This document shows, in pieces, positions 1 through 64,000 of a stretch of 64,000 bases of DNA (position 1 is the stretch's first letter; every line of letters begins with the position of its first letter). A program made the translations under genes and the position numbers. Origin of the DNA: Planctomycetota bacterium (lineage in GTDB: Bacteria > Planctomycetota > Phycisphaerae > Phycisphaerales > SM1A02); the NCBI GenBank assembly GCA_021414025.1, contig JAIOPG010000006.1, positions 124,001-188,000 on the forward strand, in the 5' to 3' direction. The notes beneath the pieces were generated by a model. It ran no database searches, was not told where the DNA came from, and worked only from the letters and a program-made list of their open reading frames with translations.

Positions 1-1
1 C

Positions 2-1411
2 GACGCCGACAACGACCCGGTGATGGTGAACCTCAATCGCGACCACGAGGACATGGCCCGCCGCTATGAAGCGGCCAAGGTGCAGTTCGGCGAGACGCAC
101 ACCGAGCTGATCCAGCTGAAGAACGCCAAGGAGGCGATCGCCAAGCAGCGCGACGCCAAGCGCGACGAGATCATCAACCGCAACAAGCTCGCCGACCTTC
201 GCTCCGCCATCAACCGCGTCGAGACCGTGAAGAGCCTGCTCACCATGCAGCAGGAGGAGTTCGTGACCAACTCCAAGAAGAGCGAGGAGTTCACCTCCAA
301 CATGGCCGAGCTGGGCACCCTGCGCGAGCAGCTGAGCCAGGTCGAGGAGCAGCGCAAGCTGGTGGCCCAGACCATCAACGACGTGAACCTGGCCCGCTTG
401 CGCGACGAGTCCCACCGAGTGGAATTCGTCCAGCCCGCGATCAAGCCGCGCGAAATCACCTTTCCGCAGCTCAAGTTCATGATCCCCGGAACCGCGGTGC
501 TGGTGTGCGGCATCTACATCGTCATCCTGTTCGTCCGCGAGATCATGGACAAGCGGATCAAGTACCCCAGCGACCTGGCGGCGGTGCCGGGCCGGATCCT
601 GGGCATCATCCCCGACGTCGAGGACGATCCGACCAACCCCAAGCGCGCCGAACTGGTGGTCTACGAGAAACCGCAGTCGATGACCGCGGAGAACTTCCGG
701 CAGTGCGCCACCCTGGTCGAGCGCAAGTTGGCCGGCAACAACTCGCGGGTGGTGGTGGTGATGAGCCCGATGCCGGGCTCGGGCACCACGACCATGGTGC
801 TCAACCTCTCGGCCTGCGACGCCTCGATGGGACTCAAGACCCTGATGGTCGGCGCCAACATGCGCCGCCCCGGCATCTCCAAGGCCCTGGGCATGGATCC
901 GACCGCGGTCGGCCTGGGCTGCATCCTCAACGGCACCGTCAAGCCGGAGGACACCCTCTCTGAGCTCGGTCCCAACCTGCACTTCATCGGCGCGGGCAAT
1001 CCCGCGACCCGCGCTTTCAAATTGCTCAACACGCCGAAGATGGATGCCTTCCTTGAGTGGGCCCGGCAGCGCTATGACCGCATCTACCTGGACGCGCCGC
1101 CCAGCGTCGTCGCGGGTGAGGGCCTGGCCCTTGCCAACAAGGCGGACGCCGCCATTCTGGTGGCCCGCGCCTGGCAGGATCAGAAGGGGCTCGTCATCAA
1201 GCTGGCCAACCAGCTTGAGGACAGCAAGTGCCTCTTCCTGGGGACGATCCTGAACCGTCTCAAGAACACCGCCGGCGGCTACTTCAAGAAGAACGCCGAG
1301 GCGATCGCCGAATACGCCTCGGAGACCACCGCGTTTCAGCAGCCCGAGATTGCGATCACGACGCACAGGATGCTGACCAACGACGGGACCAACCCGCCGG
1401 TTCCCTCGTGA
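2..1411 (+). CDS. Wzz/tyrosine-kinase-like polysaccharide chain-length protein, degenerate ATPase, 5' end outside window
   Basis: The frame is open to the left edge, so the gene begins upstream. The visible part starts with a long charged coiled coil (about residues 1-145), then one membrane segment (about 158-178), then a cytoplasmic P-loop domain. This is the layout of Wzz-fused BY-kinases (Wzc/CapB type), inner-membrane proteins that control exopolysaccharide polymerisation and export. The nucleotide site is abnormal. Walker A reads PGSGTTT (nt 773-793) where the family has PGEGKST, so the phosphate-binding lysine is a threonine. Walker A' reads LMVGANMRRP where the family has LLIDADLRRP, so both aspartates are gone. 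Walker B (YLDAPP, nt 1085-1102) is intact. The C-terminal tail has only one tyrosine instead of a cluster. I infer a non-catalytic scaffold or chain-length regulator. The epimerase and phosphotransferase genes that follow support the polysaccharide role. Confidence 0.8.
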   Translation, partial: DADNDPVMVNLNRDHEDMARRYEAAKVQFGETHTELIQLKNAKEAIAKQRDAKRDEIINRNKLADLRSAINRVETVKSLLTMQQEEFVTNSKKSEEFTSNMAELGTLREQLSQVEEQRKLVAQTINDVNLARLRDESHRVEFVQPAIKPREITFPQLKFMIPGTAVLVCGIYIVILFVREIMDKRIKYPSDLAAVPGRILGIIPDVEDDPTNPKRAELVVYEKPQSMTAENFRQCATLVERKLAGNNSRVVVVMSPMPGSGTTTMVLNLSACDASMGLKTLMVGANMRRPGISKALGMDPTAVGLGCILNGTVKPEDTLSELGPNLHFIGAGNPATRAFKLLNTPKMDAFLEWARQRYDRIYLDAPPSVVAGEGLALANKADAAILVARAWQDQKGLVIKLANQLEDSKCLFLGTILNRLKNTAGGYFKKNAEAIAEYASETTAFQQPEIAITTHRMLTNDGTNPPVPS

Positions 1412-1418
1412 GCGCTCC

Positions 1419-2420
1419 ATGCCCGCACCAACGCAACACATTCTGGTCACGGGTGGCGCGGGATTCATCGGAAGCCACCTGGTGGAGCGGCTGCTGGAGC
1501 GCGGCGGCCACATCACTGTGGTGGACGACCTCTCCACCGGCGACGAGGCCAATCTCGCCGCGGCGCGGAGCCTGGGCGGCGACCGCCTGCGCTTCGTCCG
1601 CGACACGGTGAGCGGCGCCTTCGCGGCGACGGGCTCGCCGCGCTTCGCGGAGATCTACCACCTCGCAGCGGCGGTCGGCGTCCGCCTGATTGTGGATCGC
1701 CCCAGCCGCTCGATCGAGACCAACGTGCTCGAGACCAGCGCCGCCATCCACTGGGCGGTGCGCGATGGAGCCCGGCTGCTGGTCGCCTCCAGCAGCGAGG
1801 TCTACGGCAAGGGCGTGCGCGTGCCCTTCTCCGAGTCCGACGACGTGGTCTTCGGACCCACCACCTCCTCGCGGTGGAGTTACGGCTATTCCAAGGCGCT
1901 GGACGAGTTCCTCACCCTCGCGGCGATCTCCGAGTCGAAATTGAAATCAGTGATCATTCGCTTCTTCAACACCGTCGGGCCGAGGCAGAAGGGCGACTGG
2001 GGCATGGTGCTGCCGCGGTTCGTCCAGGCCGCGGTCGCGGATCGGCCGCTCGAGGTGCATGGCGATGGTTCGCAGCAGCGATGTTTTTGCGATGTCCGGG
2101 ACGTCGTTCCCGCCCTGATCCAGTTGCTCGGCTCGGCGGAGTGCCAGGGCCGGGTCTTCAATCTCGGCTCCGACCAGATGATCTCCATGGAGGCGCTCGC
2201 CGAGCGCGTGGTCCGGCTGACCGGCTCCGCGTCGCGCGTGGTCCATGTGCCGCACGAGCAGGTCTTCGGCAGGGGTTTCGAGGATCTCCTGGTGCGCCAG
2301 CCCAACCTGGAGCGCCTTCGCGGCGCCATCGGATTCGCCCCGAAGATCTCCCTGGATCAGACGATCCTGGACATCGCGGAATTATTGCGGGGACGCCGGA
2401 CCAAGGAGCACGCGGCGTGA
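1419..2420 (+). CDS. NAD-dependent NDP-sugar epimerase/dehydratase (extended SDR)
   Basis: A 333-residue cytoplasmic extended short-chain dehydrogenase. It has the NAD-binding GGAGFIG motif at residues 12-18, the acidic end of strand 2 (VVDDLSTG), a catalytic serine region (ASSSEVYG) and the active-site YGYSK (Tyr155, Lys159). The substrate half contains NTVGPRQ and RCFCDVRDVV, as in UDP-glucose 4-epimerase and UDP-glucuronate decarboxylase relatives. The exact sugar cannot be read from the sequence. The ATG lies 7 bases after the stop of the preceding gene, and the stop overlaps the next start, so it is the middle gene of a polysaccharide operon. It probably supplies a nucleotide sugar to the phosphotransferase encoded next. 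Confidence 0.85.
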   Translation: MPAPTQHILVTGGAGFIGSHLVERLLERGGHITVVDDLSTGDEANLAAARSLGGDRLRFVRDTVSGAFAATGSPRFAEIYHLAAAVGVRLIVDRPSRSIETNVLETSAAIHWAVRDGARLLVASSSEVYGKGVRVPFSESDDVVFGPTTSSRWSYGYSKALDEFLTLAAISESKLKSVIIRFFNTVGPRQKGDWGMVLPRFVQAAVADRPLEVHGDGSQQRCFCDVRDVVPALIQLLGSAECQGRVFNLGSDQMISMEALAERVVRLTGSASRVVHVPHEQVFGRGFEDLLVRQPNLERLRGAIGFAPKISLDQTILDIAELLRGRRTKEHAA

Positions 2421-3721
2421 CGCAGGCGATGATTCCAACCTCGGCGCCGCCGATCACGGCCACCGATCCCGCGGCATGGATCACGCTGCACCCACTTGAA
2501 ATCCTCTCGGGGTACATGCCGGTCTTCGTGGTGGCGCTGCTGACCACGCTCATCGTCACGCCGATCGTCCGCCGCGTGGCGATCTCCGCGGACATCGTCG
2601 ACAAGCCCGACAAGGCCCGCAAGCTGCACGCCTATCCCGTGGCCTACCTGGGCGGGCTCGCCATCTTCGCCGGCGCGCTGGTCGCCATCGGCACCAGCGT
2701 GATCTTCCCCGGCGAGCAGGCCTCGAGCTTGGAGCTGCAGGGGGTGCCGCTGAGCATCGTGGTGGGCATGCTGGCGATCGTCTTCACCGGCCTCGCCGAC
2801 GACATCTGGAAGTGGGATCCGCGCTTGAAGATCGCCGGTCAGTTGATCGCTGCGGCGGCCCTGGCCATCGAGGACGTCGGCCCGCAACTGGCGGCCGGGA
2901 TTCTCTCCGCGATCTTCGGAGCCCCACAGGACATCCTCTTCTCGATCGGCTCGTTCCATGTACCCAACTCGGAGCTCTACTACTGGGTCGGCACCGCGAT
3001 CACCGCCATTTTCGTCATCGGCGGATGCAACGCGGCCAACCTGATCGACGGGCTCGACGGCCTGCTCACCGGCACCACCACCATCATGGCGATCGGATTC
3101 CTGGCGATCAGCCTGATCATGGCCTACTCGATCCCCATCGAGCATCCGGAGCGGACGTTCGCGGGGACTCGCATCATTCTCAGCCTGGTGCTGCTGGGCA
3201 CGACGCTGGGATTCCTGCCTTACAACTTCAACCCCGCGATCATCTTCCTGGGTGACTGCGGCAGCCTGCTCATCGGATTCCTGAGCGTGGTGATCATCAT
3301 GACCTTCGGCGAGAACGGCACCACCAAGTACGCCGTGGCTGGCATCCTCTGCTTCGGGCTGCCGATTTTGGACACGACGCTCTCGATCATCCGTCGGAAG
3401 GTCGAGGGCAAGTCCATCTCGGACGCGGACCACAACCACATTCACCACAAGCTCAAGCGCCACTTCGGCACCGTGCGCAAGGCGGTGCTGGCGCTCTACG
3501 GCATCGCCGCGGGGTTCACGATCCTGGGCGTCGGCCTCTCCTCGCTGCTGCTGCTGACCGACGTCCGCGGCATCGTGGTGGAGGCGAGCGTGCTGGCGGC
3601 GTTCCTGCTGGTCGTGGTGTTCTCGGTGAAACGCGCGAAGTACCAGGAATGGCTGAAGCGCAACCCGCCGGAGCGCAAGGCGGTTCCATCGGCCAATTCG
3701 CAGGAACGATCCCAGTCGTGA
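2417..3721 (+). CDS. WecA/TagO-type polyprenyl-phosphate glycosyl-1-phosphate transferase
   Basis: A 434-residue multi-pass membrane protein of the MraY/WecA family, which moves a HexNAc-1-phosphate from UDP-sugar to undecaprenyl phosphate and so starts polysaccharide assembly. Family motifs are present in order: KPDKARKLH near the first cytoplasmic loop, GLADDIWKWDPRLK (the Mg-binding Asp pair), NAANLIDGLDGL, FLGDCGSLLIGF, and the WecA-like HNHIHH loop. The HIHH loop and lack of MraY-specific sequence favour WecA/TagO over MraY. The start is set at GTG 2417, which overlaps the previous TGA as GTGA and has AAGGAG 8 bases upstream; ATG 2429 is the alternative. About ten hydrophobic helices are visible. 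The C-terminal tail is basic and hydrophilic. Confidence 0.88.
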   Translation: MTQAMIPTSAPPITATDPAAWITLHPLEILSGYMPVFVVALLTTLIVTPIVRRVAISADIVDKPDKARKLHAYPVAYLGGLAIFAGALVAIGTSVIFPGEQASSLELQGVPLSIVVGMLAIVFTGLADDIWKWDPRLKIAGQLIAAAALAIEDVGPQLAAGILSAIFGAPQDILFSIGSFHVPNSELYYWVGTAITAIFVIGGCNAANLIDGLDGLLTGTTTIMAIGFLAISLIMAYSIPIEHPERTFAGTRIILSLVLLGTTLGFLPYNFNPAIIFLGDCGSLLIGFLSVVIIMTFGENGTTKYAVAGILCFGLPILDTTLSIIRRKVEGKSISDADHNHIHHKLKRHFGTVRKAVLALYGIAAGFTILGVGLSSLLLLTDVRGIVVEASVLAAFLLVVVFSVKRAKYQEWLKRNPPERKAVPSANSQERSQS

Positions 3722-4767
3722 CGATGGGCGAAGCTCCGGACGCGGCCATCGACCATCTTCCGGTGATGCCGGCCGAGGTCATGGAAGGACTCGCGCTCGT
3801 GGCCGGAGACATCGTGGTGGATGCGACCGCGGGACGGGGCGGACATGCGGAGGCCATTGCCCGGGCGATCGGGGGCGGCGGAACCCTGCTGCTGCTGGAT
3901 CTCGATCAACGAAACCTAGATTTTGCTGCCGCGCGGGTGCGAAATCTGCCCCAGGCGCCGCGGGTGGAGGCGGTCCACGCCAACTTCACGGAAGTGGCGG
4001 AAATCCTTGTGAGCAAAGGACTTCGGGCCAGCGCCATCCTGGCCGATCTGGGGTTTGCCAGCAATCAAATGGACGATCCGTCGCGGGGTCTTTCATTTTC
4101 CGCGCCGGGTCCGCTGGACATGCGGCTGGACCAGGCCAGCGGTGAAAGCGCCCAGTCTTTGCTGGCCCGGATCACGGAGACGGAGCTGGCGGATCTGATC
4201 TATCAACTGGGCGAGGATCCATTTTCCCGCCGCATCGCCCGGCGGATCATTCAGGTGCGGGATCTGGGACTCCTGAAAAGCACGGCCGACCTGGCCCGCG
4301 CCGTGGTGGAGGCCTATGGAGGAAAGGCCCGCCAGAGCCGCATGCATCCGGCGACGCGCACCTTCATGGCCCTGCGGATCGCGGTGAACCGGGAGCTGGA
4401 GTCGCTGGAATCACTCCTGAGCACACTTGAGCGGGAAATTGCCGGGTTTTTTCCGGTCGTCGCGCCGGAAGCGGGGGGCTCGTTCCCCTCCATTTCAGGC
4501 GCCGGACGCCCGCATAAAAAGGACCCGATCGCAACGGGGCAGGGGGGGTCGCAACGGGGCTGGCTGAACCAAAATGCGCGCGTGGCAATTTTGGCGTTCC
4601 ACAGCCTGGAAGACCGATTGATTAAAAGAGCTTTCGTTGAGTGGGAGCGCCATGGATGGGTGTCCCGGCTCACGCGAAAACCTCTCGTCGCGGGCGACGC
4701 GGAGTGCGATGCCAATCCAAGGGCTCGCTCCGCCAAGCTTCGCTCGGTTCGGATTGCGGGCGTGTAG
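3718..4767 (+). CDS. rsmH: 16S rRNA (cytosine-1402 N4) methyltransferase RsmH with a low-complexity insert
   Basis: RsmH (MraW) methylates N4 of C1402 in the ribosomal P site and usually opens the division/cell-wall cluster. Recognised blocks are DATAGRGGHAE (SAM motif I), ADLGFASNQMDDPSRGLSF, PLDMRLD, HPATRTFMALRIAVN and FHSLEDRLIKR. It is about 349 residues, longer than the usual 310. The extra length is a Gly/Ser/Pro-rich stretch encoded around nt 4462-4565, just before the last conserved block. That stretch holds a 12-bp direct repeat and a run of seven G, and the frame stays open across it. Start chosen at GTG 3718, overlapping the previous TGA (GTGA); ATG 3724 is equally possible. It links the polysaccharide operon to the division genes. 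Confidence 0.93.
   Translation: MTMGEAPDAAIDHLPVMPAEVMEGLALVAGDIVVDATAGRGGHAEAIARAIGGGGTLLLLDLDQRNLDFAAARVRNLPQAPRVEAVHANFTEVAEILVSKGLRASAILADLGFASNQMDDPSRGLSFSAPGPLDMRLDQASGESAQSLLARITETELADLIYQLGEDPFSRRIARRIIQVRDLGLLKSTADLARAVVEAYGGKARQSRMHPATRTFMALRIAVNRELESLESLLSTLEREIAGFFPVVAPEAGGSFPSISGAGRPHKKDPIATGQGGSQRGWLNQNARVAILAFHSLEDRLIKRAFVEWERHGWVSRLTRKPLVAGDAECDANPRARSAKLRSVRIAGV
4529..4560 (+). repeat. 12-bp tandem direct repeat with G7 tract inside rsmH
   Basis: The sequence TCGCAACGGGGC occurs at 4529-4540 and again at 4549-4560, separated by a G7 run (4542-4548). It lies in the low-complexity insert of rsmH. Both the repeat and the homopolymer are slippage-prone. Confidence 0.8.
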
Positions 4768-4875
4768 ATTCGCGCGATTGGGTTTTGAGGATGGACAAAG
4801 ATCGGGCAACGGGTGTTGGCCGGAATTTCAAATGGACACGGGCCCCCATGCGGGGCCACAACGCAAGGATGCGAG

Positions 4876-5937
4876 ATGACTCGAGAAAATAAACTGGCGA
4901 TGGTGGTTGGATTCGGACTTTTGCTTTTCGTGGGCATTCTGGTGAGCGATCACTTCAGCACCGCCCAGCGGCAGGAAAATGCGAACCTGGTGACCGCGGA
5001 TCGGACGCGCGAGCGCGTCAGCCGCCCGATCTCCATCGCGGCGATGCCGGTGGCCGGCGTCAACGCCATCCAGCCCGCCGAAGTGATGCCGGGAAACACC
5101 CCCAACGACGTGCGCCGCACTTCCAACGAGAACACCGCGGCCCCGGACGCGCGGACCCCCAACTCGGATGTCCGCCCCATCCCCAACTTGCCCAACCCCG
5201 CGCCGGAAACTCCGGTGACCACTGTGGACAAGTCCAAGGCAACCAAGGTGCAGGAGAGCGAGCCCGGCGTCCAGCTCCATCCGATCGCCGAGGGCGAGAC
5301 CCTCTATTCCATCTGCGCCAAGACCTATGGCGACGGCACGCTCTGGAAGGAACTGGCCGAGTACAACAAGAAGGCGCTGCCCAACCCCGCGCAGCTGCGC
5401 AAGGGCGTGACGCTGCGGCTTCCGCCGGCGGAGAAGCTTCGCCATGGCTCGGCGGTTGCTTCCACCACCAAGGGCGCGAGAGTCAGCGCGACGCCAAGCG
5501 AGCAGGAGAACGCGGCGCTGCATTCGAACAGCGCGAGCGGTTCGAAGGCGAGCCCGAATGTTCAGTTGCTTGCGGCATCGGACCTTGCCAGCGTGGACAT
5601 GAACCCTCCCGTGATCGGCGAGCGCACCAGCGTGGTCGAGGTCGAACCGAAGTCCCTCAAGTCGCCCGCCAAGAGCAGCGTGGTCGAGCCCGATCCGAAG
5701 TCGACCAAGACGGCCGCGAAGACCGCGGCGCCGAAGTCCGCGTCGAAGTCGGCGGCTTCCTCCTCGGGCGGCGACACCTACGTCGTGCAGAAGGGCGACA
5801 CGCTCGCCTCCATTTCCAGGAAAAAGCTGGGGAAAAACGGCAAATGGCAGGACATCGTCGCCGCCAACGAGTCGACGCTCTCCAATCCGGCCGCGCTCTC
5901 GCCCGGCATGACCATCAAGCTTCCCAAAACCAACTGA
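4876..5937 (+). CDS. Membrane-anchored protein with two LysM domains
   Basis: A 353-residue protein with a short cytoplasmic N-terminus and one hydrophobic anchor (about residues 8-24). A long Pro/Asn/Ser-rich and Ala/Lys-rich linker follows, with two LysM domains. The first spans about residues 135-185 and starts HPIAEGETLYSICAK; the second is at the C-terminus, about 302-351, and starts YVVQKGDTLASISRK. LysM binds N-acetylglucosamine-containing glycans, so a periplasmic peptidoglycan-binding role is likely. Start ATG 4876 has AAGGA six bases upstream and puts the anchor at the very N-terminus; an upstream in-frame start would add a non-hydrophobic leader. It sits between rsmH and the FtsL-like gene, an unusual position that suggests a role in septal wall synthesis. 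There is no catalytic domain. Confidence 0.85.
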   Translation: MTRENKLAMVVGFGLLLFVGILVSDHFSTAQRQENANLVTADRTRERVSRPISIAAMPVAGVNAIQPAEVMPGNTPNDVRRTSNENTAAPDARTPNSDVRPIPNLPNPAPETPVTTVDKSKATKVQESEPGVQLHPIAEGETLYSICAKTYGDGTLWKELAEYNKKALPNPAQLRKGVTLRLPPAEKLRHGSAVASTTKGARVSATPSEQENAALHSNSASGSKASPNVQLLAASDLASVDMNPPVIGERTSVVEVEPKSLKSPAKSSVVEPDPKSTKTAAKTAAPKSASKSAASSSGGDTYVVQKGDTLASISRKKLGKNGKWQDIVAANESTLSNPAALSPGMTIKLPKTN

Positions 5938-5952
5938 GCCAAGGACCGAACC

Positions 5953-6285
5953 ATGTTCGGAAAATCGATCGCCATCTTGCTGGGCCTGGGAATCATGGCC
6001 ACCGCGCTCCTGGCGACGCGGCAGAAGCGCTACGAGGTGGCCGCGCAGAATTCGCGGGCCCACTGGCGGCTGATGGAGCAGCAGCGTGACCTCTGGAGAT
6101 ACCGCGCCGAGGTCGCTTCCAAGGTGCGACCCGACGCCATTCGACTGGCGCTCAACTCCCTGAAGGTCCAGTGGCGGCCCATTCCGCATCGGCTTGACGC
6201 GCCGGTGCCCCCGACGCAGCCCCGGCTCGTCACGCGGCCAGGCGTGAAGGATCCCGACGCGACCCCCGTGGGATTCGGCGGATGA
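5953..6285 (+). CDS. FtsL-like small bitopic membrane protein
   Basis: A 110-residue protein with an N-terminal membrane helix (about residues 4-22), then a charged helical stretch (about 24-65) and a proline-rich tail. This size and topology match FtsL, a bitopic divisome protein that recruits and activates FtsWI, and the gene sits in the FtsL place between rsmH and ftsI. FtsL sequences diverge too much to prove homology by eye, so the call rests on position and topology. The start has AAGGA seven bases upstream (5941-5945). Its stop overlaps the ftsI start as ATGA, implying translational coupling. Confidence 0.6.
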   Translation: MFGKSIAILLGLGIMATALLATRQKRYEVAAQNSRAHWRLMEQQRDLWRYRAEVASKVRPDAIRLALNSLKVQWRPIPHRLDAPVPPTQPRLVTRPGVKDPDATPVGFGG

Positions 6286-8144
6286 ACGAGTTCGGAGCCA
6301 ATCAAGTCGCCGACGCCCAGTCGAGCCGGATCCGCGCCTGGAGCCGCGTGCTCATTCTTTCCGTCTCGATAGCCCTGCTGTCGATTTCGGCGCGGGTGGC
6401 CTGGTTGAAAACCACCGACGACGCCCAGCTGCTCGCCGCGGCGGGCGTGCATCGAAGCACCGCACCGGAGCCCGCCTCGCGCGGACAGATCGTGGACCGC
6501 CGCGGTCGTGTGCTGGCGGCGAGTCTGATGGGGCGCCGTCTCTTCGCGGATCCCGCGATGATCTGGGAGCGCGGCTGGGAGAAGATCCGCAAGGGCAAGC
6601 TCGAGGATCCCGATTCGCAGGCGGTGGGCGATCCCTTCAAGGACGCCTCAACCGCCATCGCCGGCGCGCTGGGCACCTCCTCAACGTCAATCGAAAATAT
6701 TCTGCGCAAGCGCGCTGATGACCGCTACGTGCATCTGGCCGACATGCTGACGCCCGAGCAGGTGGAGGCGGTCCGCGCCCTGAATCTTCCCGGCATTGGC
6801 ATCGAGTCGCGCCCGATCCGCGAATATCCCGCGGGCGATTTGGCGGCCCTGGCCGTGGGCCGCGTCGGCACCGAGCACAAGGGCCAGGCCGGCGCCGAGC
6901 TGCACCATGACGCTCAAGTGCACGGACAGGATGGCCAGCTGGTCTTCCTGCGCGATGTCAAGCGTCAGCCCTTGTGGATCGACGGCAACGACTATCAGCC
7001 GCCGCGCGACGGCGTCGACGTGCGACTCTCGCTCGACCTGGTCGTGCAGGAGATCGCCGAGCGCCTGCTGCAAAGCGCGGTGAAGCAATGGAACGCCGGC
7101 GGCGGCCGCGCCGTGGTGATGGATGTGCAGACCGGCGACATCCTGGCGATGGCGGACTTTCTCCATCCACGCAAGGGCTGGAAGGAAGTCACCACCGATC
7201 CCGGGCGCAACCTGCACGCCTCGCTGGGGCGCAACCGCAATGTCACCGATCCCTACGAGCCGGGCTCCACCTTCAAGCCCTTCGTGTGGGCCACGGCGAC
7301 GGAGATCGGCGTCTTCAAGCCTGAGTCGATGGTGCCGCTGCCCAACGGTCCCTATGTCACCAAGTTCGGGCGCGTCATCCGCGACGTGAAGTACCCCGGG
7401 CCTGTGACCTGGAAGAAAGTCCTGATGAAGTCGCTCAACGGCGGCATGGCCTGCGCCGCCGAGCGCATGAAATTCGGCCAGATGCAGGACATGCTGCAGC
7501 GCTTCGGCTTCGGCCAGAAGACCGGCGTGGGCATTCCCGGCGAGAGCGAAGGGCTGGTGACCACGCCGAAGAACTGGTCCGTCTACACCCAGACCAGCGT
7601 CTGCATGGGCCACGAAATCGGCGTGACCACGATCCAGATGGTGCAGGCCTTCTCCGCCTTCTGCCGCGACGGCACCATGGTGCCCGCACGCTTGTCGCTG
7701 GGGACCGAGGGCACCGAGGATCAATACTCAATTCCGCGCAAGCGCGTGATGCCCGAGGCGATCGCCCTGACCACGCGCGAGGGAATGGAAGGCGTCATGA
7801 TCGAGGGCACCGGCCGCAAGGCGCAGAGCGAGTTCTACCGGATGTTCGGCAAGTCCGGCACCGCGCAGCTGCCCAAACCCAAGGGACAGGGCAAGGGCTA
7901 TTTCGAGGATCGCTACGTCAGCTCCTTCATCGCGGGCGCTCCCTTCGAGAATCCGCGCATCGTTTGCCTGGTCGTGATCGATGATCCCGACAAGGCCAAG
8001 GGCCACTTCGGAGGTTCGATCGCCGGTCCGGTCTGCCGCGACATCGTCGATGCGACGCTGAACTACATGGGCGTGGAGCCCGACCAGCCCGAGAAGCAGG
8101 GCAAGCTCGCGGTGCAGCAGCGCGACGAACCCGATCGGCACTGA
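6282..8144 (+). CDS. ftsI: Septal peptidoglycan transpeptidase FtsI (PBP3-type class B PBP)
   Basis: A 620-residue class B penicillin-binding protein that cross-links septal peptidoglycan in the periplasm. It has one N-terminal membrane anchor (about residues 22-42), the PBP dimerisation segment (RGQIVDRRGRVLA), and the three transpeptidase motifs. STFK carries the acyl-serine Ser329, SLN is at about 384-386, and KSGT is at about 524-527 (KSGT instead of the common KTGT). No PASTA repeats are present. It is translationally coupled (ATGA) to the FtsL-like gene. The usual following genes (murE, murF, mraY, ftsW) are absent, because a convergent sucAB operon begins one base after the stop. Planctomycetes are known to keep peptidoglycan while losing FtsZ, so the cluster may be a functional remnant. 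Confidence 0.92.
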   Translation: MNEFGANQVADAQSSRIRAWSRVLILSVSIALLSISARVAWLKTTDDAQLLAAAGVHRSTAPEPASRGQIVDRRGRVLAASLMGRRLFADPAMIWERGWEKIRKGKLEDPDSQAVGDPFKDASTAIAGALGTSSTSIENILRKRADDRYVHLADMLTPEQVEAVRALNLPGIGIESRPIREYPAGDLAALAVGRVGTEHKGQAGAELHHDAQVHGQDGQLVFLRDVKRQPLWIDGNDYQPPRDGVDVRLSLDLVVQEIAERLLQSAVKQWNAGGGRAVVMDVQTGDILAMADFLHPRKGWKEVTTDPGRNLHASLGRNRNVTDPYEPGSTFKPFVWATATEIGVFKPESMVPLPNGPYVTKFGRVIRDVKYPGPVTWKKVLMKSLNGGMACAAERMKFGQMQDMLQRFGFGQKTGVGIPGESEGLVTTPKNWSVYTQTSVCMGHEIGVTTIQMVQAFSAFCRDGTMVPARLSLGTEGTEDQYSIPRKRVMPEAIALTTREGMEGVMIEGTGRKAQSEFYRMFGKSGTAQLPKPKGQGKGYFEDRYVSSFIAGAPFENPRIVCLVVIDDPDKAKGHFGGSIAGPVCRDIVDATLNYMGVEPDQPEKQGKLAVQQRDEPDRH

Positions 8145-8145
8145 C

Positions 8146-9369
8146 TCAAACGTCCAGCAGCAGACGCTCGGGATTCTCGATGGCGTTCTTGACGTCGACC
8201 AGGAATCCGACTGCCTCCGAGCCATCCACGATGCGGTGGTCGTAGCTCAGGGCCAGGTACATCATGGGGCGGATCGCGACATGGCCGGGATTCTTCGGAT
8301 CCTCGACGGCGCGGTTCTTGATGGCGTGCATGCCGAGAATGCCTGACTGCGGCGGATTCAGGATCGGCGTGCTCATCAGGCTGCCGTAGACGCCGCCGTT
8401 GGTGATGGTGAAGGTGCCGCCGGTCATGTCCTCGACGGTCAGCTTGTTGTCGCGGGCTTTGAGGGCGAGCTCGCGGATGGTTCGCTCGACCTCGGCGATC
8501 GAGAGGCGGTTGGCGTTGCGCAGCACCGGAACCATGAGCCCCTTGTCGGTGCCGACGGCGACGGAGACGTCGATGAAGTCGTGGTACTCCACCTCGTCGC
8601 CGACGATGAAGGCATTGAGGCGCGGGAACTTCTCCAGGGCGCCGACCACCGCCTTCACGAAGAAGCCCATGAAGCCCAGGCCGGTGCCGTGACGCTTCTC
8701 GAAGGCCTCCTTGTGCTCGGCGCGGAGTCGCATCACCTGGGTCATGTCCGCCTCGTTGAAGGTGGTCAGCATGGCCGCGGTGTTCTTGGCCGCCACAAGC
8801 CGCTCGGCGATGCGCTGGCGCAGCTTGGTCATGCGCTCGCGGCGGAATCCGCGCGGGCCGGAGGCACTGGGAACCGGGGATGGCCTCGAGGCGCCCTCGT
8901 TTGAAGCGGCGGCTTTCTTCGGGGCGAGCTGTGCGTGCTCGATGTCGTTCTTGGTGATGCGGCCGCCGGGACCCGAGCCCTCGATCTTGCCCAGATCGAC
9001 GCCCTTTTCCACCGCCATCTTGCGGGCGACGCTGGTGACCTTCGGCTCGACGACCGCGGTCTTGGAGGCTTCCTTGGTCGAGGTGGGAGCGGCGGCGGGT
9101 GCCGTTGCCTTGGCCGCCGCGCCGGCGGGTCGTGCCGCCTTCTCGTCGATCCGCGCCACCACGGCGCCCACCTTCAGGTCGGCGCCGCTCTTGGCGGCGA
9201 CCTTCAGCACGCCCGAGGCCGTCGCCAGAATTTCCAGCGTGGCCTTGTCGCTCTCGATCTCGGTGAGCACCTCGTCCTTCTCGACCCACTCGCCGTCGCC
9301 GCGCTTCCACGCGCCGAGACGGACTTCGGTGATGCTCTCTCCGGGACTTGGGATCACAATGTCGATCAT
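8146..9369 (-). CDS. sucB: 2-oxoglutarate dehydrogenase E2, dihydrolipoyl succinyltransferase
   Basis: E2 core of the oxoglutarate dehydrogenase complex; it transfers the succinyl group from lipoamide to CoA in the TCA cycle. It has 407 residues. An N-terminal lipoyl domain carries the lipoylated Lys42 in ESDKATLEI. An Ala/Pro/Lys linker, a peripheral subunit-binding domain (about 112-147, [11 protein letters not shown] to TKNDIEHA) and a second linker follow, then the acyltransferase domain ending with the catalytic SYDHRIVDG (His378, Asp382). The start codon overlaps the sucA stop (ATGA), so the two are coupled. No E3 (lpd) gene is in the window. Its stop lies one base from the ftsI stop on the other strand. 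Confidence 0.95.
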
Positions 9370-12236
9370 TTCAAGGCTCCATGCTTGAGTTCGGCGGGTT
9401 GGGCGGCTTCCACAAGGGCTCCGACGGCCTCGCTCAGGATCGCCTCCTGCTGGTGGGCGTGCATCTTGGAGCTGCCGACCGCGGGGCTCGAGGCGTCGGG
9501 ACGTCCGATGTATTTCACCGGACGCTCCGCGAAGAGATCAATCATGCGCCCCTGCACGAAGCGCCATGGCCCCATGTTGCGCGGTTCGTCCTGGACCCAG
9601 AAGACCTCCGCCTTGGGATGGTGATCCAGGTGCGCCTTGATCTCGTCGGCGGGGAAGGGGTGCAATTGCTCCACGCGGACGATGGCAATGCCCGCCGCCT
9701 TGTTCGCGGCGCGCTGGGCGACGAGTTCGTGGTAGATCTTTCCGCTGCAGAAGAGCAGGCGCTGCGCGTTGGTCGCCGCCTCCGGCGCCGTGTCGGCGAT
9801 CGTCCGCTTCCACGCGCCCTTGGTGAACTCCTCCACCGGGCTGGCCGCCGCCGGCAGCCGCAGCATGCTCTTGGGAGTGAGCACGATCAGCGGCTTGCGG
9901 AACTTCACCTTCATCTGCCGCCGCAGCAGGTGGAACATCTGCGCCGTCGTTGAAGGCTGGCAGACCACCATGTTGTTGGCGGCGCACAATTGCAGGAAGC
10001 GCTCGACGCGCGAGGAGCTGTGCTCGGGGCCCTGGCCTTCATAGCCGTGGGGCAGCAGCAGCACCAGGCCACTGGAGCGCTGCCACTTGGTCTCGGCGCT
10101 GGCGATGAACTGGTCGATGATGACCTGGGCGCCATTGCCGAAATCGCCGAACTGCGCCTCCCACAGGATCAACATGCGCGGATCGGTCAGCGAATAGCCA
10201 TACTCGTAGCCGACCACGGCCTGCTCGGTGAGCGGTGAATTGTGGATGCAGAACTTCGCCTGGTTGGGGCCGAGCTCGTTGAGAGCGACGTGCGGCTTGC
10301 CGCTCTCCTGGCAGCAGACCACGGCGTGGCGGTGACTGAAAGTGCCGCGCTCCACATCCTGTCCGGTGAGACGGATGGGATGTCCCTCGAGCAGAAGCGT
10401 GCCGTAGGCGAGCAGCTCCGCGAGTCCCCAATCCACGCCGCTCTTGCCGCCGAGCTTGCCGCGGATTTCCAGCAGGCGGGCGACATTCTTGTGCGGCGTG
10501 AATCCGGCGGGCACTCCGGCCAGCGCCGCGGCGACTTCCTTCAGCCGCGTCTCCTTCACGCCGGTTTCGATCGGCGCATCGGAGTAGGCCTCGGTCAGTC
10601 CGCTCCAAATGTGCTCGAAGGGCTTCTTGCCGGGGACCACCGGCGTCTTCTTGGTGCGCGTCTGTGCTTCGTCCATGCGCGTGAAGAGGTCGCTCTTAAG
10701 CTTCTCCACCTCCTCGGCGGAGATCACGCCCTCCTGCTGGAGGCGGTTGGCGTAGTGGGTCATCGCCGTGATCTGCTGGCGCACGCGCTTGTACATCAGC
10801 GGCTGCGTGAAGGAGGGCTCGTCGGTCTCGTTGTGACCGTTCTTCCGCCAGCACCACATGTCCACCATGATGTCGGTCCCGAAGGTCTGGCGCCACTCGA
10901 TCGCCAGCCGCGCCGCCCAGGCGCAGGCCTCGGGATCCTGGCCGTTGACGTGGAAGATCGGGGCGTTGGCCATTTTGGCGATGTCGGTGCAGTAGCGCCC
11001 GCTGAAGAGATCCTGCGAGTCGGTGGTGAATCCGACCTGGTTATTGATGACCACATGGACGGTGCCGCCGACGGTGAAGCCCGGCAGCAGCATCATGTTG
11101 AAGCACTCGGCCACCACGCCCTGGCCCGGCAGCGCCGCATCGCCGTGGATGAGAATCGGAACGACGCTGGTGCGCCGCTCGGTGTCGTTGGCCAGGCGCT
11201 GTTTGGCGCGGCAGCGACCCATGACCACGCTGGAGACGAACTCGAGGTGGCTGGGATTGGCCGCAAGCGTGATGTGCAGGGGCTGTCCGCCGGTGGTCTT
11301 CACGTCGCTCGAATATCCCTGGTGGTACTTCACGTCGCCGCCGCCGGAGAGGAAGTCCTCGGTCCACGCCTCGTCAAACTCGGTGAAGATCTGGTCGAAG
11401 CGCTTCTCCAGAATGTTGGCCAGCACATTCAGCCGGCCGCGATGGGCCATGCCGAAGGCGAACTCGCGCACGCCCAGAGCCGGGCCCTGATCGATGATGG
11501 CGTCAAGCAGGGGAATCAGGCTCTCGCCGCCCTCCAGGCCGAAGCGCTTCTTGCCGATGAAACGCTTCTCCAGGAAGGATTCGAATCCCTCGGAGGCGAT
11601 CAGCCGCTCCAGCAGCCGCTTGCGAACGTTGGCGTCGAAGCGCGGCTGGTTGCGCACGCTCTCCATGCGCTGCTGGAGCCAGCGCTGCTTTTCGCGGTCC
11701 ATCACATGCAGATATTCAACGCCGATGTGCCGGCAGTAGGTCTCCTCGAGCAGATTGACGATCTCGGTCAGGGTGCAGGGATTGGGCAGCGGCAGAGTCC
11801 CGGGATCGAAGGAGTCCGCCATGTTGCCATCGGTCAGGCCGAAGGACTCCAGCTGCAGTTCCTCGGGGAAGGGGCGCTCGACGCCCAGCGGATCAAGATC
11901 CGCCGCCAGGTGCCCGCGCGCTCGGTAGGCGTTGATCAGCGCGTCCACCTTGCTTTGCGAGCCGCGACTCAGAGCTTGCGCGGAGGAAGCGGCGGACGAT
12001 GTCGCGGTAGAACCTGCATCGGTCGTCGTCGCGATCGTTTCGGTCGCCGGATTCGGGGCGCGCTCGTAGCCAAGTTCAAATCCCTGGAAGAAGTTTTGCC
12101 ACGTGGGCTCAACGCTTGCGGGGTCGCTCTGCCACTGGGCGTACAAGGCCTCAAGCAGCGCGGGATCCAATCCATTGACCGACGGAGTGGTGTTCCGGGG
12201 CGACGGGGAAGGATTGGGGGACGAACTGTTGCTCAC
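9366..12236 (-). CDS. sucA: 2-oxoglutarate dehydrogenase E1 component
   Basis: A 956-residue thiamine-diphosphate enzyme that decarboxylates 2-oxoglutarate and succinylates the lipoyl group of SucB. The N-terminus has the SucA arm ([28 protein letters not shown] in part) that contacts E2, then a Ser/Ala-rich linker. The E1 core contains [34 protein letters not shown] and the diphosphate/metal-binding region around HVNGQDPEA, and the C-terminal transketolase-like domain includes [10 protein letters not shown]. The start is GTG 12236 with GGAG nine bases upstream. A TATCTT box lies about 27 bases upstream, so this transcript is predicted to have a normal leader. It is the first gene of the sucAB operon. 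Confidence 0.96.
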
Positions 12237-12341
12237 CGAGAATTGCTCCGAAAGGCGCCCCCAAAGATAGTGCTTTTGCGGCGACGCAACGCCGCCCGCG
12301 ACCGCTCCTTGGGGCGAGCTTGAAAACGACTGATTCTAGCC

Positions 12342-12363
12342 AAAAAGCCCCGCGAAAGCGAGG
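12342..12363 (-). terminator. Rho-independent terminator after priA
   Basis: Read on the minus strand there is a six-pair stem, CCTCGC with GCGGGG (one T-G pair), closed by a four-base TTTC loop and followed by CTTTTT. It lies 19 bases beyond the priA stop and upstream of the sucA promoter region, so it would separate carA-priA from sucAB. Confidence 0.75.
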
Positions 12364-12381
12364 TGATTGCGATGGCGCCGC

Positions 12382-14763
12382 CTAGAGCAGCGCGACCGGA
12401 TCGATATCGACCGCGCAGTGCTCGCCGCCGGGAAAGAGAGCCCGGTTGCGGGCCGAGGCGATCAGCCGCTGCAGCGCGTTGGCGTCGGGCGCCAGGATCT
12501 CGAGCTGGATCCGGAAGCGATCGGAGATCCGCGCGATCGGGCAGGGCAGCGGTCCGCGGAAGTGGACGTCGCCTGCCTCGGGAAGTCGCTCCAGCCCCTG
12601 GCGAATTTCCAGGACGATCTCCTGCGCCCGCGAAAGTTCCTCGTGGCGCACCACGATCCGCGCCATGCGCCGGTAAGGGGGCAGATTGAATTTCTTGCGT
12701 GACTCCAGCTCCTGCCGCGCGAACTCCTCGAACTGATGCGAGGCGGCGAGCCGAATGGCCAGCGCGTCGGGCTGGAAGGTCTGCACGATCGCCTGCGCCA
12801 CGCCGGCGCCGCGTCCGCAGCGGCCCGCGACCTGGCTCACCAGCTGGAAAGTGCGCTCGGCGGCGCGGAAATCCGGCAGATTGATCGCGGTGTCCGCATT
12901 GACCACGCCGACCAGCCGGACGTTGGGGTAGTCCAGACCCTTGGCGATGATCTGTGTTCCCACCAGGACCCGTGCCTTGCCCGAGGCGAACTGAGCCAGG
13001 GCTTCATAGATGTCGCGGCTGTTCTGCATGGTGTCGCCGTCGACGCGCAGCACGGCTCCCGGCTTGGCCAGCTCGGGATGCACGTGGGCCAGCTCCTCCT
13101 CGACGCGCTGCGTTCCCAGGCCGAAGACCGTCACACCCTGCCCGCACGAGGGGCACTTCTGCGGCAGGAGCTGCTCGGTCAGGCAGTGGTGGCAGCGCAC
13201 AAAGCGCGACCGCGGGCCGGCGTGGCAGATCATGCCGGTGTCGCAATGCTGGCACTTCATCATCCAGCCGCAGCGCGACACGCAGGCGATCCAGTTGGCA
13301 TAGCCGCGCCGGTTGAGCAGCATCAGCGCCTGCCCGCCATTTTCAACGACGTGCGCCAGCCGGTCGGCCAGCCGCGCTCCCAGCAGGTGCACGCGCTTGT
13401 CTCGGAAGTGCTTCAGGTCCTGCGAAAAATCGATGATTTCAACTTTTGGCGTCACCAGTCCCGGGGCTCGCTCGGGCAGCCGGTGCAGCGTGCTGACCCC
13501 GCGCTCCGTGGCGTTCCACCAGCTCTCCAGGCTGGGCGTGGCGCTGCCCAGCAGCACCGGGCAGCCGGCCATCTGCGCGCGGCGGATGGCGACGTCGCGG
13601 CCGTGGTAGCGCGGCGCCTGATCCTGCTTGTAGCCGGAGGAGTCATGCTCCTCGTCGACCAGGACCAGTCCAATCTCTCCGTCGGGCACGGGCGCGAAGA
13701 TGGCGCTGCGGGCGCCGACGATGATCTTGGCCTCGCCCTGCGCGACCATCGTCCACTGCTGGTTGCGCTGCGCCGCCGTCAGCCCCGAGTGCAGCAGGGC
13801 CACGCGGTCGCGCGGGAATCGCCGCAGCACGCGGGCGGTGGTCTGCGGTGTGAGCGAGATTTCCGGCACCAGCAAAATCGCGGTTTTCCCCGCATTTCTG
13901 CAGAGTTCGATCAGCTGCAGGTAGACCTCGGTCTTGCCGCTGCCGGTGACGCCGAAGAGCAGGTGCTGCGAGAACCCCTTGCTCATCGCGGCATGAATGG
14001 AGTCCACCGCGCTGCGCTGCGCGGCGGTCAGCGCGGGGCGCTCCAGGGAAAAATCCTTCGGCGCATTTTCCGGTGTCAGCGCGCCGGCCTCCACGCTGGA
14101 TCGCTTGGTGGCGACCACCAGCCCGGACTTGATGAGCGATGTGAGGGGCGAGCGCGTCGCCACCGCGGCCTTCTTCAGCAGGTCGCGCGCCTCGAAGGGG
14201 CGAAGCGCTGCCGGCGCGTCGCGCAGCGCCTGCAGAATTCTTCTTTGCGCCGGAGACAGGCGCGCCGGCTTGGCCGCCGCCGCTGCGCCATCGGGTTCGT
14301 TCGTGAGTTTCCGAATTTTTCCACCCGCCGCCGCGCCCAGCGCCGCGGCGCCGGACTCGTGCAGGTCGATCCACACCGACTCGACTCGCCCGATCGCCTT
14401 CTTGACCGCAGAGGGCAGCACTCCGGCCAGGGCCACGCCCAGCGGACAGCAGTAATAGACGCTGATCCAGCGGGCCAGCTCCACCACCTGCGCCGGCAGG
14501 GGCGGAGTCTCCTCGATCGAATGAATGGTCTTGATCCGATCCTCGGGAATCGAAGCGACATGCGAAGCATCGAGCTCCTTCACCACCCACCCCAAAGTGG
14601 TTGAATCGCCCCGGCCAAGGGGCACTTTCACGCGGTGCCCGACCCGGACCTGCGACAGCGATTTCGGCACGCCGTAGGTCAGGCCATCCGGATAGCGGTC
14701 CACGCCGCGCTCCACGGCGACGAGAATGTGCCTGCTGACGGGTTCGTCGTAGAGACCGCGCAT
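12382..14763 (-). CDS. priA: Primosomal replication-restart helicase PriA
   Basis: A 793-residue 3'-to-5' superfamily 2 DNA helicase that recognises stalled forks and reloads the replisome. An N-terminal 3'-DNA-binding domain (YGVPKSLSQVRVGHRVKVPLG) is followed by Walker A (GVTGSGKTEVY), the DEEH Walker B (LVLVDEEHDSSG) and the aromatic-rich loop with DQAPRYHGRD. Next comes the zinc module with paired cysteines (CVSRCGWMMKCQHC, then CHHC and CPSC) and helicase motifs V-VI (GTQIIAKGLDYPNV, QVAGRCGRG). Length and domain order match the family. It starts 10 bases after the carA stop, so carA and priA are probably co-transcribed, and a hairpin terminator follows the stop. Confidence 0.96.
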   Translation of the reverse strand: MRGLYDEPVSRHILVAVERGVDRYPDGLTYGVPKSLSQVRVGHRVKVPLGRGDSTTLGWVVKELDASHVASIPEDRIKTIHSIEETPPLPAQVVELARWISVYYCCPLGVALAGVLPSAVKKAIGRVESVWIDLHESGAAALGAAAGGKIRKLTNEPDGAAAAAKPARLSPAQRRILQALRDAPAALRPFEARDLLKKAAVATRSPLTSLIKSGLVVATKRSSVEAGALTPENAPKDFSLERPALTAAQRSAVDSIHAAMSKGFSQHLLFGVTGSGKTEVYLQLIELCRNAGKTAILLVPEISLTPQTTARVLRRFPRDRVALLHSGLTAAQRNQQWTMVAQGEAKIIVGARSAIFAPVPDGEIGLVLVDEEHDSSGYKQDQAPRYHGRDVAIRRAQMAGCPVLLGSATPSLESWWNATERGVSTLHRLPERAPGLVTPKVEIIDFSQDLKHFRDKRVHLLGARLADRLAHVVENGGQALMLLNRRGYANWIACVSRCGWMMKCQHCDTGMICHAGPRSRFVRCHHCLTEQLLPQKCPSCGQGVTVFGLGTQRVEEELAHVHPELAKPGAVLRVDGDTMQNSRDIYEALAQFASGKARVLVGTQIIAKGLDYPNVRLVGVVNADTAINLPDFRAAERTFQLVSQVAGRCGRGAGVAQAIVQTFQPDALAIRLAASHQFEEFARQELESRKKFNLPPYRRMARIVVRHEELSRAQEIVLEIRQGLERLPEAGDVHFRGPLPCPIARISDRFRIQLEILAPDANALQRLIASARNRALFPGGEHCAVDIDPVALL

Positions 14764-14773
14764 GCGGCTCAGC

Positions 14774-15997
14774 TCACCGCGTCGCCGCCGAGGCCACTCG
14801 GGCGGAAGCGGATTGATGCAGCTCCATCTGCTCCGCCGTCACCGGCGCGCGGGTGCGCATGATGTCGATGAAGCAGTCGAAGAGGTAGGAGGATTCGTGC
14901 GGGCCGGGGCTCGCCTCGGGGTGGTACTGCACGCAGAAGATCGGCTTGCGGGTGTGGCGAAACCCGGCGAGCGTGCCGTCGTTGAGATGGATGTGGGTGG
15001 GCTCGCCGCCCGCGGCGCGAAGCGACGCCTCGTCGACGCAGAAGCCGTGGTTCTGGCTGGTGATCTCCACGCGCTGCGTCAGCAGATTGCGCACCGGCTG
15101 ATTGGCGCCGCGGTGGCCGAACTTCAATTTCCAGGTCGACGCGCCCAGGCTCAGGGCGAGCAGCTGGTGCCCGAGGCAGATGCCAAAAGTGGGGATTTCC
15201 CCCGCGATTTCCTGCAAAGTCCGCACGGTCGCCTCGACCGCGGCGGGGTCGCCCGGCCCGTTGGAGATGAAGAGACCGTCGGGCTTGAGCGTGCGAATGA
15301 CCTCCGCGCTGGCGTCGTGGGGCAGCGTCAGAACTTCGCAACCGCGCTGGGCAAGGTGCCTATAGATGTTTCGCTTGGCACCGCAATCCAGGGCCGCAAC
15401 CTTGAAATGGTCCGCGCCGCTTGCAGGTTGTTCACTCCACTTGCCCAGCGTCTCGGTCCAGTTGCCCTGCTTCGTCGGGCTGGCGCAGGCCGCCAGATTC
15501 TGGCCCGCCATGGAGGGAATCGACTTCGCCCTGGCGACCAGTTGCTCGTCGCTCAGCGCCGAATCGAAACTGATGACGCCCCGAAGAGTTCCCTGGGTGC
15601 GCAGCTTTCGAACCAGCGCCCGCGTGTCGATGCCGTGAATGCCGGCAACACCGTGGGAGGCGAGCCAAGGACTCAGGTCCAGCGTCGCCCGGTAGTTGGA
15701 GCTCCGGCCGGAAAGCTCGCGGACCACGAAGCCGGCCACCTGGGGCTTGAGGCTCTCGACATCCTCTTCATTGATTCCGTAATTGCCGATCTCGGTCGCG
15801 GTCATGACCAGGATCTGCCCCGAATAGCTGGGGTCGCTCAGGGCCTCCTGATAGCCGCACATGGCGGTCGTGAAGACCACCTCTCCCAGTGCGGCGGCGC
15901 GGGATTGCAAGGGTGGGCAGGCGCCGAAGCCAAAGCCCCGAAAGACCGTTCCATCTTCCAAAGCGAGTCTCGCGGCTTGGTGGGAGGCTTCGGCCAT
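14774..15997 (-). CDS. carA: Carbamoyl-phosphate synthase small (glutaminase) subunit
   Basis: A 407-residue glutaminase subunit that supplies ammonia to CarB for carbamoyl phosphate, used for pyrimidines and arginine. The N-terminal CPSase domain includes FTTAMCGYQEALSDPSYSGQI. The C-terminal class I amidotransferase has the nucleophile Cys in FGICLGHQLLAL and the His/Glu pair in QYHPEASPGPHESSYLF. The start is set at ATG 15997; a TTG directly upstream is less likely. A TACACT box ends 7 bases before this ATG and there is no Shine-Dalgarno site, suggesting a leaderless message. carB is not in the window. priA follows in the same direction after 10 bases. Confidence 0.96.
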   Translation of the reverse strand: MAEASHQAARLALEDGTVFRGFGFGACPPLQSRAAALGEVVFTTAMCGYQEALSDPSYSGQILVMTATEIGNYGINEEDVESLKPQVAGFVVRELSGRSSNYRATLDLSPWLASHGVAGIHGIDTRALVRKLRTQGTLRGVISFDSALSDEQLVARAKSIPSMAGQNLAACASPTKQGNWTETLGKWSEQPASGADHFKVAALDCGAKRNIYRHLAQRGCEVLTLPHDASAEVIRTLKPDGLFISNGPGDPAAVEATVRTLQEIAGEIPTFGICLGHQLLALSLGASTWKLKFGHRGANQPVRNLLTQRVEITSQNHGFCVDEASLRAAGGEPTHIHLNDGTLAGFRHTRKPIFCVQYHPEASPGPHESSYLFDCFIDIMRTRAPVTAEQMELHQSASARVASAATR

Positions 15998-16004
15998 CAA
16001 GGCG

Positions 16005-16010
16005 AGTGTA
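16005..16010 (-). promoter_or_regulatory. Predicted -10 box of carA (TACACT, 7 bases before ATG)
   Basis: TACACT read on the minus strand, ending 7 bases before the carA ATG; no clear -35 hexamer. Confidence 0.45.
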
Positions 16011-16228
16011 GCGATGGGACTCTCCGCCCCGATCGATCGGATTTATCCACAGGGGAGGGAGTCCCGGGTGCCCTCCGCGAGTCTGTTGCGGGTTTTTCGG
16101 GTGGCAGGTACCTTCCTCCACTTCTGCGGAACCGTGCGGTTTGGTTTCACGAAACGATCGGTCACGACCCTCTTTCAACTTCTCCACAAACACAGAACAA
16201 GCGAGCCCAACGCTCGGAGCCCACCAAG

Positions 16229-19200
16229 ATGTCTCGACTCAAGACGGAACACGCACACTTCCGCGGACTCAATTCGTATCTGCTGATGGCCGCCGCCCTG
16301 CTCGCCTGGGCCCCGGCGCTTCCACTCTTCAACCATGGCGTCAACCAAGCCGCGGTCGCGCAGAACGATCCGATCGAGCCGCCGCCCTCCGAAGCGCCGC
16401 GCAATCCGACTCCGCCGGCGACCAAGGCGCCCACGACACCGCCGCCCAGCGAGACTCCCGCGTCTGCTCCTCCCGCGACCGCGCCCGATGCGCCGCCCGC
16501 CTCTCCTGACGAATTGTCGGGAACCTCCAACAGCCAGCCCGCGACACCACCATCACTTGCCGGCGGCACCGATCCCGCCGAGGCGCTGGCCAATGCCCGC
16601 GCCGCCATGGCCGCCTCGCAATGGCGCCAGGCGATCGACGCGTGGACCACAGTGCTCAACGCGAATCCCGCCAACGCCGAGGCGAAGAAAGGCTTGCAGG
16701 ACGCACAGACGCAGCTTGATCAGGGCGGCGGCAGCCTGCTCGACAAGGTCAGCGACGACATGTCGGTGCGGTTGGAAAGTTTCCGCGTCAACTTTGAAAA
16801 CAGCATGTTTCGTGCGGGCGAGAAGCTCAATCGTGGCGACTACGCCGGGGCCCAGTTGGACGCCAGCACCGCCAAGCAGCTCCTGGAGCGCGACCGCTCG
16901 ATCATTCCCGCCGCGGACTACGACGCGATGAACGAGCGCGTCAACGCGCAGCTGGACCAGATCAACGAGTCGCGCATCGCCGGGCAGACGCTCGAGCAGG
17001 CCAAGCAGCGCAGCGACGCGCAGAAGTCCTCAAGCGACGCGCAGCGCATGGCCCAGCAGAAGCGCGTGGCCACCATCAGCGAGATGCTCATGCGGGTGCG
17101 CCAGCTGCAGATGGAGCTGAAGTACGACGAGGCCCTGCAGGTCATCGACCAGATCCTCTTCATGGACCCGACCAATCCCGCGGCCCTGGCTCTGCGCGAT
17201 GTGCTGGAGAGCACCAAGATGTACCGCCAGTGGGCCGATGCCCAGCGGCAGCGCAACGCCGCGTTCGGGCAGATTCAACTGCAGGACATGCAGTCCACCA
17301 TTCCGCCCAAGATCAACCTCGCCGGCAACGGACCCAAGAGCACCAACGCGGTGATCACCTATCCCGAGGATTGGCCGAAGCTCTCCTTCTCCAACAGCAA
17401 GTTCCCGCCGGTGGGTGTGCAGCGCTCGCCGGAGGATCAGATGGTCGACAAGCAGTTCGACCAGGTCTTTGACTTTCCCGAGACCACCTCAAATCAGAAG
17501 CTGAGCGAAGTGCTGGACTTCTGGCATCAGATCACCAAGATGCCGATGTACATCAACTGGAAGGCGCTGGGCGAGATCGACATCACCCAGGAGACCGAAG
17601 GCATCCAGCTTGAGAAGGCCACCGTCAGCGCCCGCGTCATGCTCGGACGGATCCTGGAGCAGGTCGGCAACCCGACCTCCGACAGCGGTCGCGCCGTGGC
17701 GGAGATCATGAACGGCCAGGTCGCCGTGACAACCTTCACCGCCCTGCAGAACCTTCCCGAAGCCAAGCGGCCGCGGGTGTATGACCTCACCGATCTGGTC
17801 TTCAAGTATCCCGACACCGTGACCCTTCCCGAACTCTCCTCCAACAACGGTGGCGGCGGTGGTGGCGGCGGCGGCGGTGGTGGAGGCGGTGGTGGCGGCG
17901 GCGGCAGCAGCGGTGGCGGCGGCAGCGGTGGCGGCAGCGGCGGCGGTGGTGGCGGCGGTGGTATCACCGGCGGAACCTTCCCACTGACTCCCTTCATCAC
18001 CGGCGATGGCGCGGTGGGCCGCGTGCAGTTCATCAAGGACCTCATCCAGAAGACCGTCGATCCCGACGCGTGGAACCTGGGCGCCAGCATGGAGCCCTTC
18101 GACACCCGCTTGGTGATCACGGCGCGGCCGGACACCCATCGCAACATCGAGGATCTGCTCTCCCAGCTTCGCGCCGATCTCGCCCTGCAGATCAACGTCG
18201 AGGTGCGCGTGCTCAAGATCGACACCGACTGGTTCGAGCAGGTCGGCCTGGATCTGGACATCTACTTCAACGGCAACTCCGCCCAGTACGACAATGCGCG
18301 GGCCGCCGATCCCAACTTCAACCTGCGCGACTTCTTCTTCCAGAACACCAATGGAACGGCCGCCGGCGACGCGAAAACCGGCCTGCTGAAGAACCCGGTG
18401 GTCTTCTCGGGCATCGGCGGAACGGCGGGCAATGCCTCCGCTCCGGCCAACGCCACGGCGACCGGCCAGGCCATCGGTCTGCCCGGCGGAACCGCGGGAC
18501 AGATCCAGTACCAGACCGGCGCTGTCGGAGTGCCTGTCGGCGTGGTGAAGAACGGCGAGTCCTACGCCAACGGCGCGGTCAGCAACGGCCTCTCCGCGGT
18601 CAACGTGCAACAGGAAGGCCTGCCGCTGGTGAACGCCCTCGGCGCCGCCGGCATCAAGGGTGCCTTCGGCGCGACCGCGCTGCTCAACCCGGCTCTCACC
18701 GTCGGACTCACCTTCCTCGACGACATCCAGGTCGACCTGCTGGTCCGCGCCACGCAGGCGGACCAGCGGAACGTGCTGCTCACCTCGCCGCGACTGACCA
18801 TGCAGAATGGCCAGATCTCCTACATCACGGTGCAGAACACCACCTCATACGTCTCGGGCTTCACGGCGCCGACGACCCAGGGTGTCACCGGCACGCCGAT
18901 CGTCAGCACCATCTCCGAAGGCTTCGCCCTCGGACTGCAGGGAGTGATCAGTGCCGACCGCCGCTACGTGAGTCTGAACGTGAACTTCTCGCTGCAGGGA
19001 CCGGTCACCTTCGATCCGGTGCAGTTCCAGCAGTCGGTGGCCGCCGGCAGCCAGTCGCCGCTGGGAACCACCTCCACCAACACCTTCCAGACCCCGAAGT
19101 TCCTCAACACCTCGATCGGCACCACGATCACGGTGCCGGACAAGGGCACCGCGGTGCTCGGCGGACAGCGGCTCACGACCGACTATGAGGTTGAGGTCGG

Positions 19201-19375
19201 CGTGCCGGTGCTGAGCAAGATTCCGATCGTCAACCGCTTCTTCACCAACCGGATCAATTCCAAGACCGAGCAGACGCTGCTGATGATGATTCGTCCGGAG
19301 ATTCTGATTCAGCAGGAGACCGAGGATGTGTTGTTCCCCGGCCTGCGGAATCAGTTGAGCGGCGCCGGCATGTGA
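16229..19375 (+). CDS. Secretin (type II/III secretion or pilus outer-membrane channel) with N-terminal repeat region
   Basis: A 1048-residue exported protein. A signal peptide (about residues 1-44, ending AVA-QN) is followed by a Pro/Ala-rich segment and a helical TPR-like region (about 110-330, e.g. SQWRQAIDAWTTVLNANPANAEA and later YDEALQVIDQILFMDPTNPAA, partly shown). Short N-domains come next (from about 423). Residues 541-578 are almost pure glycine with a few serines. The C-terminal secretin domain has VEVRVLKIDTDWFEQVGLDL, a TSPRLTMQNG block, and the hallmark VPVLSKIPIVNRFFTNR followed by LLMMIRPEIL. Secretins form the gated outer-membrane ring for protein or pilus export. The start ATG has GGAG nine bases upstream; the frame is open much further upstream but that part runs opposite carA. 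No other secretion genes are adjacent. Confidence 0.9.
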   Translation: MSRLKTEHAHFRGLNSYLLMAAALLAWAPALPLFNHGVNQAAVAQNDPIEPPPSEAPRNPTPPATKAPTTPPPSETPASAPPATAPDAPPASPDELSGTSNSQPATPPSLAGGTDPAEALANARAAMAASQWRQAIDAWTTVLNANPANAEAKKGLQDAQTQLDQGGGSLLDKVSDDMSVRLESFRVNFENSMFRAGEKLNRGDYAGAQLDASTAKQLLERDRSIIPAADYDAMNERVNAQLDQINESRIAGQTLEQAKQRSDAQKSSSDAQRMAQQKRVATISEMLMRVRQLQMELKYDEALQVIDQILFMDPTNPAALALRDVLESTKMYRQWADAQRQRNAAFGQIQLQDMQSTIPPKINLAGNGPKSTNAVITYPEDWPKLSFSNSKFPPVGVQRSPEDQMVDKQFDQVFDFPETTSNQKLSEVLDFWHQITKMPMYINWKALGEIDITQETEGIQLEKATVSARVMLGRILEQVGNPTSDSGRAVAEIMNGQVAVTTFTALQNLPEAKRPRVYDLTDLVFKYPDTVTLPELSSNNGGGGGGGGGGGGGGGGGGGSSGGGGSGGGSGGGGGGGGITGGTFPLTPFITGDGAVGRVQFIKDLIQKTVDPDAWNLGASMEPFDTRLVITARPDTHRNIEDLLSQLRADLALQINVEVRVLKIDTDWFEQVGLDLDIYFNGNSAQYDNARAADPNFNLRDFFFQNTNGTAAGDAKTGLLKNPVVFSGIGGTAGNASAPANATATGQAIGLPGGTAGQIQYQTGAVGVPVGVVKNGESYANGAVSNGLSAVNVQQEGLPLVNALGAAGIKGAFGATALLNPALTVGLTFLDDIQVDLLVRATQADQRNVLLTSPRLTMQNGQISYITVQNTTSYVSGFTAPTTQGVTGTPIVSTISEGFALGLQGVISADRRYVSLNVNFSLQGPVTFDPVQFQQSVAAGSQSPLGTTSTNTFQTPKFLNTSIGTTITVPDKGTAVLGGQRLTTDYEVEVGVPVLSKIPIVNRFFTNRINSKTEQTLLMMIRPEILIQQETEDVLFPGLRNQLSGAGM
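17849..17962 (+). repeat. GGC/GGT codon repeat encoding a poly-glycine linker in the secretin
   Basis: Thirty-eight consecutive codons, 34 of them glycine (GGC, GGT, one GGA) and the rest serine (AGC). The opening run is 19 glycines. It joins two N-domains of the secretin. A trinucleotide-type tract of this length could vary between strains without shifting the frame. Confidence 0.9.
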
Positions 19376-19419
19376 GCGGACGCACGCGACGATGGCGGCT
19401 AGACTCTCTTGAGCGGACG
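19373..19419 (+). repeat. Pair of 10-bp direct repeats between secretin and STAS genes
   Basis: TGAGCGGACG occurs at 19373-19382 (overlapping the secretin stop) and again at 19410-19419. A TAGACT box (19400-19405) lies between them and could be a promoter for the STAS gene. No binding factor is identifiable. Confidence 0.4.
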
Positions 19420-19453
19420 ATCTTGGATCAAACTTCGTTGATTGGAGCCCATC

Positions 19454-19816
19454 ATGGATAAAACTTCTTCAAGCGCCATTCAGATCACGCACGACGGGGG
19501 GGTGAAGAAAATCACCTTCACGCAGCGCAGCATCATTGAAGAGGGCATTATCAGCCAGATCGGCAAGGACATTGTGGCATTGATCGACAGCACCCCCAAG
19601 CCGAAGGTCCTGATTTCCTTCGCCGGAGTGGATCACCTTTCCTCAGCGGCACTTGGAGTTCTGATTACATGCCATAACCGCGTGAAGTCGAAGGATGGGC
19701 AACTTCAATTGAGCGATATCTCGAAGCCGATCTTCGAGATCTTCAAAATCACCAAATTGAACAAGATGTTCCAAATCGTTGATTCTGTCGAAATTGCCAT
19801 GAAGAACTTCAAGTAA
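19454..19816 (+). CDS. STAS-domain anti-sigma-factor antagonist
   Basis: A 120-residue single-domain protein of the SpoIIAA/RsbV type. These proteins bind and sequester an anti-sigma ATPase when unphosphorylated and are switched off by phosphorylation of a serine. The core VLISFAGVDHLSSAALGVLI matches the family's LDLSxVxxISSxGLxVLL block, with SS as the phospho-site region. Start ATG 19454 has GGAG six bases upstream; TTG 19442 is in frame but less likely. A partner-type ATPase gene follows 27 bases downstream, making a partner-switch pair. No sigma factor or PP2C phosphatase gene is adjacent, so the output is unknown. It may regulate the envelope or the upstream secretin system. Confidence 0.85.
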   Translation: MDKTSSSAIQITHDGGVKKITFTQRSIIEEGIISQIGKDIVALIDSTPKPKVLISFAGVDHLSSAALGVLITCHNRVKSKDGQLQLSDISKPIFEIFKITKLNKMFQIVDSVEIAMKNFK

Positions 19817-19843
19817 GGTCTTTTTATATTCGATTGTCACGGA

Positions 19844-20272
19844 ATGGAAATGCAAATATATCTCCAAGATCAAACGTTGACGGATCTTCGGAGAGATCTG
19901 GAATCGGTGCAAAAAGGTGTGGCCGCCACTTTGATCGAGCACAACTACACCGAGTTCGCTCAGTTCTCCATCCGTCTCTGCCTTGAGGAGGCGATCGTGA
20001 ACGCCTTCCGTCACGGCAATTGCAACGACCCTCACAAGGTGGTCAAGTTCCGATGCAGGATCAGCGACGAGCTCGCTGAGTTCGAGGTGCAGGACCAGGG
20101 GGCCGGATTCGATCCGAGCTGCGTCCCCGATCCGACCGCCGAGGAAAATCTGGAGATCCCTTCGGGCCGCGGCATCATGTTGATGCGCGCCTACATGAGC
20201 GAGGTCTCCTACGACCCGCCGGGCAACACCCTGCACATGAGCTACAAGAACGGGCCGGATCGGCCGGTGTGA
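19844..20272 (+). CDS. RsbW/SpoIIAB-type HATPase anti-sigma kinase
   Basis: A 142-residue GHKL ATPase. The N-box reads EEAIVNAFRHG, G1 reads VQDQGAGFD, and G2 is SGRGIMLMRAYMSEVSY, all typical of RsbW-like serine kinases. These kinases hold a sigma factor or phosphorylate a STAS antagonist. It has no histidine-kinase dimerisation domain. It lies directly after the STAS gene in the same direction. The ATG at 19844 is preceded by ACGGA, and a TATATT box lies 13 bases upstream. It ends 49 bases before the convergent ksgA stop. Confidence 0.85.
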   Translation: MEMQIYLQDQTLTDLRRDLESVQKGVAATLIEHNYTEFAQFSIRLCLEEAIVNAFRHGNCNDPHKVVKFRCRISDELAEFEVQDQGAGFDPSCVPDPTAEENLEIPSGRGIMLMRAYMSEVSYDPPGNTLHMSYKNGPDRPV

Positions 20273-20321
20273 CGGACCGAAGCTCCCGCGTCTGGTGTTG
20301 CGTTGCCTTGCGTGACGCAGC

Positions 20322-21125
20322 TCACGTTTGAAAATTTGCCAATGCGACCCACTCCGCCACCGAGAGCGTCTCGGGGCGCCGCGTGCGGTCGAACCCCTCC
20401 GGAAACCTGAAGCGATCACCCAGGCTCGAGCCGAGCTGCTTGCGGCGGTGCTGGTAGGCGCACTCCAGGAGTTCATGCATTCGCGCCGGTGGCGTTGGGC
20501 GCGGCTTGTGCGGCGCGATCTCGATGATGGCGCTGTCGACCTCGGGCTCCGGCCAGAAACTTCCGGGCCGGATGTCGGCGACCTTGCGGATGACGGCGTA
20601 GAACTGCGCCATCACGCTGAGCAATCCCATGTCGTGCGTGCCGGGTGCGGCGGCCAGGCGCTGGGCGACCTCGCGCTGGATGGTGACGATCATGCCTTCG
20701 CAATTGGGAAAGTCGTTCATCAGCGTGGCGATGAGCGGCGTGGCCGCCTGGTAGGGCAGGTTGGCGATCAGGCGGAAGGTACGGCCATCGATGAGCGCGG
20801 TGATTTCGGGATTGAGCGAGTGCTTGCCGGCCAGGCAATCGCCCTCGATCAGCCGGATGCGCTTGCCGAAGCGTTCTCGCATCAGCAGCGCCAGGTCGCG
20901 GTCCAGCTCGCAGGCGATGACTTCGGCGCCGGCCTCGACCAGCAGGTCGGTGAGGACTCCCGTGCCGGGTCCGACCTCGAGGATGACTTCGCCCTGCCGG
21001 ATCTTGGCGGCGCTGAGCAGCGTGCGCAGGACATTGTGGTCGTGCAGGAAGTTCTGGCCGAAGCGGTGGCGCGGCCGGAGTCCGCGCGACAGAAGCAGGC
21101 CCTTGATTTCGGAGAGCGTTTGCAC
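20322..21125 (-). CDS. rsmA: 16S rRNA dimethyladenosine transferase RsmA/KsgA
   Basis: A 267-residue SAM enzyme that dimethylates A1518 and A1519 in helix 45 of 16S rRNA. It has GQNFLHDHNVL at the N-terminus, SAM motif I VGPGTGVLTDLL, the motif IV NLPYQAATPLI (NLPY core), and the C-terminal helical domain with FWPEPEVDSAIIEI and RRKQLGSSL. The start is GTG 21125, four bases after the stop of the upstream DUF4139 gene. The pair therefore looks co-transcribed, although the functions are unrelated. Confidence 0.95.
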   Translation of the reverse strand: MQTLSEIKGLLLSRGLRPRHRFGQNFLHDHNVLRTLLSAAKIRQGEVILEVGPGTGVLTDLLVEAGAEVIACELDRDLALLMRERFGKRIRLIEGDCLAGKHSLNPEITALIDGRTFRLIANLPYQAATPLIATLMNDFPNCEGMIVTIQREVAQRLAAAPGTHDMGLLSVMAQFYAVIRKVADIRPGSFWPEPEVDSAIIEIAPHKPRPTPPARMHELLECAYQHRRKQLGSSLGDRFRFPEGFDRTRRPETLSVAEWVALANFQT

Positions 21126-21129
21126 GCGA

Positions 21130-22632
21130 TCACCAGCGGTAGCGCACGGTGTAGGTGATCAGCTTCTCGGAGTTTGCGGGCACATCCAGGGTGAACTCGA
21201 TGTTGCTGGCGTTCTTCTTCTCGAAGGGCTGGCTGCTGGCGGTGACCTCCCAGTTGCTCCAGCGGTAGAGCGGCTCGCGCACGATCACGGTCACGGGCTT
21301 GTCCTTGCGATTGCGGATCTCGATCTTGAAGGACTCGGTGATCTCGCGGCGGCCGCGGTCGGACTTGAAGTCGGTCTGGGTGCGGCTGCCGACCACATCG
21401 AAGGCGGAGCCCAGGCGCACCAGAACCTTCTCATCCTTGGGGGTGTGGCCGATCAGGTCCTCGCCGATGAACTCCAGCGTGCCGTCGCTGTCGTCGCGCT
21501 TGGAGACGCGCAGCTTGCCCGCGGGCAGCGGCATGCCTAGGTTGGCGGCCGCCTCGTTCTTGAAGCGCACGTACACGTCCACCTTGGTCTTGCCCGTCGC
21601 CCCGAAACCGGGGTCATCGACCATGCCGCCGCCAAAGCCGCCCATGTCGGAGCCCTCATAGACCAGGATCCTCTCGATGGGGATGTTGCGGGCCGCGGGG
21701 AAGAGCGAGATCTGCTCGCTGGAGTTCTCCGGAATATTGGCCGGCCGCGGCAGCGTGTAGAGGTGGAACTCGAAGAAGGCCTTCTCCTGGAAGCCGGTAT
21801 CGCTGGCCTCCATGTTCTTGGCGGCGGCCATCGGCATGGGAGCCCTGCCCCCACGGCGGAAGCCGGGCTGCACGCGCTGCACGTCGCCGGCGATCAGCTT
21901 GAGTTGCGCCTTGTCGTAGGCGCGGCCCGAGACATTGAGCATGGTCACCCACGCGGTCATGTCGGCTTTGGTGTCGGTTGGATCCAGGATCAGGTTGTAG
22001 TCGGCGCGCCAGGTGATGCCGGAAGTCTGGTAGCTGGTGCGGATTTTGTGCGAGCCCGCGCTCGCCGAGATCACGTCCCAGAGCAGGGTGGGGCGGGTGC
22101 GCAGGCCGCCCGGCAGCGCGCCGAGGGTGATCGACGCGTTGGCCTGGTTCACCAGTTGCACGCCTCCGCTAGCTGATTGCACGACCAGCTGGCCATTTCG
22201 GGCCGCCAGCAGCGTGCCTTCCACGTTCATTGGAGCGGTGTTCATGTCCACCATGGCGGAGATCGGGTGGTCGATGTATTTCTCCAGCAACTTTTCCGGG
22301 CTGACCAGGTCGAACTCGAAGCGCTGATTGGTGACCACGGTCGCGGGGTCGGTGAGATCCTCGAAGGCGACGGTGGTGGGGTCGATGAAGGCTGCGACAT
22401 CGGTGAAGGCCAGCGAGCCCGCGCCTTGGGGCATGTCCACGCCGCGGATCTCGCGGATCACGCCGAAGCCGGGGACTTCGTAGGCGGCGGTGGGGTTGTA
22501 GCCCTGGCGCTGCTGTGCGATCCAGGTCTGCGGATCGAAGCTGGCGGCGTCGGCGGTGGAATAGACGGTCAGGCTCACGCCGTCGGCGGGGGCGTCGGCG
22601 GCAAGGCACGCGGCGAGGAGAAGTTCGATCAT
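21130..22632 (-). CDS. Exported DUF4139 domain protein
   Basis: A 500-residue protein of unknown function. A short hydrophobic N-terminus (MIELLLAACLAADA) suggests export. The body is beta-rich and matches DUF4139-type proteins in its blocks SYQTSGITWRADYNLIL, DMTAWVTMLNVSGRAYDKAQ and a C-terminal GRREITESFKIEIRNRKDKPV, with the end ENSEKLITYTVRYRW-like. The start is ATG 22632, with TACACT ending exactly 6 bases upstream and no Shine-Dalgarno site; the longer open frame upstream would run through the divergent transporter gene. rsmA follows after 4 bases. Confidence 0.7.
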   Translation of the reverse strand: MIELLLAACLAADAPADGVSLTVYSTADAASFDPQTWIAQQRQGYNPTAAYEVPGFGVIREIRGVDMPQGAGSLAFTDVAAFIDPTTVAFEDLTDPATVVTNQRFEFDLVSPEKLLEKYIDHPISAMVDMNTAPMNVEGTLLAARNGQLVVQSASGGVQLVNQANASITLGALPGGLRTRPTLLWDVISASAGSHKIRTSYQTSGITWRADYNLILDPTDTKADMTAWVTMLNVSGRAYDKAQLKLIAGDVQRVQPGFRRGGRAPMPMAAAKNMEASDTGFQEKAFFEFHLYTLPRPANIPENSSEQISLFPAARNIPIERILVYEGSDMGGFGGGMVDDPGFGATGKTKVDVYVRFKNEAAANLGMPLPAGKLRVSKRDDSDGTLEFIGEDLIGHTPKDEKVLVRLGSAFDVVGSRTQTDFKSDRGRREITESFKIEIRNRKDKPVTVIVREPLYRWSNWEVTASSQPFEKKNASNIEFTLDVPANSEKLITYTVRYRW

Positions 22633-22638
22633 CGCAAA

Positions 22639-22644
22639 AGTGTA
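22639..22644 (-). promoter_or_regulatory. Predicted -10 box of the DUF4139 gene (TACACT, 6 bases before ATG)
   Basis: TACACT read on the minus strand, ending exactly 6 bases before the ATG at 22632. It overlaps the alternative start of the divergent TauE gene. Confidence 0.5.
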
Positions 22645-22672
22645 CCTTCGCGTATTTGATACAACATCGAAC

Positions 22673-23521
22673 GTGCGCGACGCGAACCCAATCCTGTTCG
22701 ACCTGATCATCATCGCGGTCAGCGCGCTCAGCGGATGCTTCGGGTCGATGCTGGGGCTGGGCGGCGGCGCGATTCTGATTCCAGTGCTGGTCACGGGCAT
22801 GGGCGTCGACGTGAAGAGCGCGATCGCTGCAAGTCTGGTGGCCGTGGTCACCACCAGCGGCGCGGCGGCGCTGATCCGCGGGCGCAATTCGATGTCCAAC
22901 TACCGCGTGGGCATCACGCTGGAGGTGGTCGCGGGGCTCGGAGCCATCGTTGGGGCGGGGCTGGCCACGATTGCGCCGGGCGACCTGCTGACGATGCTGT
23001 TCGGAGTCAGCCTGTTGGTCACGGCCGCAATGTCGTGGCGCGGCGTTGTGGATCCCACCGAGCGGCTTCCGCAGTCGCGAGGCTCGAGGCTGCTGCAGCT
23101 GGATGGCGTGGAGGAAACTGCGGATGGCCCGCGCATCTACCGCGTGCAGCGGGTGCCGGCGGGACTGGGCGTGATGACGATCGCCGGGATCCTGAGCGGC
23201 ATGCTGGGCATCGGCTCCGGCGCGTTCAAGGTGGCGGCCATGGACACCTGCATGCGCATGCCCTTTCGGGTGAGCACGATCACGAGCAATTTCATGATCG
23301 GCATCACCGCGGCCAGCGGCGTGATGGTCTACCTGCGCGGCGGCAAGATCGACCCGACCATCGCGGGGCCGGTGCTGATCGGCATCGTGCCCGGGGCGAT
23401 GCTGGGATCGTGGCTCGTCCCAAGAATCAAAGTCGGACTGCTCAAGAAGATCTTCCTGATTGTGATCATTCTGATCGGCCTACAGATGATGTTCAGGGGC
23501 GGCATGGAGCTTTTGAAATGA
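22673..23521 (+). CDS. TauE/SafE-family membrane transporter (sulfite/organosulfur exporter type)
   Basis: About 282 residues and eight predicted membrane helices in two halves. Each half begins with the family's glycine-rich turn: GCFGSMLGLGGGAILIPVL near the N-terminus and AGILSGMLGIGSGAFKVAAM in the middle. TauE/SafE proteins export sulfite, sulfoacetate or similar anions across the inner membrane; the substrate here is unknown. The start is uncertain. GTG 22673 leaves a 40-base divergent promoter gap, whereas GTG 22640 would leave only 7 bases to the opposite gene. The stop overlaps the next start as ATGA. Confidence 0.85.
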   Translation: MRDANPILFDLIIIAVSALSGCFGSMLGLGGGAILIPVLVTGMGVDVKSAIAASLVAVVTTSGAAALIRGRNSMSNYRVGITLEVVAGLGAIVGAGLATIAPGDLLTMLFGVSLLVTAAMSWRGVVDPTERLPQSRGSRLLQLDGVEETADGPRIYRVQRVPAGLGVMTIAGILSGMLGIGSGAFKVAAMDTCMRMPFRVSTITSNFMIGITAASGVMVYLRGGKIDPTIAGPVLIGIVPGAMLGSWLVPRIKVGLLKKIFLIVIILIGLQMMFRGGMELLK

Positions 23522-23946
23522 CGCCGCCGACGGATGGGTCCGCTGATCCGCAATCAAGGCAGGTGGCCGACGAAATCGCCTATCTGCGCTCGCGACAGCT
23601 GCAACCGGTCTTCCGCGTGATGCAGAACGTGCTGCTGTGGGTGCTGACCATCGTCTCCATCGCGCTGATCTGCACGGGGCAGGGGATGGCGTGGGCGCGA
23701 GGCATGTCGCACGCGGACATCCGCGCGGCGGTCGCAAGCTGGAGCACGCCGGCGGATTACCTCCACGCCGTCGGAAGCGTGAACCCCGCGGCGATGATGA
23801 TGCTGGGCATCCTGTGTGGCATCGCGATGCCCTTCCTGCGCACGATGGTGGTCGCGTGCGGATTCCTGCAGCAGCGCAACTGGCTCCACGTCGCGCTGTC
23901 GCTGCTGGTGATCGCAATCATGCTGCTGGGGTTGTGGGTCAAATAG
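23518..23946 (+). CDS. Small DUF1634-like membrane protein, partner of the TauE transporter
   Basis: A 142-residue protein with three hydrophobic helices (about residues 38-58, 92-110 and 120-140) and a hydrophilic N-terminus. It is coupled by ATGA to the TauE-type gene. DUF1634 proteins are small three-helix membrane proteins that often sit next to TauE/SafE genes, which fits length, topology and position. I recognise it by context more than by sequence. A role as an accessory subunit of the exporter is an inference. Confidence 0.6.
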   Translation: MTPPTDGSADPQSRQVADEIAYLRSRQLQPVFRVMQNVLLWVLTIVSIALICTGQGMAWARGMSHADIRAAVASWSTPADYLHAVGSVNPAAMMMLGILCGIAMPFLRTMVVACGFLQQRNWLHVALSLLVIAIMLLGLWVK

Positions 23947-25304
23947 TGGGCGATCAAGCGCTGCGACCTTCGCCTGACAACACCAGACTGCGGGTGCTTT
24001 CGGCGAGGGCGTTGCGAGCGGCGGTGTTCGTGGTCGGGCTCCTCACCGGATTCGCGGCGGGCATCGCACTTCTGGAGTGGCGTGATGCTCCGTACGCCTC
24101 GATCGAAACGGCGAACAGCCGCGCGGAATCCACGATCCGCAACGGGGAAATCGGCGTCGAGCAGGTGCGGCCCGAACGCACGGAATTCGAAAATTATGTC
24201 GGCCGCCAGGGGCACCGAATAGCCGAATCCGGATATCAGAACTCGTGGCGGACTCCGGAATACTGGATCGGTCCGGTGCTGTTCCTGTTTATCTTCGTGT
24301 TCTTTGGGCTTGGACTTGCTTGCAGAGCGCCCAAGTGGATGGCGCCGAAGGCGGCTCGCATCGCCTTCCGAGGCACCGATGGTTCAGCCGCGACAGCGCT
24401 TTGGAAGGACACGCTTCGGAGATCGATCGCGTGCATGCAGGGGCCGAGCGCCATTGCTGCCGCGATTTTGACCGGGTTCGCAGTCATTGTCGCGTGCGAT
24501 CTCCGAGAATTTTGGCTCAAGCTGGCTGGAACGACCTACACAATGGTGCCCCTCGCCCTTCCAGAGGATGTCGAATCGTTGCTCATCGCGTCGATCATCG
24601 TCCCATATGTCATTGTCGTGATCGTGGCGCGCTGGCGGATAAAGCGGAATCCGGAAATGACCCGATTGTGGTGCGCTCGCTGCGGATATTCGCTGCGGGC
24701 GCTTTCTTCGGATCCGTCCGGCGCGGTCTGCTGCCCGGAGTGCGGTTGCGCCGTCCCGCAGTCGCCCGATGCGCAGTGCACGGCCCGTCGTCTCGCGCCG
24801 GCGATCGCCGTGTCGGTCACGCTGGCGCTGCTGCTTGCCGCGCATCACTGGGCCTACAAGCTCGAGGATCTCTGGAACGCAGGGAAGTCCTCGCGTGTCA
24901 TCCACAGCAACGGGATTTATGTCACGGTCAGTGGCGTCGTCCGCATGCAGTGTGCGTATGGAACCATCTGGTTCCGGGTGGATCCGGTCGATCCCTACGA
25001 CGGCGGCTCACTCACCTTCGATGATGTGGCCTTGCGTGTGGTCGCGGAGCTGCGCGACACGGCGAGTCCGCCCAGCGATCCCAAGACCATTCGAAAAATC
25101 TTCACGATCAAGGTGAACGATCCGAATTGGGTCAAGGGCGTCTCAAGATTCACCTGGACGACCATCGCCGACTTGGGCAAGGGGAACCACATGTACCTGA
25201 CCGCGGACTGGAACGACACGAATTTGGTGCTGATCTCCCTCTTTCCGCCCTGCGCAACATCCATCAAAGCCATCGATCCCTCGACGGCGCCGCCGTTCGA
25301 TTGA
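23946..25304 (+). CDS. Membrane protein with planctomycete-type C-G-Y zinc ribbon, function unknown
   Basis: A 452-residue protein with hydrophobic helices near the N-terminus (about 21-40), at about 105-125, 165-185 and 215-235, and a further one after the ribbon. A cytosolic zinc ribbon at about 240-270 reads CARCGYSLRAL, then CCPECGC. It is followed by a helix (IAVSVTLALLLAA) and a C-terminal domain that is probably extracytoplasmic. The C-x2-C-G-Y-L with CPECG ribbon recurs in many planctomycete membrane proteins of unknown role. The start is GTG 23946, whose G is the last base of the preceding TAG stop. This implies an operon with the TauE pair. Nothing identifies a substrate. Confidence 0.7.
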   Translation: MGDQALRPSPDNTRLRVLSARALRAAVFVVGLLTGFAAGIALLEWRDAPYASIETANSRAESTIRNGEIGVEQVRPERTEFENYVGRQGHRIAESGYQNSWRTPEYWIGPVLFLFIFVFFGLGLACRAPKWMAPKAARIAFRGTDGSAATALWKDTLRRSIACMQGPSAIAAAILTGFAVIVACDLREFWLKLAGTTYTMVPLALPEDVESLLIASIIVPYVIVVIVARWRIKRNPEMTRLWCARCGYSLRALSSDPSGAVCCPECGCAVPQSPDAQCTARRLAPAIAVSVTLALLLAAHHWAYKLEDLWNAGKSSRVIHSNGIYVTVSGVVRMQCAYGTIWFRVDPVDPYDGGSLTFDDVALRVVAELRDTASPPSDPKTIRKIFTIKVNDPNWVKGVSRFTWTTIADLGKGNHMYLTADWNDTNLVLISLFPPCATSIKAIDPSTAPPFD

Positions 25305-25379
25305 TGTGGGTGGCGAGCCGAACAGGTGCTCGTGACGTAAACGCTGGGCTCGAATCAGCAGCCCGAAAATCGCAACAGC

Positions 25380-26288
25380 TTACTTCGACTTGCGAGCCGT
25401 CACATCAAGGCTCGTGATGTAGTCGCTGGGCTTCGATCCCGCGGGGAGGTTGGCAACGATCTGCCGGTAGAGCGGGTCTTCCCAATTCATCATCGCGTCG
25501 ATGTATTCCGGTTTTGGAGTCAACTTCAATTCGGTCAAGCCCGCAGCGAGCGCCATCGTTCGCGTCTCCTCCACCATCACGGCACCGGCCACGCATCCGA
25601 CGAGGGCTTCGACATCCTGCTTGACGGAATCAGGAAGCGGGCGAACCAGCGCAAGATCGGAGACGGCCACCCGGCCGCCCGGCTTCAGCACGCGGGCAAT
25701 CTCCTTCCACACGCGCGCCTTGTCCGGGGAGAGGTTAAGCACGCAGTTGGAGATCGCCACATCCACGCTCGAATCGGCCACGGGAAGTGCTTCGATCTCG
25801 CCCAGACGGAACTCGACATTGTCCAGGTTGGTTTGCTTCTGATACGCGGCGATATTGCGACGAGCCTTCGTCACCATGTCCGGCGTCATGTCCACGCCGA
25901 TCACGCGACCGGCCGCGCCGACTTTTGGCCCCGCCACGAAGCAGTCAAATCCGCCGCCCGCGCCGAGATCGAGCACCACTTCGCCGGATTTCAGCGAGGC
26001 GATTGCGGTCGGGTTGCCGCAGGAGAGGCCCATGTTCGCGCCCTCCGGCGACGCGGCCAATTCGTCGCCGGTGTAGCCGATGGCAGCAGCCAGTTGCTCG
26101 GGCGTGAAGGCGGTCGCTCCGCAGCATCCGCCGCCGCTGCCGCTTGGGCCGCAGCAACCGCCCTTGGCGATCTTGGAATATCCCTCGCGGACATTTTCCC
26201 GCACGGTGTCCGCGTTCGGAGTTGCCGCGGCAACAGGGGGCGTGCAGCACGAGTCAGAGCAGCAGGTGCGGTCGGATTTGGTGTTCAT
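25380..26288 (-). CDS. arsM: Arsenite S-adenosylmethionine methyltransferase
   Basis: A 302-residue cytosolic enzyme that methylates As(III) to volatile or less reactive species. A cysteine-rich N-terminus (CCSDSCC, later GGCCGPSG and GGGCCG) precedes the SAM fold with VLDLGAGGGFDCF. The three arsenic-binding cysteines of the family appear as Cys90 (NMGLSCGNP), Cys182 (ISNCVLNLSPDK) and Cys232 (VGCVAGA). The start ATG 26288 has a strong AAGGAG site eight bases upstream. The gene follows the arsR repressor gene by 40 bases and is likely induced by arsenite through it. No arsB, acr3 or arsC is in the window, so the locus would methylate rather than pump arsenic. Confidence 0.93.
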   Translation of the reverse strand: MNTKSDRTCCSDSCCTPPVAAATPNADTVRENVREGYSKIAKGGCCGPSGSGGGCCGATAFTPEQLAAAIGYTGDELAASPEGANMGLSCGNPTAIASLKSGEVVLDLGAGGGFDCFVAGPKVGAAGRVIGVDMTPDMVTKARRNIAAYQKQTNLDNVEFRLGEIEALPVADSSVDVAISNCVLNLSPDKARVWKEIARVLKPGGRVAVSDLALVRPLPDSVKQDVEALVGCVAGAVMVEETRTMALAAGLTELKLTPKPEYIDAMMNWEDPLYRQIVANLPAGSKPSDYITSLDVTARKSK

Positions 26289-26328
26289 GATCAAATCTCC
26301 TTTATAAGTTTGTGGCAGGCTGGCGCGG

Positions 26329-26706
26329 CTAGCAGCACTTGCAAGCACCCTTTGTCCCGGGGCAGCACTCGTCCAGCGCGTTTGCGAGAGCTCGAAGGGA
26401 GCGGCAGAGTTCGGCGTAGCGGACGCGGTAAAACACCTCGCGCCCATTCTTCATGGCTTCCAGAACGCCGGCGCGGGCAAGCAGCTTGAGATGTCGTGAA
26501 ACCACGGATTGATCGACCGTGCAACATTCAGCCACTTCATTGACTGAACAGCTGCGCCCGCACTTGGCGATGCACCTGACGAGCGAGTTCCGCGTGGGGT
26601 CGCAAAGAGCCTTAAAAAGCATTGGATTGAGGTGGTCGTCGATAGGCCGACAGCAATCAAGGGCATGTCGAGGGCTCGCCGGGCGACGTTTGCATATATG
26701 CGTCAT
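26329..26706 (-). CDS. arsR: ArsR-family metalloregulatory repressor with Cys-rich tail
   Basis: A 125-residue winged-helix repressor. The core is LFKALCDPTRNSLV, then the recognition helix in DQSVVSRHLKLLARAGVLE and the wing KNGREVFYRV. Cysteines are abundant: a CxxxC pair region (CIAKCGRSC), CC before the recognition helix, and a C-terminal tail with ECC and CKCC, all candidates for As(III) binding. The start is chosen at ATG 26706 because a TACACT box ends exactly 6 bases upstream with a TTGACT box 17 bases further; ATG 26709 directly before it is in frame. It heads the arsR-arsM unit and probably represses it. Confidence 0.9.
   Translation of the reverse strand: MTHICKRRPASPRHALDCCRPIDDHLNPMLFKALCDPTRNSLVRCIAKCGRSCSVNEVAECCTVDQSVVSRHLKLLARAGVLEAMKNGREVFYRVRYAELCRSLRALANALDECCPGTKGACKCC
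26692..26701. promoter_or_regulatory. GCATATATGC palindrome at the arsR 5' end, possible ArsR operator
   Basis: A perfect 10-bp palindrome lies just inside the arsR reading frame and is preceded by several TGCAT half-sites at about 26690-26750, overlapping the promoter. This is a suitable place for an autorepressor, but binding is inferred only from position and symmetry. Confidence 0.4.
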
Positions 26707-26712
26707 CATGCA

Positions 26713-26741
26713 AGTGTAGGCAGAGGTCTATGCAGAGTCAA
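26713..26741 (-). promoter_or_regulatory. arsR promoter: TTGACT, 17-base spacer, TACACT
   Basis: On the minus strand TTGACT (26741-26736), a 17-base spacer and TACACT (26718-26713) form the best sigma-70-type promoter in the window. The expected transcription start falls on or beside ATG 26706, so the message would be leaderless. Confidence 0.75.
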
Positions 26742-26810
26742 TGCATGGGTTCCCGTGATCCAGCAATGGCCGAATTTGAGATGAATTGGTGGGTTGGGCG
26801 GCGGGCCGAA

Positions 26811-28424
26811 TCAGCGGGCCATTGCATCGGCCCGGTGCTCGCGCAGCACCGTGACCTTGATCTCGCCGGGGAAAGTCATCTCCGCCTCGACCTGCTTGGC
26901 GATCTCCTGCGCGATGATGAAGCACCGCGCATCGTCGGCCTGCTTGGCGTTGACGATCACGCGCACCTCACGGCCCGCCTGGATCGCATACGCCTCGGAG
27001 ACGCCGTGCTGCTTGCGGGCGATCTCCTCAAGCTGCTCAAGCCGCTTGATGTAGTGCTCCATGCTCTCTCGCCGCGCACCTGGCCTCGCGCCGCTGAGCG
27101 CATCGGCCGTCGTGACGATCGGCGTGTAGGGCGTCGTGGTCGGAATGTCGTTGTGGTGACCGCCGATGGCGTTGAGCACAGCTTCGCTCTTCTCGCCGTG
27201 GCGCTTAGCAAAGTCCAAGCCGATGGCGGGGTGCCCGCCCTCGATCTCATGGTCCATGGCCTTGCCGATGTCGTGCAGGAAGCCGGCCCGACGCGCGATG
27301 GTGCCATCAAGCCCAAGCTGGTCCGCGATGAGCTGGCTCAGGAACGCAACTTCAATGGAGTGCCGCAGCACGTTCTGCCCATAGCTGGTGCGGAAATGCA
27401 GCCGCCCCATCATCTCGATGATCTTGCCGTGCAGGCCCGGCACGCCCGCCTCGATCGCCGCGTCGTTGCCCGCCTTGAGCATGCGCTCGTGAATGTCCTT
27501 GCGCGACTGCTCGACCACTTCCTCGATGCGGGCCGGATGCACGCGCCCGTCGGCGACCAGCCGCTGCAGCGCCTCCACGGCCACGGCCTGGCGCACGCGG
27601 TCGAAGCAGCTGATGGCGATCACGCCCGGCGTGTCGTCGATGAGCACGTCGACGCCGGTCACTCTCTCGAATGTGCGGATGTTGCGCCCCTCGCGGCCGA
27701 TGATGCGCCCCTTCAGATCGTCGGACGGAATCTTGACCGAACGCACCGTGGCGTCCGTCGCCGACTCGCCCGCGTAGCGCTGCATCGACATGAGCAGGAT
27801 CTCGCGGCTCCGTTCGCGGGCCTTCAGCTCCGCCTCCTCGATCATCTTCTGCTGCAGGATGGCCGCGTCGCGCTGGCTGAGGTCGCGGACCTCGCTCAGG
27901 AACTGCTCGCGGGCCTGCTCCTGGGTCAGGCCGCTGATCTCGGAAAGCCGCTGGCGGGTGCGCTCGAAGATCTGCTGCGTCTCCTCGAGCAACTCCTTCT
28001 GCTTCGCCTCGGATGCCTGCAGTGTCTTGCCGCGGACTTCCAGGGCGGCCTCGCGGTTCTCCAACTGCTCGGAGCGCTTGTCCACCGACGCCTCGCGCCG
28101 GCCGACCCGCTCCTGAGCCTCCTTGGCCTCGGCCAGCAACTGGGTGATCTGCTTGTCGGCCGCCTGCCGCCGTTCCGCCACGCGGCGCTCGGCCGCCAGC
28201 TCCAGGGCGCTGGCCTTGGCCGTGCCCTCGATGCGGGCCTTCTCGATCAGCTCATCCCCCTCGCGGCGCATGCGCTTCAACTTGCGGGCGGCCAAAATCC
28301 ACAAGGCCACGACCGCGGCGCCGGAAATAACCACCACGGCGATCGAAATCAGCTCGGGGGCGGAAAGCGTGGAAGTCTGGGCTAACACCGCGAAATGCGG
28401 TGGAAAAGTCGTCGGTGAAGGCAT
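26811..28424 (-). CDS. rny: Ribonuclease Y (membrane-anchored endoribonuclease)
   Basis: A 537-residue RNase Y that starts mRNA decay by endonucleolytic cleavage at the inner membrane. An N-terminal membrane helix (about residues 24-45) precedes a long charged coiled coil (about 50-200). The KH RNA-binding domain has [12 protein letters not shown], and the HD domain has [24 protein letters not shown] and GGHHND. The C-terminus [12 protein letters not shown] is typical. It is slightly longer than the usual 520. The start has a CGAGG-type site about 5 bases upstream. It is upstream of arsR on the same strand, but a clear promoter separates them. Confidence 0.95.
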
Positions 28425-28627
28425 GTGGCCTCGCGTTTGCGAATCGGGCGAAGCCTGAAGCGGCTCGGCTCGTGAAAATGAGAATCCAATCGATGCGGTC
28501 CGATTGGTTTAAGTAGCCGGATTATGGTTTGGATCGCGCTCAGGGTCAACAGACCCGCGGCACTCCGAGTCCGGGATGGTCCCCGTCCGTTGGGCCCGCA
28601 CTTCGGCCCCGCCTTTAGACTGCGTCT
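28425..28627. other. 203-bp divergent intergenic region, rny / ABC-2 permease
   Basis: This region must hold the promoters of rny and of the permease. The permease side has a TAGACT box at 28616-28621, six bases before its GTG. No small gene, RNA fold or strong repeat was found in the rest. Confidence 0.4.
28616..28621 (+). promoter_or_regulatory. Predicted -10 box of the ABC-2 permease (TAGACT, 6 bases before GTG)
   Basis: TAGACT ends exactly 6 bases before GTG 28628; no Shine-Dalgarno site intervenes. Confidence 0.45.
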
Positions 28628-30454
28628 GTGCCGCATCCGCTGAACAGGCTTCTTGCCCTTGGCCCCAACAACGCAGTCGCCCTTCGCATCATCAAGGGGG
28701 GCAGCAGCCGGACGCGCCACTTGGTGATCCGCTCGGTCTATCTGGGGGGGCTGATGATCCTGGTCTTTTTCGCCCTGCTTGGGCCCAGCGGCAGCCTGAA
28801 GGACCTGGCCCAGCGCGGCGCCAGCGCCTTCACCCTGATGAGCTTCGGGCAGGTCGCCGCGATCTGCCTGCTCACGCCGGTCTTCATGGCCGGCGCGATC
28901 GCACAGGAGAGCAATCCCAAGACCTGGGAGATCCTGCTGACCACGCCACTCTCGAGTCTGCAAATTATTCTGGGCAACCTGTTCGGCCGGCTCTTCTTCG
29001 TCTTCGCGCTGCTGCTGGCCACCTTTCCGCTCTTCCTGATGACGCAGATCTTCGGCGGCGTGCGCGGTAGCAGTGTCCTCGCCAGCCTGCAGGTCTCCTT
29101 CCTGGTGGCGATCCTGATGGGCTCGGTCGCCATCGCGCTGAGCGTGTTGCGCAGTGCCAACAAGCGCAGCATTTTCACCTTCTACGTGGTGGTGGTGCTC
29201 TTCCTCGCGGCGACCACGGCGCTGGACCGCGTGGCGCGAGTGCCGACCGCGGTTGATTCCGACGCCTCGTGGACCACGGTGTGGACGCCGCTGAATCCCT
29301 TCCTGACGCTGGAGAGCATGCTGCTGACCAACCGCTACCGGCCGCAAGATTTCGCGCCCAACGAAGTGAGTTCGCTGCGGCAACTCTGGTTCGGCGATCC
29401 GCTGCGGGCCCAGACCTATCTGGTGTTGCTGGTCTCCTTCGGCTTGACGCTCTTCGCGGCCCTGCGGGTGCGCCTGATCGGCAGCCGCACCGAAGTGGCC
29501 AGCACCTGGCTGTCGCGCCTGCTGCGGCGGGTGAACTCCAAGAACGAGCGGGTGCCGCGGCATGTCTGGCAGAATCCGATCGCCTGGTGGGAGGTCAGCC
29601 TGAGGCTCTCCACGCCGGCGGCGCGCTTCATGCGCTGGGGCTATCTGATTGTCGGCTCGCTGCTGGCGGTCGTGCTCTTCGCCATGCACCGCGGCGGCGC
29701 CGTGGACACGCGCATTCTCCGCATCATTCTTGCGGCCGTGCTCATCAGCGAAGTGGTGATCGCCGTGCTGCTGGCCGCGGGAGTGAGCGCCACCGCGGTG
29801 AGCCGCGAGCGCGAGGATGGATCGCTCGATCTCCTGCTGACCACGCCGATCCAGCCCGGGGCCTACATCGCGGGGAAACTGCGCGGCCTGATCACGGTGC
29901 TCTGGCCGATGATCGCGGTGCCCTCGATCACGCTGGTGCTGGGCGCCTTCTATGTGCTGACCAACGGACTCGGCGCCGGCGGCGTGACCACTTCGGAGCT
30001 GGTGGGCACCGGCAAGCTCGACGTGCCGATCGTGCTGCCGATCGCGGCGATGGTCTTTCCCTTCGTGCTGTCGGTCTTTCTCGCCTTCGTCGTAATGACC
30101 GGGCTGGGCTGGAGCATCAAATCCAAGGGAGTGATCGGCAGCACCGTGGGCGCCATCGGCGTGGTGATGGGAGTGGCGACCACGCTGGGACTCTGCGGCA
30201 GCGCCAGCGGCGGGGACGTGGCCCTGCTGGGTTCGGCCATGAACTGCCTGAGCCCAATGAACCTGGTCTTCGCCGCGGTGACTCCGGCCAATGCGATTCC
30301 CGCGAGCCTTGAGGCTCAATCCGGTCTGATCACCTCGTTCCTGCTGGGGGCGACCATGAGCGTCGTGCTCTATGTGGGCATCACCATCGGCATGCATGCC
30401 GCGATGAAGCGGTCGTTCATGATGACGGTGCGGCGGCTGTCTGGGTTGAAGTAG
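28628..30454 (+). CDS. Tandem ABC-2-type permease
   Basis: A 608-residue inner-membrane protein with about twelve hydrophobic helices in two repeated halves. Each half holds the ABC-2 signature loop: QESNPKTWEILLTTPLSS in the first and REREDGSLDLLLTTPIQPG in the second. It therefore resembles two fused ABC-2 permeases, as in gliding-type or polysaccharide/lipid ABC exporters. The second half's C-terminal helices end in a basic tail. No ATPase gene is adjacent, so its nucleotide-binding partner must be encoded elsewhere. The start is GTG 28628 with a TANNNT box 6 bases upstream. Its last 38 bases overlap the 3' end of the convergent lipoprotein gene. Confidence 0.8.
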   Translation: MPHPLNRLLALGPNNAVALRIIKGGSSRTRHLVIRSVYLGGLMILVFFALLGPSGSLKDLAQRGASAFTLMSFGQVAAICLLTPVFMAGAIAQESNPKTWEILLTTPLSSLQIILGNLFGRLFFVFALLLATFPLFLMTQIFGGVRGSSVLASLQVSFLVAILMGSVAIALSVLRSANKRSIFTFYVVVVLFLAATTALDRVARVPTAVDSDASWTTVWTPLNPFLTLESMLLTNRYRPQDFAPNEVSSLRQLWFGDPLRAQTYLVLLVSFGLTLFAALRVRLIGSRTEVASTWLSRLLRRVNSKNERVPRHVWQNPIAWWEVSLRLSTPAARFMRWGYLIVGSLLAVVLFAMHRGGAVDTRILRIILAAVLISEVVIAVLLAAGVSATAVSREREDGSLDLLLTTPIQPGAYIAGKLRGLITVLWPMIAVPSITLVLGAFYVLTNGLGAGGVTTSELVGTGKLDVPIVLPIAAMVFPFVLSVFLAFVVMTGLGWSIKSKGVIGSTVGAIGVVMGVATTLGLCGSASGGDVALLGSAMNCLSPMNLVFAAVTPANAIPASLEAQSGLITSFLLGATMSVVLYVGITIGMHAAMKRSFMMTVRRLSGLK

Positions 30455-31112
30455 TCGGCACGGGCTCGGCCAGCTTCGCCTGGATCTCCGCCATCAGCGT
30501 GCGCTCCGAGGCCTCGTCGCGGCCGATCGGCGTCCAGGTGGTCTGGAGTCGCGTCGATCCATCGTACGCGCCGGGCGATGGCGTGTAGGTCTGCGAGGTC
30601 AGTGTCGCGCTCCAGGTGTTGATGCGCATGCCGTCGGTGAAATTGCGCTCCACATAAACTCGTGCGCGGAGTTCGATCGGGCCCTTGTACGTCTCCAGGT
30701 TGAAGCGGCTCAGATCCTCTTTGGATCCCGGCGCGGCCGGCCCGGTCATGGTCGCGACGTTTTCGACTGATTCCGGTTGCCAGCCCTCCGGCACGAAGAC
30801 GAAGCGGACGCGGCGGCGCTGGTACTGGACCGTATTTTCCGAGGTCTGTCCCGGGCCCGAGGAGTCCATCCGCCAGGGCTCGACCCAGCTTCCGATGTTG
30901 CGCGGTTCGGTCTCAATGATGCCGGTCGAGCGGTCAGCCGCCTGCGGAGGCATGCCTGCGCCGCGGGCGGCATCGATGCACGCCTCGAAGGCCTTGTCAT
31001 ATTCGGTGGAGTCCAGAGTGATGACCGCGGGCCCGCTCATGGTGTTGCAACCCATGAGCGCGATGCAGCAGCCGGCCATGAAGACGCATCTGATGAGTAG
31101 TTCGCGGGCCAT
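30417..31112 (-). CDS. Predicted lipoprotein, function unknown
   Basis: A 231-residue protein. The N-terminus MARELLIRCVFMAGCCIALM ends in a lipobox-like LMGC, so it is probably lipid-anchored in the envelope. The mature part has RVRFVFVPEGWQ and ELRARVYVERNF beta-rich stretches but no domain I recognise. The tail is Thr/Pro/Ala-rich. ATG 31112 is chosen because it places the lipobox correctly and has TACACT 8 bases upstream; an in-frame start further upstream would push the signal peptide inside. Its 3' end overlaps the permease gene by 38 bases, tail to tail. Confidence 0.65.
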   Translation of the reverse strand: MARELLIRCVFMAGCCIALMGCNTMSGPAVITLDSTEYDKAFEACIDAARGAGMPPQAADRSTGIIETEPRNIGSWVEPWRMDSSGPGQTSENTVQYQRRRVRFVFVPEGWQPESVENVATMTGPAAPGSKEDLSRFNLETYKGPIELRARVYVERNFTDGMRINTWSATLTSQTYTPSPGAYDGSTRLQTTWTPIGRDEASERTLMAEIQAKLAEPVPTTSTQTAAAPSS

Positions 31113-31120
31113 GCACGCGC

Positions 31121-31126
31121 AGTGTA
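31121..31126 (-). promoter_or_regulatory. Predicted -10 box of the lipoprotein gene (TACACT)
   Basis: TACACT on the minus strand, 8 bases before ATG 31112. Confidence 0.4.
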
Positions 31127-31154
31127 GTGTTCGCCCGAACTCTGATGAACGTGC

Positions 31155-31261
31155 GTGCTTCTTCAAAGAGGTGCCCCAGGGGCTCAGACAACGCTCCGGG
31201 GCTCGCAGACTCGCCCCTGCGCTAAACTCGCCCCTTTTGGGGCACCTCTTTTACGAAGCAC
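31155..31261. repeat. 23-bp inverted repeat with 61-base loop
   Basis: The left arm (31155-31177) and right arm (31239-31261) are inverted copies with two mismatches, built on AAAGAGGTGCCCC and its complement. The loop contains one of the two direct-repeat copies. It lies in a gene-free stretch upstream of both the lipoprotein gene and the oppB-like gene. It has no transposase and no terminal duplication that I can see. It could form a long hairpin RNA or be a miniature repeat element. Confidence 0.7.
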
Positions 31262-31293
31262 GCCATCGCAGACTTGGCCTGCGCTAAACTCGC
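31204..31293 (+). repeat. Two imperfect direct repeats sharing TGCGCTAAACTCGC
   Basis: Copies at 31204-31231 and 31267-31293 share CGCAGACT at one end and TGCGCTAAACTCGC at the other, with small differences between. The second copy lies outside the inverted repeat. A GGTGG/CCACC hairpin followed by TTTTT lies just after (31297-31313) but its loop is too tight for a confident terminator. Confidence 0.65.
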
Positions 31294-31361
31294 TTGGTGG
31301 TGCCACCTTTTTCGCGACGCGGGAATCCACTATCGATCACTCGACTAGCATCGAGGCGCCG

Positions 31362-32315
31362 ATGCTCTCCCTCTTCCTGCGAAGGCTGGTGCTGATCCCG
31401 CCGCTGCTGCTGGCGATGTACACCATCACCTTTGCGCTGGCCTGGCTGGTGCCGGGCAATCCGCTGGAAAACCCCGAGGGACGCCGGCCTCCGCCTGAAG
31501 TGGTCGAGGCGATGAAGAAGCAGTACCACCTGGACGACCCGGTCGGTTTCTATTTTGAATACCTGGGCAAGGCCACCGGTGTGAGTTGGGCGCTTGGAAA
31601 CGCCCCTCGCCCCTTCGACCTTGGCCCGAGCCTGCGCCAGCCCGACTGGACGGTGAACGAAATTCTGCGCGACGCGCTGCCCGTGAGCGTGACGCTGGGG
31701 TGTGCCGCGATGCTGCTGGCGCTGGCGATCGGCCTCATCACCGGCGTGCTCAGCGGCCTGCGTCCGCGCGGCTGGGTGGACGCCGGAGGACAGATCTTCG
31801 CCATGGTCGGCGTGAGCGTGCCCAGTTTCGTCATCGGGGCGTTCCTGCTGCTCATCTTCGGGGCGAAGCTGGGGTGGTTTCCCGTCGGCGGCTGGGGGCA
31901 CCTCTCCAACATCGTGCTGCCGGCGATCGCGCTCTCGCTGCCATTCTCGGCGGCGGTGGCGCGGTTGACGCGTGTGGGCATGATCGAGCAGATGACCACC
32001 GAGTACGCGCGGACCGCGCGGGCCAAGGGCCTGTCGCGCCGGCAAGTGGCGGTGCGGCACGCCCTGAAGAACGCCTTTCTTCCGGTGCTGAGCTGGCTCG
32101 GACCGGCGACGGCGGTGGCGCTGACCGGTTCCTTCGTGGTGGAAAAAGTTTTTGCCGTGCCTGGGCTTGGCCGTCACTTCGTGGATGCGGTGCTGGGCAA
32201 GGACATCACGCTGATCATGGGGATCACGCTGACCTACGGGCTGCTGGTGGCCGTGCTCAACCTGGCCGTGGACATGCTCTACGCCTGGATCGATCCGCGC
32301 ATCCAGCAGGCGTGA
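31362..32315 (+). CDS. OppB/DppB-type oligopeptide ABC transporter permease
   Basis: A 317-residue inner-membrane permease. It has an N-terminal membrane helix, then five further helices and the family signature at the C-terminal half: EYARTARAKGLSRRQVAVRHALKNAFLPVL (partly shown), including the EAA loop that contacts the ATPase. The start LRRLVLIPPLLLAMYTITF matches DppB N-termini. ATG 31362 has GAGG five bases upstream and TAGCAT ten bases upstream. Unusually it stands alone: no OppC permease or OppD/OppF ATPase follows, and the likely binding protein is encoded on the opposite strand, converging. Confidence 0.88.
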   Translation: MLSLFLRRLVLIPPLLLAMYTITFALAWLVPGNPLENPEGRRPPPEVVEAMKKQYHLDDPVGFYFEYLGKATGVSWALGNAPRPFDLGPSLRQPDWTVNEILRDALPVSVTLGCAAMLLALAIGLITGVLSGLRPRGWVDAGGQIFAMVGVSVPSFVIGAFLLLIFGAKLGWFPVGGWGHLSNIVLPAIALSLPFSAAVARLTRVGMIEQMTTEYARTARAKGLSRRQVAVRHALKNAFLPVLSWLGPATAVALTGSFVVEKVFAVPGLGRHFVDAVLGKDITLIMGITLTYGLLVAVLNLAVDMLYAWIDPRIQQA

Positions 32316-32342
32316 TGCCGCGGACGTGTTGCCGAAAAATTA

Positions 32343-32367
32343 GTTGCGAGGCAACGAGCCGAGGCTC
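32343..32367. terminator. Two small tandem hairpins between convergent oppB- and oppA-like genes
   Basis: GTTGC-GAG-GCAAC (32343-32355) is followed directly by GAGCC-GA-GGCTC (32356-32367). They fill the 54-base gap between convergent stops. No T-tract follows on either strand, so a terminator role is only possible. Confidence 0.3.
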
Positions 32368-32369
32368 AA

Positions 32370-34133
32370 TCACCGTTTCATCTGCAGGTGCCCGACATAT
32401 TGCTCGAGCCGCGGATGCCGGCTCAGGCCAGTCAGCTTCTGCGGGTCGAACATGTAGACCGTGACGTAGTGGCAGATCGGAATCATCGGCGCGTCGCGCT
32501 CCACAACCATGCGCTCCGCCTCGCGCAGGATCTCGAATCGCTTCGCCGGATCGAGCTCCATCGCGGCCTTGTCCAGCAGCGCGTCGAACTCCTTGCATTC
32601 GTACTTGCGATCGTTGTTGCCGTCACCGGTGCGGCAAAACTCCAGCCAGGTGGTGGGATCGCCGTAGTCGCCATACCAGCCTCCGCGGGCGATCATGAAA
32701 TCGCCCTGCTTGAGCGCGTCCTTGTAGCCGCGCGGATCGCGGCTTCGCGTGGCGGATTGAATTCCGAGCTGGGCGCGCCACATGGCGCTCAGAGCCCCGG
32801 CCATGTCGCGGTATCGGGGGCTGCCCGCGGAGAAGAGGATCTCCACCGTCGGGAAGGGCTCGCCCTTCTCGTTCTCGACCAGGCCGTCGCCGTTGCGGTC
32901 CTTCCATCCGGCGGAGGCCAGCTCCTCGCGCGCCCGCGCCGGATCGAAGGGAAGCCCCGCCGGCGTCTGGTACCCGGGAATCGAGCCGGGCGGGATCAGC
33001 GTGGTGGCGACATCCTCATCGAGCCGCGTGATCTTGCTCACGATGGTCGCCTTGTCGACGGCCATCACGAAGGCGCGGCGCACAGCAGGATCGGCGAAGG
33101 GATTCACCCGCCCATCCGCCAGCATCGGCCTGCAGTTGAAGGAGAAGAAATCCGTGCCGAAGGCGTCCAGCACATGCAGGTTGCCGCGCTGGCCGCGCTT
33201 GACCTGGTCGAACATGTCGCCGCGGTACTCCACCAGCGTGTCGGTGAGCCAGTCGATGTCGCCATTCTCGAAGGCGAGCACGGCGGTGTTGGCATCCTCG
33301 ATGGGAATGCTCTCGACGGTCTGGCTGGGCACATTGGCGGCGTTCCAGTAGTGGGGGTTTTTCTCGAAGCGCATCATGCGCTTGGGCCGCCACTCGACCA
33401 GCTCGTAGGGACCGTTGCCCACCAGCACGCCGCCCTTGGTCCAGCCCGGATCCTGCTCGAAGGCCCCGGTGCGTGGATTGATCCGCGCGAATTTCTCGAC
33501 CAGCGGCGGATAGATGGGAAACATCGCCGGAAAAGCGCAGAGGTCCAGCCAATACGCCACGGGGCGGGCCAGCTTCACCACCAGCGTCTTGTCGTCGGGC
33601 GCGCTGAGTCCGACATCGCGGGCGAAGCGCTCCTCGGTTTCCTTCCAGAGTTGCTGAGCCGCCTCCGCGCCGCCGGGACCCTTGGTGAATTCCGCCAGCG
33701 CCTTGGTGCGCCACTCGAAGAACTCTCGCGCGCCGTCGATGGCGAGGAAGAAGCCGGTGTAGTCCGCGGCCAGGTCGGGAAGGATCGCGCGGCGCCACGA
33801 GTAGATGAAGTCACGGCTGGTGACCGGCTCGCCGTTGCTCCATCGCGCCTCGGGCCGCAAATGGAAAGTCCACGTGCGGCCATCGGGAGTGCGCTCCCAG
33901 CTCGTGGCCACCGCAGGCACGGGCGATCCACTCACTCCATCGACGTCGACCAATCCCTCGAAGAGGCTCCGCGCGGTGCGCACATCGTGCTGGTAGCTCA
34001 GCCGCTGCGGATCAAGCGTGAAGGATTCCGCGGTGTTGGCGTAGACCAGGTCGGCGCGCGGATAGGGCCGGTCAAGCCAGACGCTGAGCATCAGCAGTGC
34101 GGCGAGAAAGAGGAATGGAGCGAGGAGTCTCAC
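32370..34133 (-). CDS. Family 5 extracellular solute-binding protein (OppA/DppA type)
   Basis: A 587-residue periplasmic binding protein for oligopeptides or similar solutes. It has an N-terminal hydrophobic signal (MRLLAPFLFLAALLMLSVWL) without a lipobox. Family blocks include FTLDPQRLSYQHD, LFEGLVDVDG, WTFHLRPEARWSNGEPVTSRDF and a late PSYRDM-like and GDYGDPTTWLEFC region. The start is GTG 34133. The gene of unknown function upstream ends 24 bases before it, so they may share a transcript. It converges with the oppB-like permease 54 bases away, and the two probably work together although transcribed separately. Confidence 0.88.
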   Translation of the reverse strand: MRLLAPFLFLAALLMLSVWLDRPYPRADLVYANTAESFTLDPQRLSYQHDVRTARSLFEGLVDVDGVSGSPVPAVATSWERTPDGRTWTFHLRPEARWSNGEPVTSRDFIYSWRRAILPDLAADYTGFFLAIDGAREFFEWRTKALAEFTKGPGGAEAAQQLWKETEERFARDVGLSAPDDKTLVVKLARPVAYWLDLCAFPAMFPIYPPLVEKFARINPRTGAFEQDPGWTKGGVLVGNGPYELVEWRPKRMMRFEKNPHYWNAANVPSQTVESIPIEDANTAVLAFENGDIDWLTDTLVEYRGDMFDQVKRGQRGNLHVLDAFGTDFFSFNCRPMLADGRVNPFADPAVRRAFVMAVDKATIVSKITRLDEDVATTLIPPGSIPGYQTPAGLPFDPARAREELASAGWKDRNGDGLVENEKGEPFPTVEILFSAGSPRYRDMAGALSAMWRAQLGIQSATRSRDPRGYKDALKQGDFMIARGGWYGDYGDPTTWLEFCRTGDGNNDRKYECKEFDALLDKAAMELDPAKRFEILREAERMVVERDAPMIPICHYVTVYMFDPQKLTGLSRHPRLEQYVGHLQMKR

Positions 34134-34157
34134 GGAGGTCCGTCGCCGCGGGGGACG

Positions 34158-35138
34158 CTAGCCGCCCGCGGGGCCCAGGAGCTTGTCGATGACGCCGGCC
34201 ACGATCGCGGCGCCGGTGGCGGACTGGATGTAGGGCTCGCTGGCGCGCGTGCCCTCGGCCGGCAGCTTGGACAGGTCGGCGGCGAGCTTGGTGATCTCGC
34301 GGATGTCTTCCTGGGTCTTCTTGTCGATTTGGTCCTTGGAGGATTTCAGCAGCATGTCCCGCAGGATCAGCAGCCCACGCTGCAGGGCGAAGACCTGGTC
34401 GGCGCCGTCGGGCTTGGAGACCTTCACCGCGGAGCCGTGAAGCACCTTGAGGAAATCGCCGCGGGCCAGCTCAAGCTGGGGGGGCATCTTCCCCTCCTGC
34501 GCGACCACCACCATCGCTGAAAGCGACTGCAGCTCGTGGACGGTGACGATCCAGTCGCTTTCGCTTTCGGCGGCCTCGCGGATGCGCCGCGAGGCGCTGT
34601 CGATCTGCGGCGCAGTGAGGTTGGCGGTGGCGACGCATCCCGGCAGCAGGCGGCTGGCCCCGATGCGGATGGTCGGATCCTTCTGGCTTGCGGGCGTCAC
34701 CTGCTGGATGAGGATGTCCAGGGCGTCCGGCGTGCGCGTCCAGCGGACAATCTGCAGCACGTTGATGGTGCGGAAGGGATCATTGCCGGCGACCGCCTTG
34801 GCGACGAAGGGTTTGAGGGCGTCGGCGAAGGCGCGGCGGAAGATTGGCGTGGCGATCGGCTGACGCAGCACCGCCATCACATCGCTGGTCGCCTGGCGGA
34901 CCTGCACGGGGTCGCCCTCCAGCACCTGGCCCATCCGGTTGTTGACGAAGTCGGCGATCTGCTTCAGCCCCTCGGCGTCGAGCGGCTTGGTGCTGGTCAC
35001 CAGCTCCTTGCTCGGCGGCTTCACATCCGTCTTGGCGGTGGGCGCCGTCTTGGGCGGCGCGGGAGGGGCCTGCGCCGCCGAAAGTGCGGCGGGCGCCAGC
35101 AGCGTGCAAAGAATGGCGAGGTGTTGGAAACGTCTCAT
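34158..35138 (-). CDS. Exported protein of unknown function
   Basis: A 326-residue protein. A signal peptide (MRRFQHLAILCTLLAPAALSAAQA) is followed by a Pro/Lys/Thr-rich segment and a mainly helical domain. I find no enzyme motif. The repeated helical layout (e.g. ATPIFRRAFADALKPFVAKA, NVLQIVRWTRTPDALDILIQ) resembles HEAT-like repeats, which is a weak impression. ATG 35138 is chosen for the signal peptide. It is divergent from the TPR protein gene by 87 bases and is followed 24 bases later by the solute-binding-protein gene. Confidence 0.6.
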   Translation of the reverse strand: MRRFQHLAILCTLLAPAALSAAQAPPAPPKTAPTAKTDVKPPSKELVTSTKPLDAEGLKQIADFVNNRMGQVLEGDPVQVRQATSDVMAVLRQPIATPIFRRAFADALKPFVAKAVAGNDPFRTINVLQIVRWTRTPDALDILIQQVTPASQKDPTIRIGASRLLPGCVATANLTAPQIDSASRRIREAAESESDWIVTVHELQSLSAMVVVAQEGKMPPQLELARGDFLKVLHGSAVKVSKPDGADQVFALQRGLLILRDMLLKSSKDQIDKKTQEDIREITKLAADLSKLPAEGTRASEPYIQSATGAAIVAGVIDKLLGPAGG

Positions 35139-35213
35139 TTCAGTGCCAAGGAACGGGAAACACTCACGGGCGGGATTGGGACTTCGATCGGTCAACAGTG
35201 CAGCGTTGAAGGT

Positions 35214-35219
35214 TACACT
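35214..35219 (+). promoter_or_regulatory. Predicted -10 box of the TPR protein gene (TACACT, 6 bases before ATG)
   Basis: TACACT ends exactly 6 bases before ATG 35226; GGTCAA lies 18 bases upstream as a weak -35. Confidence 0.5.
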
Positions 35220-35225
35220 CTGGAA

Positions 35226-37664
35226 ATGATGCTGTCATTCGCGGTCTTGCTTCTGTCCAGTGTGCTTGCGGGAGGCCCGGAGAAGGGCATCGAGCTGGAG
35301 GCCACGCAGCGGCTCGGCGTGTCCTGGAGCCGCGCCGCGATCCAGATGATTTCCGAGCCCGCCGAGCCCACCCCCGAGAACTTCGTCGGGGCGCTGGAGG
35401 TGGCGCGGGCCACCGCGGCGCTGCTGCCGGATGATCCCGCGGGCTGGCGAGTGGTCCTGGCGATCGCGGCGGCCACCAGCGGCGGCGTTCCCAACGCGAA
35501 AACCGCCGAAACCGAGGCGATCAATCACCTGGCCAAGCTGGACCCGAGCGACATGGTCCTGCGGCTCTACCGGCTGACCGAGGCGGTGGACCGAAACGCC
35601 ACCGCCGACGACCGCATCCTGGCCTATGAGCACCTGCTCAAGCCCGAGGCGGCCGCCAAGATTGCGCCGCAGGTCGCCAGCCGCCTGGCCTACGACTTCT
35701 CGCTGCTGCTGCGCCGACGCGGCGACACCGAGGCCGCGCTGGAGCAGTTGCGGGCTTCGGCGAAGATGGATCCTTCCTATCCGCCGGCGGCCGCGCAGCT
35801 GGCGGCCTACCAGATCGAGTCCGGCGCGCCGCTGGGCACCATCGCCAACGCGCTGGTCGACGCGATCCTGGCCAACCCCACGGAGATCACCCACCTCAGC
35901 GAACTCGGCGCGATCTGCCTGGACGAGGGCCTCTACACGGAGGCGGACTTCCTCTTCAGCGTCGCCTGCCGCGTCGCCGACGTGAATCTGCGCAACATCG
36001 AGCTGGACCAGCTGATCTCGCAGCAAATGCTGGCGCGCTGGGGCATGGGCAACCACAAGCAGGCCTCGGACCTGTTCAACAAGCGCAAGTCGGAGTTGAT
36101 CGGCGTGTTCCGCCGCAAGAACGACGGCCGCAACGCGCAGAATTTCACCGTCGCCATGCCCGAGACGATGAACGCGATCAACGCGGCCATCTGCAAGAGC
36201 GGCTCGCTGCCCGAGTTCGACAAGGCCTTCGCCGAGGCCATCCAGACCGTCGACGACGACATGAAGGCGGCGGGCGAGGATGCCGTCAAGAAGTCGCGCC
36301 TGCTGCTGGACAAGAGCTGGCTGACTCTTGCGGTCGGCCCCGACGCCGATCCGGTGCCGGGTTGGATCGCCCAGGCGGAGTCGCTCAACAAACTCGCGCC
36401 GGAGGCGAAGGCTCGCTTCGACGGATGGATCAAGCTTCGCACCGGCATGACCGACGAGGCGATCGCCATTCTGGAACCGCTGAGCGTGAGCAACCCCGCC
36501 GCCAAGCTGGGCTATGCACTGGCCCTGGCCAAGTCCGGCAAGACCAAGGAAGCCGCCAAGGAGTTCCTCACCCTCAGCCGCGACGAGCGCTCCAACGCCA
36601 TCGGCCTCTACGCCTCCGACCAGCTCTTCGCGCTGGTGAAGACGCGGCCGGGTCCTTCCGCCAAGGCCGCCGAGGTGCAGGCGGCCGTGGCGCGTTTCCC
36701 CAAGGATTTCATCAAATTCGCCAAGGACGAAACTCCCTTCATGAAGGTGAGCGCCGCGTTCCTGGCCACCACCGCGAAGCCCTTCGATCCGCTGCCCTAC
36801 AAGATCGACATCACCAACCAGAGCCCGATGACGCTCTCGATCACGCCGGATGGGCCGATCGATTCGCGTGCCGCGATCATTCTGGAGACCATCGCCATCG
36901 GCAAGCAGCCGCTGTCGCTGCCGCCGCTGGTCTTCCCGATCGACCGCAAGCTCGCGCTTGCCTCCGGTGAGAGCATGTCCTGGGTGGTGGACGTGGCGCG
37001 GACGCCGGCCACGATGGATCTGGTCAACCATCCGCTGGACGGGGCCAATCTGCAGGCGGAGCTCTTCACCAATTTCCGTCTGACCTTGGAGAACGTGCTG
37101 CCGGGATTCCTGGGCCGCTCGACTCCCAAGAGCTCGATCCGCATCACGCCGGTCATCCGCAACGCCACCTGGCGCGAGGAGGCCCTGGGCAGCATCCACA
37201 ATTGCGACAAGGTCGAGGATCTGGTGACGCTGGTGCTCTTCGCGTGGGATCTGGCCAGCCGCAGCGCGGAAAAGGGCGCGGAGGCCGAGGTGAAGGAAGG
37301 GTGGCAGGAGGTCGTCGCCGCGTGGAAGAAACTGCCGGCGGCGGCGCAGGCGTGGACGCTGATGGTGCTGCCGCGCGAACCGCTGGACATGACCGAGCCG
37401 ATCGCCAAGGCCGCCAAGGAGTCGCAGGATTTCCGCGTGCAGATGAGCGCCGTGCTGCGCTGGGTCGACTCGGAGAACGATGCGATCCTGGCCACGGTGG
37501 CCCGCAGCGGCAACGAGCAACTGATCGCCGCCGCCAGCAGCGTGCGAAGCCTGATCGACAGCCGCGTGCGCGAGGCCTCCAAGATCAACCAGTCGCTTGA
37601 GGAGGCCGGCGTGCTGGGCGGCACAAAGAAGAGCGGCGACCAGCCCGTGCCCACGCCGCGTTGA
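35226..37664 (+). CDS. Large exported protein with TPR-like repeats, function unknown
   Basis: An 812-residue protein. A short signal peptide (MMLSFAVLLLSSVLAGG) precedes an all-helical N-terminal two-thirds with several TPR-like units, for instance LLRRRGDTEAALEQLRASAK, MDPSYPPAAAQLAAYQI and the later AKLGYALALAKSGKTKEAAK. A beta-rich segment follows (about residues 520-640, KIDITNQSPMTLSITPDG), then a helical tail ending VPTPR. TPR proteins scaffold complexes; no enzymatic motif is visible. The stop codon directly abuts the stop of the convergent flippase-like gene, making TGATCA. Confidence 0.65.
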   Translation: MMLSFAVLLLSSVLAGGPEKGIELEATQRLGVSWSRAAIQMISEPAEPTPENFVGALEVARATAALLPDDPAGWRVVLAIAAATSGGVPNAKTAETEAINHLAKLDPSDMVLRLYRLTEAVDRNATADDRILAYEHLLKPEAAAKIAPQVASRLAYDFSLLLRRRGDTEAALEQLRASAKMDPSYPPAAAQLAAYQIESGAPLGTIANALVDAILANPTEITHLSELGAICLDEGLYTEADFLFSVACRVADVNLRNIELDQLISQQMLARWGMGNHKQASDLFNKRKSELIGVFRRKNDGRNAQNFTVAMPETMNAINAAICKSGSLPEFDKAFAEAIQTVDDDMKAAGEDAVKKSRLLLDKSWLTLAVGPDADPVPGWIAQAESLNKLAPEAKARFDGWIKLRTGMTDEAIAILEPLSVSNPAAKLGYALALAKSGKTKEAAKEFLTLSRDERSNAIGLYASDQLFALVKTRPGPSAKAAEVQAAVARFPKDFIKFAKDETPFMKVSAAFLATTAKPFDPLPYKIDITNQSPMTLSITPDGPIDSRAAIILETIAIGKQPLSLPPLVFPIDRKLALASGESMSWVVDVARTPATMDLVNHPLDGANLQAELFTNFRLTLENVLPGFLGRSTPKSSIRITPVIRNATWREEALGSIHNCDKVEDLVTLVLFAWDLASRSAEKGAEAEVKEGWQEVVAAWKKLPAAAQAWTLMVLPREPLDMTEPIAKAAKESQDFRVQMSAVLRWVDSENDAILATVARSGNEQLIAAASSVRSLIDSRVREASKINQSLEEAGVLGGTKKSGDQPVPTPR

Positions 37665-38585
37665 TCAGCCGTCGGCGATGACTTCGGCGTCGGCGACGCT
37701 GCGCGTGGAGCGGCGGACGCGAAGGCGCTTCTGCAGGAGCGGCCATGAGGCCAGTCCGGCGGGGATGAAGAAAATGATTTCGGCGGCGCGGCCCAGCAAT
37801 TCGGCGGCCAGCGCGTCGGCCAGCGGCACGCCGGCGACCAGCGGGGCCAGGAATCCCACGCACCACTCGCGGATGCCGATGCCGTTGCCGATGAAGGGCA
37901 CGATGTTGGCGGCATTGGCGGCGCAGGCCAGGGCCAGGGCTGCGTCGAACTCGATCGGCTGGCCGACCACCCTGAAGCAGATGGAGATGCGCAGTGCCCA
38001 GACGCAGGTCTCGATGACGCGGATGTAGAAGGCAGTGGCGAAGTGCCGCGCGGTGCCGCCGCGCAGAAATGGAAGAAGCAGAAGCGGCGAGAGCACGGCG
38101 GCGCTCCAGGAGAGGTGCAGAGCATGCGTCAGAGCGAGCCCGACGCCGATCCACAGCGCGGCGATGCCGGTGAGCACGGTGGATTGAACGGCCACCAATA
38201 CGCCGATGGGCACCGGCACGCCATGCACCTGATGGTGGTAGGCGATCCGGCCGACCAGTCCCGGCTGCAGCGGCACGAAGTTGCCCAGGGTGCTGGCCGA
38301 AACCAGCGCCATCATCTCGCGGAACTCCACGCGGATCGCGGGCAGCGTGCGGTTGACCAGGATCTGCATCGAGAGCGACGTGCAGAGCAGAATGAGGGCG
38401 ATCGCTGCGAGCAGGGCCGCCAGCAACAGCGGCGAGGCGCTGGAGAGGTGCTGCCAGACCTGGCTGCCCAGCGAGCCGCTTCGCACGATGGTCCAGATGG
38501 CGGCGGCGACCAGGAGCAATCCGATCACCAGACCGATGCGCTTGGCCTTGCGGCGCTGACTTGATTGCTCGAGCAGGTCGATCAT
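37665..38585 (-). CDS. Flippase-like integral membrane protein (lysylphosphatidylglycerol synthase TM-region family)
   Basis: A 306-residue protein with about eight membrane helices. Family-like blocks are STLGNFVPLQPGLVGRIAYHH (the conserved motif after helix 4), FHLSWSAAVL-like spans and NAANIVPFIGNGIGIREW. This matches UPF0104/AglD-type proteins, which share the membrane region of MprF and are thought to flip lipid-linked substrates. The start ATG 38585 overlaps the pyrE stop (ATGA), so it is coupled to pyrE, a pairing with no obvious functional link. The C-terminus is basic. Confidence 0.75.
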   Translation of the reverse strand: MIDLLEQSSQRRKAKRIGLVIGLLLVAAAIWTIVRSGSLGSQVWQHLSSASPLLLAALLAAIALILLCTSLSMQILVNRTLPAIRVEFREMMALVSASTLGNFVPLQPGLVGRIAYHHQVHGVPVPIGVLVAVQSTVLTGIAALWIGVGLALTHALHLSWSAAVLSPLLLLPFLRGGTARHFATAFYIRVIETCVWALRISICFRVVGQPIEFDAALALACAANAANIVPFIGNGIGIREWCVGFLAPLVAGVPLADALAAELLGRAAEIIFFIPAGLASWPLLQKRLRVRRSTRSVADAEVIADG

Positions 38586-39127
38586 TGCGCCGCGGCGGTG
38601 GCGTCGGGAACGATGCCCAGGTCGCGCACCGTGAAGAGCGAGTCGAACTTGATTCCCGCGGCCTCGACGTGCTCGCGGGCGCCCTCCATGCGGTCGATCA
38701 CGCACACGATGGAAGAGATTTCGGCGCCGCCCTCGCGCAGCACCTTGGCGGCCTCCAGCGCCTGGCCGCCGGTGGTGGCGACATCTTCGACGATCATCAC
38801 GTGGTCGCCGCGCTCCAGCTTGCCCTCGAGCTGCTTGGCGGTGCCGTAGTCCTTCTTCTGGTTGCGCACGAAGACGCAGGGCAGGCCGCTGGAAATGCTG
38901 GCCGCCGAGACCAGCGGAATGCCGCCGAGCTCGGCGCCGGCCAGACGCGTGGTGCCCATGGGAACGCGGGAGGCGAACATCGCCCCGAGCTCGCGCAGAA
39001 TTTCCGGCCGCGTGCTGAAAAGGTACTTGTCCAGGTAGTAGTGGCTGATCTTGCCACTGCGGAGCGTGAAAGTTCCGCGCAGCATGGCGACCTTGGCGAT
39101 TTCAGCGGCGAGCGTGGTGCGGTCCAT
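38582..39127 (-). CDS. pyrE: Orotate phosphoribosyltransferase
   Basis: A 181-residue cytosolic type I phosphoribosyltransferase that makes OMP from orotate and PRPP in pyrimidine synthesis. It has FTLRSGKISHYYLDKY at the N-terminus, the loop VRNQKKDYGTAKQLEG, and the PRPP-binding VMIVEDVATTGGQALEA. ATG 39127 is chosen because TATTCT ends exactly 6 bases upstream, and the in-frame start 27 bases before it lies in the promoter. It is divergent from the GH57 gene by 58 bases and heads a two-gene unit with the flippase-like gene. Confidence 0.94.
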   Translation of the reverse strand: MDRTTLAAEIAKVAMLRGTFTLRSGKISHYYLDKYLFSTRPEILRELGAMFASRVPMGTTRLAGAELGGIPLVSAASISSGLPCVFVRNQKKDYGTAKQLEGKLERGDHVMIVEDVATTGGQALEAAKVLREGGAEISSIVCVIDRMEGAREHVEAAGIKFDSLFTVRDLGIVPDATAAAQ

Positions 39128-39133
39128 CGACAC

Positions 39134-39139
39134 AGAATA
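39134..39139 (-). promoter_or_regulatory. Predicted -10 box of pyrE (TATTCT, 6 bases before ATG)
   Basis: TATTCT on the minus strand ends exactly 6 bases before ATG 39127; the 58-base divergent gap also has TACACT (39171-39176) for the GH57 gene, 9 bases before its GTG. Confidence 0.5.
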
Positions 39140-39185
39140 GAGCCTTGAAGCCATGCGGTGAAAAGACCACTACACTCTCAGCCCC

Positions 39186-40397
39186 GTGGCCAGCGTCGTC
39201 CTTTATTTTCAGGTGCATCAGCCCTTTCGGCTGCGACGCTACTCGGTTTTTGACACCGACCCGTTCTATTTCGACGCCGAGGCCAACGGCACGATTCTGC
39301 AGAAGGTGGCCAACAAGTGCTACCGACCGACCACCGAGAAGATCCTCGACCTGGTGAAGCGGCATGACAACCGTTTCCGGGTGAGTTATTCCATCAGCGG
39401 CGTGGCGCTGCAGCAGTTCGAGCAATGGGCGCCGGACCTCATCGACCTTTTCAAGCGGCTTGCCGACACCGGCGCCTGCGAGTTCCTGGCCGAGACCAGC
39501 CATCATTCGCTCAGCTTCCTCTTCAGCCGCAAGGAGTTCGAGGAGCAGGTCGCCATCCAGGAGGCCATGATCGAGCGGCTCTTCGGGCAGAAGCCCAAGG
39601 TCTTTCGCAACACCGAGCTGATCTATTCCAACGAGGTCGGCGGACACATCGCGTGGATGGGTCGGCACAAGGCGGTGGTCTGCGAGGGAGTCGACCGGCT
39701 GCTGGGCTTCCGCAATCCCAACTATCTCTACACGGTGCCGACGCATGGCATGCCCAAGGGGCGGCCGCCGATGCCGCTGCTGCTGAAGAACTACCGGCTG
39801 AGCGACGACATCGCGTTCCGTTTCAGCAACCGCGACTGGAAGGATTGGCCGCTTTCAGCGGAGAAGTTCGCGGGCTGGGTGAACCAGATCAACGGCGACG
39901 GCCACCTCTGCAATCTCTTCATGGACTACGAGACCTTCGGCGAGCATCAGTGGGCGGAGACGGGCATCTTCGACTTCCTCGACGCGCTGCCGGAAAAGAT
40001 CTTCGATGTCAATCCGGGGCAGAACGAATTCCTCACGCCGTCGCAGGCCATCGAGAAGTACCGGCCGGTGGGGGAGTACGACGTGCCCAAGCCGATCTCA
40101 TGGGCGGACATGGAGCGCGATCTGTCGGCGTGGCTTGGCAATCCGCTGCAGGACAATGCGGTCGAGGAGCTCTACCGCATCGAGCCCGCGGTGCGCGAGA
40201 AGCATCAGAAGGGCGACCAATACATTCTGGAGGATTGGCGCAAGCTGACCACCAGCGACCATCTGTATTACATGTGCACCAAGTACTGGTCCGACGGCGA
40301 TGTGCACAAGTATTTCTCGCCCTACGACAGTCCGTACGACGCCTACATCAACTTCATGAATGTGCTGGACAACCTGCGCACTCGCGCGGGGGCGTGA
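39186..40397 (+). CDS. Glycoside hydrolase family 57 alpha-amylase-type enzyme
   Basis: A 403-residue cytosolic GH57 protein, no signal peptide. GH57 enzymes cleave or rearrange alpha-1,4-glucans such as glycogen with a retaining Glu/Asp pair. Conserved blocks are the N-terminal YFQVHQP, then FLAETSHHSLS, FRNTELIY (Glu144, likely nucleophile) and FMDYETFGEHQW (Asp247, likely acid). The length matches the short amylase-type members rather than branching enzymes. Start GTG 39186 has TACACT 9 bases upstream and no Shine-Dalgarno site. It is divergent from pyrE and converges on the UDP-glucuronate epimerase gene. It probably acts in glycogen turnover. Confidence 0.88.
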   Translation: MASVVLYFQVHQPFRLRRYSVFDTDPFYFDAEANGTILQKVANKCYRPTTEKILDLVKRHDNRFRVSYSISGVALQQFEQWAPDLIDLFKRLADTGACEFLAETSHHSLSFLFSRKEFEEQVAIQEAMIERLFGQKPKVFRNTELIYSNEVGGHIAWMGRHKAVVCEGVDRLLGFRNPNYLYTVPTHGMPKGRPPMPLLLKNYRLSDDIAFRFSNRDWKDWPLSAEKFAGWVNQINGDGHLCNLFMDYETFGEHQWAETGIFDFLDALPEKIFDVNPGQNEFLTPSQAIEKYRPVGEYDVPKPISWADMERDLSAWLGNPLQDNAVEELYRIEPAVREKHQKGDQYILEDWRKLTTSDHLYYMCTKYWSDGDVHKYFSPYDSPYDAYINFMNVLDNLRTRAGA

Positions 40398-40451
40398 GGG
40401 GCGGGGCGGCTCTTCGTGCTGCCGTGTGCTTGCGCGCCCACTTGCATGTTG

Positions 40452-40465
40452 GTGCATGCATGCAC
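40452..40465. terminator. 14-bp palindrome between convergent genes
   Basis: GTGCATGCATGCAC is a perfect palindrome, flanked more widely by TTGCA (40443-40447) and TGCAA (40470-40474) arms. It lies in the 78-base gap between the GH57 stop and the epimerase stop. No T-tract follows closely, so it may be a terminator for both directions or a protein site. Confidence 0.4.
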
Positions 40466-40475
40466 GTGTGCAAAA

Positions 40476-41483
40476 CTAAACTTTGTAATAGTCGCGGTAC
40501 CACTCCACGAACTTGGCCACGCCGGTCTCGATCGGCGTCGAGGGCTGGTAGTTCATGTCGCGAGCCAGGTCGGTGGTGTCGGCGCAGGCGTCGGGCACAT
40601 CGCCAAGCTGAAGCGGCAGCATTTCCATGATCGCCTTGCGGCCTAGGCAGTGCTCCAGCACCTCGATGTAGCGCAGAAGCTGCACGGGTTTGGAGCAGCC
40701 GATGTTGTAGAGGCGCCACGGCGCGCTGCTGCTGGCGGGGTCGGAATTGGCGGGGTCGAACTTGGGGTTCGGCGTGGCGATGCGATCGGCGGCGGCAATG
40801 ACTCCGCGGGCGATGTCATCCACATAGGTGAAGTCGCGTGTGTGCTTGCCGTGGTTGAAAACGCGAATCGGCTGGCCGGCCAGGATGGACTTGGTGAACA
40901 TGAAGAGGGCCATGTCGGGGCGGCCCCACGGACCATAGACGGAGAAGAAGCGAAGGCCGGTGGTGGGAAGGCGGAAGATGTGGCTGTAGGAGTGGGCCAT
41001 GAGCTCGTTGGCCCGCTTGGTCGCCGCGTAGAAAGTCATCGGATGGTCGGCGGTGTGGTGCGGCGAAAAAGGCTGCGTGGTGTTGAATCCGTAGACGGAG
41101 CTGGTGCTGGCGTAGACCATGTGCGGCACTTCGCTGTGACGGCAGCCCTCGAGGATGTTGGTCATGCCGACCAGGTTGCTCTGCGCGTAGACCAGAGGGT
41201 GCTCCATGGAGTGACGCACACCGGCCTGGGCGGCGAGGTGAATGACGCGGTCGAACTTGTAGGAAGCGAAGAGTTTCTTGACGCCGATGGTGTCGCACAA
41301 TTCCAGATGCGAGAACGAGAAGCCCTTGCGCGACTCCAGGCGGGCGAGGCGGGCCCGCTTGAGTGCGGGGTCGTAGTAGTCGTTCATGTTGTCGAAGGCG
41401 ACCACCTGGTCGCCGCGGTCAAGCAGCTGATGCGCCGTGAACGAGCCGATGAATCCAGCGGCGCCGGTGACCAGAACGAGCAT
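40476..41483 (-). CDS. UDP-glucuronate 4-epimerase-like NAD-dependent epimerase
   Basis: A 335-residue extended SDR. The NAD site is [11 protein letters not shown] and the catalytic region is ASTSSVYG followed by [10 protein letters not shown] (YxxxK). The blocks [52 protein letters not shown] and RDFTYVDDI closely match UDP-glucuronate 4-epimerases (LpsL/CapI/Gae type), which make UDP-galacturonate for capsule or LPS. The start ATG 41483 has TAGAAT ending exactly 6 bases upstream. It lies at the edge of the polysaccharide locus and probably supplies a uronic acid for it. Confidence 0.88.
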
Positions 41484-41489
41484 GGGAGG

Positions 41490-41495
41490 ATTCTA
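41490..41495 (-). promoter_or_regulatory. Predicted -10 box of the epimerase gene (TAGAAT, 6 bases before ATG)
   Basis: TAGAAT on the minus strand ends exactly 6 bases before ATG 41483. Confidence 0.45.
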
Positions 41496-41551
41496 TGGGG
41501 CGTGTCGGTATCGTAGGTGAGCAACGATTGTCCTAACACAAAGGAAAGACC

Positions 41552-41743
41552 ATGGGACTATTTTGGGACCTCATCCAGCAGAGTCAGATTTCGGCGCAGC
41601 ATTCAAGGGCCACAACGATTGAGAGTCGAGTGGCGCAGCTTGAAGAGGACTTGAATCACGCCAAACAAACCATCCATGATCTCCTGAAAATCCTGGAGAA
41701 GCATTTCGGCGAAGACCTCGACAAGGATGGAAAGGTCGGCTAG
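41552..41743 (+). CDS. Small coiled-coil protein with EF-hand-like C-terminal loop
   Basis: A 63-residue protein that I cannot name. It has one of the best ribosome-binding sites in the window (AAGGAA, 41541-41546, five bases before ATG), which supports it as real. Residues about 20-50 form a charged heptad-like helix (RVAQLEEDLNHAKQTIHDLL). The C-terminus DLDKDGKVG resembles a calcium-binding DxDxDG loop, but it is at the very end with no exit helix, so binding is doubtful. It is divergent from the epimerase gene (68 bases) and converges on the GT4 gene (11 bases between stops). Confidence 0.7.
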   Translation: MGLFWDLIQQSQISAQHSRATTIESRVAQLEEDLNHAKQTIHDLLKILEKHFGEDLDKDGKVG

Positions 41744-41754
41744 GGATGCGCGAT

Positions 41755-42879
41755 TCAGGCGAGTCCGATTGCGTTCAGAATCGCGGTGTTGACGATTGCT
41801 GCGTCGTAGCGCACTTCTGCGACCTTGCGGCTCGCCGCGCCCATCGCAGCGGTTCGAGCGTGATCGTGGGCGAGTTGAAGCATGGCCTCCGCCAGCCGCT
41901 CGGCTGATTGAACTGGAACCAGTAGTCCGTTGACTCCGACCTGGATCGGATCGCGGCAGCCAATTGCGTCCGTTGAAATGATTGCGCGACCGGTTGCCAT
42001 GGCCTCAAGCACGACCTTGCTTGTGCCCTCGCGGTAGGAGGGCAGCACGAACACGCTGCATGCGGCGAGGTGCGGGCGGATGTCCTCCACCTCGTCGAGG
42101 GCTTCGAAGCAACCCTCGCTTGCCCACTTCACGATTTGATCGCGGCTGAAGCTCGTCGGATTGTCATCCCGCGCGCAGAGCAGCGTGCAGCGTATCGACG
42201 GATCCTTCGTGCGGACTATCTTGCACGCATGGGCGAACTCCGCGACGCCCTTGTCCTTGAGCGGACGGCTGACCATTAAGAAGTGAGTCTGCGAGGGCAC
42301 GGGTTGAGCCGCGAAGTGCGTCAGATCGACACCCGAACCTGGAATCATGAGAATGCGATCATTCGCAACATGCTCGAGCACGCCCATCGACGCAAGCTCA
42401 TCGCGGTCCTGCTGATTCTGGAAGAAAACCGCATTGCATGCCGCGAGTGAGCGCCGATAGAGCCGGGTCGAGAAGAACTGCACGAGTCGCCGGATCGGCG
42501 AGCCCCCCATGAATGCGTAGCCGAGTCCGGTGACAATCGCCGCGACATGCTTCACGCCCGCCCGCCGCGCCGCGATCGGTCCATAAGCGATGCACTTGGG
42601 GTTGTACGCGAGGAGTGCGTCCACTTGTTGCTCCCGCAAGACTGCTTCGACAGCGTTTTGAAATCGCATATCAGACCACGGAGAAATCTTTCCGCCTTGC
42701 AGCGGCGTGTCGAAGTGCTCCACGCCCGCTTCCTTGAGTCGCTGCTTCGCACGCGCGGTGCCCGGCGCCGTGAGCGCGATCACGCGGCAACCCTTGCACT
42801 GCGCCGCCCTGATCAAGCTGCCGCGAAAGGCCAGCACATGGTTGGCGTTCTTGCCCAGGATTGCGAGAGTCTTCGTCAT
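41755..42879 (-). CDS. Glycosyltransferase family 4 protein
   Basis: A 374-residue GT-B fold glycosyltransferase. The N-terminal domain begins TKTLAILGKNANHVLAFRGSL, like WcaL/WbpX-type enzymes that build O-unit repeat backbones. The C-terminal GT4 domain has FLMVSRPLKDKGVAEFAHAC (donor-site start), the E-x7-E region PSYREGTSKVVLEAMATGRAIIST, and the C-terminal PVQSAERLAEAML. It transfers a sugar from an NDP-donor to a growing lipid-linked chain on the cytosolic face. The start ATG 42879 overlaps the asnB stop (ATGA), so it is coupled to the amidotransferase. Confidence 0.87.
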   Translation of the reverse strand: MTKTLAILGKNANHVLAFRGSLIRAAQCKGCRVIALTAPGTARAKQRLKEAGVEHFDTPLQGGKISPWSDMRFQNAVEAVLREQQVDALLAYNPKCIAYGPIAARRAGVKHVAAIVTGLGYAFMGGSPIRRLVQFFSTRLYRRSLAACNAVFFQNQQDRDELASMGVLEHVANDRILMIPGSGVDLTHFAAQPVPSQTHFLMVSRPLKDKGVAEFAHACKIVRTKDPSIRCTLLCARDDNPTSFSRDQIVKWASEGCFEALDEVEDIRPHLAACSVFVLPSYREGTSKVVLEAMATGRAIISTDAIGCRDPIQVGVNGLLVPVQSAERLAEAMLQLAHDHARTAAMGAASRKVAEVRYDAAIVNTAILNAIGLA

Positions 42880-44870
42880 GAGGTCGGCTTCCAGCGCTGT
42901 GCCCACTTCATCCACATCAGCACCGCCCACATTCGATGTTGGTGTCCGCCCTTGCCAGCGCACAACTGCGACCATTCGTGCGCCACGGTGTCCTTGTTCA
43001 GGAAACCGTGCCGCTCGATTCGCCCGGGTTCAAGCAGCGCATCGGCCCACTTTCGCAGCGGCCCGCGCAGCCACTCTTCCAGCGGAATCGCAAACCCCAT
43101 CTTGGGCCGGTCATGCAGCGGCGCCGGAACAAATCGGTTGAGCACCTTCCGCAGCAGCCACTTGCCCTGGCCGTTGCGCACCTTCATGTCCGCGGGCAGC
43201 GTCCATGCGAACTCGACCAGTCGATGGTCCAGCAGCGGAACGCGCGTTTCCAGACTCGCGGCCATGCTCGCCCGGTCGACCTTGGTCAGGATGTCGTCGA
43301 CGAGATAGGTGGTCTGGTCGAGCCACTGCATGCCGCGCAGCGCGTCGGGCATGTCGGCTTCTGGCGCCGGCGAATGGCCCGCGCCAATACCTTCGCCAAT
43401 ATGGGTGCCACCGTTGGCGCCACCACGAGCGCCGATGACCAGTTTGCTCGGCTCGTTCCACGCGCTCACCAGCGCGACATAGGCGTCGCCCCACTCCTTC
43501 GCCTCCGCCAGCGACGCAAACTTGTGCAGATGGTCGCCGAACTGGCTGGAGCGCAGCGACTCGGGAAGCAGGGGAGTGGCGACTTTGCCGATCGCGTCGA
43601 GCGCCCGTGTGGAGAACATCTGGATGGTTCGCGCCGCGGCGACTCGCAGCGGCCCGGGAATCCTTTGCAGTGTTCCCCACATCTCGTCGATCACGCGGTG
43701 GCGGTTATAGCCGGCAAAGAGTTCGTCGCCGCCGTCGCCGGAGAGCGCCACCTTGACCGACCGCCGCGCCATGCGGCTGATGACATAGGTCGGCAACTGA
43801 CTGGAGTCCGCGAAGGGCTCGTCGTACATGTCCGCAAGCTGCGGAATCGCCTCGCGCATCTCGTGTGGCGAAACTTGCACGCTGGTGTGGTCGGTGCGCA
43901 GGTGTCGGGCGATGTTGTCGGCGAAGACTCGCTCGTCAAACTTTCCTTCGTTGAAACCAACCGTGAAGGTCTGGATCGGCCGGCTCGAGAGCGACTGCAT
44001 CATGGCCGTCACCAGCGTCGAGTCGATGCCGCCGGAAAGAAACGAGCCGATCGGGACGTCCGCGACCATGTGTCCGTCGACCGCTTCCTGGATTCGACGA
44101 AAGAGCGCCTCCTCGGCCTGCTCGTCGCCGCCCTCGAAGGGCTCGGCGATGCCGCGCTCCGCAATCGCCCGCGCGTTCCAGTAGATCGCGGTCTGCGTTT
44201 CGCCCGAATCCAGGTTGAGTGTGAGAACGCGGGCGGGCTCGAGCTTGGAGATTCCTTTCCAGATGGTCCGCGGCGCTGGCACATAGAGGAACTGGAAGTA
44301 GGCGGCCAGTGCCTCGCGGTCGACGGCGCGTTCGAAGCCGGGCATGCCTGCGATCGCCTTCAGCTCGCTGGCGAAGACGAAGGTGCGCCGTTCGCCGGCA
44401 CCAATCCAACCATAGTGGAGTGGCTTGATGCCGATCCGGTCGCGCACCAGATGCAGCTTGCGCTCCACCGCATCATGGATGGCGAAGGCGAACATGCCCA
44501 CCGTCCGCCGCGCCGCCGCCTGCACACCCCATTGCTCGACGGCGGCCAGCAGCACCTCGGTGTCCGATTGAGATCGGAACGACGCCCCCAGCATCTGCAG
44601 CTCATCGCGCAACTCGTGAAAGTTGTAGATCTCGCCGTTGTAGACCAGCGTGAAACGGCCGCTGATGCTGCGCATCGGCTGCGCCGCGGCGTCAGTGCAG
44701 TCGATGATCTTCAATCTCGTGTGCGCCAGCCCCGCACGCGACTTCGCATCGAACCACACACCCGACGCGTCGGGACCGCGGTGGCGCAGCGTTGCCGCCA
44801 TCTCGCGGAGCACGCCCTCCGGATTGTTCAGGGCCCCCGCGAAATCAACCAGGCCCGCTATGCCGCACAT
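42876..44870 (-). CDS. asnB: Glutamine-hydrolysing asparagine synthetase-type amidotransferase
   Basis: A 664-residue two-domain enzyme. The N-terminal class II glutaminase has the nucleophile Cys2 directly after Met (MCGIAGLV), RHRGPDASG and the YNGEIYNFHELR loop. The synthetase domain has the PP-loop FLSGGIDSTLVTAM and SGDGGDELFAGYNRH. All active-site motifs of AsnB are present, so it should be active. In polysaccharide loci such enzymes often amidate a uronic acid or amino-sugar residue instead of free aspartate, and its coupling to a GT4 gene fits that. It is about 30-50 residues longer than E. coli AsnB. A divergent CapD-type gene lies 157 bases upstream. Confidence 0.9.
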   Translation of the reverse strand: MCGIAGLVDFAGALNNPEGVLREMAATLRHRGPDASGVWFDAKSRAGLAHTRLKIIDCTDAAAQPMRSISGRFTLVYNGEIYNFHELRDELQMLGASFRSQSDTEVLLAAVEQWGVQAAARRTVGMFAFAIHDAVERKLHLVRDRIGIKPLHYGWIGAGERRTFVFASELKAIAGMPGFERAVDREALAAYFQFLYVPAPRTIWKGISKLEPARVLTLNLDSGETQTAIYWNARAIAERGIAEPFEGGDEQAEEALFRRIQEAVDGHMVADVPIGSFLSGGIDSTLVTAMMQSLSSRPIQTFTVGFNEGKFDERVFADNIARHLRTDHTSVQVSPHEMREAIPQLADMYDEPFADSSQLPTYVISRMARRSVKVALSGDGGDELFAGYNRHRVIDEMWGTLQRIPGPLRVAAARTIQMFSTRALDAIGKVATPLLPESLRSSQFGDHLHKFASLAEAKEWGDAYVALVSAWNEPSKLVIGARGGANGGTHIGEGIGAGHSPAPEADMPDALRGMQWLDQTTYLVDDILTKVDRASMAASLETRVPLLDHRLVEFAWTLPADMKVRNGQGKWLLRKVLNRFVPAPLHDRPKMGFAIPLEEWLRGPLRKWADALLEPGRIERHGFLNKDTVAHEWSQLCAGKGGHQHRMWAVLMWMKWAQRWKPTS

Positions 44871-45027
44871 GATCGCTCATTGGCCATCGGGTCGATGTTG
44901 GTTTGAATTGTTTTTAATGTGGGCATGCGATCGTGCACTCGATGATCGGATGCTATCGCCCGTGCAATCGCGGTTTCGATGCCGCGAAGCCCGTTGCTCG
45001 CGATCCCGCTTCAAGTATCATGCCCGC
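44871..45027. other. 157-bp divergent promoter region of asnB and the CapD-type gene
   Basis: It holds an AT-rich patch (about 44912-44925, TTGAATTGTTTTTAAT) that is the likely asnB promoter area. On the other side TTGCTC (44994-44999), 16 bases and TATCAT (45016-45021) lead to GTG 45028. No small gene is visible. Confidence 0.4.
45016..45021 (+). promoter_or_regulatory. Predicted -10 box of the CapD-type gene (TATCAT, 6 bases before GTG)
   Basis: TATCAT ends exactly 6 bases before GTG 45028 and has TTGCTC 16 bases upstream as a possible -35. Confidence 0.5.
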
Positions 45028-46902
45028 GTGCGCAACTACCTCGTTCGATTGCCGGGAATAAACAAACTTCTGGTCGCGGGCGTGACCGACGCCCTGCTTT
45101 CGGGCGGTCTGCTGCTGGGGGCCTACTGGCTGAAGTACGGCGACATTGCCGAGGCGTGGAACTCCTGCAATCACCTGATGTTCTGGGCCGCCTTCCTGGG
45201 CCCCGTCTGCTACCACGTGACCGGCCTCTACCAGGAGATCACCCGCTACATCGGGCCGATCTTCGCGGTGCGCGTGGTCAAGGGGGTGGCGCTGCTCACC
45301 ATCGCGCTGCTGCTGATCTCCTTCATCGAGGATCGCTTCGCCACGCTGCCGCGCACCGTGCCCTTCATCTACTTCAGCATCACCACGCTCGCCATCGGCG
45401 CCATGCGGCTCGCCGCGCGCTGGCTGCTGCTGGGCAAGAGCGGCTACGCGCCGGCCTATCCGGTGGCGATCTTCGGAGCGGGCGCCGCCGGCGTCGGATT
45501 GCACGCGGCGATCGTGCACGGGCGCGAGCAGTTGGTGGTCGCCTTCATGGACGACGATCCGAAACTGCACGGCCGCAAGATCCGCAATGTGCCCGTCTAC
45601 GGCGGCGACGATCTCGCGGAAGTCTTCGAGAAGCACAACATCAAGGCGCTGCTGCTGGCGCTGCCCTCCGCGAGTCGCACGCGCCGCCGCAGGCTGGTCG
45701 AGACCGCGACCGCGCTGGGCATTCGCGTGCTCACCGTGCCGACCCTGGCGGAGCTTGACGATGGATCGGCCAAGGTGGGGCAGCTTCGCCCCGTCAAGGT
45801 GGACGATCTGCTCGGCCGCACGCCCGTGGCGGCCAACGAGGAGCTCATGCACCGCCACATCACCGGCAAGAGCGTGCTGGTGACCGGCGCCGGCGGCTCG
45901 ATCGGTTCCGAGCTGTGCCGGAAAATCCTGGAGGCCAGTCCGACGCGCCTGGTCCTGCTCGACCACTCGGAGCACAACTTGTATGTGATTGAAAAGCAGA
46001 TCCGCGCGTTGATCGCCAACCGGCGCTCGGAGACGATTCTTGAAACTTCGCTCGGCTCGGTGAACGATCGCGTGCTGCTGGACCGCCTGCTGGCGGCGCA
46101 GCGCATCGAGACCATCTACCACGCCGCCGCCTACAAGCACGTGCCCATGGTCGAGCGCCACGAGACCGCCGGCGTGGAGACCAATGTCTTCGGCACGCTC
46201 ACCGCGGCGCGGGCCGCGCTGCACGCGGGCGTGAAGGCCTTCGTCTTCGTCTCCACCGACAAGGCGGTGCGCCCAACAAGCGTCATGGGCGCCAGCAAGC
46301 GCCTGGCGGAGATCCTTCTGCAGTCGATGCAGGAACAGTCCAAGGGCCGCACCAAGTTCGCGATGGTGCGCTTCGGCAACGTGCTGGGCTCCTCCGGCAG
46401 CGTCATTCCACTTTTTCAGGAGCAACTGGAGCGCGGCGGACCGGTCACCGTGACGCATCCCGAGATGGTGCGCTACTTCATGACGATTCCCGAGGCGGCG
46501 CAGCTGGTCATTCAGGCCGGCGCCATGGCCAACGGCGGCGAGGTCTTCGTGCTGGACATGGGCGAGCCGGTGAAGATCCTCGACCTGGCCAAGAACATGA
46601 TCCGCCTCGCGGGACGCACGCTGCGCGATGAGTCCAATCCCAGCGGCGAGATCGAGATCCAGATCACCGGCACGCGCCCCGGCGAGAAGCTCTACGAGGA
46701 GTTGCTCATCAGCGACGACACCAGCCATACCGAGCATCCCTCGATCGGGCTGGCGCGTGAGCCCTTCGAGTCCTGGAGCTCGCTCGAGGCGCGACTGGAC
46801 CGTCTGCAGACCGCGGTTGATCAGCGCGACGATGGCGTGGTACGCATCCTGCTGGGCGAGCTGGTGGGTGGCTACCAGACCAACCCGGTCAAGAATCGCT
46901 AG
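45028..46902 (+). CDS. CapD/FlaA1/WbpM-type membrane nucleotide-sugar 4,6-dehydratase/epimerase
   Basis: A 624-residue inner-membrane enzyme. Four N-terminal membrane helices (about residues 10-120) are followed by a Rossmann-like domain (VAIFGAGAAGVGLHAA) and then the catalytic SDR domain with VTGAGGSIGSELCRKIL, YHAAAYKHVPMVE, VSTDKAVRPTSVMGASKR and RFGNVLGSSGSVIPLF. This is the PglF/WbpM/CapD layout: UDP-GlcNAc 4,6-dehydratases that start synthesis of di-N-acetyl or deoxy amino sugars for capsule, O-antigen or glycoprotein. The start is GTG 45028, supported by the 6-base TATCAT spacing. Its stop shares CTAG with the stop of the convergent AsnB-like gene. Confidence 0.9.
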   Translation: MRNYLVRLPGINKLLVAGVTDALLSGGLLLGAYWLKYGDIAEAWNSCNHLMFWAAFLGPVCYHVTGLYQEITRYIGPIFAVRVVKGVALLTIALLLISFIEDRFATLPRTVPFIYFSITTLAIGAMRLAARWLLLGKSGYAPAYPVAIFGAGAAGVGLHAAIVHGREQLVVAFMDDDPKLHGRKIRNVPVYGGDDLAEVFEKHNIKALLLALPSASRTRRRRLVETATALGIRVLTVPTLAELDDGSAKVGQLRPVKVDDLLGRTPVAANEELMHRHITGKSVLVTGAGGSIGSELCRKILEASPTRLVLLDHSEHNLYVIEKQIRALIANRRSETILETSLGSVNDRVLLDRLLAAQRIETIYHAAAYKHVPMVERHETAGVETNVFGTLTAARAALHAGVKAFVFVSTDKAVRPTSVMGASKRLAEILLQSMQEQSKGRTKFAMVRFGNVLGSSGSVIPLFQEQLERGGPVTVTHPEMVRYFMTIPEAAQLVIQAGAMANGGEVFVLDMGEPVKILDLAKNMIRLAGRTLRDESNPSGEIEIQITGTRPGEKLYEELLISDDTSHTEHPSIGLAREPFESWSSLEARLDRLQTAVDQRDDGVVRILLGELVGGYQTNPVKNR

Positions 46903-48758
46903 GCCGGGGCCAGTTCCGGCTGGCGCCGGAGCCAATATTCAAGCAGCAGCAGCGACCAGCGGCGATCGACCGTCTGACGCGGAGTGGCCGCAGGGGCGGC
47001 GAGCAGGCCGCGCAGTCCGATCCGATTGGTGAGCGTGAGAACGCGCGACTCGGGTTCAAAGAGAGCGGCCTCGCTCAGATCCATGAGCGCTTCCTCGAGG
47101 CGCGGCGGAATCGACGAGCGGTTGCGCGCGGCGATGCGCTGGATCATCGATTCGGGCAGGTAGCGCCGCAGCAGATGCACCAGCGCGCCGCCATTGCCGC
47201 CATGCGGCTGCGGCATCACGCCGTGAACGCCAAGCCGCGCGACGCGGTTGCACAGAAATGGCGTGGTCACCGCGAGCGAGTGGTGCATGCAGACCTGGTT
47301 GAGCAGGGGGATGGCGGTGGTGCGGAGCGATCTGCGGCCCTGCGCCACGTTGGAAGTTTCGGAGCGCGGGCGCGGTTCGTTCGAAATGGCTCCACGTGAA
47401 GCGCCGACACCGGCGGCCAGGAGATCCGCGGGAGTCCAGTAGGACGGGGGCGCGACGGACTCCGTGACGGGCTCCGCCTCATCGCGACTGCGAAGCAGCG
47501 CTCGCAGCGACGCGAACCAGGAAGCCTGCCCCTGGGTGTGCGTGCCATCCCACTCCTCGCCCGCGAACAGGTCGGTCGCGCCCGCGCCGCTGACGGCGCG
47601 CGGCGAACTCATGCGGATGAAGGGCGCGATCGTGTTCAGCGACACCACTTCCGAGGCTGCCAGGGGCTCGTCGAGCGACGCGGCGATGCGGCTGAGCATC
47701 TCGGAGAGATCCTCCAGCGGCTCGCAGGTGCGGTGGGTCGCGCCGATCTGGCGGGCGACATCATGGGCCAGCGCCGCCGACTCCGCGTCAGCCGCGCTGG
47801 ACAATCCGTAGGTGTGCGTGGGAAGCGCCAGCTCCGCGCGGCACATGGCCGCGATCAGGAAGTCAGCCAGAGTTCCGGTCGGCATGACATGCGCGCCGCC
47901 GGAGCTCAAGTCCGAGCCATGCAGCGACTCAAGCAGCGCCCGCCGCAGCAGTTCCACCTGCTCGGCGAGGGCCAGATCCTGGAGGCGCGGATCGCCATTC
48001 GGGTTGTCGTTGCGGAAGGCCGAAGAGTTCAGCTCGCTGCAGGTGGGGGCCAGCAGGGTGGCGCTGCCGATCGAACCGGGATCGCTGGCCCGGATGGAGA
48101 TCACGCTGGCGCTGGCGAAGAGCGGGGCGCAGTCGAGCTCCACAAAGCAGCCGGCGCCGACCTTGCTCGCCTCGCGATGGATGGTGTGCGTGCCGCGCAC
48201 GCCGCCCGAGGAGAGGTAGTCGCCGATCGACTTGGCATCGAGCGCGGCGCCCAGTTCCGGCATGCTCCGCAAGGCGCGGAGTTCGCTGGCGAAGGCGAAC
48301 CAGCCGCGGCCGCTGGCGAAATAAAGCGGCCGCGCGTCGAAGGCGTCGCGGGCCAGCAGCAGCTTCTTCAGGCGGTCGTTCCACAGGGCCAGCGCGAAGG
48401 GGCTCTCGATGCCGCGCAGGGCCGCGATCGGACTCTTGGTCGGATTGGAAAATGTCTTCACGAGTTCCCGCAGCGAATCGGGAAGATCGCCAGGCAGGAT
48501 CGCATTGGTCCCCGAACTCTCCAGTTCGTCGCCGTCATAGACGATGTGAATGGATTGGTCGCTGTCGCTCGACGCCGGCTTGCGCGACGAGAGCAGATGG
48601 CAGTCGCTCAGTGCAATGCGTGCCTGTGGGTCGATCCAGTAGGTATCGCGCTCGAAACCGCGGTGGATCATCGCCTGCTGCATCTGCGACATCAGCGAGC
48701 GCAGCGCGTCGCCCTCCAGGCCGGCCCCGAAATCGATCAGGCCGCAGATGCCGCTCAT
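46899..48758 (-). CDS. Degenerate asparagine-synthetase-like protein, both active sites lost
   Basis: A 619-residue protein with the full length and domain order of AsnB but without its catalytic residues. The N-terminus is MSGICGLIDFGAG: the residue after Met is Ser, not the nucleophilic Cys. The glutaminase loop YNGEIYN is replaced by YDGDELESS. In the synthetase half the SGGIDST PP-loop is replaced by MPTGTLADFL, and SGDGGDELFAGY becomes SGAGATDLFAGEE. Some scaffold motifs survive (ARDAFDARPLYFASG, FAFASELRAL). The frame is intact and well over 600 codons, so it is not a decayed pseudogene. I infer a pseudoenzyme, perhaps a partner or decoy of the intact AsnB. It is coupled (ATGA) to the upstream YdcF-type gene. 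Confidence 0.82.
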   Translation of the reverse strand: MSGICGLIDFGAGLEGDALRSLMSQMQQAMIHRGFERDTYWIDPQARIALSDCHLLSSRKPASSDSDQSIHIVYDGDELESSGTNAILPGDLPDSLRELVKTFSNPTKSPIAALRGIESPFALALWNDRLKKLLLARDAFDARPLYFASGRGWFAFASELRALRSMPELGAALDAKSIGDYLSSGGVRGTHTIHREASKVGAGCFVELDCAPLFASASVISIRASDPGSIGSATLLAPTCSELNSSAFRNDNPNGDPRLQDLALAEQVELLRRALLESLHGSDLSSGGAHVMPTGTLADFLIAAMCRAELALPTHTYGLSSAADAESAALAHDVARQIGATHRTCEPLEDLSEMLSRIAASLDEPLAASEVVSLNTIAPFIRMSSPRAVSGAGATDLFAGEEWDGTHTQGQASWFASLRALLRSRDEAEPVTESVAPPSYWTPADLLAAGVGASRGAISNEPRPRSETSNVAQGRRSLRTTAIPLLNQVCMHHSLAVTTPFLCNRVARLGVHGVMPQPHGGNGGALVHLLRRYLPESMIQRIAARNRSSIPPRLEEALMDLSEAALFEPESRVLTLTNRIGLRGLLAAPAATPRQTVDRRWSLLLLEYWLRRQPELAPA

Positions 48759-49579
48759 GGTGTCGTCCCGGTCGCGGTCTCGCGCGGCGGAAAGAGCCGC
48801 GCCGAAAGCAGTCCCAGATATTCCTTGACGCAGGTCTCGGTCTGGTCCAGCGCCTGCGCCCGCGGCAGCAGCATGGCCAGAGAGAATTGTTCGTCGACGC
48901 CCGCGGTGAGGTAGTGGCAGGGCAGGCCCACCACCTCGAAGCCCAGCGCGCGGAACTGCATCGACGCCCGCGGCAGGTGCCAGACGCTGGTGGCCAGCAG
49001 AATTTTCTTCGCGTTGAGCGCCCGCAAGGTCGCGGCATGCTGCAGAGCCTCACCCTCGGTGTTGAGCACCGGCAGACCGACCATGATCGCGGATTCCGGC
49101 ACGCCCAGGGCCATGGCTTCCTGCTTTTGGAAGGCGCCTTCGCACACTTTCGGTTCATCGTCCTTGCCGCCGCCGCCAAGGACCAGCCACGGCGCCTTGC
49201 CCATTTTGTAGGCCTCCACCGCGACGCGCAATCGCTCGGTCATCGCGGTGAGAATCAATGGATCGCCCGGCTTTTCTCGGTGCCAATGAAAGGAGCTGCC
49301 CAGCACCACGATCGCGTCGCACTTGGGCGCGGCGGCCACGGGCATCCCGGGCGTCATGCGCTCCAGGCTCGCCGCCAGCCATGTCGCGATCAGCGGCGTG
49401 CACGAGAGATAAAGCAGCATCGCGCCGATTGCGCTCATGGAAAATCCGGCGCGCCAGGCTCGCGTGTCGCTGCGCGCGCGGTTTCTGCAGATCAGCACCA
49501 GTCCCGCGGCGATCAGCACCAGGCACACCGTCGAGGGCATGAACAATGGAAGCCACCATCGTGGTGTGGTCAGAAACAT
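48755..49579 (-). CDS. YdcF/SanA-type DUF218 membrane protein
   Basis: A 274-residue protein with two N-terminal membrane helices (about residues 13-31 and 45-70) and a DUF218 domain facing the periplasm. Family blocks are DAIVVLGSSFHWH, WLVLGGGGKDDEP, NTEGEALQHAATL and LLATSVWHLPRASMQFRALG. DUF218 proteins (YdcF, SanA, ElyC) affect envelope integrity and sugar-lipid metabolism in known bacteria; the reaction is not established. It heads a two-gene unit with the degenerate AsnB-like gene and is divergent from the aquaporin gene by 61 bases. Confidence 0.82.
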   Translation of the reverse strand: MFLTTPRWWLPLFMPSTVCLVLIAAGLVLICRNRARSDTRAWRAGFSMSAIGAMLLYLSCTPLIATWLAASLERMTPGMPVAAAPKCDAIVVLGSSFHWHREKPGDPLILTAMTERLRVAVEAYKMGKAPWLVLGGGGKDDEPKVCEGAFQKQEAMALGVPESAIMVGLPVLNTEGEALQHAATLRALNAKKILLATSVWHLPRASMQFRALGFEVVGLPCHYLTAGVDEQFSLAMLLPRAQALDQTETCVKEYLGLLSARLFPPRETATGTTP

Positions 49580-49628
49580 GAGGCGGTGAACAGGGTATCT
49601 CCCATTCCCGGCGGGTGAAATCTGCCAG

Positions 49629-49634
49629 TATGCT
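49629..49634 (+). promoter_or_regulatory. Predicted -10 box of the aquaporin gene (TATGCT, 6 bases before ATG)
   Basis: TATGCT ends exactly 6 bases before ATG 49641. Confidence 0.45.
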
Positions 49635-49640
49635 CACGAC

Positions 49641-50390
49641 ATGGCACCCTTCATGGGCGAGTTTGTCGGCACCGCGCTCCTGGTTTTGATCGGAGACGCC
49701 GTGGTCGCCAACAACGTCCTGGCGCGGACCAAGGGCAACGGCTCGGGCTGGCTCGCGGTGACGACGGGATGGGCACTGGCCTATTTCGTGGCCATGTACT
49801 GCGTGGCGCCGCTCAGCGGGGCGCACCTCAATCCCGCGGTCACGATCGGACTTTGGATGGCCGGGCTTTTCGAGGGGGAACTGGTCATGCACTACATCGG
49901 GGCGCAGTTGCTCGGCGCCTTCGCAGGTGCCCTGGTGATGTGGCTGGCCTATCTGCCGCACTGGAGCAAGACCGAAGATTCCGCGGTGAAACTCGGAGCG
50001 TTCTGCACGGCGCCGGCCATTCGGGCGCCGCTGTCGAACCTGCTCAACGAAGCGATCGCCACCGCGGTGCTAGTGCTGGGCATCCTGATGCTGAAGGAGT
50101 TCCAGATGAACATGGACGATGGCAGCACGGTCAACATCCTGCTGGGGCCGGTTGCCGTGATGCCGGTCGCGCTGCTGGTCTTCGCCATCGGGCTCTGTCT
50201 GGGCGGACCGACCGGGGCCGCGATCAATCCGGCGCGGGACTTTTCGCCGCGGCTCGCCCACGCGCTGCTGCCGATTCCCGGAAAGGGACCGAGCGACTGG
50301 GGCTATGCACTGATCCCCGTCATCGGACCGATTGTCGGCGGACTCGCAGCGGCGTGGATCTTCAAGTCCATCGTCGTGATGGCGTCCTAG
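49641..50390 (+). CDS. Major intrinsic protein, aquaglyceroporin type
   Basis: A 249-residue inner-membrane channel with six hydrophobic helices and the two NPA half-helices: GAHLNPAVT (first) and GAAINPARDFSPR (second). The Asp after the second NPAR is typical of glycerol facilitators (GlpF) rather than strict water channels, so glycerol and water are the likely substrates. It opens MGEFVGTALLVLIGDAVVANN, with the family N-terminal Glu. No glycerol kinase or dehydrogenase is adjacent. Its stop is 31 bases from the convergent methyltransferase stop. Confidence 0.92.
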   Translation: MAPFMGEFVGTALLVLIGDAVVANNVLARTKGNGSGWLAVTTGWALAYFVAMYCVAPLSGAHLNPAVTIGLWMAGLFEGELVMHYIGAQLLGAFAGALVMWLAYLPHWSKTEDSAVKLGAFCTAPAIRAPLSNLLNEAIATAVLVLGILMLKEFQMNMDDGSTVNILLGPVAVMPVALLVFAIGLCLGGPTGAAINPARDFSPRLAHALLPIPGKGPSDWGYALIPVIGPIVGGLAAAWIFKSIVVMAS

Positions 50391-50421
50391 TCAGGGCGGC
50401 AAAAGTCGACGCCACAGAATG

Positions 50422-51114
50422 TCACAGGGTGGGTGCCGCCAACAAAAGAAACCGCGCAGTGAATGGATTCAGCGAAAGTTGTGTCGTGTGCAACCCGGCG
50501 CGGCTGGCGTGACTCAACGCCTCGCTTCGTGAAAAACCCTTCGCCACGCTCAACCGCGCGTCGTGTCTCACGAACTCGGTGGAGAATTCAGTGAGTGCAT
50601 GCACGATCGCCGCGCTCATCGGCGAGCGCCACAGGTCGTTCCACGCCACCAATCCACGGCTCGCCCGGCCCATCGTTGCAAGGGCCGCCGGTACCTGCTC
50701 ATCCGACAAGTGGTGCAGCATCATCGCCGCATGCACCAGATCCCATTTCTGCTTCCGCCAGTGTCGGGCCACATCATCCAGGCCGCACGGCACCAGGTCA
50801 ATGAAGCATGCATCCATCCCACATCGATCGAGGCATTCGCGTGCAGCCGCGATCGACCCGCCGTGCGGATCGATCGCCGTCACCCGCAGCGAAATCGAAT
50901 GTCTCCGTGCCCAGGCGACGATGGCGATCGGCAGATCCGCGCAGCCCGTGCCGACGTCGAGAATCTCAAGAGGCTCGGTCGAAGGACCGCGGGCTCGCAG
51001 CGCGGCGCGGACCGCGCGCTTGAACGCCCCGACGCCGCCCGCAAAGCGGTTCACGCGCCGGATGAACCTGAAGCTGGCGTCCATGTCCGCCTGCGACGCG
51101 CCGGGATGATCCAT
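50422..51114 (-). CDS. Class I SAM-dependent methyltransferase
   Basis: A 230-residue cytosolic enzyme with a Rossmann methyltransferase fold: motif I LEILDVGTGCADLPIAI, motif II VTAIDPHGGSIAAA and the post-motif LVHAAMMLHHLSDEQV. The C-terminal part WNDLWRSPMSAAIVHAL and RHDARLSVAKGFS resembles methyltransferases found beside type III polyketide synthases in other bacteria, but no such synthase is here. The substrate is unknown. The start is uncertain: ATG 51114 is preferred, ATG 51165 would add 17 residues and run into the divergent promoter. Confidence 0.75.
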   Translation of the reverse strand: MDHPGASQADMDASFRFIRRVNRFAGGVGAFKRAVRAALRARGPSTEPLEILDVGTGCADLPIAIVAWARRHSISLRVTAIDPHGGSIAAARECLDRCGMDACFIDLVPCGLDDVARHWRKQKWDLVHAAMMLHHLSDEQVPAALATMGRASRGLVAWNDLWRSPMSAAIVHALTEFSTEFVRHDARLSVAKGFSRSEALSHASRAGLHTTQLSLNPFTARFLLLAAPTL

Positions 51115-51159
51115 GCCTTCAAGCTCGGTGGGACGCTGGGTCAAGGTCGATCTCCGGTC

Positions 51160-51165
51160 TATCAT
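51160..51165 (+). promoter_or_regulatory. Predicted -10 box of the large exported protein (TATCAT, 7 bases before ATG)
   Basis: TATCAT ends 7 bases before ATG 51173, with no Shine-Dalgarno site. Confidence 0.4.
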
Positions 51166-51172
51166 CGCCGAT

Positions 51173-53278
51173 ATGAAATCATCGTGCATGCGGCCGCTTG
51201 GTTGGATTCGCACGCTCGCCGCGATGGGCGCGACGCTGAGTTGTGCGGTGGCGATGGCCGCGGCGCAGACGGCCCCGGCGACGACTCCGCCCGCGCAGCC
51301 TGCAGCGCCGGCGCCCGCCCAGACGAAGCCCGCAGCTCCCGCCTCTACGCCGCCCGCGAACGCCGAAGATCAACCCAAGCCATGGCCGATTGCGCTGGGT
51401 CTTCGCGTGGCGGGAGTGCAGACCAAGGTGCCCACCATCGACCGCGTGGTGCTGGTGAAGGACGAAGCTTCCTTCCTCGACGAGATCGCGCATTGGCGCC
51501 TTGAAGGCCGCTGGCCCGTGCTCATCGAGGACGACATCTTCGCGCCGCAGTTCATCCGCGCCTTCAAGCCTGCCCAGGTGGTGCGGCGCACTGAAAAAGC
51601 CCCCAACGTCGACGACCCTGCCGCGCTCAAGGCAGCGATCCAGAATGCGGTCTCCAGCGCCTGGGACGCGACCGCACCCAACACACCGCCTGCGAAAGCC
51701 ATCATCGCGCAGACCTACACGCCGCCCGGCATCGTGATCATTGATCCCAAGGATCCGGCGTGGGTCGCGGGCGTGGCGCTGGCCGCGGGCCGCGGTCTCA
51801 TCCCTGCGTTTCTGGAAGGCAATTTCGGCGCCGTCAACGACACGCTCTCCGCCGACCAGTTCCTCAATCTCTCGATGGCGGTGGATCAGGCCTTCATCGC
51901 GACCGGGCTGCCCTACAAGAAGCTTGGCGACGCGCTGGAGACGCTGACGCTGTGCCGGACTTTCGCGCAGAGCACCGTGATCGATGTGCCCGCGCTCTAC
52001 CGTCCCGCGGCGCGCGGCGTTCCCGCGGTCAACCCCTCCGATCCGGTCGCCACCACCGATGCGCTCTGCCGCAACCCCGACTTCACGCGCTACGCCTTCT
52101 GCGGCGCGATCTTCGGCACCTCCAAATACTGCGCGTACGCCGCGATGTGCAGCCTCTTCCTGGAGCGCCAGTCAGTCGGCGCCTTCGACAGCTATCAGGC
52201 GGGCGACTATTCAAGCTACGACTTCACCGAGCTGGCCCAGGGTCTGCCCGACGCCGGCTTCAAGGTCAAGATCCATTCCGGTCCGCAGGGCCACATGGCG
52301 GATTGGCGGCTGCTGCTGGCGCAGGGCTTTGACTTCAGCGTGCTCTTCTTCAACACCAGCGGCTACCTGGACTTCTTCGACCTGGGCAATCCCGGCAAGA
52401 CGCCGATGCCGGAGCGCGGCTCACCCGGCGACGTGCCGATCCTCTCCGCGCCGCTGGCGCTGCACTTGATTCACTCCTGGTCGCTCTGGGCGCCGGCCAA
52501 TCGCGAGACCATCGGCGGGCGCTGGCTGGACTCCGGCGCCTACTGCTATGTGGGCAGCGTGCATGAGCCGTATCTCTTCGCCTTCAACACGCCCGCGGAG
52601 GTGATGCAGCGCTGCATGAACTTTGTGCCCTTCATCGTGGCGAGCCGGCAGTGGGAGGGTCCCTTCGGATTGCCGTGGCGCGTGGCGACCATCGGCGATC
52701 CGCTGATGCTGATCACTCCGCCGAAGTTGCTGCCGCCTGTGGCGCGCAAGGCGCCGACACCTCCGGTGCCCGGCCAGGAAGATGTCACCGCCAATTGCAG
52801 GAAGCTGCTGGCCGACAGCAAGGACGACAAGGATGGTGCGCCGAGTCTCGCGGCGCTGCGCGAGCTCATTCATCGCGGCGAGGACAAGATTGCGGCGCAA
52901 TACTGGCTCTCCTGCAGCGGCAAGTCCTTCGCGCCGCGACTGGCGGCACTGGCCCTAGAGCCGCTCTTTCGGCAGCGGCAGGCCGATCAATTCCTCGCGG
53001 CCTACCGCATGGTGCCTGAGCCCACCGCGAGGGCTCGCGACATGCTCTGGCAACTCTGGGGCGACCAGCTCAATCGCGTCAAGGATGTGGACACGCTGAT
53101 GCTCTTTGAGAAGTCGGTGCGCTCACCCTGGGCGATCAACGATTGGCGGCGGCTGATGCAGCCCTATGCGCGGGCGACTAGCGCGGATCGCGCCCGCTCG
53201 GCGCTGCAGAAGACGATCCTGAAGGAGAAGGATCCGGCGCAGAAGCGCCTGCTGGTGGATCTTTCGAATCAGTCTTAG
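51173..53278 (+). CDS. Large exported protein of unknown function, possibly gingipain-fold
   Basis: A 701-residue protein with a signal peptide (about residues 1-31, ending AMAAAQ) and an Ala/Pro-rich linker (about 32-65). A large alpha/beta region then repeats RVVLVKDEASFLDEIAHW-type units. The segment SGAYCYVGSVHEPYLFAFNT and the later TIGDPLMLI resemble the C-terminal part of gingipain-like (C25) and related planctomycete exported families, where GxxxxxGSVxEPY and GDPL recur. I do not see the His-Cys catalytic pair, so peptidase activity is not claimed. The C-terminus is helical. It overlaps the convergent SGNH gene by 101 bases. Cysteines are frequent for an exported protein. Confidence 0.6.
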   Translation: MKSSCMRPLGWIRTLAAMGATLSCAVAMAAAQTAPATTPPAQPAAPAPAQTKPAAPASTPPANAEDQPKPWPIALGLRVAGVQTKVPTIDRVVLVKDEASFLDEIAHWRLEGRWPVLIEDDIFAPQFIRAFKPAQVVRRTEKAPNVDDPAALKAAIQNAVSSAWDATAPNTPPAKAIIAQTYTPPGIVIIDPKDPAWVAGVALAAGRGLIPAFLEGNFGAVNDTLSADQFLNLSMAVDQAFIATGLPYKKLGDALETLTLCRTFAQSTVIDVPALYRPAARGVPAVNPSDPVATTDALCRNPDFTRYAFCGAIFGTSKYCAYAAMCSLFLERQSVGAFDSYQAGDYSSYDFTELAQGLPDAGFKVKIHSGPQGHMADWRLLLAQGFDFSVLFFNTSGYLDFFDLGNPGKTPMPERGSPGDVPILSAPLALHLIHSWSLWAPANRETIGGRWLDSGAYCYVGSVHEPYLFAFNTPAEVMQRCMNFVPFIVASRQWEGPFGLPWRVATIGDPLMLITPPKLLPPVARKAPTPPVPGQEDVTANCRKLLADSKDDKDGAPSLAALRELIHRGEDKIAAQYWLSCSGKSFAPRLAALALEPLFRQRQADQFLAAYRMVPEPTARARDMLWQLWGDQLNRVKDVDTLMLFEKSVRSPWAINDWRRLMQPYARATSADRARSALQKTILKEKDPAQKRLLVDLSNQS

Positions 53279-54224
53279 TCGGCGTGGGAACGGTCGCGGT
53301 CACGGCGGAGGGCGCCGCTTCCATCTGGAGCTTCTTGACGAAGCGCTCGCGCAGCACAGCCGGGTCGATCTCGAAATTGGCCAGCGCCGCGTTGGCGGTC
53401 AGTCGGTCCAACGCGTCCAGGGCCACGGCCAGCACGGTCACCGTGCCCGCGAAAGTTGGATGCAGCCGATCCTTCTGCAGCATCGGACCCAGCTTCTCAA
53501 TCGTCCACTCGCGGCCCGCCGCCTTGATCGGCTTCTTGGCCGCGAGGTCGGTGGTCAGTTGCGAAAGCGGCAGCAGGCAGACGTTGGGCTTGTCCTGGGC
53601 CCACTCGGCAACGCGCTTGTTCAGTGCGGCCAGGCACTCGACCGAAGGGACCATCGGCGCCGAGATCATGCCGCCGCCGATGGCGCTGTGCATGTCGGGA
53701 AAGTCGCCCAGCACAATCGGAATGTTCGAGGCGCACAAGGGCTGCAGGCATTGCAGCGCGTTCTCAAGAAGGGCCATGCGCTCCTCGTCCTTGGTCAGCC
53801 GCTCGCCCTTGACGTTGGAGACGCCGTAGCCGTTCCAGAAGATCCAGTCCACGGCCAGCACGCAGGTGGGATTGGCGCTAAGCGCGCGTGCGGCGCTGCT
53901 GCGGGCGGTGGCGGCGGGATTCATGAAGTAAAGGCTGGTGGCGTAGTTCGCCAGCAGCACGGAGGGATCCTTGCAAGCGATCTTCACCAGTGCGGCCAGG
54001 TCGACGCCCTCGGAGACCTTCTTGCCGTCATCGAGCGTGGTCGCCACGCGCACGCCGAAGCCGCTGCTCATGCTGGCGCCGATCACCGCGATGCGCGCGA
54101 GTGGCTTGCTTTCGCCGCCGGCGACCGTCGTCTGCGGCTTGGCAGCGCCGTCAGTGGCCGCGGTTTGCCCGAGGCACAGCGCAAGAGAAATCGCGACAAG
54201 AAGTGTGGCTCGTAGAAATTTCAT
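53178..54224 (-). CDS. Exported SGNH/GDSL-like hydrolase
   Basis: A 348-residue protein with a signal peptide (MKFLRATLLVAISLALCLGQ) and an SGNH-type core. Block I is IAVIGASMSSGFG (Ser in the GAS/GDS position). A central Asn/Gly block may be DWIFWNGYG, and block V is KDRLHPTFAGT, providing the Asp-x-x-His. Such enzymes are envelope esterases or carbohydrate deacetylases. The last 50 residues are a Pro/Ser/Thr/Ala-rich tail with no fold, and this is the part encoded in the 101-base overlap with the opposite gene. ATG 54224 gives a clean signal peptide; AGGA lies upstream. It follows sucD by 48 bases on the same strand. Confidence 0.7.
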   Translation of the reverse strand: MKFLRATLLVAISLALCLGQTAATDGAAKPQTTVAGGESKPLARIAVIGASMSSGFGVRVATTLDDGKKVSEGVDLAALVKIACKDPSVLLANYATSLYFMNPAATARSSAARALSANPTCVLAVDWIFWNGYGVSNVKGERLTKDEERMALLENALQCLQPLCASNIPIVLGDFPDMHSAIGGGMISAPMVPSVECLAALNKRVAEWAQDKPNVCLLPLSQLTTDLAAKKPIKAAGREWTIEKLGPMLQKDRLHPTFAGTVTVLAVALDALDRLTANAALANFEIDPAVLRERFVKKLQMEAAPSAVTATVPTPTKTDSKDPPAGASAPDPSPSGSSSAAPSGRDPR

Positions 54225-54272
54225 TCCAGGTTCCTCGCGGCTGCGCGTTGCGGCAAGTTCCATCAAACGGGA

Positions 54273-55223
54273 TCAACTCAATACGGTCGAAAGTCCAAGG
54301 GCCTTCGCCATGGTGGATCCTATGTCCGCCGGACTCTCGGCGACATGAATGCCGCACTTGTTCAGCGCGTCCATCTTGGCCTGCGCCGTGTCGTTGGCTC
54401 CGCCGATAATGGCCCCGGCATGGCCCATGCGCTTGCCCTTGGGCGCCGTGCGACCGGCGATGAAGGCCGCGACCGGCTTCTTCATGTGCAGTCGGATCCA
54501 CTCGCCCGCCTCGGTCTCATCCTGGCCGCCGATCTCGCCGATCAGGATCACGCCTTCGGTTTCCTGGTCAGCGTTGAACATCGAAAGCGCCTCGATGAAG
54601 TTCAGGCCCTTCACGGGATCGCCGCCGATGCCGACGCACGTGCTCTGGCCGATGCCCAGTTGCGAGCATTGCCAGACCGCCTCGTAGGTGAGCGTGCCCG
54701 AGCGGCTGATGATGCCGACGGCCTTGCGCTGCTTGGAGTCCGTGCGATGCAGATGGATGTAGCCGGGCATGATGCCGATCTTGCAGCCGCCTTCGTAGCC
54801 GCCGCTGTCGGGAAGCTTGCGGCCCGGAGTGATCACGCCCGGACAATTCGGCCCGATCAGCGTGATGTGCGGATAGGTCTCGTCCAGGGTGGCGCGGGTG
54901 CGCACCATGTCCTGAACCGGAATGCCCTCGGTGATGCAGCAGATCAGCGCGATGCCGGCATCGGCGGCCTCCAGCACCGCGTCGGCGGCGTAGGGCGGCG
55001 GCACAAAAATCATCGTGGCGTTGGCGCCGGTCTCGCGCACCGCGTGCTCGACGGTGTTGAAGATCGGAATGCCGTTGGCGTCCTTGGTGCCGCCCTTGCC
55101 GGGCGTGGTGCCGCCGACCATCTTGGTGCCGTATTCAAGGCAGCCCTTGGTGTGGGTCGCGCCGGCAGAGCCGGTGATGCCCTGGCAAATCACCCGAGTG
55201 GAGGCGTCGATCAAAATGCTCAT
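54273..55223 (-). CDS. sucD: Succinyl-CoA synthetase alpha subunit
   Basis: A 316-residue subunit that binds CoA and carries the phosphohistidine in the TCA-cycle step between succinyl-CoA and succinate. It has [20 protein letters not shown] (CoA site), [35 protein letters not shown] and the active-site [10 protein letters not shown] short insert, LHRTDSKQR, follows MPGYIH and lengthens a surface loop. sucC is not adjacent, which is unusual, since sucCD are normally paired. The start ATG 55223 has TATCTT ten bases upstream. The gene is divergent from purM by 43 bases. Confidence 0.94.
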
Positions 55224-55254
55224 TGGAAGGGCAAAGATAGCGTGCTTCAGCCGA

Positions 55255-55260
55255 TACCAT
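55255..55260 (+). promoter_or_regulatory. Predicted -10 box of purM (TACCAT, 6 bases before ATG)
   Basis: TACCAT ends exactly 6 bases before ATG 55267; the 43-base divergent gap also carries TATCTT for sucD on the other strand. Confidence 0.45.
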
Positions 55261-55266
55261 CGGGGC

Positions 55267-56376
55267 ATGACGACTGCGGTGAATGGGGCGAATCCATCGA
55301 CAAACCAGCCTTCGGGCGGGCTCACCTACGCCAAGGCCGGCGTCGACATGGAGGCGGGCGACAAGGTGGTCGACCTGATCAAGCCCGCGCTGCGGCGGAC
55401 GCATTCTTCGCGCGTGCTGGGCAACTATGGAAGCTTCGCCGCGATGTTCCGCCTGGACTTCAAGGAGAAGATGTTCAAGCGCAACTACAAGGATCCGGTG
55501 CTGGTGGCGTGCACGGATGGCGTTGGAACAAAGGTTGTGCTCGCGGTGGAGATGGGCAAGCTGGACACGGTCGGGATCGACTGCGTCGCCATGAACGTGA
55601 ACGACCTGATCGTGCAGGGGGCCGAGCCGCTTTTCTTTCTGGACTATTTGGGGCTCAGCCGCATTCGCCCCGAGGAGACCGCGACAATCATCCGCGGCGT
55701 CGCCGAGGGATGCGAGATCGCGGGCTGCTCGCTGATCGGCGGCGAGTGCGCCGAGATGCCGGACATCTACAAGCAGGGGGATTTCGACATCGCCGGCTTC
55801 GCGGTGGGCGTGGTGGACATGGATCGCGCCATCGAGCCGAAGCGAGTGAAGAAGGGCGATGTGATCATCGGGCTCGCTTCAAGCGGCGTGCACTCCAACG
55901 GCTACGCGCTGGTGCGGCGGATCGTGAAGGAAGCGAAGCTGGATCTCAACGCGGTCTTTCCCGAGCTCGGGCCCAAGACCCTCGGCGAGATCCTGATCGA
56001 GCCCACGCGGATCTACGCCAAGCCGATCGTGAAGCTGATGCGCAGCTACAAGCAGAAGCGCGTGGTGACGGGCATGGCCCACATCACCGGCGCGGGCATC
56101 GAGGGCAACCTGCCGCGGGCCTATCCGGAGAAGTTCAACGCGGTGGTGGACAAGGCGAGCTGGAAGGTGCCGCCGATCTTCCGCTTCCTGCAGGAGCGCG
56201 GCGGCGTGGACGAGGCGGAGATGTGGCGCGTCTTCAACATGGGCGTCGGCTACTGCGTGATCGTGCGGCCGGATTTCGCCAAGGGCGTGATGAAGAAGCT
56301 CAAGCGCAGCGGCGAAAAGCCCTGGGTGATGGGCGCGATCGAGAAGGGCACGGGGCAGGTGAGGTTTGCGGAGTGA
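55267..56376 (+). CDS. purM: Phosphoribosylformylglycinamidine cyclo-ligase
   Basis: A 369-residue cytosolic enzyme that closes the imidazole ring (FGAM to AIR) in purine synthesis. It has [16 protein letters not shown] at the N-terminus, then the ATP-binding [53 protein letters not shown] and [16 protein letters not shown]. The length suits the family. The stop codon abuts that of the convergent ArfB-like gene, forming TGATCA. Confidence 0.95.
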
Positions 56377-56835
56377 TCACTCCCCGCCCTTCCACCCGCG
56401 ATTCTTTTTCTTCTGACCCTCGCGCTGTTTTGATTCCAGTCGCCGCTCCTTGCTTCCGCGCGAGGGCTTGGTCTTGCGGCGAACGTGCGGCGGAATCTCC
56501 GCCTGCTTCACGATGGCGCGAAGATGCTCGATGCACTCATCGCGGTTGGCCGCCTGGCTGCGATGCTGATGCGACGAAAAACTTGCCAGGCCATCCGACG
56601 ACCGATGCTGCATGAGCGCGTCGAGCCGCGCTCGCGCAGCCGGATGCAGGTCGCAGATCAAATTGGGATCCACTCGCAGCAGCGCCTTGGTCGCGGTTTT
56701 GTTCACATGCTGGCCACCAGGCCCCGGACTCGTGGAAAACGACCAGACCAGCGAACTGGGATGCACCCAGGCGCGGCGGCCAAGCGGAATCGCGTTGGGC
56801 GATCGGGCGGGATCTTCGTCTTCCTGCGGCTCCAT
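56377..56835 (-). CDS. ArfB-like peptidyl-tRNA hydrolase (ribosome rescue factor)
   Basis: A 152-residue protein with the class I release-factor GGQ domain: SPGPGGQHVNKTATKALL (GGQ at residues 40-42). It lacks the codon-recognition domain, and ends in a very basic tail (RRKTKPSRGSKERRLESKQR and more). This is the ArfB/YaeJ layout: it enters stalled ribosomes through the mRNA tunnel and hydrolyses the trapped peptidyl-tRNA. ATG 56835 is preferred. ATG 56859 is in frame but overlaps the divergent gene's start codon. Its stop abuts that of purM. Confidence 0.85.
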   Translation of the reverse strand: MEPQEDEDPARSPNAIPLGRRAWVHPSSLVWSFSTSPGPGGQHVNKTATKALLRVDPNLICDLHPAARARLDALMQHRSSDGLASFSSHQHRSQAANRDECIEHLRAIVKQAEIPPHVRRKTKPSRGSKERRLESKQREGQKKKNRGWKGGE

Positions 56836-56845
56836 GCCATGACGA

Positions 56846-56851
56846 TACCCT
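56846..56851 (+). promoter_or_regulatory. Predicted -10 box of the barrel-protein gene (TACCCT, 6 bases before ATG)
   Basis: TACCCT ends exactly 6 bases before ATG 56858, within the short divergent gap to the ArfB-like gene. Confidence 0.45.
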
Positions 56852-56857
56852 TTCACC

Positions 56858-57865
56858 ATGAACTTCAGATTTCAAACCGTGCTTTCCGCGGCGGCCCTGT
56901 CCGGAGTCGCCTGCGCAAGCGCGATGGCGCAATCCGCGAGCTCGACCCAGCTCGCCCTCGCCTCTCTCGACTCCATCACCTATCAAAGCGGTGGCGCGAC
57001 CCCGACGACTCCCGCGGCGACCGCTTCCACCGCATCAGCGACCGATCCGCGACCCGGTGCGCCGAAGACCACGCTCTTTGAAATCTGCGGCGCACCGCTC
57101 GAGTTGCAGCTCGACGTCGGCGTCTGGCTGCCGCGCCTTCGCGGCAACGTGACCTACGGCGGCGCGGGCTCGGTCAATCTCGACCTGAGCAACGCCCTGG
57201 CCCTGAACTCGATGGAGACCAGCTTCATCGGCAACCTCTCCGCGACTTGGAAGAACTGGACGATTCGGGCGACCGGCACCAGCTTCAGCACCTCCGGCGC
57301 CATGGCCGCGCCGACCTCAGGCTTCTTCGGCAGCACGCTCTTCCTCACCGGGGAAATGCTGGTCAACAGCTTTTCCTACTGGACCTGGGGCATCGAGACC
57401 GAGAGCTGGCTCTGGCGGCCCTTCTCGAAGCAGGCCTTCCCCTGGCTCGAACCCGTCGACAACGAGTCACTGCCGGTGGACATGCGCTTCTTCGCGGTCG
57501 TGGGCGGCCGCGGCTTCGGCATCAGTCAGAGTCTGACCGACACGCCGACCAACACCACCAGCACCTTCAACGGAACCTTCGGCACCATCTACGGCGGCGG
57601 CGGTCTTGAAATTCGCTTCGACACGCATGAGGCCATCTGCTTCATTCGTCGCGTCGACGTCTACGGTGGCATCGAGGCGGGCCCGGTCTGGCCGGGAAGC
57701 GGCGGACTCTTCATGCAGATCGACGCCGGCGCCACCGCGTGGTTCACCGACAATGTCGGCCTCTACTTCGACTATGTGAATCTGCGGCAGAACGTGAACA
57801 CCAACAGCTACAACCTGCAGTCCTACATCGGCGGATTCAGCTTCGGGCTCTCCGTCAAGTTCTGA
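56858..57865 (+). CDS. Predicted outer-membrane beta-barrel protein
   Basis: A 335-residue exported protein. A signal peptide ends at ASAMAQ (about residue 25). A Thr/Ala-rich linker is followed by alternating polar/hydrophobic strands (LELQLDVGVWLPRLRGNVTY, ATWKNWTIRATGTSFS) and a run of strands to the end. The last residues are FGLSVKF with a terminal phenylalanine, the BAM recognition signature of outer-membrane barrels. It is about a 10- to 12-strand size. The function is unknown. The metallophosphoesterase gene begins one base after its stop, so they form an operon. Confidence 0.7.
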   Translation: MNFRFQTVLSAAALSGVACASAMAQSASSTQLALASLDSITYQSGGATPTTPAATASTASATDPRPGAPKTTLFEICGAPLELQLDVGVWLPRLRGNVTYGGAGSVNLDLSNALALNSMETSFIGNLSATWKNWTIRATGTSFSTSGAMAAPTSGFFGSTLFLTGEMLVNSFSYWTWGIETESWLWRPFSKQAFPWLEPVDNESLPVDMRFFAVVGGRGFGISQSLTDTPTNTTSTFNGTFGTIYGGGGLEIRFDTHEAICFIRRVDVYGGIEAGPVWPGSGGLFMQIDAGATAWFTDNVGLYFDYVNLRQNVNTNSYNLQSYIGGFSFGLSVKF

Positions 57866-57866
57866 C

Positions 57867-58769
57867 ATGCCGGCCCTGGAAGCGATGCCCAAGCCGACCA
57901 AACATCCGACGCACAAAAAGCGCGGCGGCAAGTTCCAGCGCGCCAAGCTGCGGCAGATCATCTTCACCAAGGCCATCGACCGCATCTTGAAAGGGCGCCT
58001 GATGCGCCGCCATCACGCGCAGCCGATCGCCTTCCGTGAGATCGAGATCGCCGTGCCCAACTGGCCGCGCGCCTTCGACGGCCTGCGCATCGGTCACCTG
58101 AGCGACCTGCACTGGGGCGAGCTCATGCCGCTCAAGCGTGCCATCGAACTTGTCGCGCAATTGGACGACGCGAAGGTCGACCTGTTGGCGTGCACCGGCG
58201 ACGTGGTGGACTTGGAATGGAGGGGATGCGAGCCACTGCTTGCGGCGATGGGCAAGGTCCGAGCTCCATTGGGGCACTTCCTGGTGCTGGGCAACCACGA
58301 CCATCTCGACGACGCGACTTCGTTCGCGGCCGCGGCGACTCATCACCGCCTTGACGTGCTGCATCAGAAGGTGGTGACGCGGCGCCGCGCCAAGCATGAC
58401 CTGCGCATCGCCGGCATCGACTGGCACAAGTCGCCCAAGGCGCTGCAAAAGTCGGTCGAGTCGATCGCACACAAACATCCGCATCTGCTGCTCACGCACA
58501 ATCCCAAGGCATTCGCCTCCGCGTCCACGGAGGGCATTCCACTGGTGCTCGCCGGGCACACGCATGGCGGGCAGGTGGCGCTGCGCCGCAATCCGCAGAA
58601 GAATCTGGCCCTGGCGCACCGGCACTCGAGCGGGTTGTACGAGAAGGGGTTCAGCCGGCTCTTCGTGAATGTGGGAGCGGGAGCATGGTTTCCCTACCGC
58701 CGCAATGTGCCCGCCGAGATCGTGGTGTTGGTGGTGCGCCGCGAGAGCAAGATCAATTTTGTTGTTTAA
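57867..58769 (+). CDS. Metallophosphoesterase (YkuE/YaeI-type)
   Basis: A 300-residue calcineurin-like phosphoesterase. The two-metal site is complete: LSDLHWG (Asp-x-His), CTGDVVD (Gly-Asp), LGNHDH (Asn-His), LTHNPK (His) and AGHTHGG (Gly-His-x-His). A basic N-terminal extension of about 55 residues precedes the domain and lacks a clear signal, so cellular location is uncertain. YkuE relatives act on lipid-linked phosphates or nucleotides at the membrane. Lys-rich residues at the N-terminus may bind membrane or nucleic acid. Two in-frame starts exist; ATG 57867 begins one base after the previous stop and is chosen. Confidence 0.88.
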   Translation: MPALEAMPKPTKHPTHKKRGGKFQRAKLRQIIFTKAIDRILKGRLMRRHHAQPIAFREIEIAVPNWPRAFDGLRIGHLSDLHWGELMPLKRAIELVAQLDDAKVDLLACTGDVVDLEWRGCEPLLAAMGKVRAPLGHFLVLGNHDHLDDATSFAAAATHHRLDVLHQKVVTRRRAKHDLRIAGIDWHKSPKALQKSVESIAHKHPHLLLTHNPKAFASASTEGIPLVLAGHTHGGQVALRRNPQKNLALAHRHSSGLYEKGFSRLFVNVGAGAWFPYRRNVPAEIVVLVVRRESKINFVV

Positions 58770-58778
58770 GTTTGCGAT

Positions 58779-60224
58779 TCACTTCGCCAAGTGAGCGATG
58801 GCCTTCCACGCACACAGCACATGCTCGCGCGTGGTCATGCTGCCGCCGATCGCCATGCGCATCGCGAACTTGCCGTTGATCTTGGCGTGACTCAGGTAGG
58901 CCTTGCCCGTGGCGTTGAGTTGCTCGAGAAGCCGCTCATTCTCCTCGTCGCCGCCCTTGAGACGGAAGCAAACCAGACTCAGACTGCGCTTGCCCACCAA
59001 TTCAAATCGCGCGTCGGCTTTCACGAGCCCCTCGAACTCCTCCGCCCACTTGACATGCTGTCGGATGTGCTCGCGGATCGCCGCCGCGCCGAAATGCCGC
59101 AGCGTCATCCACACCTTCAGCGCCCGGAAACGCCGGCCCAGCGGAATCTGCCAGTCGCGATAGTCGATCACCGATCCGCTCTCGGTCGCCTTGTTACGCA
59201 GGTATTCCGGCAGCACGCTCAGCGCCTGGATCAGCGGGCGGCGGTCGCGCAGGAAAAGACAGTTGCAGTCGAAGTTGATCATCATCCACTTGTGCGGGTT
59301 GAAGCACCAGGAGTCGGCCCCCTCGGCGCCAGCCACGATCGCGGGGCGCAGCTCGGGGCAAGTCGCGGCGGCGCCGGCCCACGCCGAATCCACATGCAGC
59401 CACATCTTGTGCGCGCGGGCCATCTTGGCGATGGCCGGCACATCGTCAATTGCGCCGCACGCGGTGGATCCCACGGTGGCGCAGACAAAGAAGGGCTGGC
59501 AGCCCGCCGCGATGTCGCGCTGAAGTGCCGCCTCGAGCTCCGCGATGTTCATGCAACCATTGGTGTCGACGGCGACGCGCCGCAGCGCGGTGTCGCCCAG
59601 GCCGGCAATCCGAAATGCTTTCTCCACGCTGGAGTGCGCGTCGCCGCTGGTGTAGGCCGTGAGTTGCTTCGCGTAGGTCCGCAAGCCATCGTTGTTGGTG
59701 GTGCCGCCCGTAGCCTGCTCCCGCGCCGCGATCAGTGCGCAGAGCACTGAACTGCTGGCCGTGTCCTGAATCACGCCGCCGCCGAAGCCGCCATGCGACT
59801 CACTGCGATATTGGGCGGGCAATCCGAGCAAGTCGACCAGCCAGTCAAGCACAAGGGTTTCAAGTTCCGTGCACGCGGGCGATGTCGCCCACAACATGCC
59901 CTGCACGCCGAGACCAGCGCTGAGCAAGTCGCCAAGAATTGCCGGCGCGCTGGCGCTGGCGGGGAAGTAGGCAAAGAACGACGGATGCTGCCAGTGCGTC
60001 AGCGCCGGCGTGATCACGCGGTCGACATCCGCAAGCACAGCTTTCATCGGCTCACCCTGCTCCGGCGCGGAGGCGGGCAACTGCGATCGCACCCAGCCCG
60101 GAGCCACCTGCGAGCGCACCGGAAACTTCTCGACCGTGCTCCAGTAGTTGGCGATCCAATCGATGAAGGCGTGGCCCGCCTGCCGAAACGACTCGGGGTC
60201 GAATGCGGGGGCCGGATCCGTCAT
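58779..60224 (-). CDS. PLP-dependent aromatic-L-amino-acid-type decarboxylase
   Basis: A 481-residue group II decarboxylase. It has HWQHPSFFAYFPASASAPAILG, the substrate-loop region SPACTELETLVLDWL, HVDSAWAGAA, and the PLP-binding lysine in FNPHKWMMINFDC. It removes CO2 from aromatic or related amino acids to form amines. The C-terminal SLSLVCFRLKG strand and MAIGGSMTTREHV end fit the family. It overlaps the upstream saccharopine-dehydrogenase-like gene by ATGA. The pairing may convert an amino acid made by the first enzyme, but the true substrate cannot be told. Confidence 0.88.
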   Translation of the reverse strand: MTDPAPAFDPESFRQAGHAFIDWIANYWSTVEKFPVRSQVAPGWVRSQLPASAPEQGEPMKAVLADVDRVITPALTHWQHPSFFAYFPASASAPAILGDLLSAGLGVQGMLWATSPACTELETLVLDWLVDLLGLPAQYRSESHGGFGGGVIQDTASSSVLCALIAAREQATGGTTNNDGLRTYAKQLTAYTSGDAHSSVEKAFRIAGLGDTALRRVAVDTNGCMNIAELEAALQRDIAAGCQPFFVCATVGSTACGAIDDVPAIAKMARAHKMWLHVDSAWAGAAATCPELRPAIVAGAEGADSWCFNPHKWMMINFDCNCLFLRDRRPLIQALSVLPEYLRNKATESGSVIDYRDWQIPLGRRFRALKVWMTLRHFGAAAIREHIRQHVKWAEEFEGLVKADARFELVGKRSLSLVCFRLKGGDEENERLLEQLNATGKAYLSHAKINGKFAMRMAIGGSMTTREHVLCAWKAIAHLAK

Positions 60225-61297
60225 GCGTAGTGCTTGCCGAAGCGATTGGCGATGAACTTCTCGAAGGGCACATCCTCGTTGCGGACGAATCCCTTGGCGG
60301 GAATCGCGCCGTCCTTGAGCAGATCGAGCACGGCGGTGATGCCCGCGGCGGTCGTGATCTGGATCGCGGTCCAGGGCTGCCCGTCGATCTCCTTGTGCAG
60401 CACGATCTTGGCGTAGGTCTTCTCCAGCAGGCGGCCATCCTTCTCGCCGACGCAGCTCACGAAGATGGCGACCTGGTCCTGGTCGGTGGCGGGCAGCGCG
60501 CGTTCAAAGATCTTCTTCAGATCCTCGCGGTGATTGCGGAAGCCCAGATCCTCCAGCAGCAGCTTGAGAATGTCGCGGTGGCCGGGGAAGCGCATCGTCT
60601 TGTAGTTTAGATTGCGCACCTTGCCCTTGAGCGTCTCGCCCAGGCTGCCTAGGCCGCCCGAGGTGTTGAACGCCTCAAGGTCAATGCCGTCGATCTTCAT
60701 CTGCTCGAGCTGCTCCAGCGGCGGCACGGTCACGAACTGCCCCTCCAGAATCGCCTCGCAGGGCTGGCAATACTCATTGATCAGGCCGTCCGTGCTCCAG
60801 GTCAGGTTGTACTTCATCGCGTTGTTGGGGAAGCGCGGCAGCGCGCCGACGCGAAGTCGCAGGTCCTGGATCTTGTCGAAGCCCTTGGCCAGGTGCCACG
60901 CGGCGATGGTGATGAATCCCGGCGCCAGGCCGCACTGCGGGATGAACGCGGTGCTTGCATCCTTCGCGAGCGCGATCACCTGCTTGGTCACGGCGACATC
61001 CTCGGTGAGATCGAGATAGTGCACACCGTGGGCCTTTGCCTTCTGCGCGATCAGCAGGTTGCACTGGAACGGCGCGCAGCTGAGCACCGCCCACTGGCCG
61101 GCGAAACTCGAGTCGAGCGCCTTGGCATCGTCGAACTTCGCCTTGATGCATTTCGCGCCGGACACATGCTTGGTCACCCACGCTAGGTTCGCCTCGCTGG
61201 AGTCCATGCAGGTCACCTCGTAGTCGCCGCACTTCTGCAGCAGATGAACGCACATGCGACCAATTTTCCCGGCGCCAAGAATGATGACCTTTTTCAT
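60221..61297 (-). CDS. Saccharopine-dehydrogenase-like oxidoreductase
   Basis: A 358-residue NAD(P)-dependent enzyme. The Rossmann domain opens KKVIILGAGKIGRMCVHLLQ and continues with DLTEDVAVTKQV and the conserved CGLAPGFITIAAWHLA, as in lysine-6-dehydrogenase and carboxynorspermidine-type relatives of saccharopine dehydrogenase. The C-terminal part has YKTMRFPGHRDILKLLLEDLG, also typical. It probably acts on lysine-, polyamine- or related amino compounds. The start ATG 61297 has AGGAC just upstream, and TACATT 9 bases away. The stop overlaps the decarboxylase start (ATGA). Confidence 0.82.
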   Translation of the reverse strand: MKKVIILGAGKIGRMCVHLLQKCGDYEVTCMDSSEANLAWVTKHVSGAKCIKAKFDDAKALDSSFAGQWAVLSCAPFQCNLLIAQKAKAHGVHYLDLTEDVAVTKQVIALAKDASTAFIPQCGLAPGFITIAAWHLAKGFDKIQDLRLRVGALPRFPNNAMKYNLTWSTDGLINEYCQPCEAILEGQFVTVPPLEQLEQMKIDGIDLEAFNTSGGLGSLGETLKGKVRNLNYKTMRFPGHRDILKLLLEDLGFRNHREDLKKIFERALPATDQDQVAIFVSCVGEKDGRLLEKTYAKIVLHKEIDGQPWTAIQITTAAGITAVLDLLKDGAIPAKGFVRNEDVPFEKFIANRFGKHYA

Positions 61298-61379
61298 GAT
61301 GTCCTGAATGTAAAAGAATGTCCGGGTTTAGGCGAGTCGCTTCAATTCGCGCGAATTGCTCCGCATTCGGAAGGGGGTT

Positions 61380-63113
61380 TCAATTCGCGGGAAGTTTTTT
61401 CAGCTCCGCGCCAAGCGCGCCCATCAGTTTCTCGACCATCGACGATGAGAAATCGAACTTGATCCCCGCGGCCTCGAAGAGCTGCGGCAGGGGCTTGCTG
61501 CCTCCGAGCGTCAGGCCCTTCTTGTAATTGGCGATTGCCTTCTTCTCATCGAGCAGGCTGGCCAGCCACACCTGCAGCGCGCCGAGCTGGGCGATGCCGT
61601 ACTCGACGTAGTAGAAGGGAATGCCGAACAGGTGCAGCTGCCGCTGCCAGAGCGTGGCGCGGAATTTCTCCAGGCCGGTCCAGTCCACGATGCCGCCGAA
61701 GCGAGCATCCAGTTCCAGCCACTTCGCTTCGCGCGCCTTCGCGTCGTGCTTCGGATTGAGATAGACCCAGTGCTGGAAGGCGTCGATCTGCGCGATCCAG
61801 GGAAGAATGGTGATCACCCGGTTTTCAAGCTGGTCGCGCTTGGCCCGCGCCGCGTCGGCCTCGTTGAAGAATTCCTTCAGGTAGGGAAGCGTCAGAAGTT
61901 CCTGGCTCATGCTGGCTACCTCCGCAAACTCCATCGGACTTCCGCGATAGAGCAGAATCGGATCGTCCTTGGAGAGCAGGCTGTGGAAGGCGTGACCCGC
62001 TTCGTGCACCATGGTGACCAGGTCATTGAAGAGTCCGGCGGCGTTCATGAAGATGAAGGGCTTGCGCGAAGCCTGCCGCTGATATTGGTAGCCGCCCGGC
62101 GCCTTGCCCTTGCGACTGTCCAGATCCAGGCAGCCGCCACCGAGCATGGTGTCGAACATCTGCGAAAGGCCCGCGTCCATGTTCTTGTAGGTGCGCGACG
62201 TCTTGGCGATCAGATCGTCGGCGTTGGTGAAGGGCCGAAGCGGCGCCCGACCCTGGATGTCCACCTTGAGGTCCCACGGGCGCAGCGATTGCAGTCCCAG
62301 CGCCTTGGCGCGGTTTCGCTGGATTTCACGGGCCAGCGGCACGCAATGCTTCTCGATGGCGTCCTGGAAGCGGCCGCAATCCTCGGGCGTGTAGTCGAAG
62401 CGGTGCATGCGCTGATGCTGGAAGTCGCGGAAATTCTTGAAGCCCGCATTGAGGCCCATTTGGTTGCGCAGCGCGATCAGCTTGTCGTAGATCTCGTCGA
62501 TCTTCGCCGAGTCCTGCAGGCGCCGCTCGGCGACCGCGCGCCAGCTCGCCTCGCGCTTGGCGCGGTCGGTCTCCTCCAGGTAGCGGGCCATCTGCGGCAG
62601 CGTCCGGTCTTCGCCGTCAAAGTTCACCATCATGGCGCCGGAGATCTCGCTGTAATTCTGGTCGAGCTTGGTGGCCTCGGTCTGCAGCGCGACGTTCTCC
62701 TCGCGGAACAACTTCACTTCCTGGTTGACGGAGCGCAGCAGCACGCCGTAGCGATCCTTGTCGAGCATCTTGGCGTGCGGACTGTTGGCGATCTTCTTGT
62801 CCAGCTCGAAGCCGACGCGCTTCAGGTTGGGGTCGACCTGCTCGACGAAATCCAGGAAGGCCTTCTTGGCCGCGGCGTTGTCGGTGTGGCAGGTCATGCC
62901 GATGTAGAGATTCGCCTCGGCCTCGCTTGCAGCGGCGTCCAGTTCACTGCGGTCCAGGATCAGCCTCTCCAGGCAGTTCTCGCAGCGCAAGGTGCGTGTG
63001 ATCAGCTGCTGATAGAGCGGCTCGAGCTGGTTCCAGTCGGCGGCGTTGAGGCCGGCAGGAACGAAGGATTGCGTGGCGGCGGTGGGCGAACAATCGACGG
63101 CGGGTTGCGACAT
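61380..63113 (-). CDS. Oligoendopeptidase F family M3 metallopeptidase
   Basis: A 577-residue cytosolic zinc endopeptidase that degrades short peptides. The active site is HEAGH (His370, Glu371, His374) in MVHEAGHAFHSLLS, with the third ligand in the downstream PMEFAEVASMSQE block. The N-terminal helical region and the C-terminal YVEYGIAQLGALQVW are family hallmarks. The start ATG 63113 has a strong AAGGAG seven bases upstream, with TACATT further up, so it is predicted to have a leader. It is divergent from ispE by 65 bases. Confidence 0.92.
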   Translation of the reverse strand: MSQPAVDCSPTAATQSFVPAGLNAADWNQLEPLYQQLITRTLRCENCLERLILDRSELDAAASEAEANLYIGMTCHTDNAAAKKAFLDFVEQVDPNLKRVGFELDKKIANSPHAKMLDKDRYGVLLRSVNQEVKLFREENVALQTEATKLDQNYSEISGAMMVNFDGEDRTLPQMARYLEETDRAKREASWRAVAERRLQDSAKIDEIYDKLIALRNQMGLNAGFKNFRDFQHQRMHRFDYTPEDCGRFQDAIEKHCVPLAREIQRNRAKALGLQSLRPWDLKVDIQGRAPLRPFTNADDLIAKTSRTYKNMDAGLSQMFDTMLGGGCLDLDSRKGKAPGGYQYQRQASRKPFIFMNAAGLFNDLVTMVHEAGHAFHSLLSKDDPILLYRGSPMEFAEVASMSQELLTLPYLKEFFNEADAARAKRDQLENRVITILPWIAQIDAFQHWVYLNPKHDAKAREAKWLELDARFGGIVDWTGLEKFRATLWQRQLHLFGIPFYYVEYGIAQLGALQVWLASLLDEKKAIANYKKGLTLGGSKPLPQLFEAAGIKFDFSSSMVEKLMGALGAELKKLPAN

Positions 63114-63166
63114 GGGCTGCTCCTTGGGGTGGATTTGTAATGTAGCCGAAGCCCGCGATTCTCCGC

Positions 63167-63172
63167 TACTTT
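63167..63172 (+). promoter_or_regulatory. Predicted -10 box of ispE (TACTTT, 6 bases before GTG)
   Basis: TACTTT ends exactly 6 bases before GTG 63179, in the 65-base gap divergent from oligoendopeptidase F. Confidence 0.5.
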
Positions 63173-63178
63173 GAAGGT

Positions 63179-64000
63179 GTGAACCCGCGTCCCGCCATCT
63201 CGGTTTCGGCGCCCGCCAAGCTCAATCTGGCGCTCTCGGTCGGGTCGCCCGACGCGAAGAAGATGCATCCGATCGCGAGCTGGATGGTGACGGTTTCCCT
63301 CTGCGACGAGCTTTTCATCGAGGCACTGGAGCCCGATTCGCTTTCGCTCTACGCGATCCTCTGGCACAAGGAAGCGCGGCGCACTTCGGAGATCGACTGG
63401 TCCATCACCAAGGACCTCGCGGTGCGGGCGCATCTGGCCGTCGAGTCGCACGTGGGGAAAAAACTTCCCATCAAGATGCGGCTGGAGAAAAGAATCCCGG
63501 TGGGCGGCGGCCTGGGCGGCGGCTCGAGCAACGCGGCGGCGATGCTGCGGGCGCTCAACGAACTCTTTGAATTGAAACTGCCGAAAAATGTGCTGCACGA
63601 GATCGCGACTTCGCTGGGCTCCGATGTGCCGTTCCTGATCGAGGGCGGAAGCGCGGTGGTCACGGGACTCGGTGAAAAACTGGAGGCCGCGCCATTGCCC
63701 GAGAGTTTGCACGCGGTGCTGGTGCTGCCCGCGGTCGCCTGCCCGACCGGCGCGGTCTATCAAACCCTGGATCGGTTGCGTCCGCAGGGAGCCGCAGAAG
63801 TGGAAAGGGTGAAGAAACTTTCACGCCTGGAAAACATTCCGCACGACGCGCCCTTCAACGACCTGGCCTTGGCCGCCTGCGAAGTGGCGCCGAAATTGCG
63901 CGGCGAAATGGAGGAGCTGTCGGAGCTGACCTCGCGCGTCGCACATGTCTCCGGCAGCGGAAGCACGCTCTTCGTGCTCACGGCCAGCGCTCTCGAGGCG
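63179..64000 (+). CDS. ispE: 4-diphosphocytidyl-2-C-methyl-D-erythritol kinase, 3' end outside window
   Basis: The frame is open to the right edge (274 codons seen; the family has about 290). IspE is a GHMP kinase that phosphorylates CDP-methylerythritol in the non-mevalonate isoprenoid pathway. The N-terminus has SAPAKLNLALSVG, and the ATP-binding glycine motif is KRIPVGGGLGGGSSNAAAML. ATSLGSDVPFLIEGG matches the substrate/catalytic Asp block, and the C-terminal part reaches VSGSGSTLFVL. The usual DGYHEL near residue 25 is replaced by DAKKMHPIAS, so the substrate-binding tyrosine-histidine is partly altered. Start GTG 63179 is supported by the TACTTT box 6 bases upstream; there is no well-spaced Shine-Dalgarno site. 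Confidence 0.9.
   Translation, partial: MNPRPAISVSAPAKLNLALSVGSPDAKKMHPIASWMVTVSLCDELFIEALEPDSLSLYAILWHKEARRTSEIDWSITKDLAVRAHLAVESHVGKKLPIKMRLEKRIPVGGGLGGGSSNAAAMLRALNELFELKLPKNVLHEIATSLGSDVPFLIEGGSAVVTGLGEKLEAAPLPESLHAVLVLPAVACPTGAVYQTLDRLRPQGAAEVERVKKLSRLENIPHDAPFNDLALAACEVAPKLRGEMEELSELTSRVAHVSGSGSTLFVLTASALEA

Follow-up and report, generated by a model that had tools for sequence, protein, structure and literature searches.

An AsnB-type protein that has lost both active sites and remains under purifying selection in a planctomycete genus

The window (the whole 64,000-nt stretch of Planctomycetota DNA analysed here, within which all positions are given) carries a run of sugar- and amidotransferase-type genes: a NAD-dependent nucleotide-sugar epimerase/dehydratase family protein (40476..41483, − strand) that scores below every NCBIfam equivalog cut-off listed, a GT4-type glycosyltransferase (41755..42975, −) whose true start is probably internal to the ORF, an intact AsnB (hereafter AsnB1; 42876..44870, −), a CapD-type nucleotide-sugar dehydratase (Polysacc_synt_2; 44650..46902, +), the gene that concerns us here (PSEUDO; 46899..48758, −) and, directly upstream of the latter and overlapping it, a YdcF-type DUF218 gene (48755..49579, −). 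The start of the CapD-type ORF was probably set too far upstream, as the ORF overlaps the AsnB1 start. AsnB1 (664 aa) passes the TIGR01536 asparagine-synthase equivalog with 485.6 bits and has Cys2, NGE, the PP-loop and SGDGGDE, so that its first-pass annotation as a canonical AsnB stands. The YdcF-type protein is ElyC-like, yet falls below the ElyC equivalog cut-off (61.7 of 205 bits).

PSEUDO encodes a double-dead AsnB-type pseudoenzyme of 619 aa, read from an ATG start with no internal stops. Pfam domains occur in AsnB order, and those for GATase_7 (37.9 bits, gathering score 25) and Asn_synthase (53.3 bits, gathering score 21) place the protein in the AsnB superfamily, while GATase_6 (24.9 bits) lies slightly under its cut-off of 27. 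The first-pass annotation had described just such an AsnB layout in a fully open frame; its further claim of preserved length holds for the window copy, but the orthologues measure 562–588 aa, mainly because they have lost most of the region past the synthetase motif. The TIGR01536 score of PSEUDO, 89.7 bits, is well short of the 267.1-bit cut-off. Its top NCBIfam score is to TIGR03108 (99.4 bits, cut-off 816.9), a poor discriminator that gave some match in 14/14 control genomes and none above cut-off.

Both halves of the protein have lost the residues that define AsnB-type catalysis. The Ntn (glutaminase)-like domain (48123..48758, −; residues 1–212) is the most conserved part, with 107 of 212 columns invariant in the eight full-length copies described below, and the synthetase (PP-ATPase)-like domain (46920..47972, −; residues 263–613) has lost its active site. 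In the window copy the N-terminus reads MSGICG, placing Ser2 where an AsnB-type enzyme has its nucleophile Cys; VYDGD occupies the position of VYNGEIYN, with Asp75-Gly76-Asp77 (48528..48536, −) replacing the Asn-Gly-Glu oxyanion/glutamine-binding loop; motif comparison finds TGTLAD in place of the PP-loop SGG[IV]DS (47862..47879, −); and SGAGATD (47571..47591, −) is a remnant of SGDGGDE, a motif that the other seven full-length copies have either deleted or altered almost beyond recognition. These are the four losses first read from this copy. Across the genus, Cys2→Ser, Arg→His and NGE→DGD each occur in 8/8 full-length copies, none of which retains the PP-loop SGG[IVL]DS, SG[DE]G[GS]DE or the RxKxGF Lys; the glutamine-pocket Asp of SDTEV is likewise absent from all eight, its column holding His, Leu or Tyr. 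Ser2, Cys5, Cys53, His54, Asp75, Gly76 and Asp77 are invariant in the eight copies, which at the PP-loop site carry eight differing replacements.

By comparison, Cys2, Arg, NGE, the PP-loop, SGDGGDE and the RxKxGF Lys are all kept in 27/27 homologues picked as AsnB1 (12) and AsnB2 (15) rows, AsnB2 being a second amidotransferase type that is intact in related genera; this count describes the chosen proteins and is not claimed for all AsnB homologues. Among more distant full-length homologous frames a few escaped simple patterns: the PP-loop pattern failed in L028 and L093, that for NGE in L032 and that for SGDGGDE-type motifs in several. Set against AsnB-type class II glutamine amidotransferases, PSEUDO thus lacks the Cys nucleophile, the glutamine pocket, the PP-loop, SG[DE]G[GS]DE and a qualifying TIGR01536 score. 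The replaced residues match by motif those listed for human ASNS in passages of one study (Arg-48, Asn-74, Gly-75, Glu-76, Asp-96, Glu-364, Asp-367 and Lys-466), where the E364A variant is reported to be inactive (PMC6748925), and in the window copy the Glu-364 column holds Ala. From these substitutions we infer that PSEUDO would be unable to hydrolyse glutamine by the known route or to adenylate a carboxylate.

Structure prediction supports, with caveats, the view that PSEUDO still folds as AsnB. The model (pLDDT 73.7, pTM 0.78) shows the Ntn plus PP-ATPase two-domain fold, and its VIA Z-scores against AsnB, ASNS and TsnB9 structures are 24–26; matches ranking under the AsnB type (PurF, GlmS, GFAT, LarE, EgtC and others) align far fewer residues. 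A model built from the eight orthologues alone was unusable (pLDDT 34.4), and the usable one was obtained with 20 rows added to the alignment, intact relatives among them having helped. At the sequence level, a phmmer search of PSEUDO against solved structures returned a single weak match (7ylz).

PSEUDO occurs in 10 of 16 genomes examined from the genus, eight times at full length and twice as contig-edge pieces, and all eight full-length copies have an open frame and share the losses. CapD and then AsnB1 lie beside it in 10/10 carriers, and YdcF adjoins it in all nine carriers that have that side on the contig. The gene is missing from the remaining six genomes. Two of these, G001 and G007 (98% complete), have ydcF with no PSEUDO-type gene behind it, and since G001 also has capD and AsnB1, these three genes do not require PSEUDO; the other four non-carriers are 73–95% complete, which makes the gene's absence from them less certain. 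Beyond the genus, no score better than 1.7e-38 was found in a set of 181 genomes of the family. In a draw of 400 genomes from the order, eight had a match at E ≤ 1e-45, each a member of this genus; at the same threshold, a draw of 392 from the phylum gave one, the genome that contains the window.

PSEUDO is under purifying selection, weaker than that on neighbouring genes. Its dN/dS is 0.16–0.32 (8 of 21 congener pairs), compared with 0.11–0.15 for AsnB, 0.11–0.18 for CapD, 0.08–0.17 for YdcF and 0.06–0.14 for MIP, where pairs with G003 use its cut AsnB (396 codons) and the window copy is outside all dN/dS pairs; bootstrap intervals for the whole gene fall within 0.12–0.43 in 5/5 pairs tested. 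The strongest constraint is on the N-terminal, former glutaminase domain, whereas the synthetase site either drifts or has been deleted: the domain medians, from 15 pairs of six genomes excluding G003, are 0.143 for the Ntn-like part (AsnB1 0.099) and 0.257 for the synthetase-like part (AsnB1 0.139), and segment 401–482 gives 0.35–0.81, just 15–34 codons being compared. Among seven congeners its rate of protein change is roughly double that of AsnB1 (mean amino-acid difference 0.310 vs 0.153). Its amino-acid distances correlate only moderately with those of AsnB (r 0.39), CapD (0.56), YdcF (0.68) and MIP (0.41) over 21 non-independent pairs, values lower than or similar to those of the other genes among themselves (0.67–0.82). 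Losses shared by every full-length copy of the genus, together with dN/dS clearly below 1, make the assignment of PSEUDO as a pseudoenzyme well supported, as the first-pass annotation had suspected; neither intact orthologues beside a lone degraded copy nor a neutral dN/dS, the two outcomes it had named against this idea, was found.

The pseudoenzyme probably descends from AsnB2 and not from a copy of the neighbouring AsnB. In the tree PSEUDO forms a single clade (support 100/100) joined to AsnB2 at 100/99, and origin by duplication of AsnB1 was rejected, since an AU test of PSEUDO plus AsnB1 as one clade gave p-AU 1.45e-6 (33 of the tree's 59 rows, six of eight PSEUDO rows; hypothesis set after the first tree was seen). 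The tree holds 59 of 67 homologous frames (99 before removal of identical ones), eight having been dropped by name, namely fragments and L088, L036 and L002; loci L053–L060 of the related-loci scan, duplicates of congener genomes already included, were left out of the frame set. The kinship with AsnB2 may be distorted, given a very long stem branch (2.29), a program warning of long branches meeting and odd letter make-up in six of the eight PSEUDO rows. An AsnB1-like gene lies near AsnB2 in five of ten genomes examined (G030, G161, G059, G154 and G156), and none lies within the stretch covered around AsnB2 in the other five.

Among known systems, the closest likeness is to the WbpS/TIGR03108 type (XrtA/PEP-CTERM system amidotransferase), represented here by intact AsnB2, with which PSEUDO shares its best NCBIfam score, its tree position, a polysaccharide-type locus and, by model, the two-domain fold. 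Passages of two papers tie WbpS-type TIGR03108 members to uronamide synthesis (PMC7468200, PMC6025236). PSEUDO differs from this type in having lost both active sites in 8/8 copies and in scoring far under the 816.9-bit cut-off, although two AsnB2 proteins (436.8 and 461.8 bits) and AsnB1 (577.5) also fall below it. Its model resembles E. coli AsnB (1ct9; Z 24.5, rmsd 4.1, 441 residues; Foldseek TM by query 0.51–0.53) and TsnB9 (7ylz; Z 26.2, rmsd 4.0, 486 residues; TM 0.61), but PSEUDO is without their Cys2, glutamine pocket, PP-loop, SG[DE]G[GS]DE and catalytic Lys. Beta-lactam synthetase (1jgt; Z 22.3) and carbapenam synthetase (1q15; Z 20.2) have the AsnB fold with a non-functional glutaminase site and an active synthetase domain, whereas in PSEUDO the synthetase site is lost too. 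ASNSD1 was left aside as a known relative: passages of one paper call it a potential GAT enzyme, a prediction made by similarity (PMC9140057), and the ASNSD1 literature held nothing relevant among the matches listed. In the open-licence literature we found no report of an asparagine synthetase/synthase pseudoenzyme, and nothing on such a protein among the matches listed for AsnB, PP-loop and heterodimer.

The junction with ydcF offers a plausible route to the first loss. The ydcF stop and the PSEUDO start overlap by 4 bp as ATGA (48755..48758, −) in 9/9 copies with the junction on the contig, the window included, so the coupling to a YdcF-type gene that had been proposed is borne out at the level of gene arrangement, and the two genes are probably translationally coupled. 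With such an overlap codon 2 has to begin with A, so that Cys (TGY) is impossible there, while Ser (AGY) is one base change away. We envisage that AsnB2, as the second of two AsnB-type amidotransferases in an envelope-polysaccharide locus, may have landed directly behind ydcF in an ancestor of part of the genus, that the ATGA overlap would have converted its Cys codon to Ser, and that the rest of both active sites may have been lost afterwards. The conserved Ntn-like domain would then most likely serve as a binding or assembly subunit, pairing with intact AsnB1 and/or the co-translated YdcF-like protein, the latter presumably at the membrane, and PSEUDO might thereby place or regulate the amidation of uronic acids at the membrane polysaccharide machinery. 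The conserved neighbourhood and the probable polysaccharide-locus ancestry would fit a role in polysaccharide amidation, be it as partner, regulator or binding domain. On balance we lean, by somewhat more than even chances, towards a selected AsnB2-derived pseudoenzyme that acts as a non-catalytic subunit with AsnB1 and/or the YdcF-like protein in envelope-polysaccharide amidation.

Two explanations would deny the gene any function. An artefact of frame, strand or assembly might be suspected from a 458-aa antisense ORF that covers much of PSEUDO in the window, but this ORF accompanies high GC (GC3 0.85), and in seven congeners (GC3 0.52–0.56) the antisense frame is closed, none being open for more than 163 codons; the sense reading is homologous and open in other assembled genomes, its conservation rules out an antisense gene, and artefact of any kind can practically be dismissed. 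A decaying pseudogene whose frame is open by chance would account for the weak constraint in part of the synthetase domain and for the doubled rate relative to AsnB1. It is nevertheless very improbable, as all full-length copies are open, dN/dS and its bootstrap intervals lie well below 1, third codon positions carry the largest share of the differences (5062, compared with 2854 at first and 1840 at second positions) and constraint on the N domain is near that of AsnB1; for the gene as a whole, dN/dS rules out a neutral pseudogene.

Other readings grant PSEUDO a function of another kind. It may be a regulator that binds a nucleotide sugar, glutamine or ATP without turning it over and acts on AsnB1 or the polymerisation machinery by repression or signalling, coupling to YdcF serving solely to set its dose; the AsnB fold retained in the model and the conserved synteny with AsnB1 agree with this, but the contacts known for glutamine and ATP have disappeared or vary, which makes the old ligands unlikely, and we hold this reading to be unlikely as well. 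Alternatively, the Ntn pocket may have been re-tooled, with Ser2 (Met1 removed) as nucleophile or ligand alongside Cys5, Cys53, His54, Asp75 and Asp77 in a new hydrolase, transferase or sensor, the synthetase half being left over. In its favour, Ntn enzymes can use Ser as their nucleophile, most of the residues that replaced the old glutamine pocket are fixed in 8/8 copies when those at the PP-loop all differ, and dN/dS is lower in the N domain. Yet ATGA by itself forces codon 2 to start with A, so that Ser2 may simply have been frozen in by chance; the oxyanion-hole position now holds Asp instead of Asn, and the SDTEV pocket Asp is unconserved. Such re-tooling seems to us rather doubtful. Bolder, and held quite tentatively, is the idea that the ydcF stop captured an amidotransferase start and removed the Cys in one step, and that the resulting genus-specific protein, its Ntn pocket rebuilt around those same six residues, acts with YdcF at the membrane through a new Ser-type Ntn activity or as a ligand sensor controlling polysaccharide amidation.

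To our knowledge, AsnB-fold proteins that are not glutaminases have given up one of the two sites and retained the second. PSEUDO lacks both and is still under selection, intact AsnB2 relatives are found in other genera, and a stage of the loss can be seen in the window copy, whose SGAGATD remnant is gone from the other full-length copies. The overlap at ATGA suggests an uncomplicated way of arriving at a pseudoenzyme, in which the packing of an operon can exclude a nucleophile at the N-terminus. The locus may also offer a small, testable system for possible cooperation between an amidotransferase and a YdcF-like envelope protein in polysaccharide modification.

The gene at 46899-48758 lies on the minus strand and is open for 619 codons from ATG to stop, as the first-pass annotation had placed it. 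Pfam recognizes its product, here called the pseudoenzyme, as AsnB-like (Asn_synthase and GATase_7, both above cut-off), but it reaches 89.7 of the 267.1 bits set for the asparagine-synthase equivalog TIGR01536, a model passed at 485.6 bits by the canonical AsnB that had also been proposed for this locus (42876-44870, minus strand; here AsnB1). Motifs were compared in an alignment of 8 full-length pseudoenzyme copies with 12 AsnB1-type homologues and 15 of the AsnB2 type, an intact second amidotransferase of other genera. In all 8 copies Cys2 is replaced by Ser, the pocket Arg by His and Asn-Gly-Glu by Asp-Gly-Asp; none keeps the Asp of SDTEV, the PP-loop, SGDGGDE or the Lys of RxKxGF, and K[VL]DR has become LLNQ or LMNQ. 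The chosen AsnB1 and AsnB2 homologues (27 of 27) keep the Cys2, Arg, Asn-Gly-Glu, Asp, PP-loop, SGDGGDE and RxKxGF Lys, while single patterns are missing in a few more distant homologues that were pattern-scanned only. The losses first read from the window copy (Cys2, the NGE loop, the PP-loop and SGDGGDE) are thus common to every full-length copy. In human ASNS, to whose numbering we matched these columns by motif in a mapping of our own, the glutamine pocket comprises Arg-48, Asn-74, Gly-75, Glu-76 and Asp-96 and the synthetase site Glu-364, Asp-367 and Lys-466, with an E364A variant inactive (PMC6748925, in excerpt). The window copy retains at 47571-47591 a recognizable remnant of the synthetase motif, SGAGATDLFAG, which is gone in the 7 other full-length copies, so the decay of the synthetase half is staged.

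The first-pass proposal of a selected pseudoenzyme agrees with the substitution rates. Simple pairwise Nei-Gojobori estimates over the whole gene, covering 8 of 21 congener pairs, give dN/dS of 0.16-0.32 (bootstrap intervals between 0.12 and 0.43 in five pairs), against 0.11-0.15 for AsnB1, 0.11-0.18 for CapD, 0.08-0.17 for YdcF and 0.06-0.14 for MIP in the same pairs. Across 15 pairs the median is 0.143 for the N-terminal, Ntn (glutaminase)-like domain (residues 1-212; AsnB1, 0.099) and 0.257 for the synthetase (PP-ATPase)-like domain (AsnB1, 0.139); half of the N-domain columns (107 of 212) are invariant among the 8 copies, whereas the synthetase domain, taken as two halves, has 35 of 132 and 42 of 123 ungapped columns invariant. 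Human ASNS and its homologues conserve the synthetase domain better than the other (PMC6748925, in excerpt), so this order is reversed in the pseudoenzyme, whose N domain is the more conserved; the two domains of AsnB1 from the same genomes are similarly conserved (mean dN 0.075 and 0.089). Segment 401-482, largely deleted in congeners, is weakly constrained (dN/dS 0.35-0.81 on 15-34 codons). AlphaFold2 gave a pLDDT of 34.4 with the 8 orthologues alone, and 73.7 (pTM 0.78; 422 of 619 residues at or above 70) once the alignment also included 20 AsnB-type rows taken from the window, from orthologue loci and from IMG/VR loci, with values below 50 at residues 55-67, 83-89, 215-252, 401-415, 420-480 and 514-522. 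The latter model, which the intact rows pull toward the AsnB fold, resembles TsnB9 (Z 26.2, rmsd 4.0, 486 residues), Escherichia coli AsnB (Z 24.5, rmsd 4.1, 441 residues) and human ASNS (Z 24.2, rmsd 3.9, 452 residues).

Within the genus, 8 of 16 genomes carry the gene in full length (that of the window, G002, G003, G005, G006, G008, G010 and G014) and two as contig-end pieces (G012, G015); it was not found in G001 and G007, both 98% complete, nor in G004, G009, G011 and G013 (73-95%). The best match outside the genus among 181 family genomes has E 1.7e-38, and at E <= 1e-45 the profile matches 8 genomes, of the genus only, among 400 drawn from the order, and the window's genome alone among 392 drawn from the phylum. 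Of the 8 loci with named records, most seem by our reading of the names to come from lake samples, one of them from Lake Baikal. The window has 64.9% GC, compared with 53-56% in contigs or stretches bearing the corresponding locus in six genomes of the same genus (L037, L039, L040, L042, L043, L050), and this large shift goes with long antisense ORFs in the window.

In a midpoint-rooted tree of 59 homologues the AsnB1 rows of exactly the ten carriers form one clade (100/100), as do the pseudoenzymes (100/100; stem 2.29 changes per column), which are joined (100/99) to the intact AsnB2, found in other genera and in a sister family. The program cautioned that long branches meet at the pseudoenzymes, and 6 of their 8 rows have an odd amino-acid make-up. 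The sequence case for kinship with AsnB2 is good but not final. AsnB2 is not one side of a branch in a smaller tree, and the pseudoenzyme may attach inside it. Grouping with the genus AsnB1 was rejected in the smaller tree (cost 58.9 log-likelihood units, p-AU 1.45e-6). An AsnB1-like gene, 43-52% identical to the window AsnB, lies within a few kb of AsnB2 in five of ten genomes examined (G030, G161, G059, G154 and G156; about 30 bp separate the matches in G154) and was not seen within the stretch fetched in the other five. L051 and L052, from genomes treated as different species (G013 and G009), carry almost the same AsnB-type gene (branch lengths 0.008 and 0), reflecting either recent transfer or shared bin contamination. 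Outside the window, the contig carries a further AsnB-type gene some 137 kb from that of the pseudoenzyme (G000:C6:31922-33733; a frame of 631 codons, SGGMD in place of SGGIDS).

As far as contigs reach, the gene order common to the carriers is sucD, two unnamed genes, methyltransferase, MIP channel, ydcF, pseudoenzyme, capD (opposite strand), asnB1, GT4, epimerase and GH57. CapD and then AsnB1 stand beside the pseudoenzyme in all ten carriers (AsnB1 of G003 is cut by the contig end), and ydcF, a DUF218 gene (48755-49579, minus strand), on its other side in all nine with that side on the contig. In G001, which lacks the pseudoenzyme, ydcF is present, and a Wzy_C gene and an unassigned gene separate it from capD; this stretch (L050:3985-7150) comprises the O-antigen ligase/polymerase gene (Wzy_C, 71.5 bits) and a 648-aa gene without a Pfam family that looks, by eye only, like a Wzz-type chain-length protein. 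In G007, also without it, ydcF is followed by a gene that by eye is glycosyltransferase-like. For capD (44650-46902, plus strand) and the GT4 gene (41755-42975, minus strand), the longest-ORF starts overlap asnB ends, and congener matches suggest that the real starts lie further inside these ORFs.

The ydcF stop and the pseudoenzyme start overlap as ATGA in all nine carriers with that junction. The overlap fixes the first base of codon 2 as A and, as Cys is TGY, makes Cys2 impossible; codon 2 is AGC or AGT (Ser), a single base away from the ATG TGY start of intact AsnB2 (6 of 6 genes inspected, of 15). In sequence terms, losing the nucleophile and coming to lie behind ydcF are a single event, and the invariant Ser2 is therefore weaker evidence for a function of the Ser than it appears.

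AsnB2 and AsnB1 score well against TIGR03108, yet below its cut-off, and the model also finds some match in each of 14 control genomes, never above the cut-off, so that the WbpS label is loose. Mutant phenotypes tie WbpS, of this family, to uronamide synthesis (PMC7468200, PMC6025236, both in excerpt), a connection from which we infer that the locus may amidate a uronic-acid-containing polysaccharide.

We think that the pseudoenzyme is a non-catalytic subunit: its Ntn-like domain is the constrained part, the YdcF-like neighbour is probably co-translated and AsnB1 is kept in every carrier. The main rival readings are a binding regulator and a re-tooled N-terminal pocket. AsnB-fold proteins with one dead site, such as beta-lactam synthetase, are known, and we found no account in the open-licence literature of one that has lost both sites and is kept by selection. 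The YdcF-like protein is putatively at the membrane, judging from a hydrophobic N-terminus seen by eye and from ElyC, which we take to be a guide to its location. As a non-catalytic subunit, the pseudoenzyme would most likely act in a complex with AsnB1, YdcF or both, candidate partners with which its distance correlations are weak, and such a complex would place or tune amidation at the membrane.
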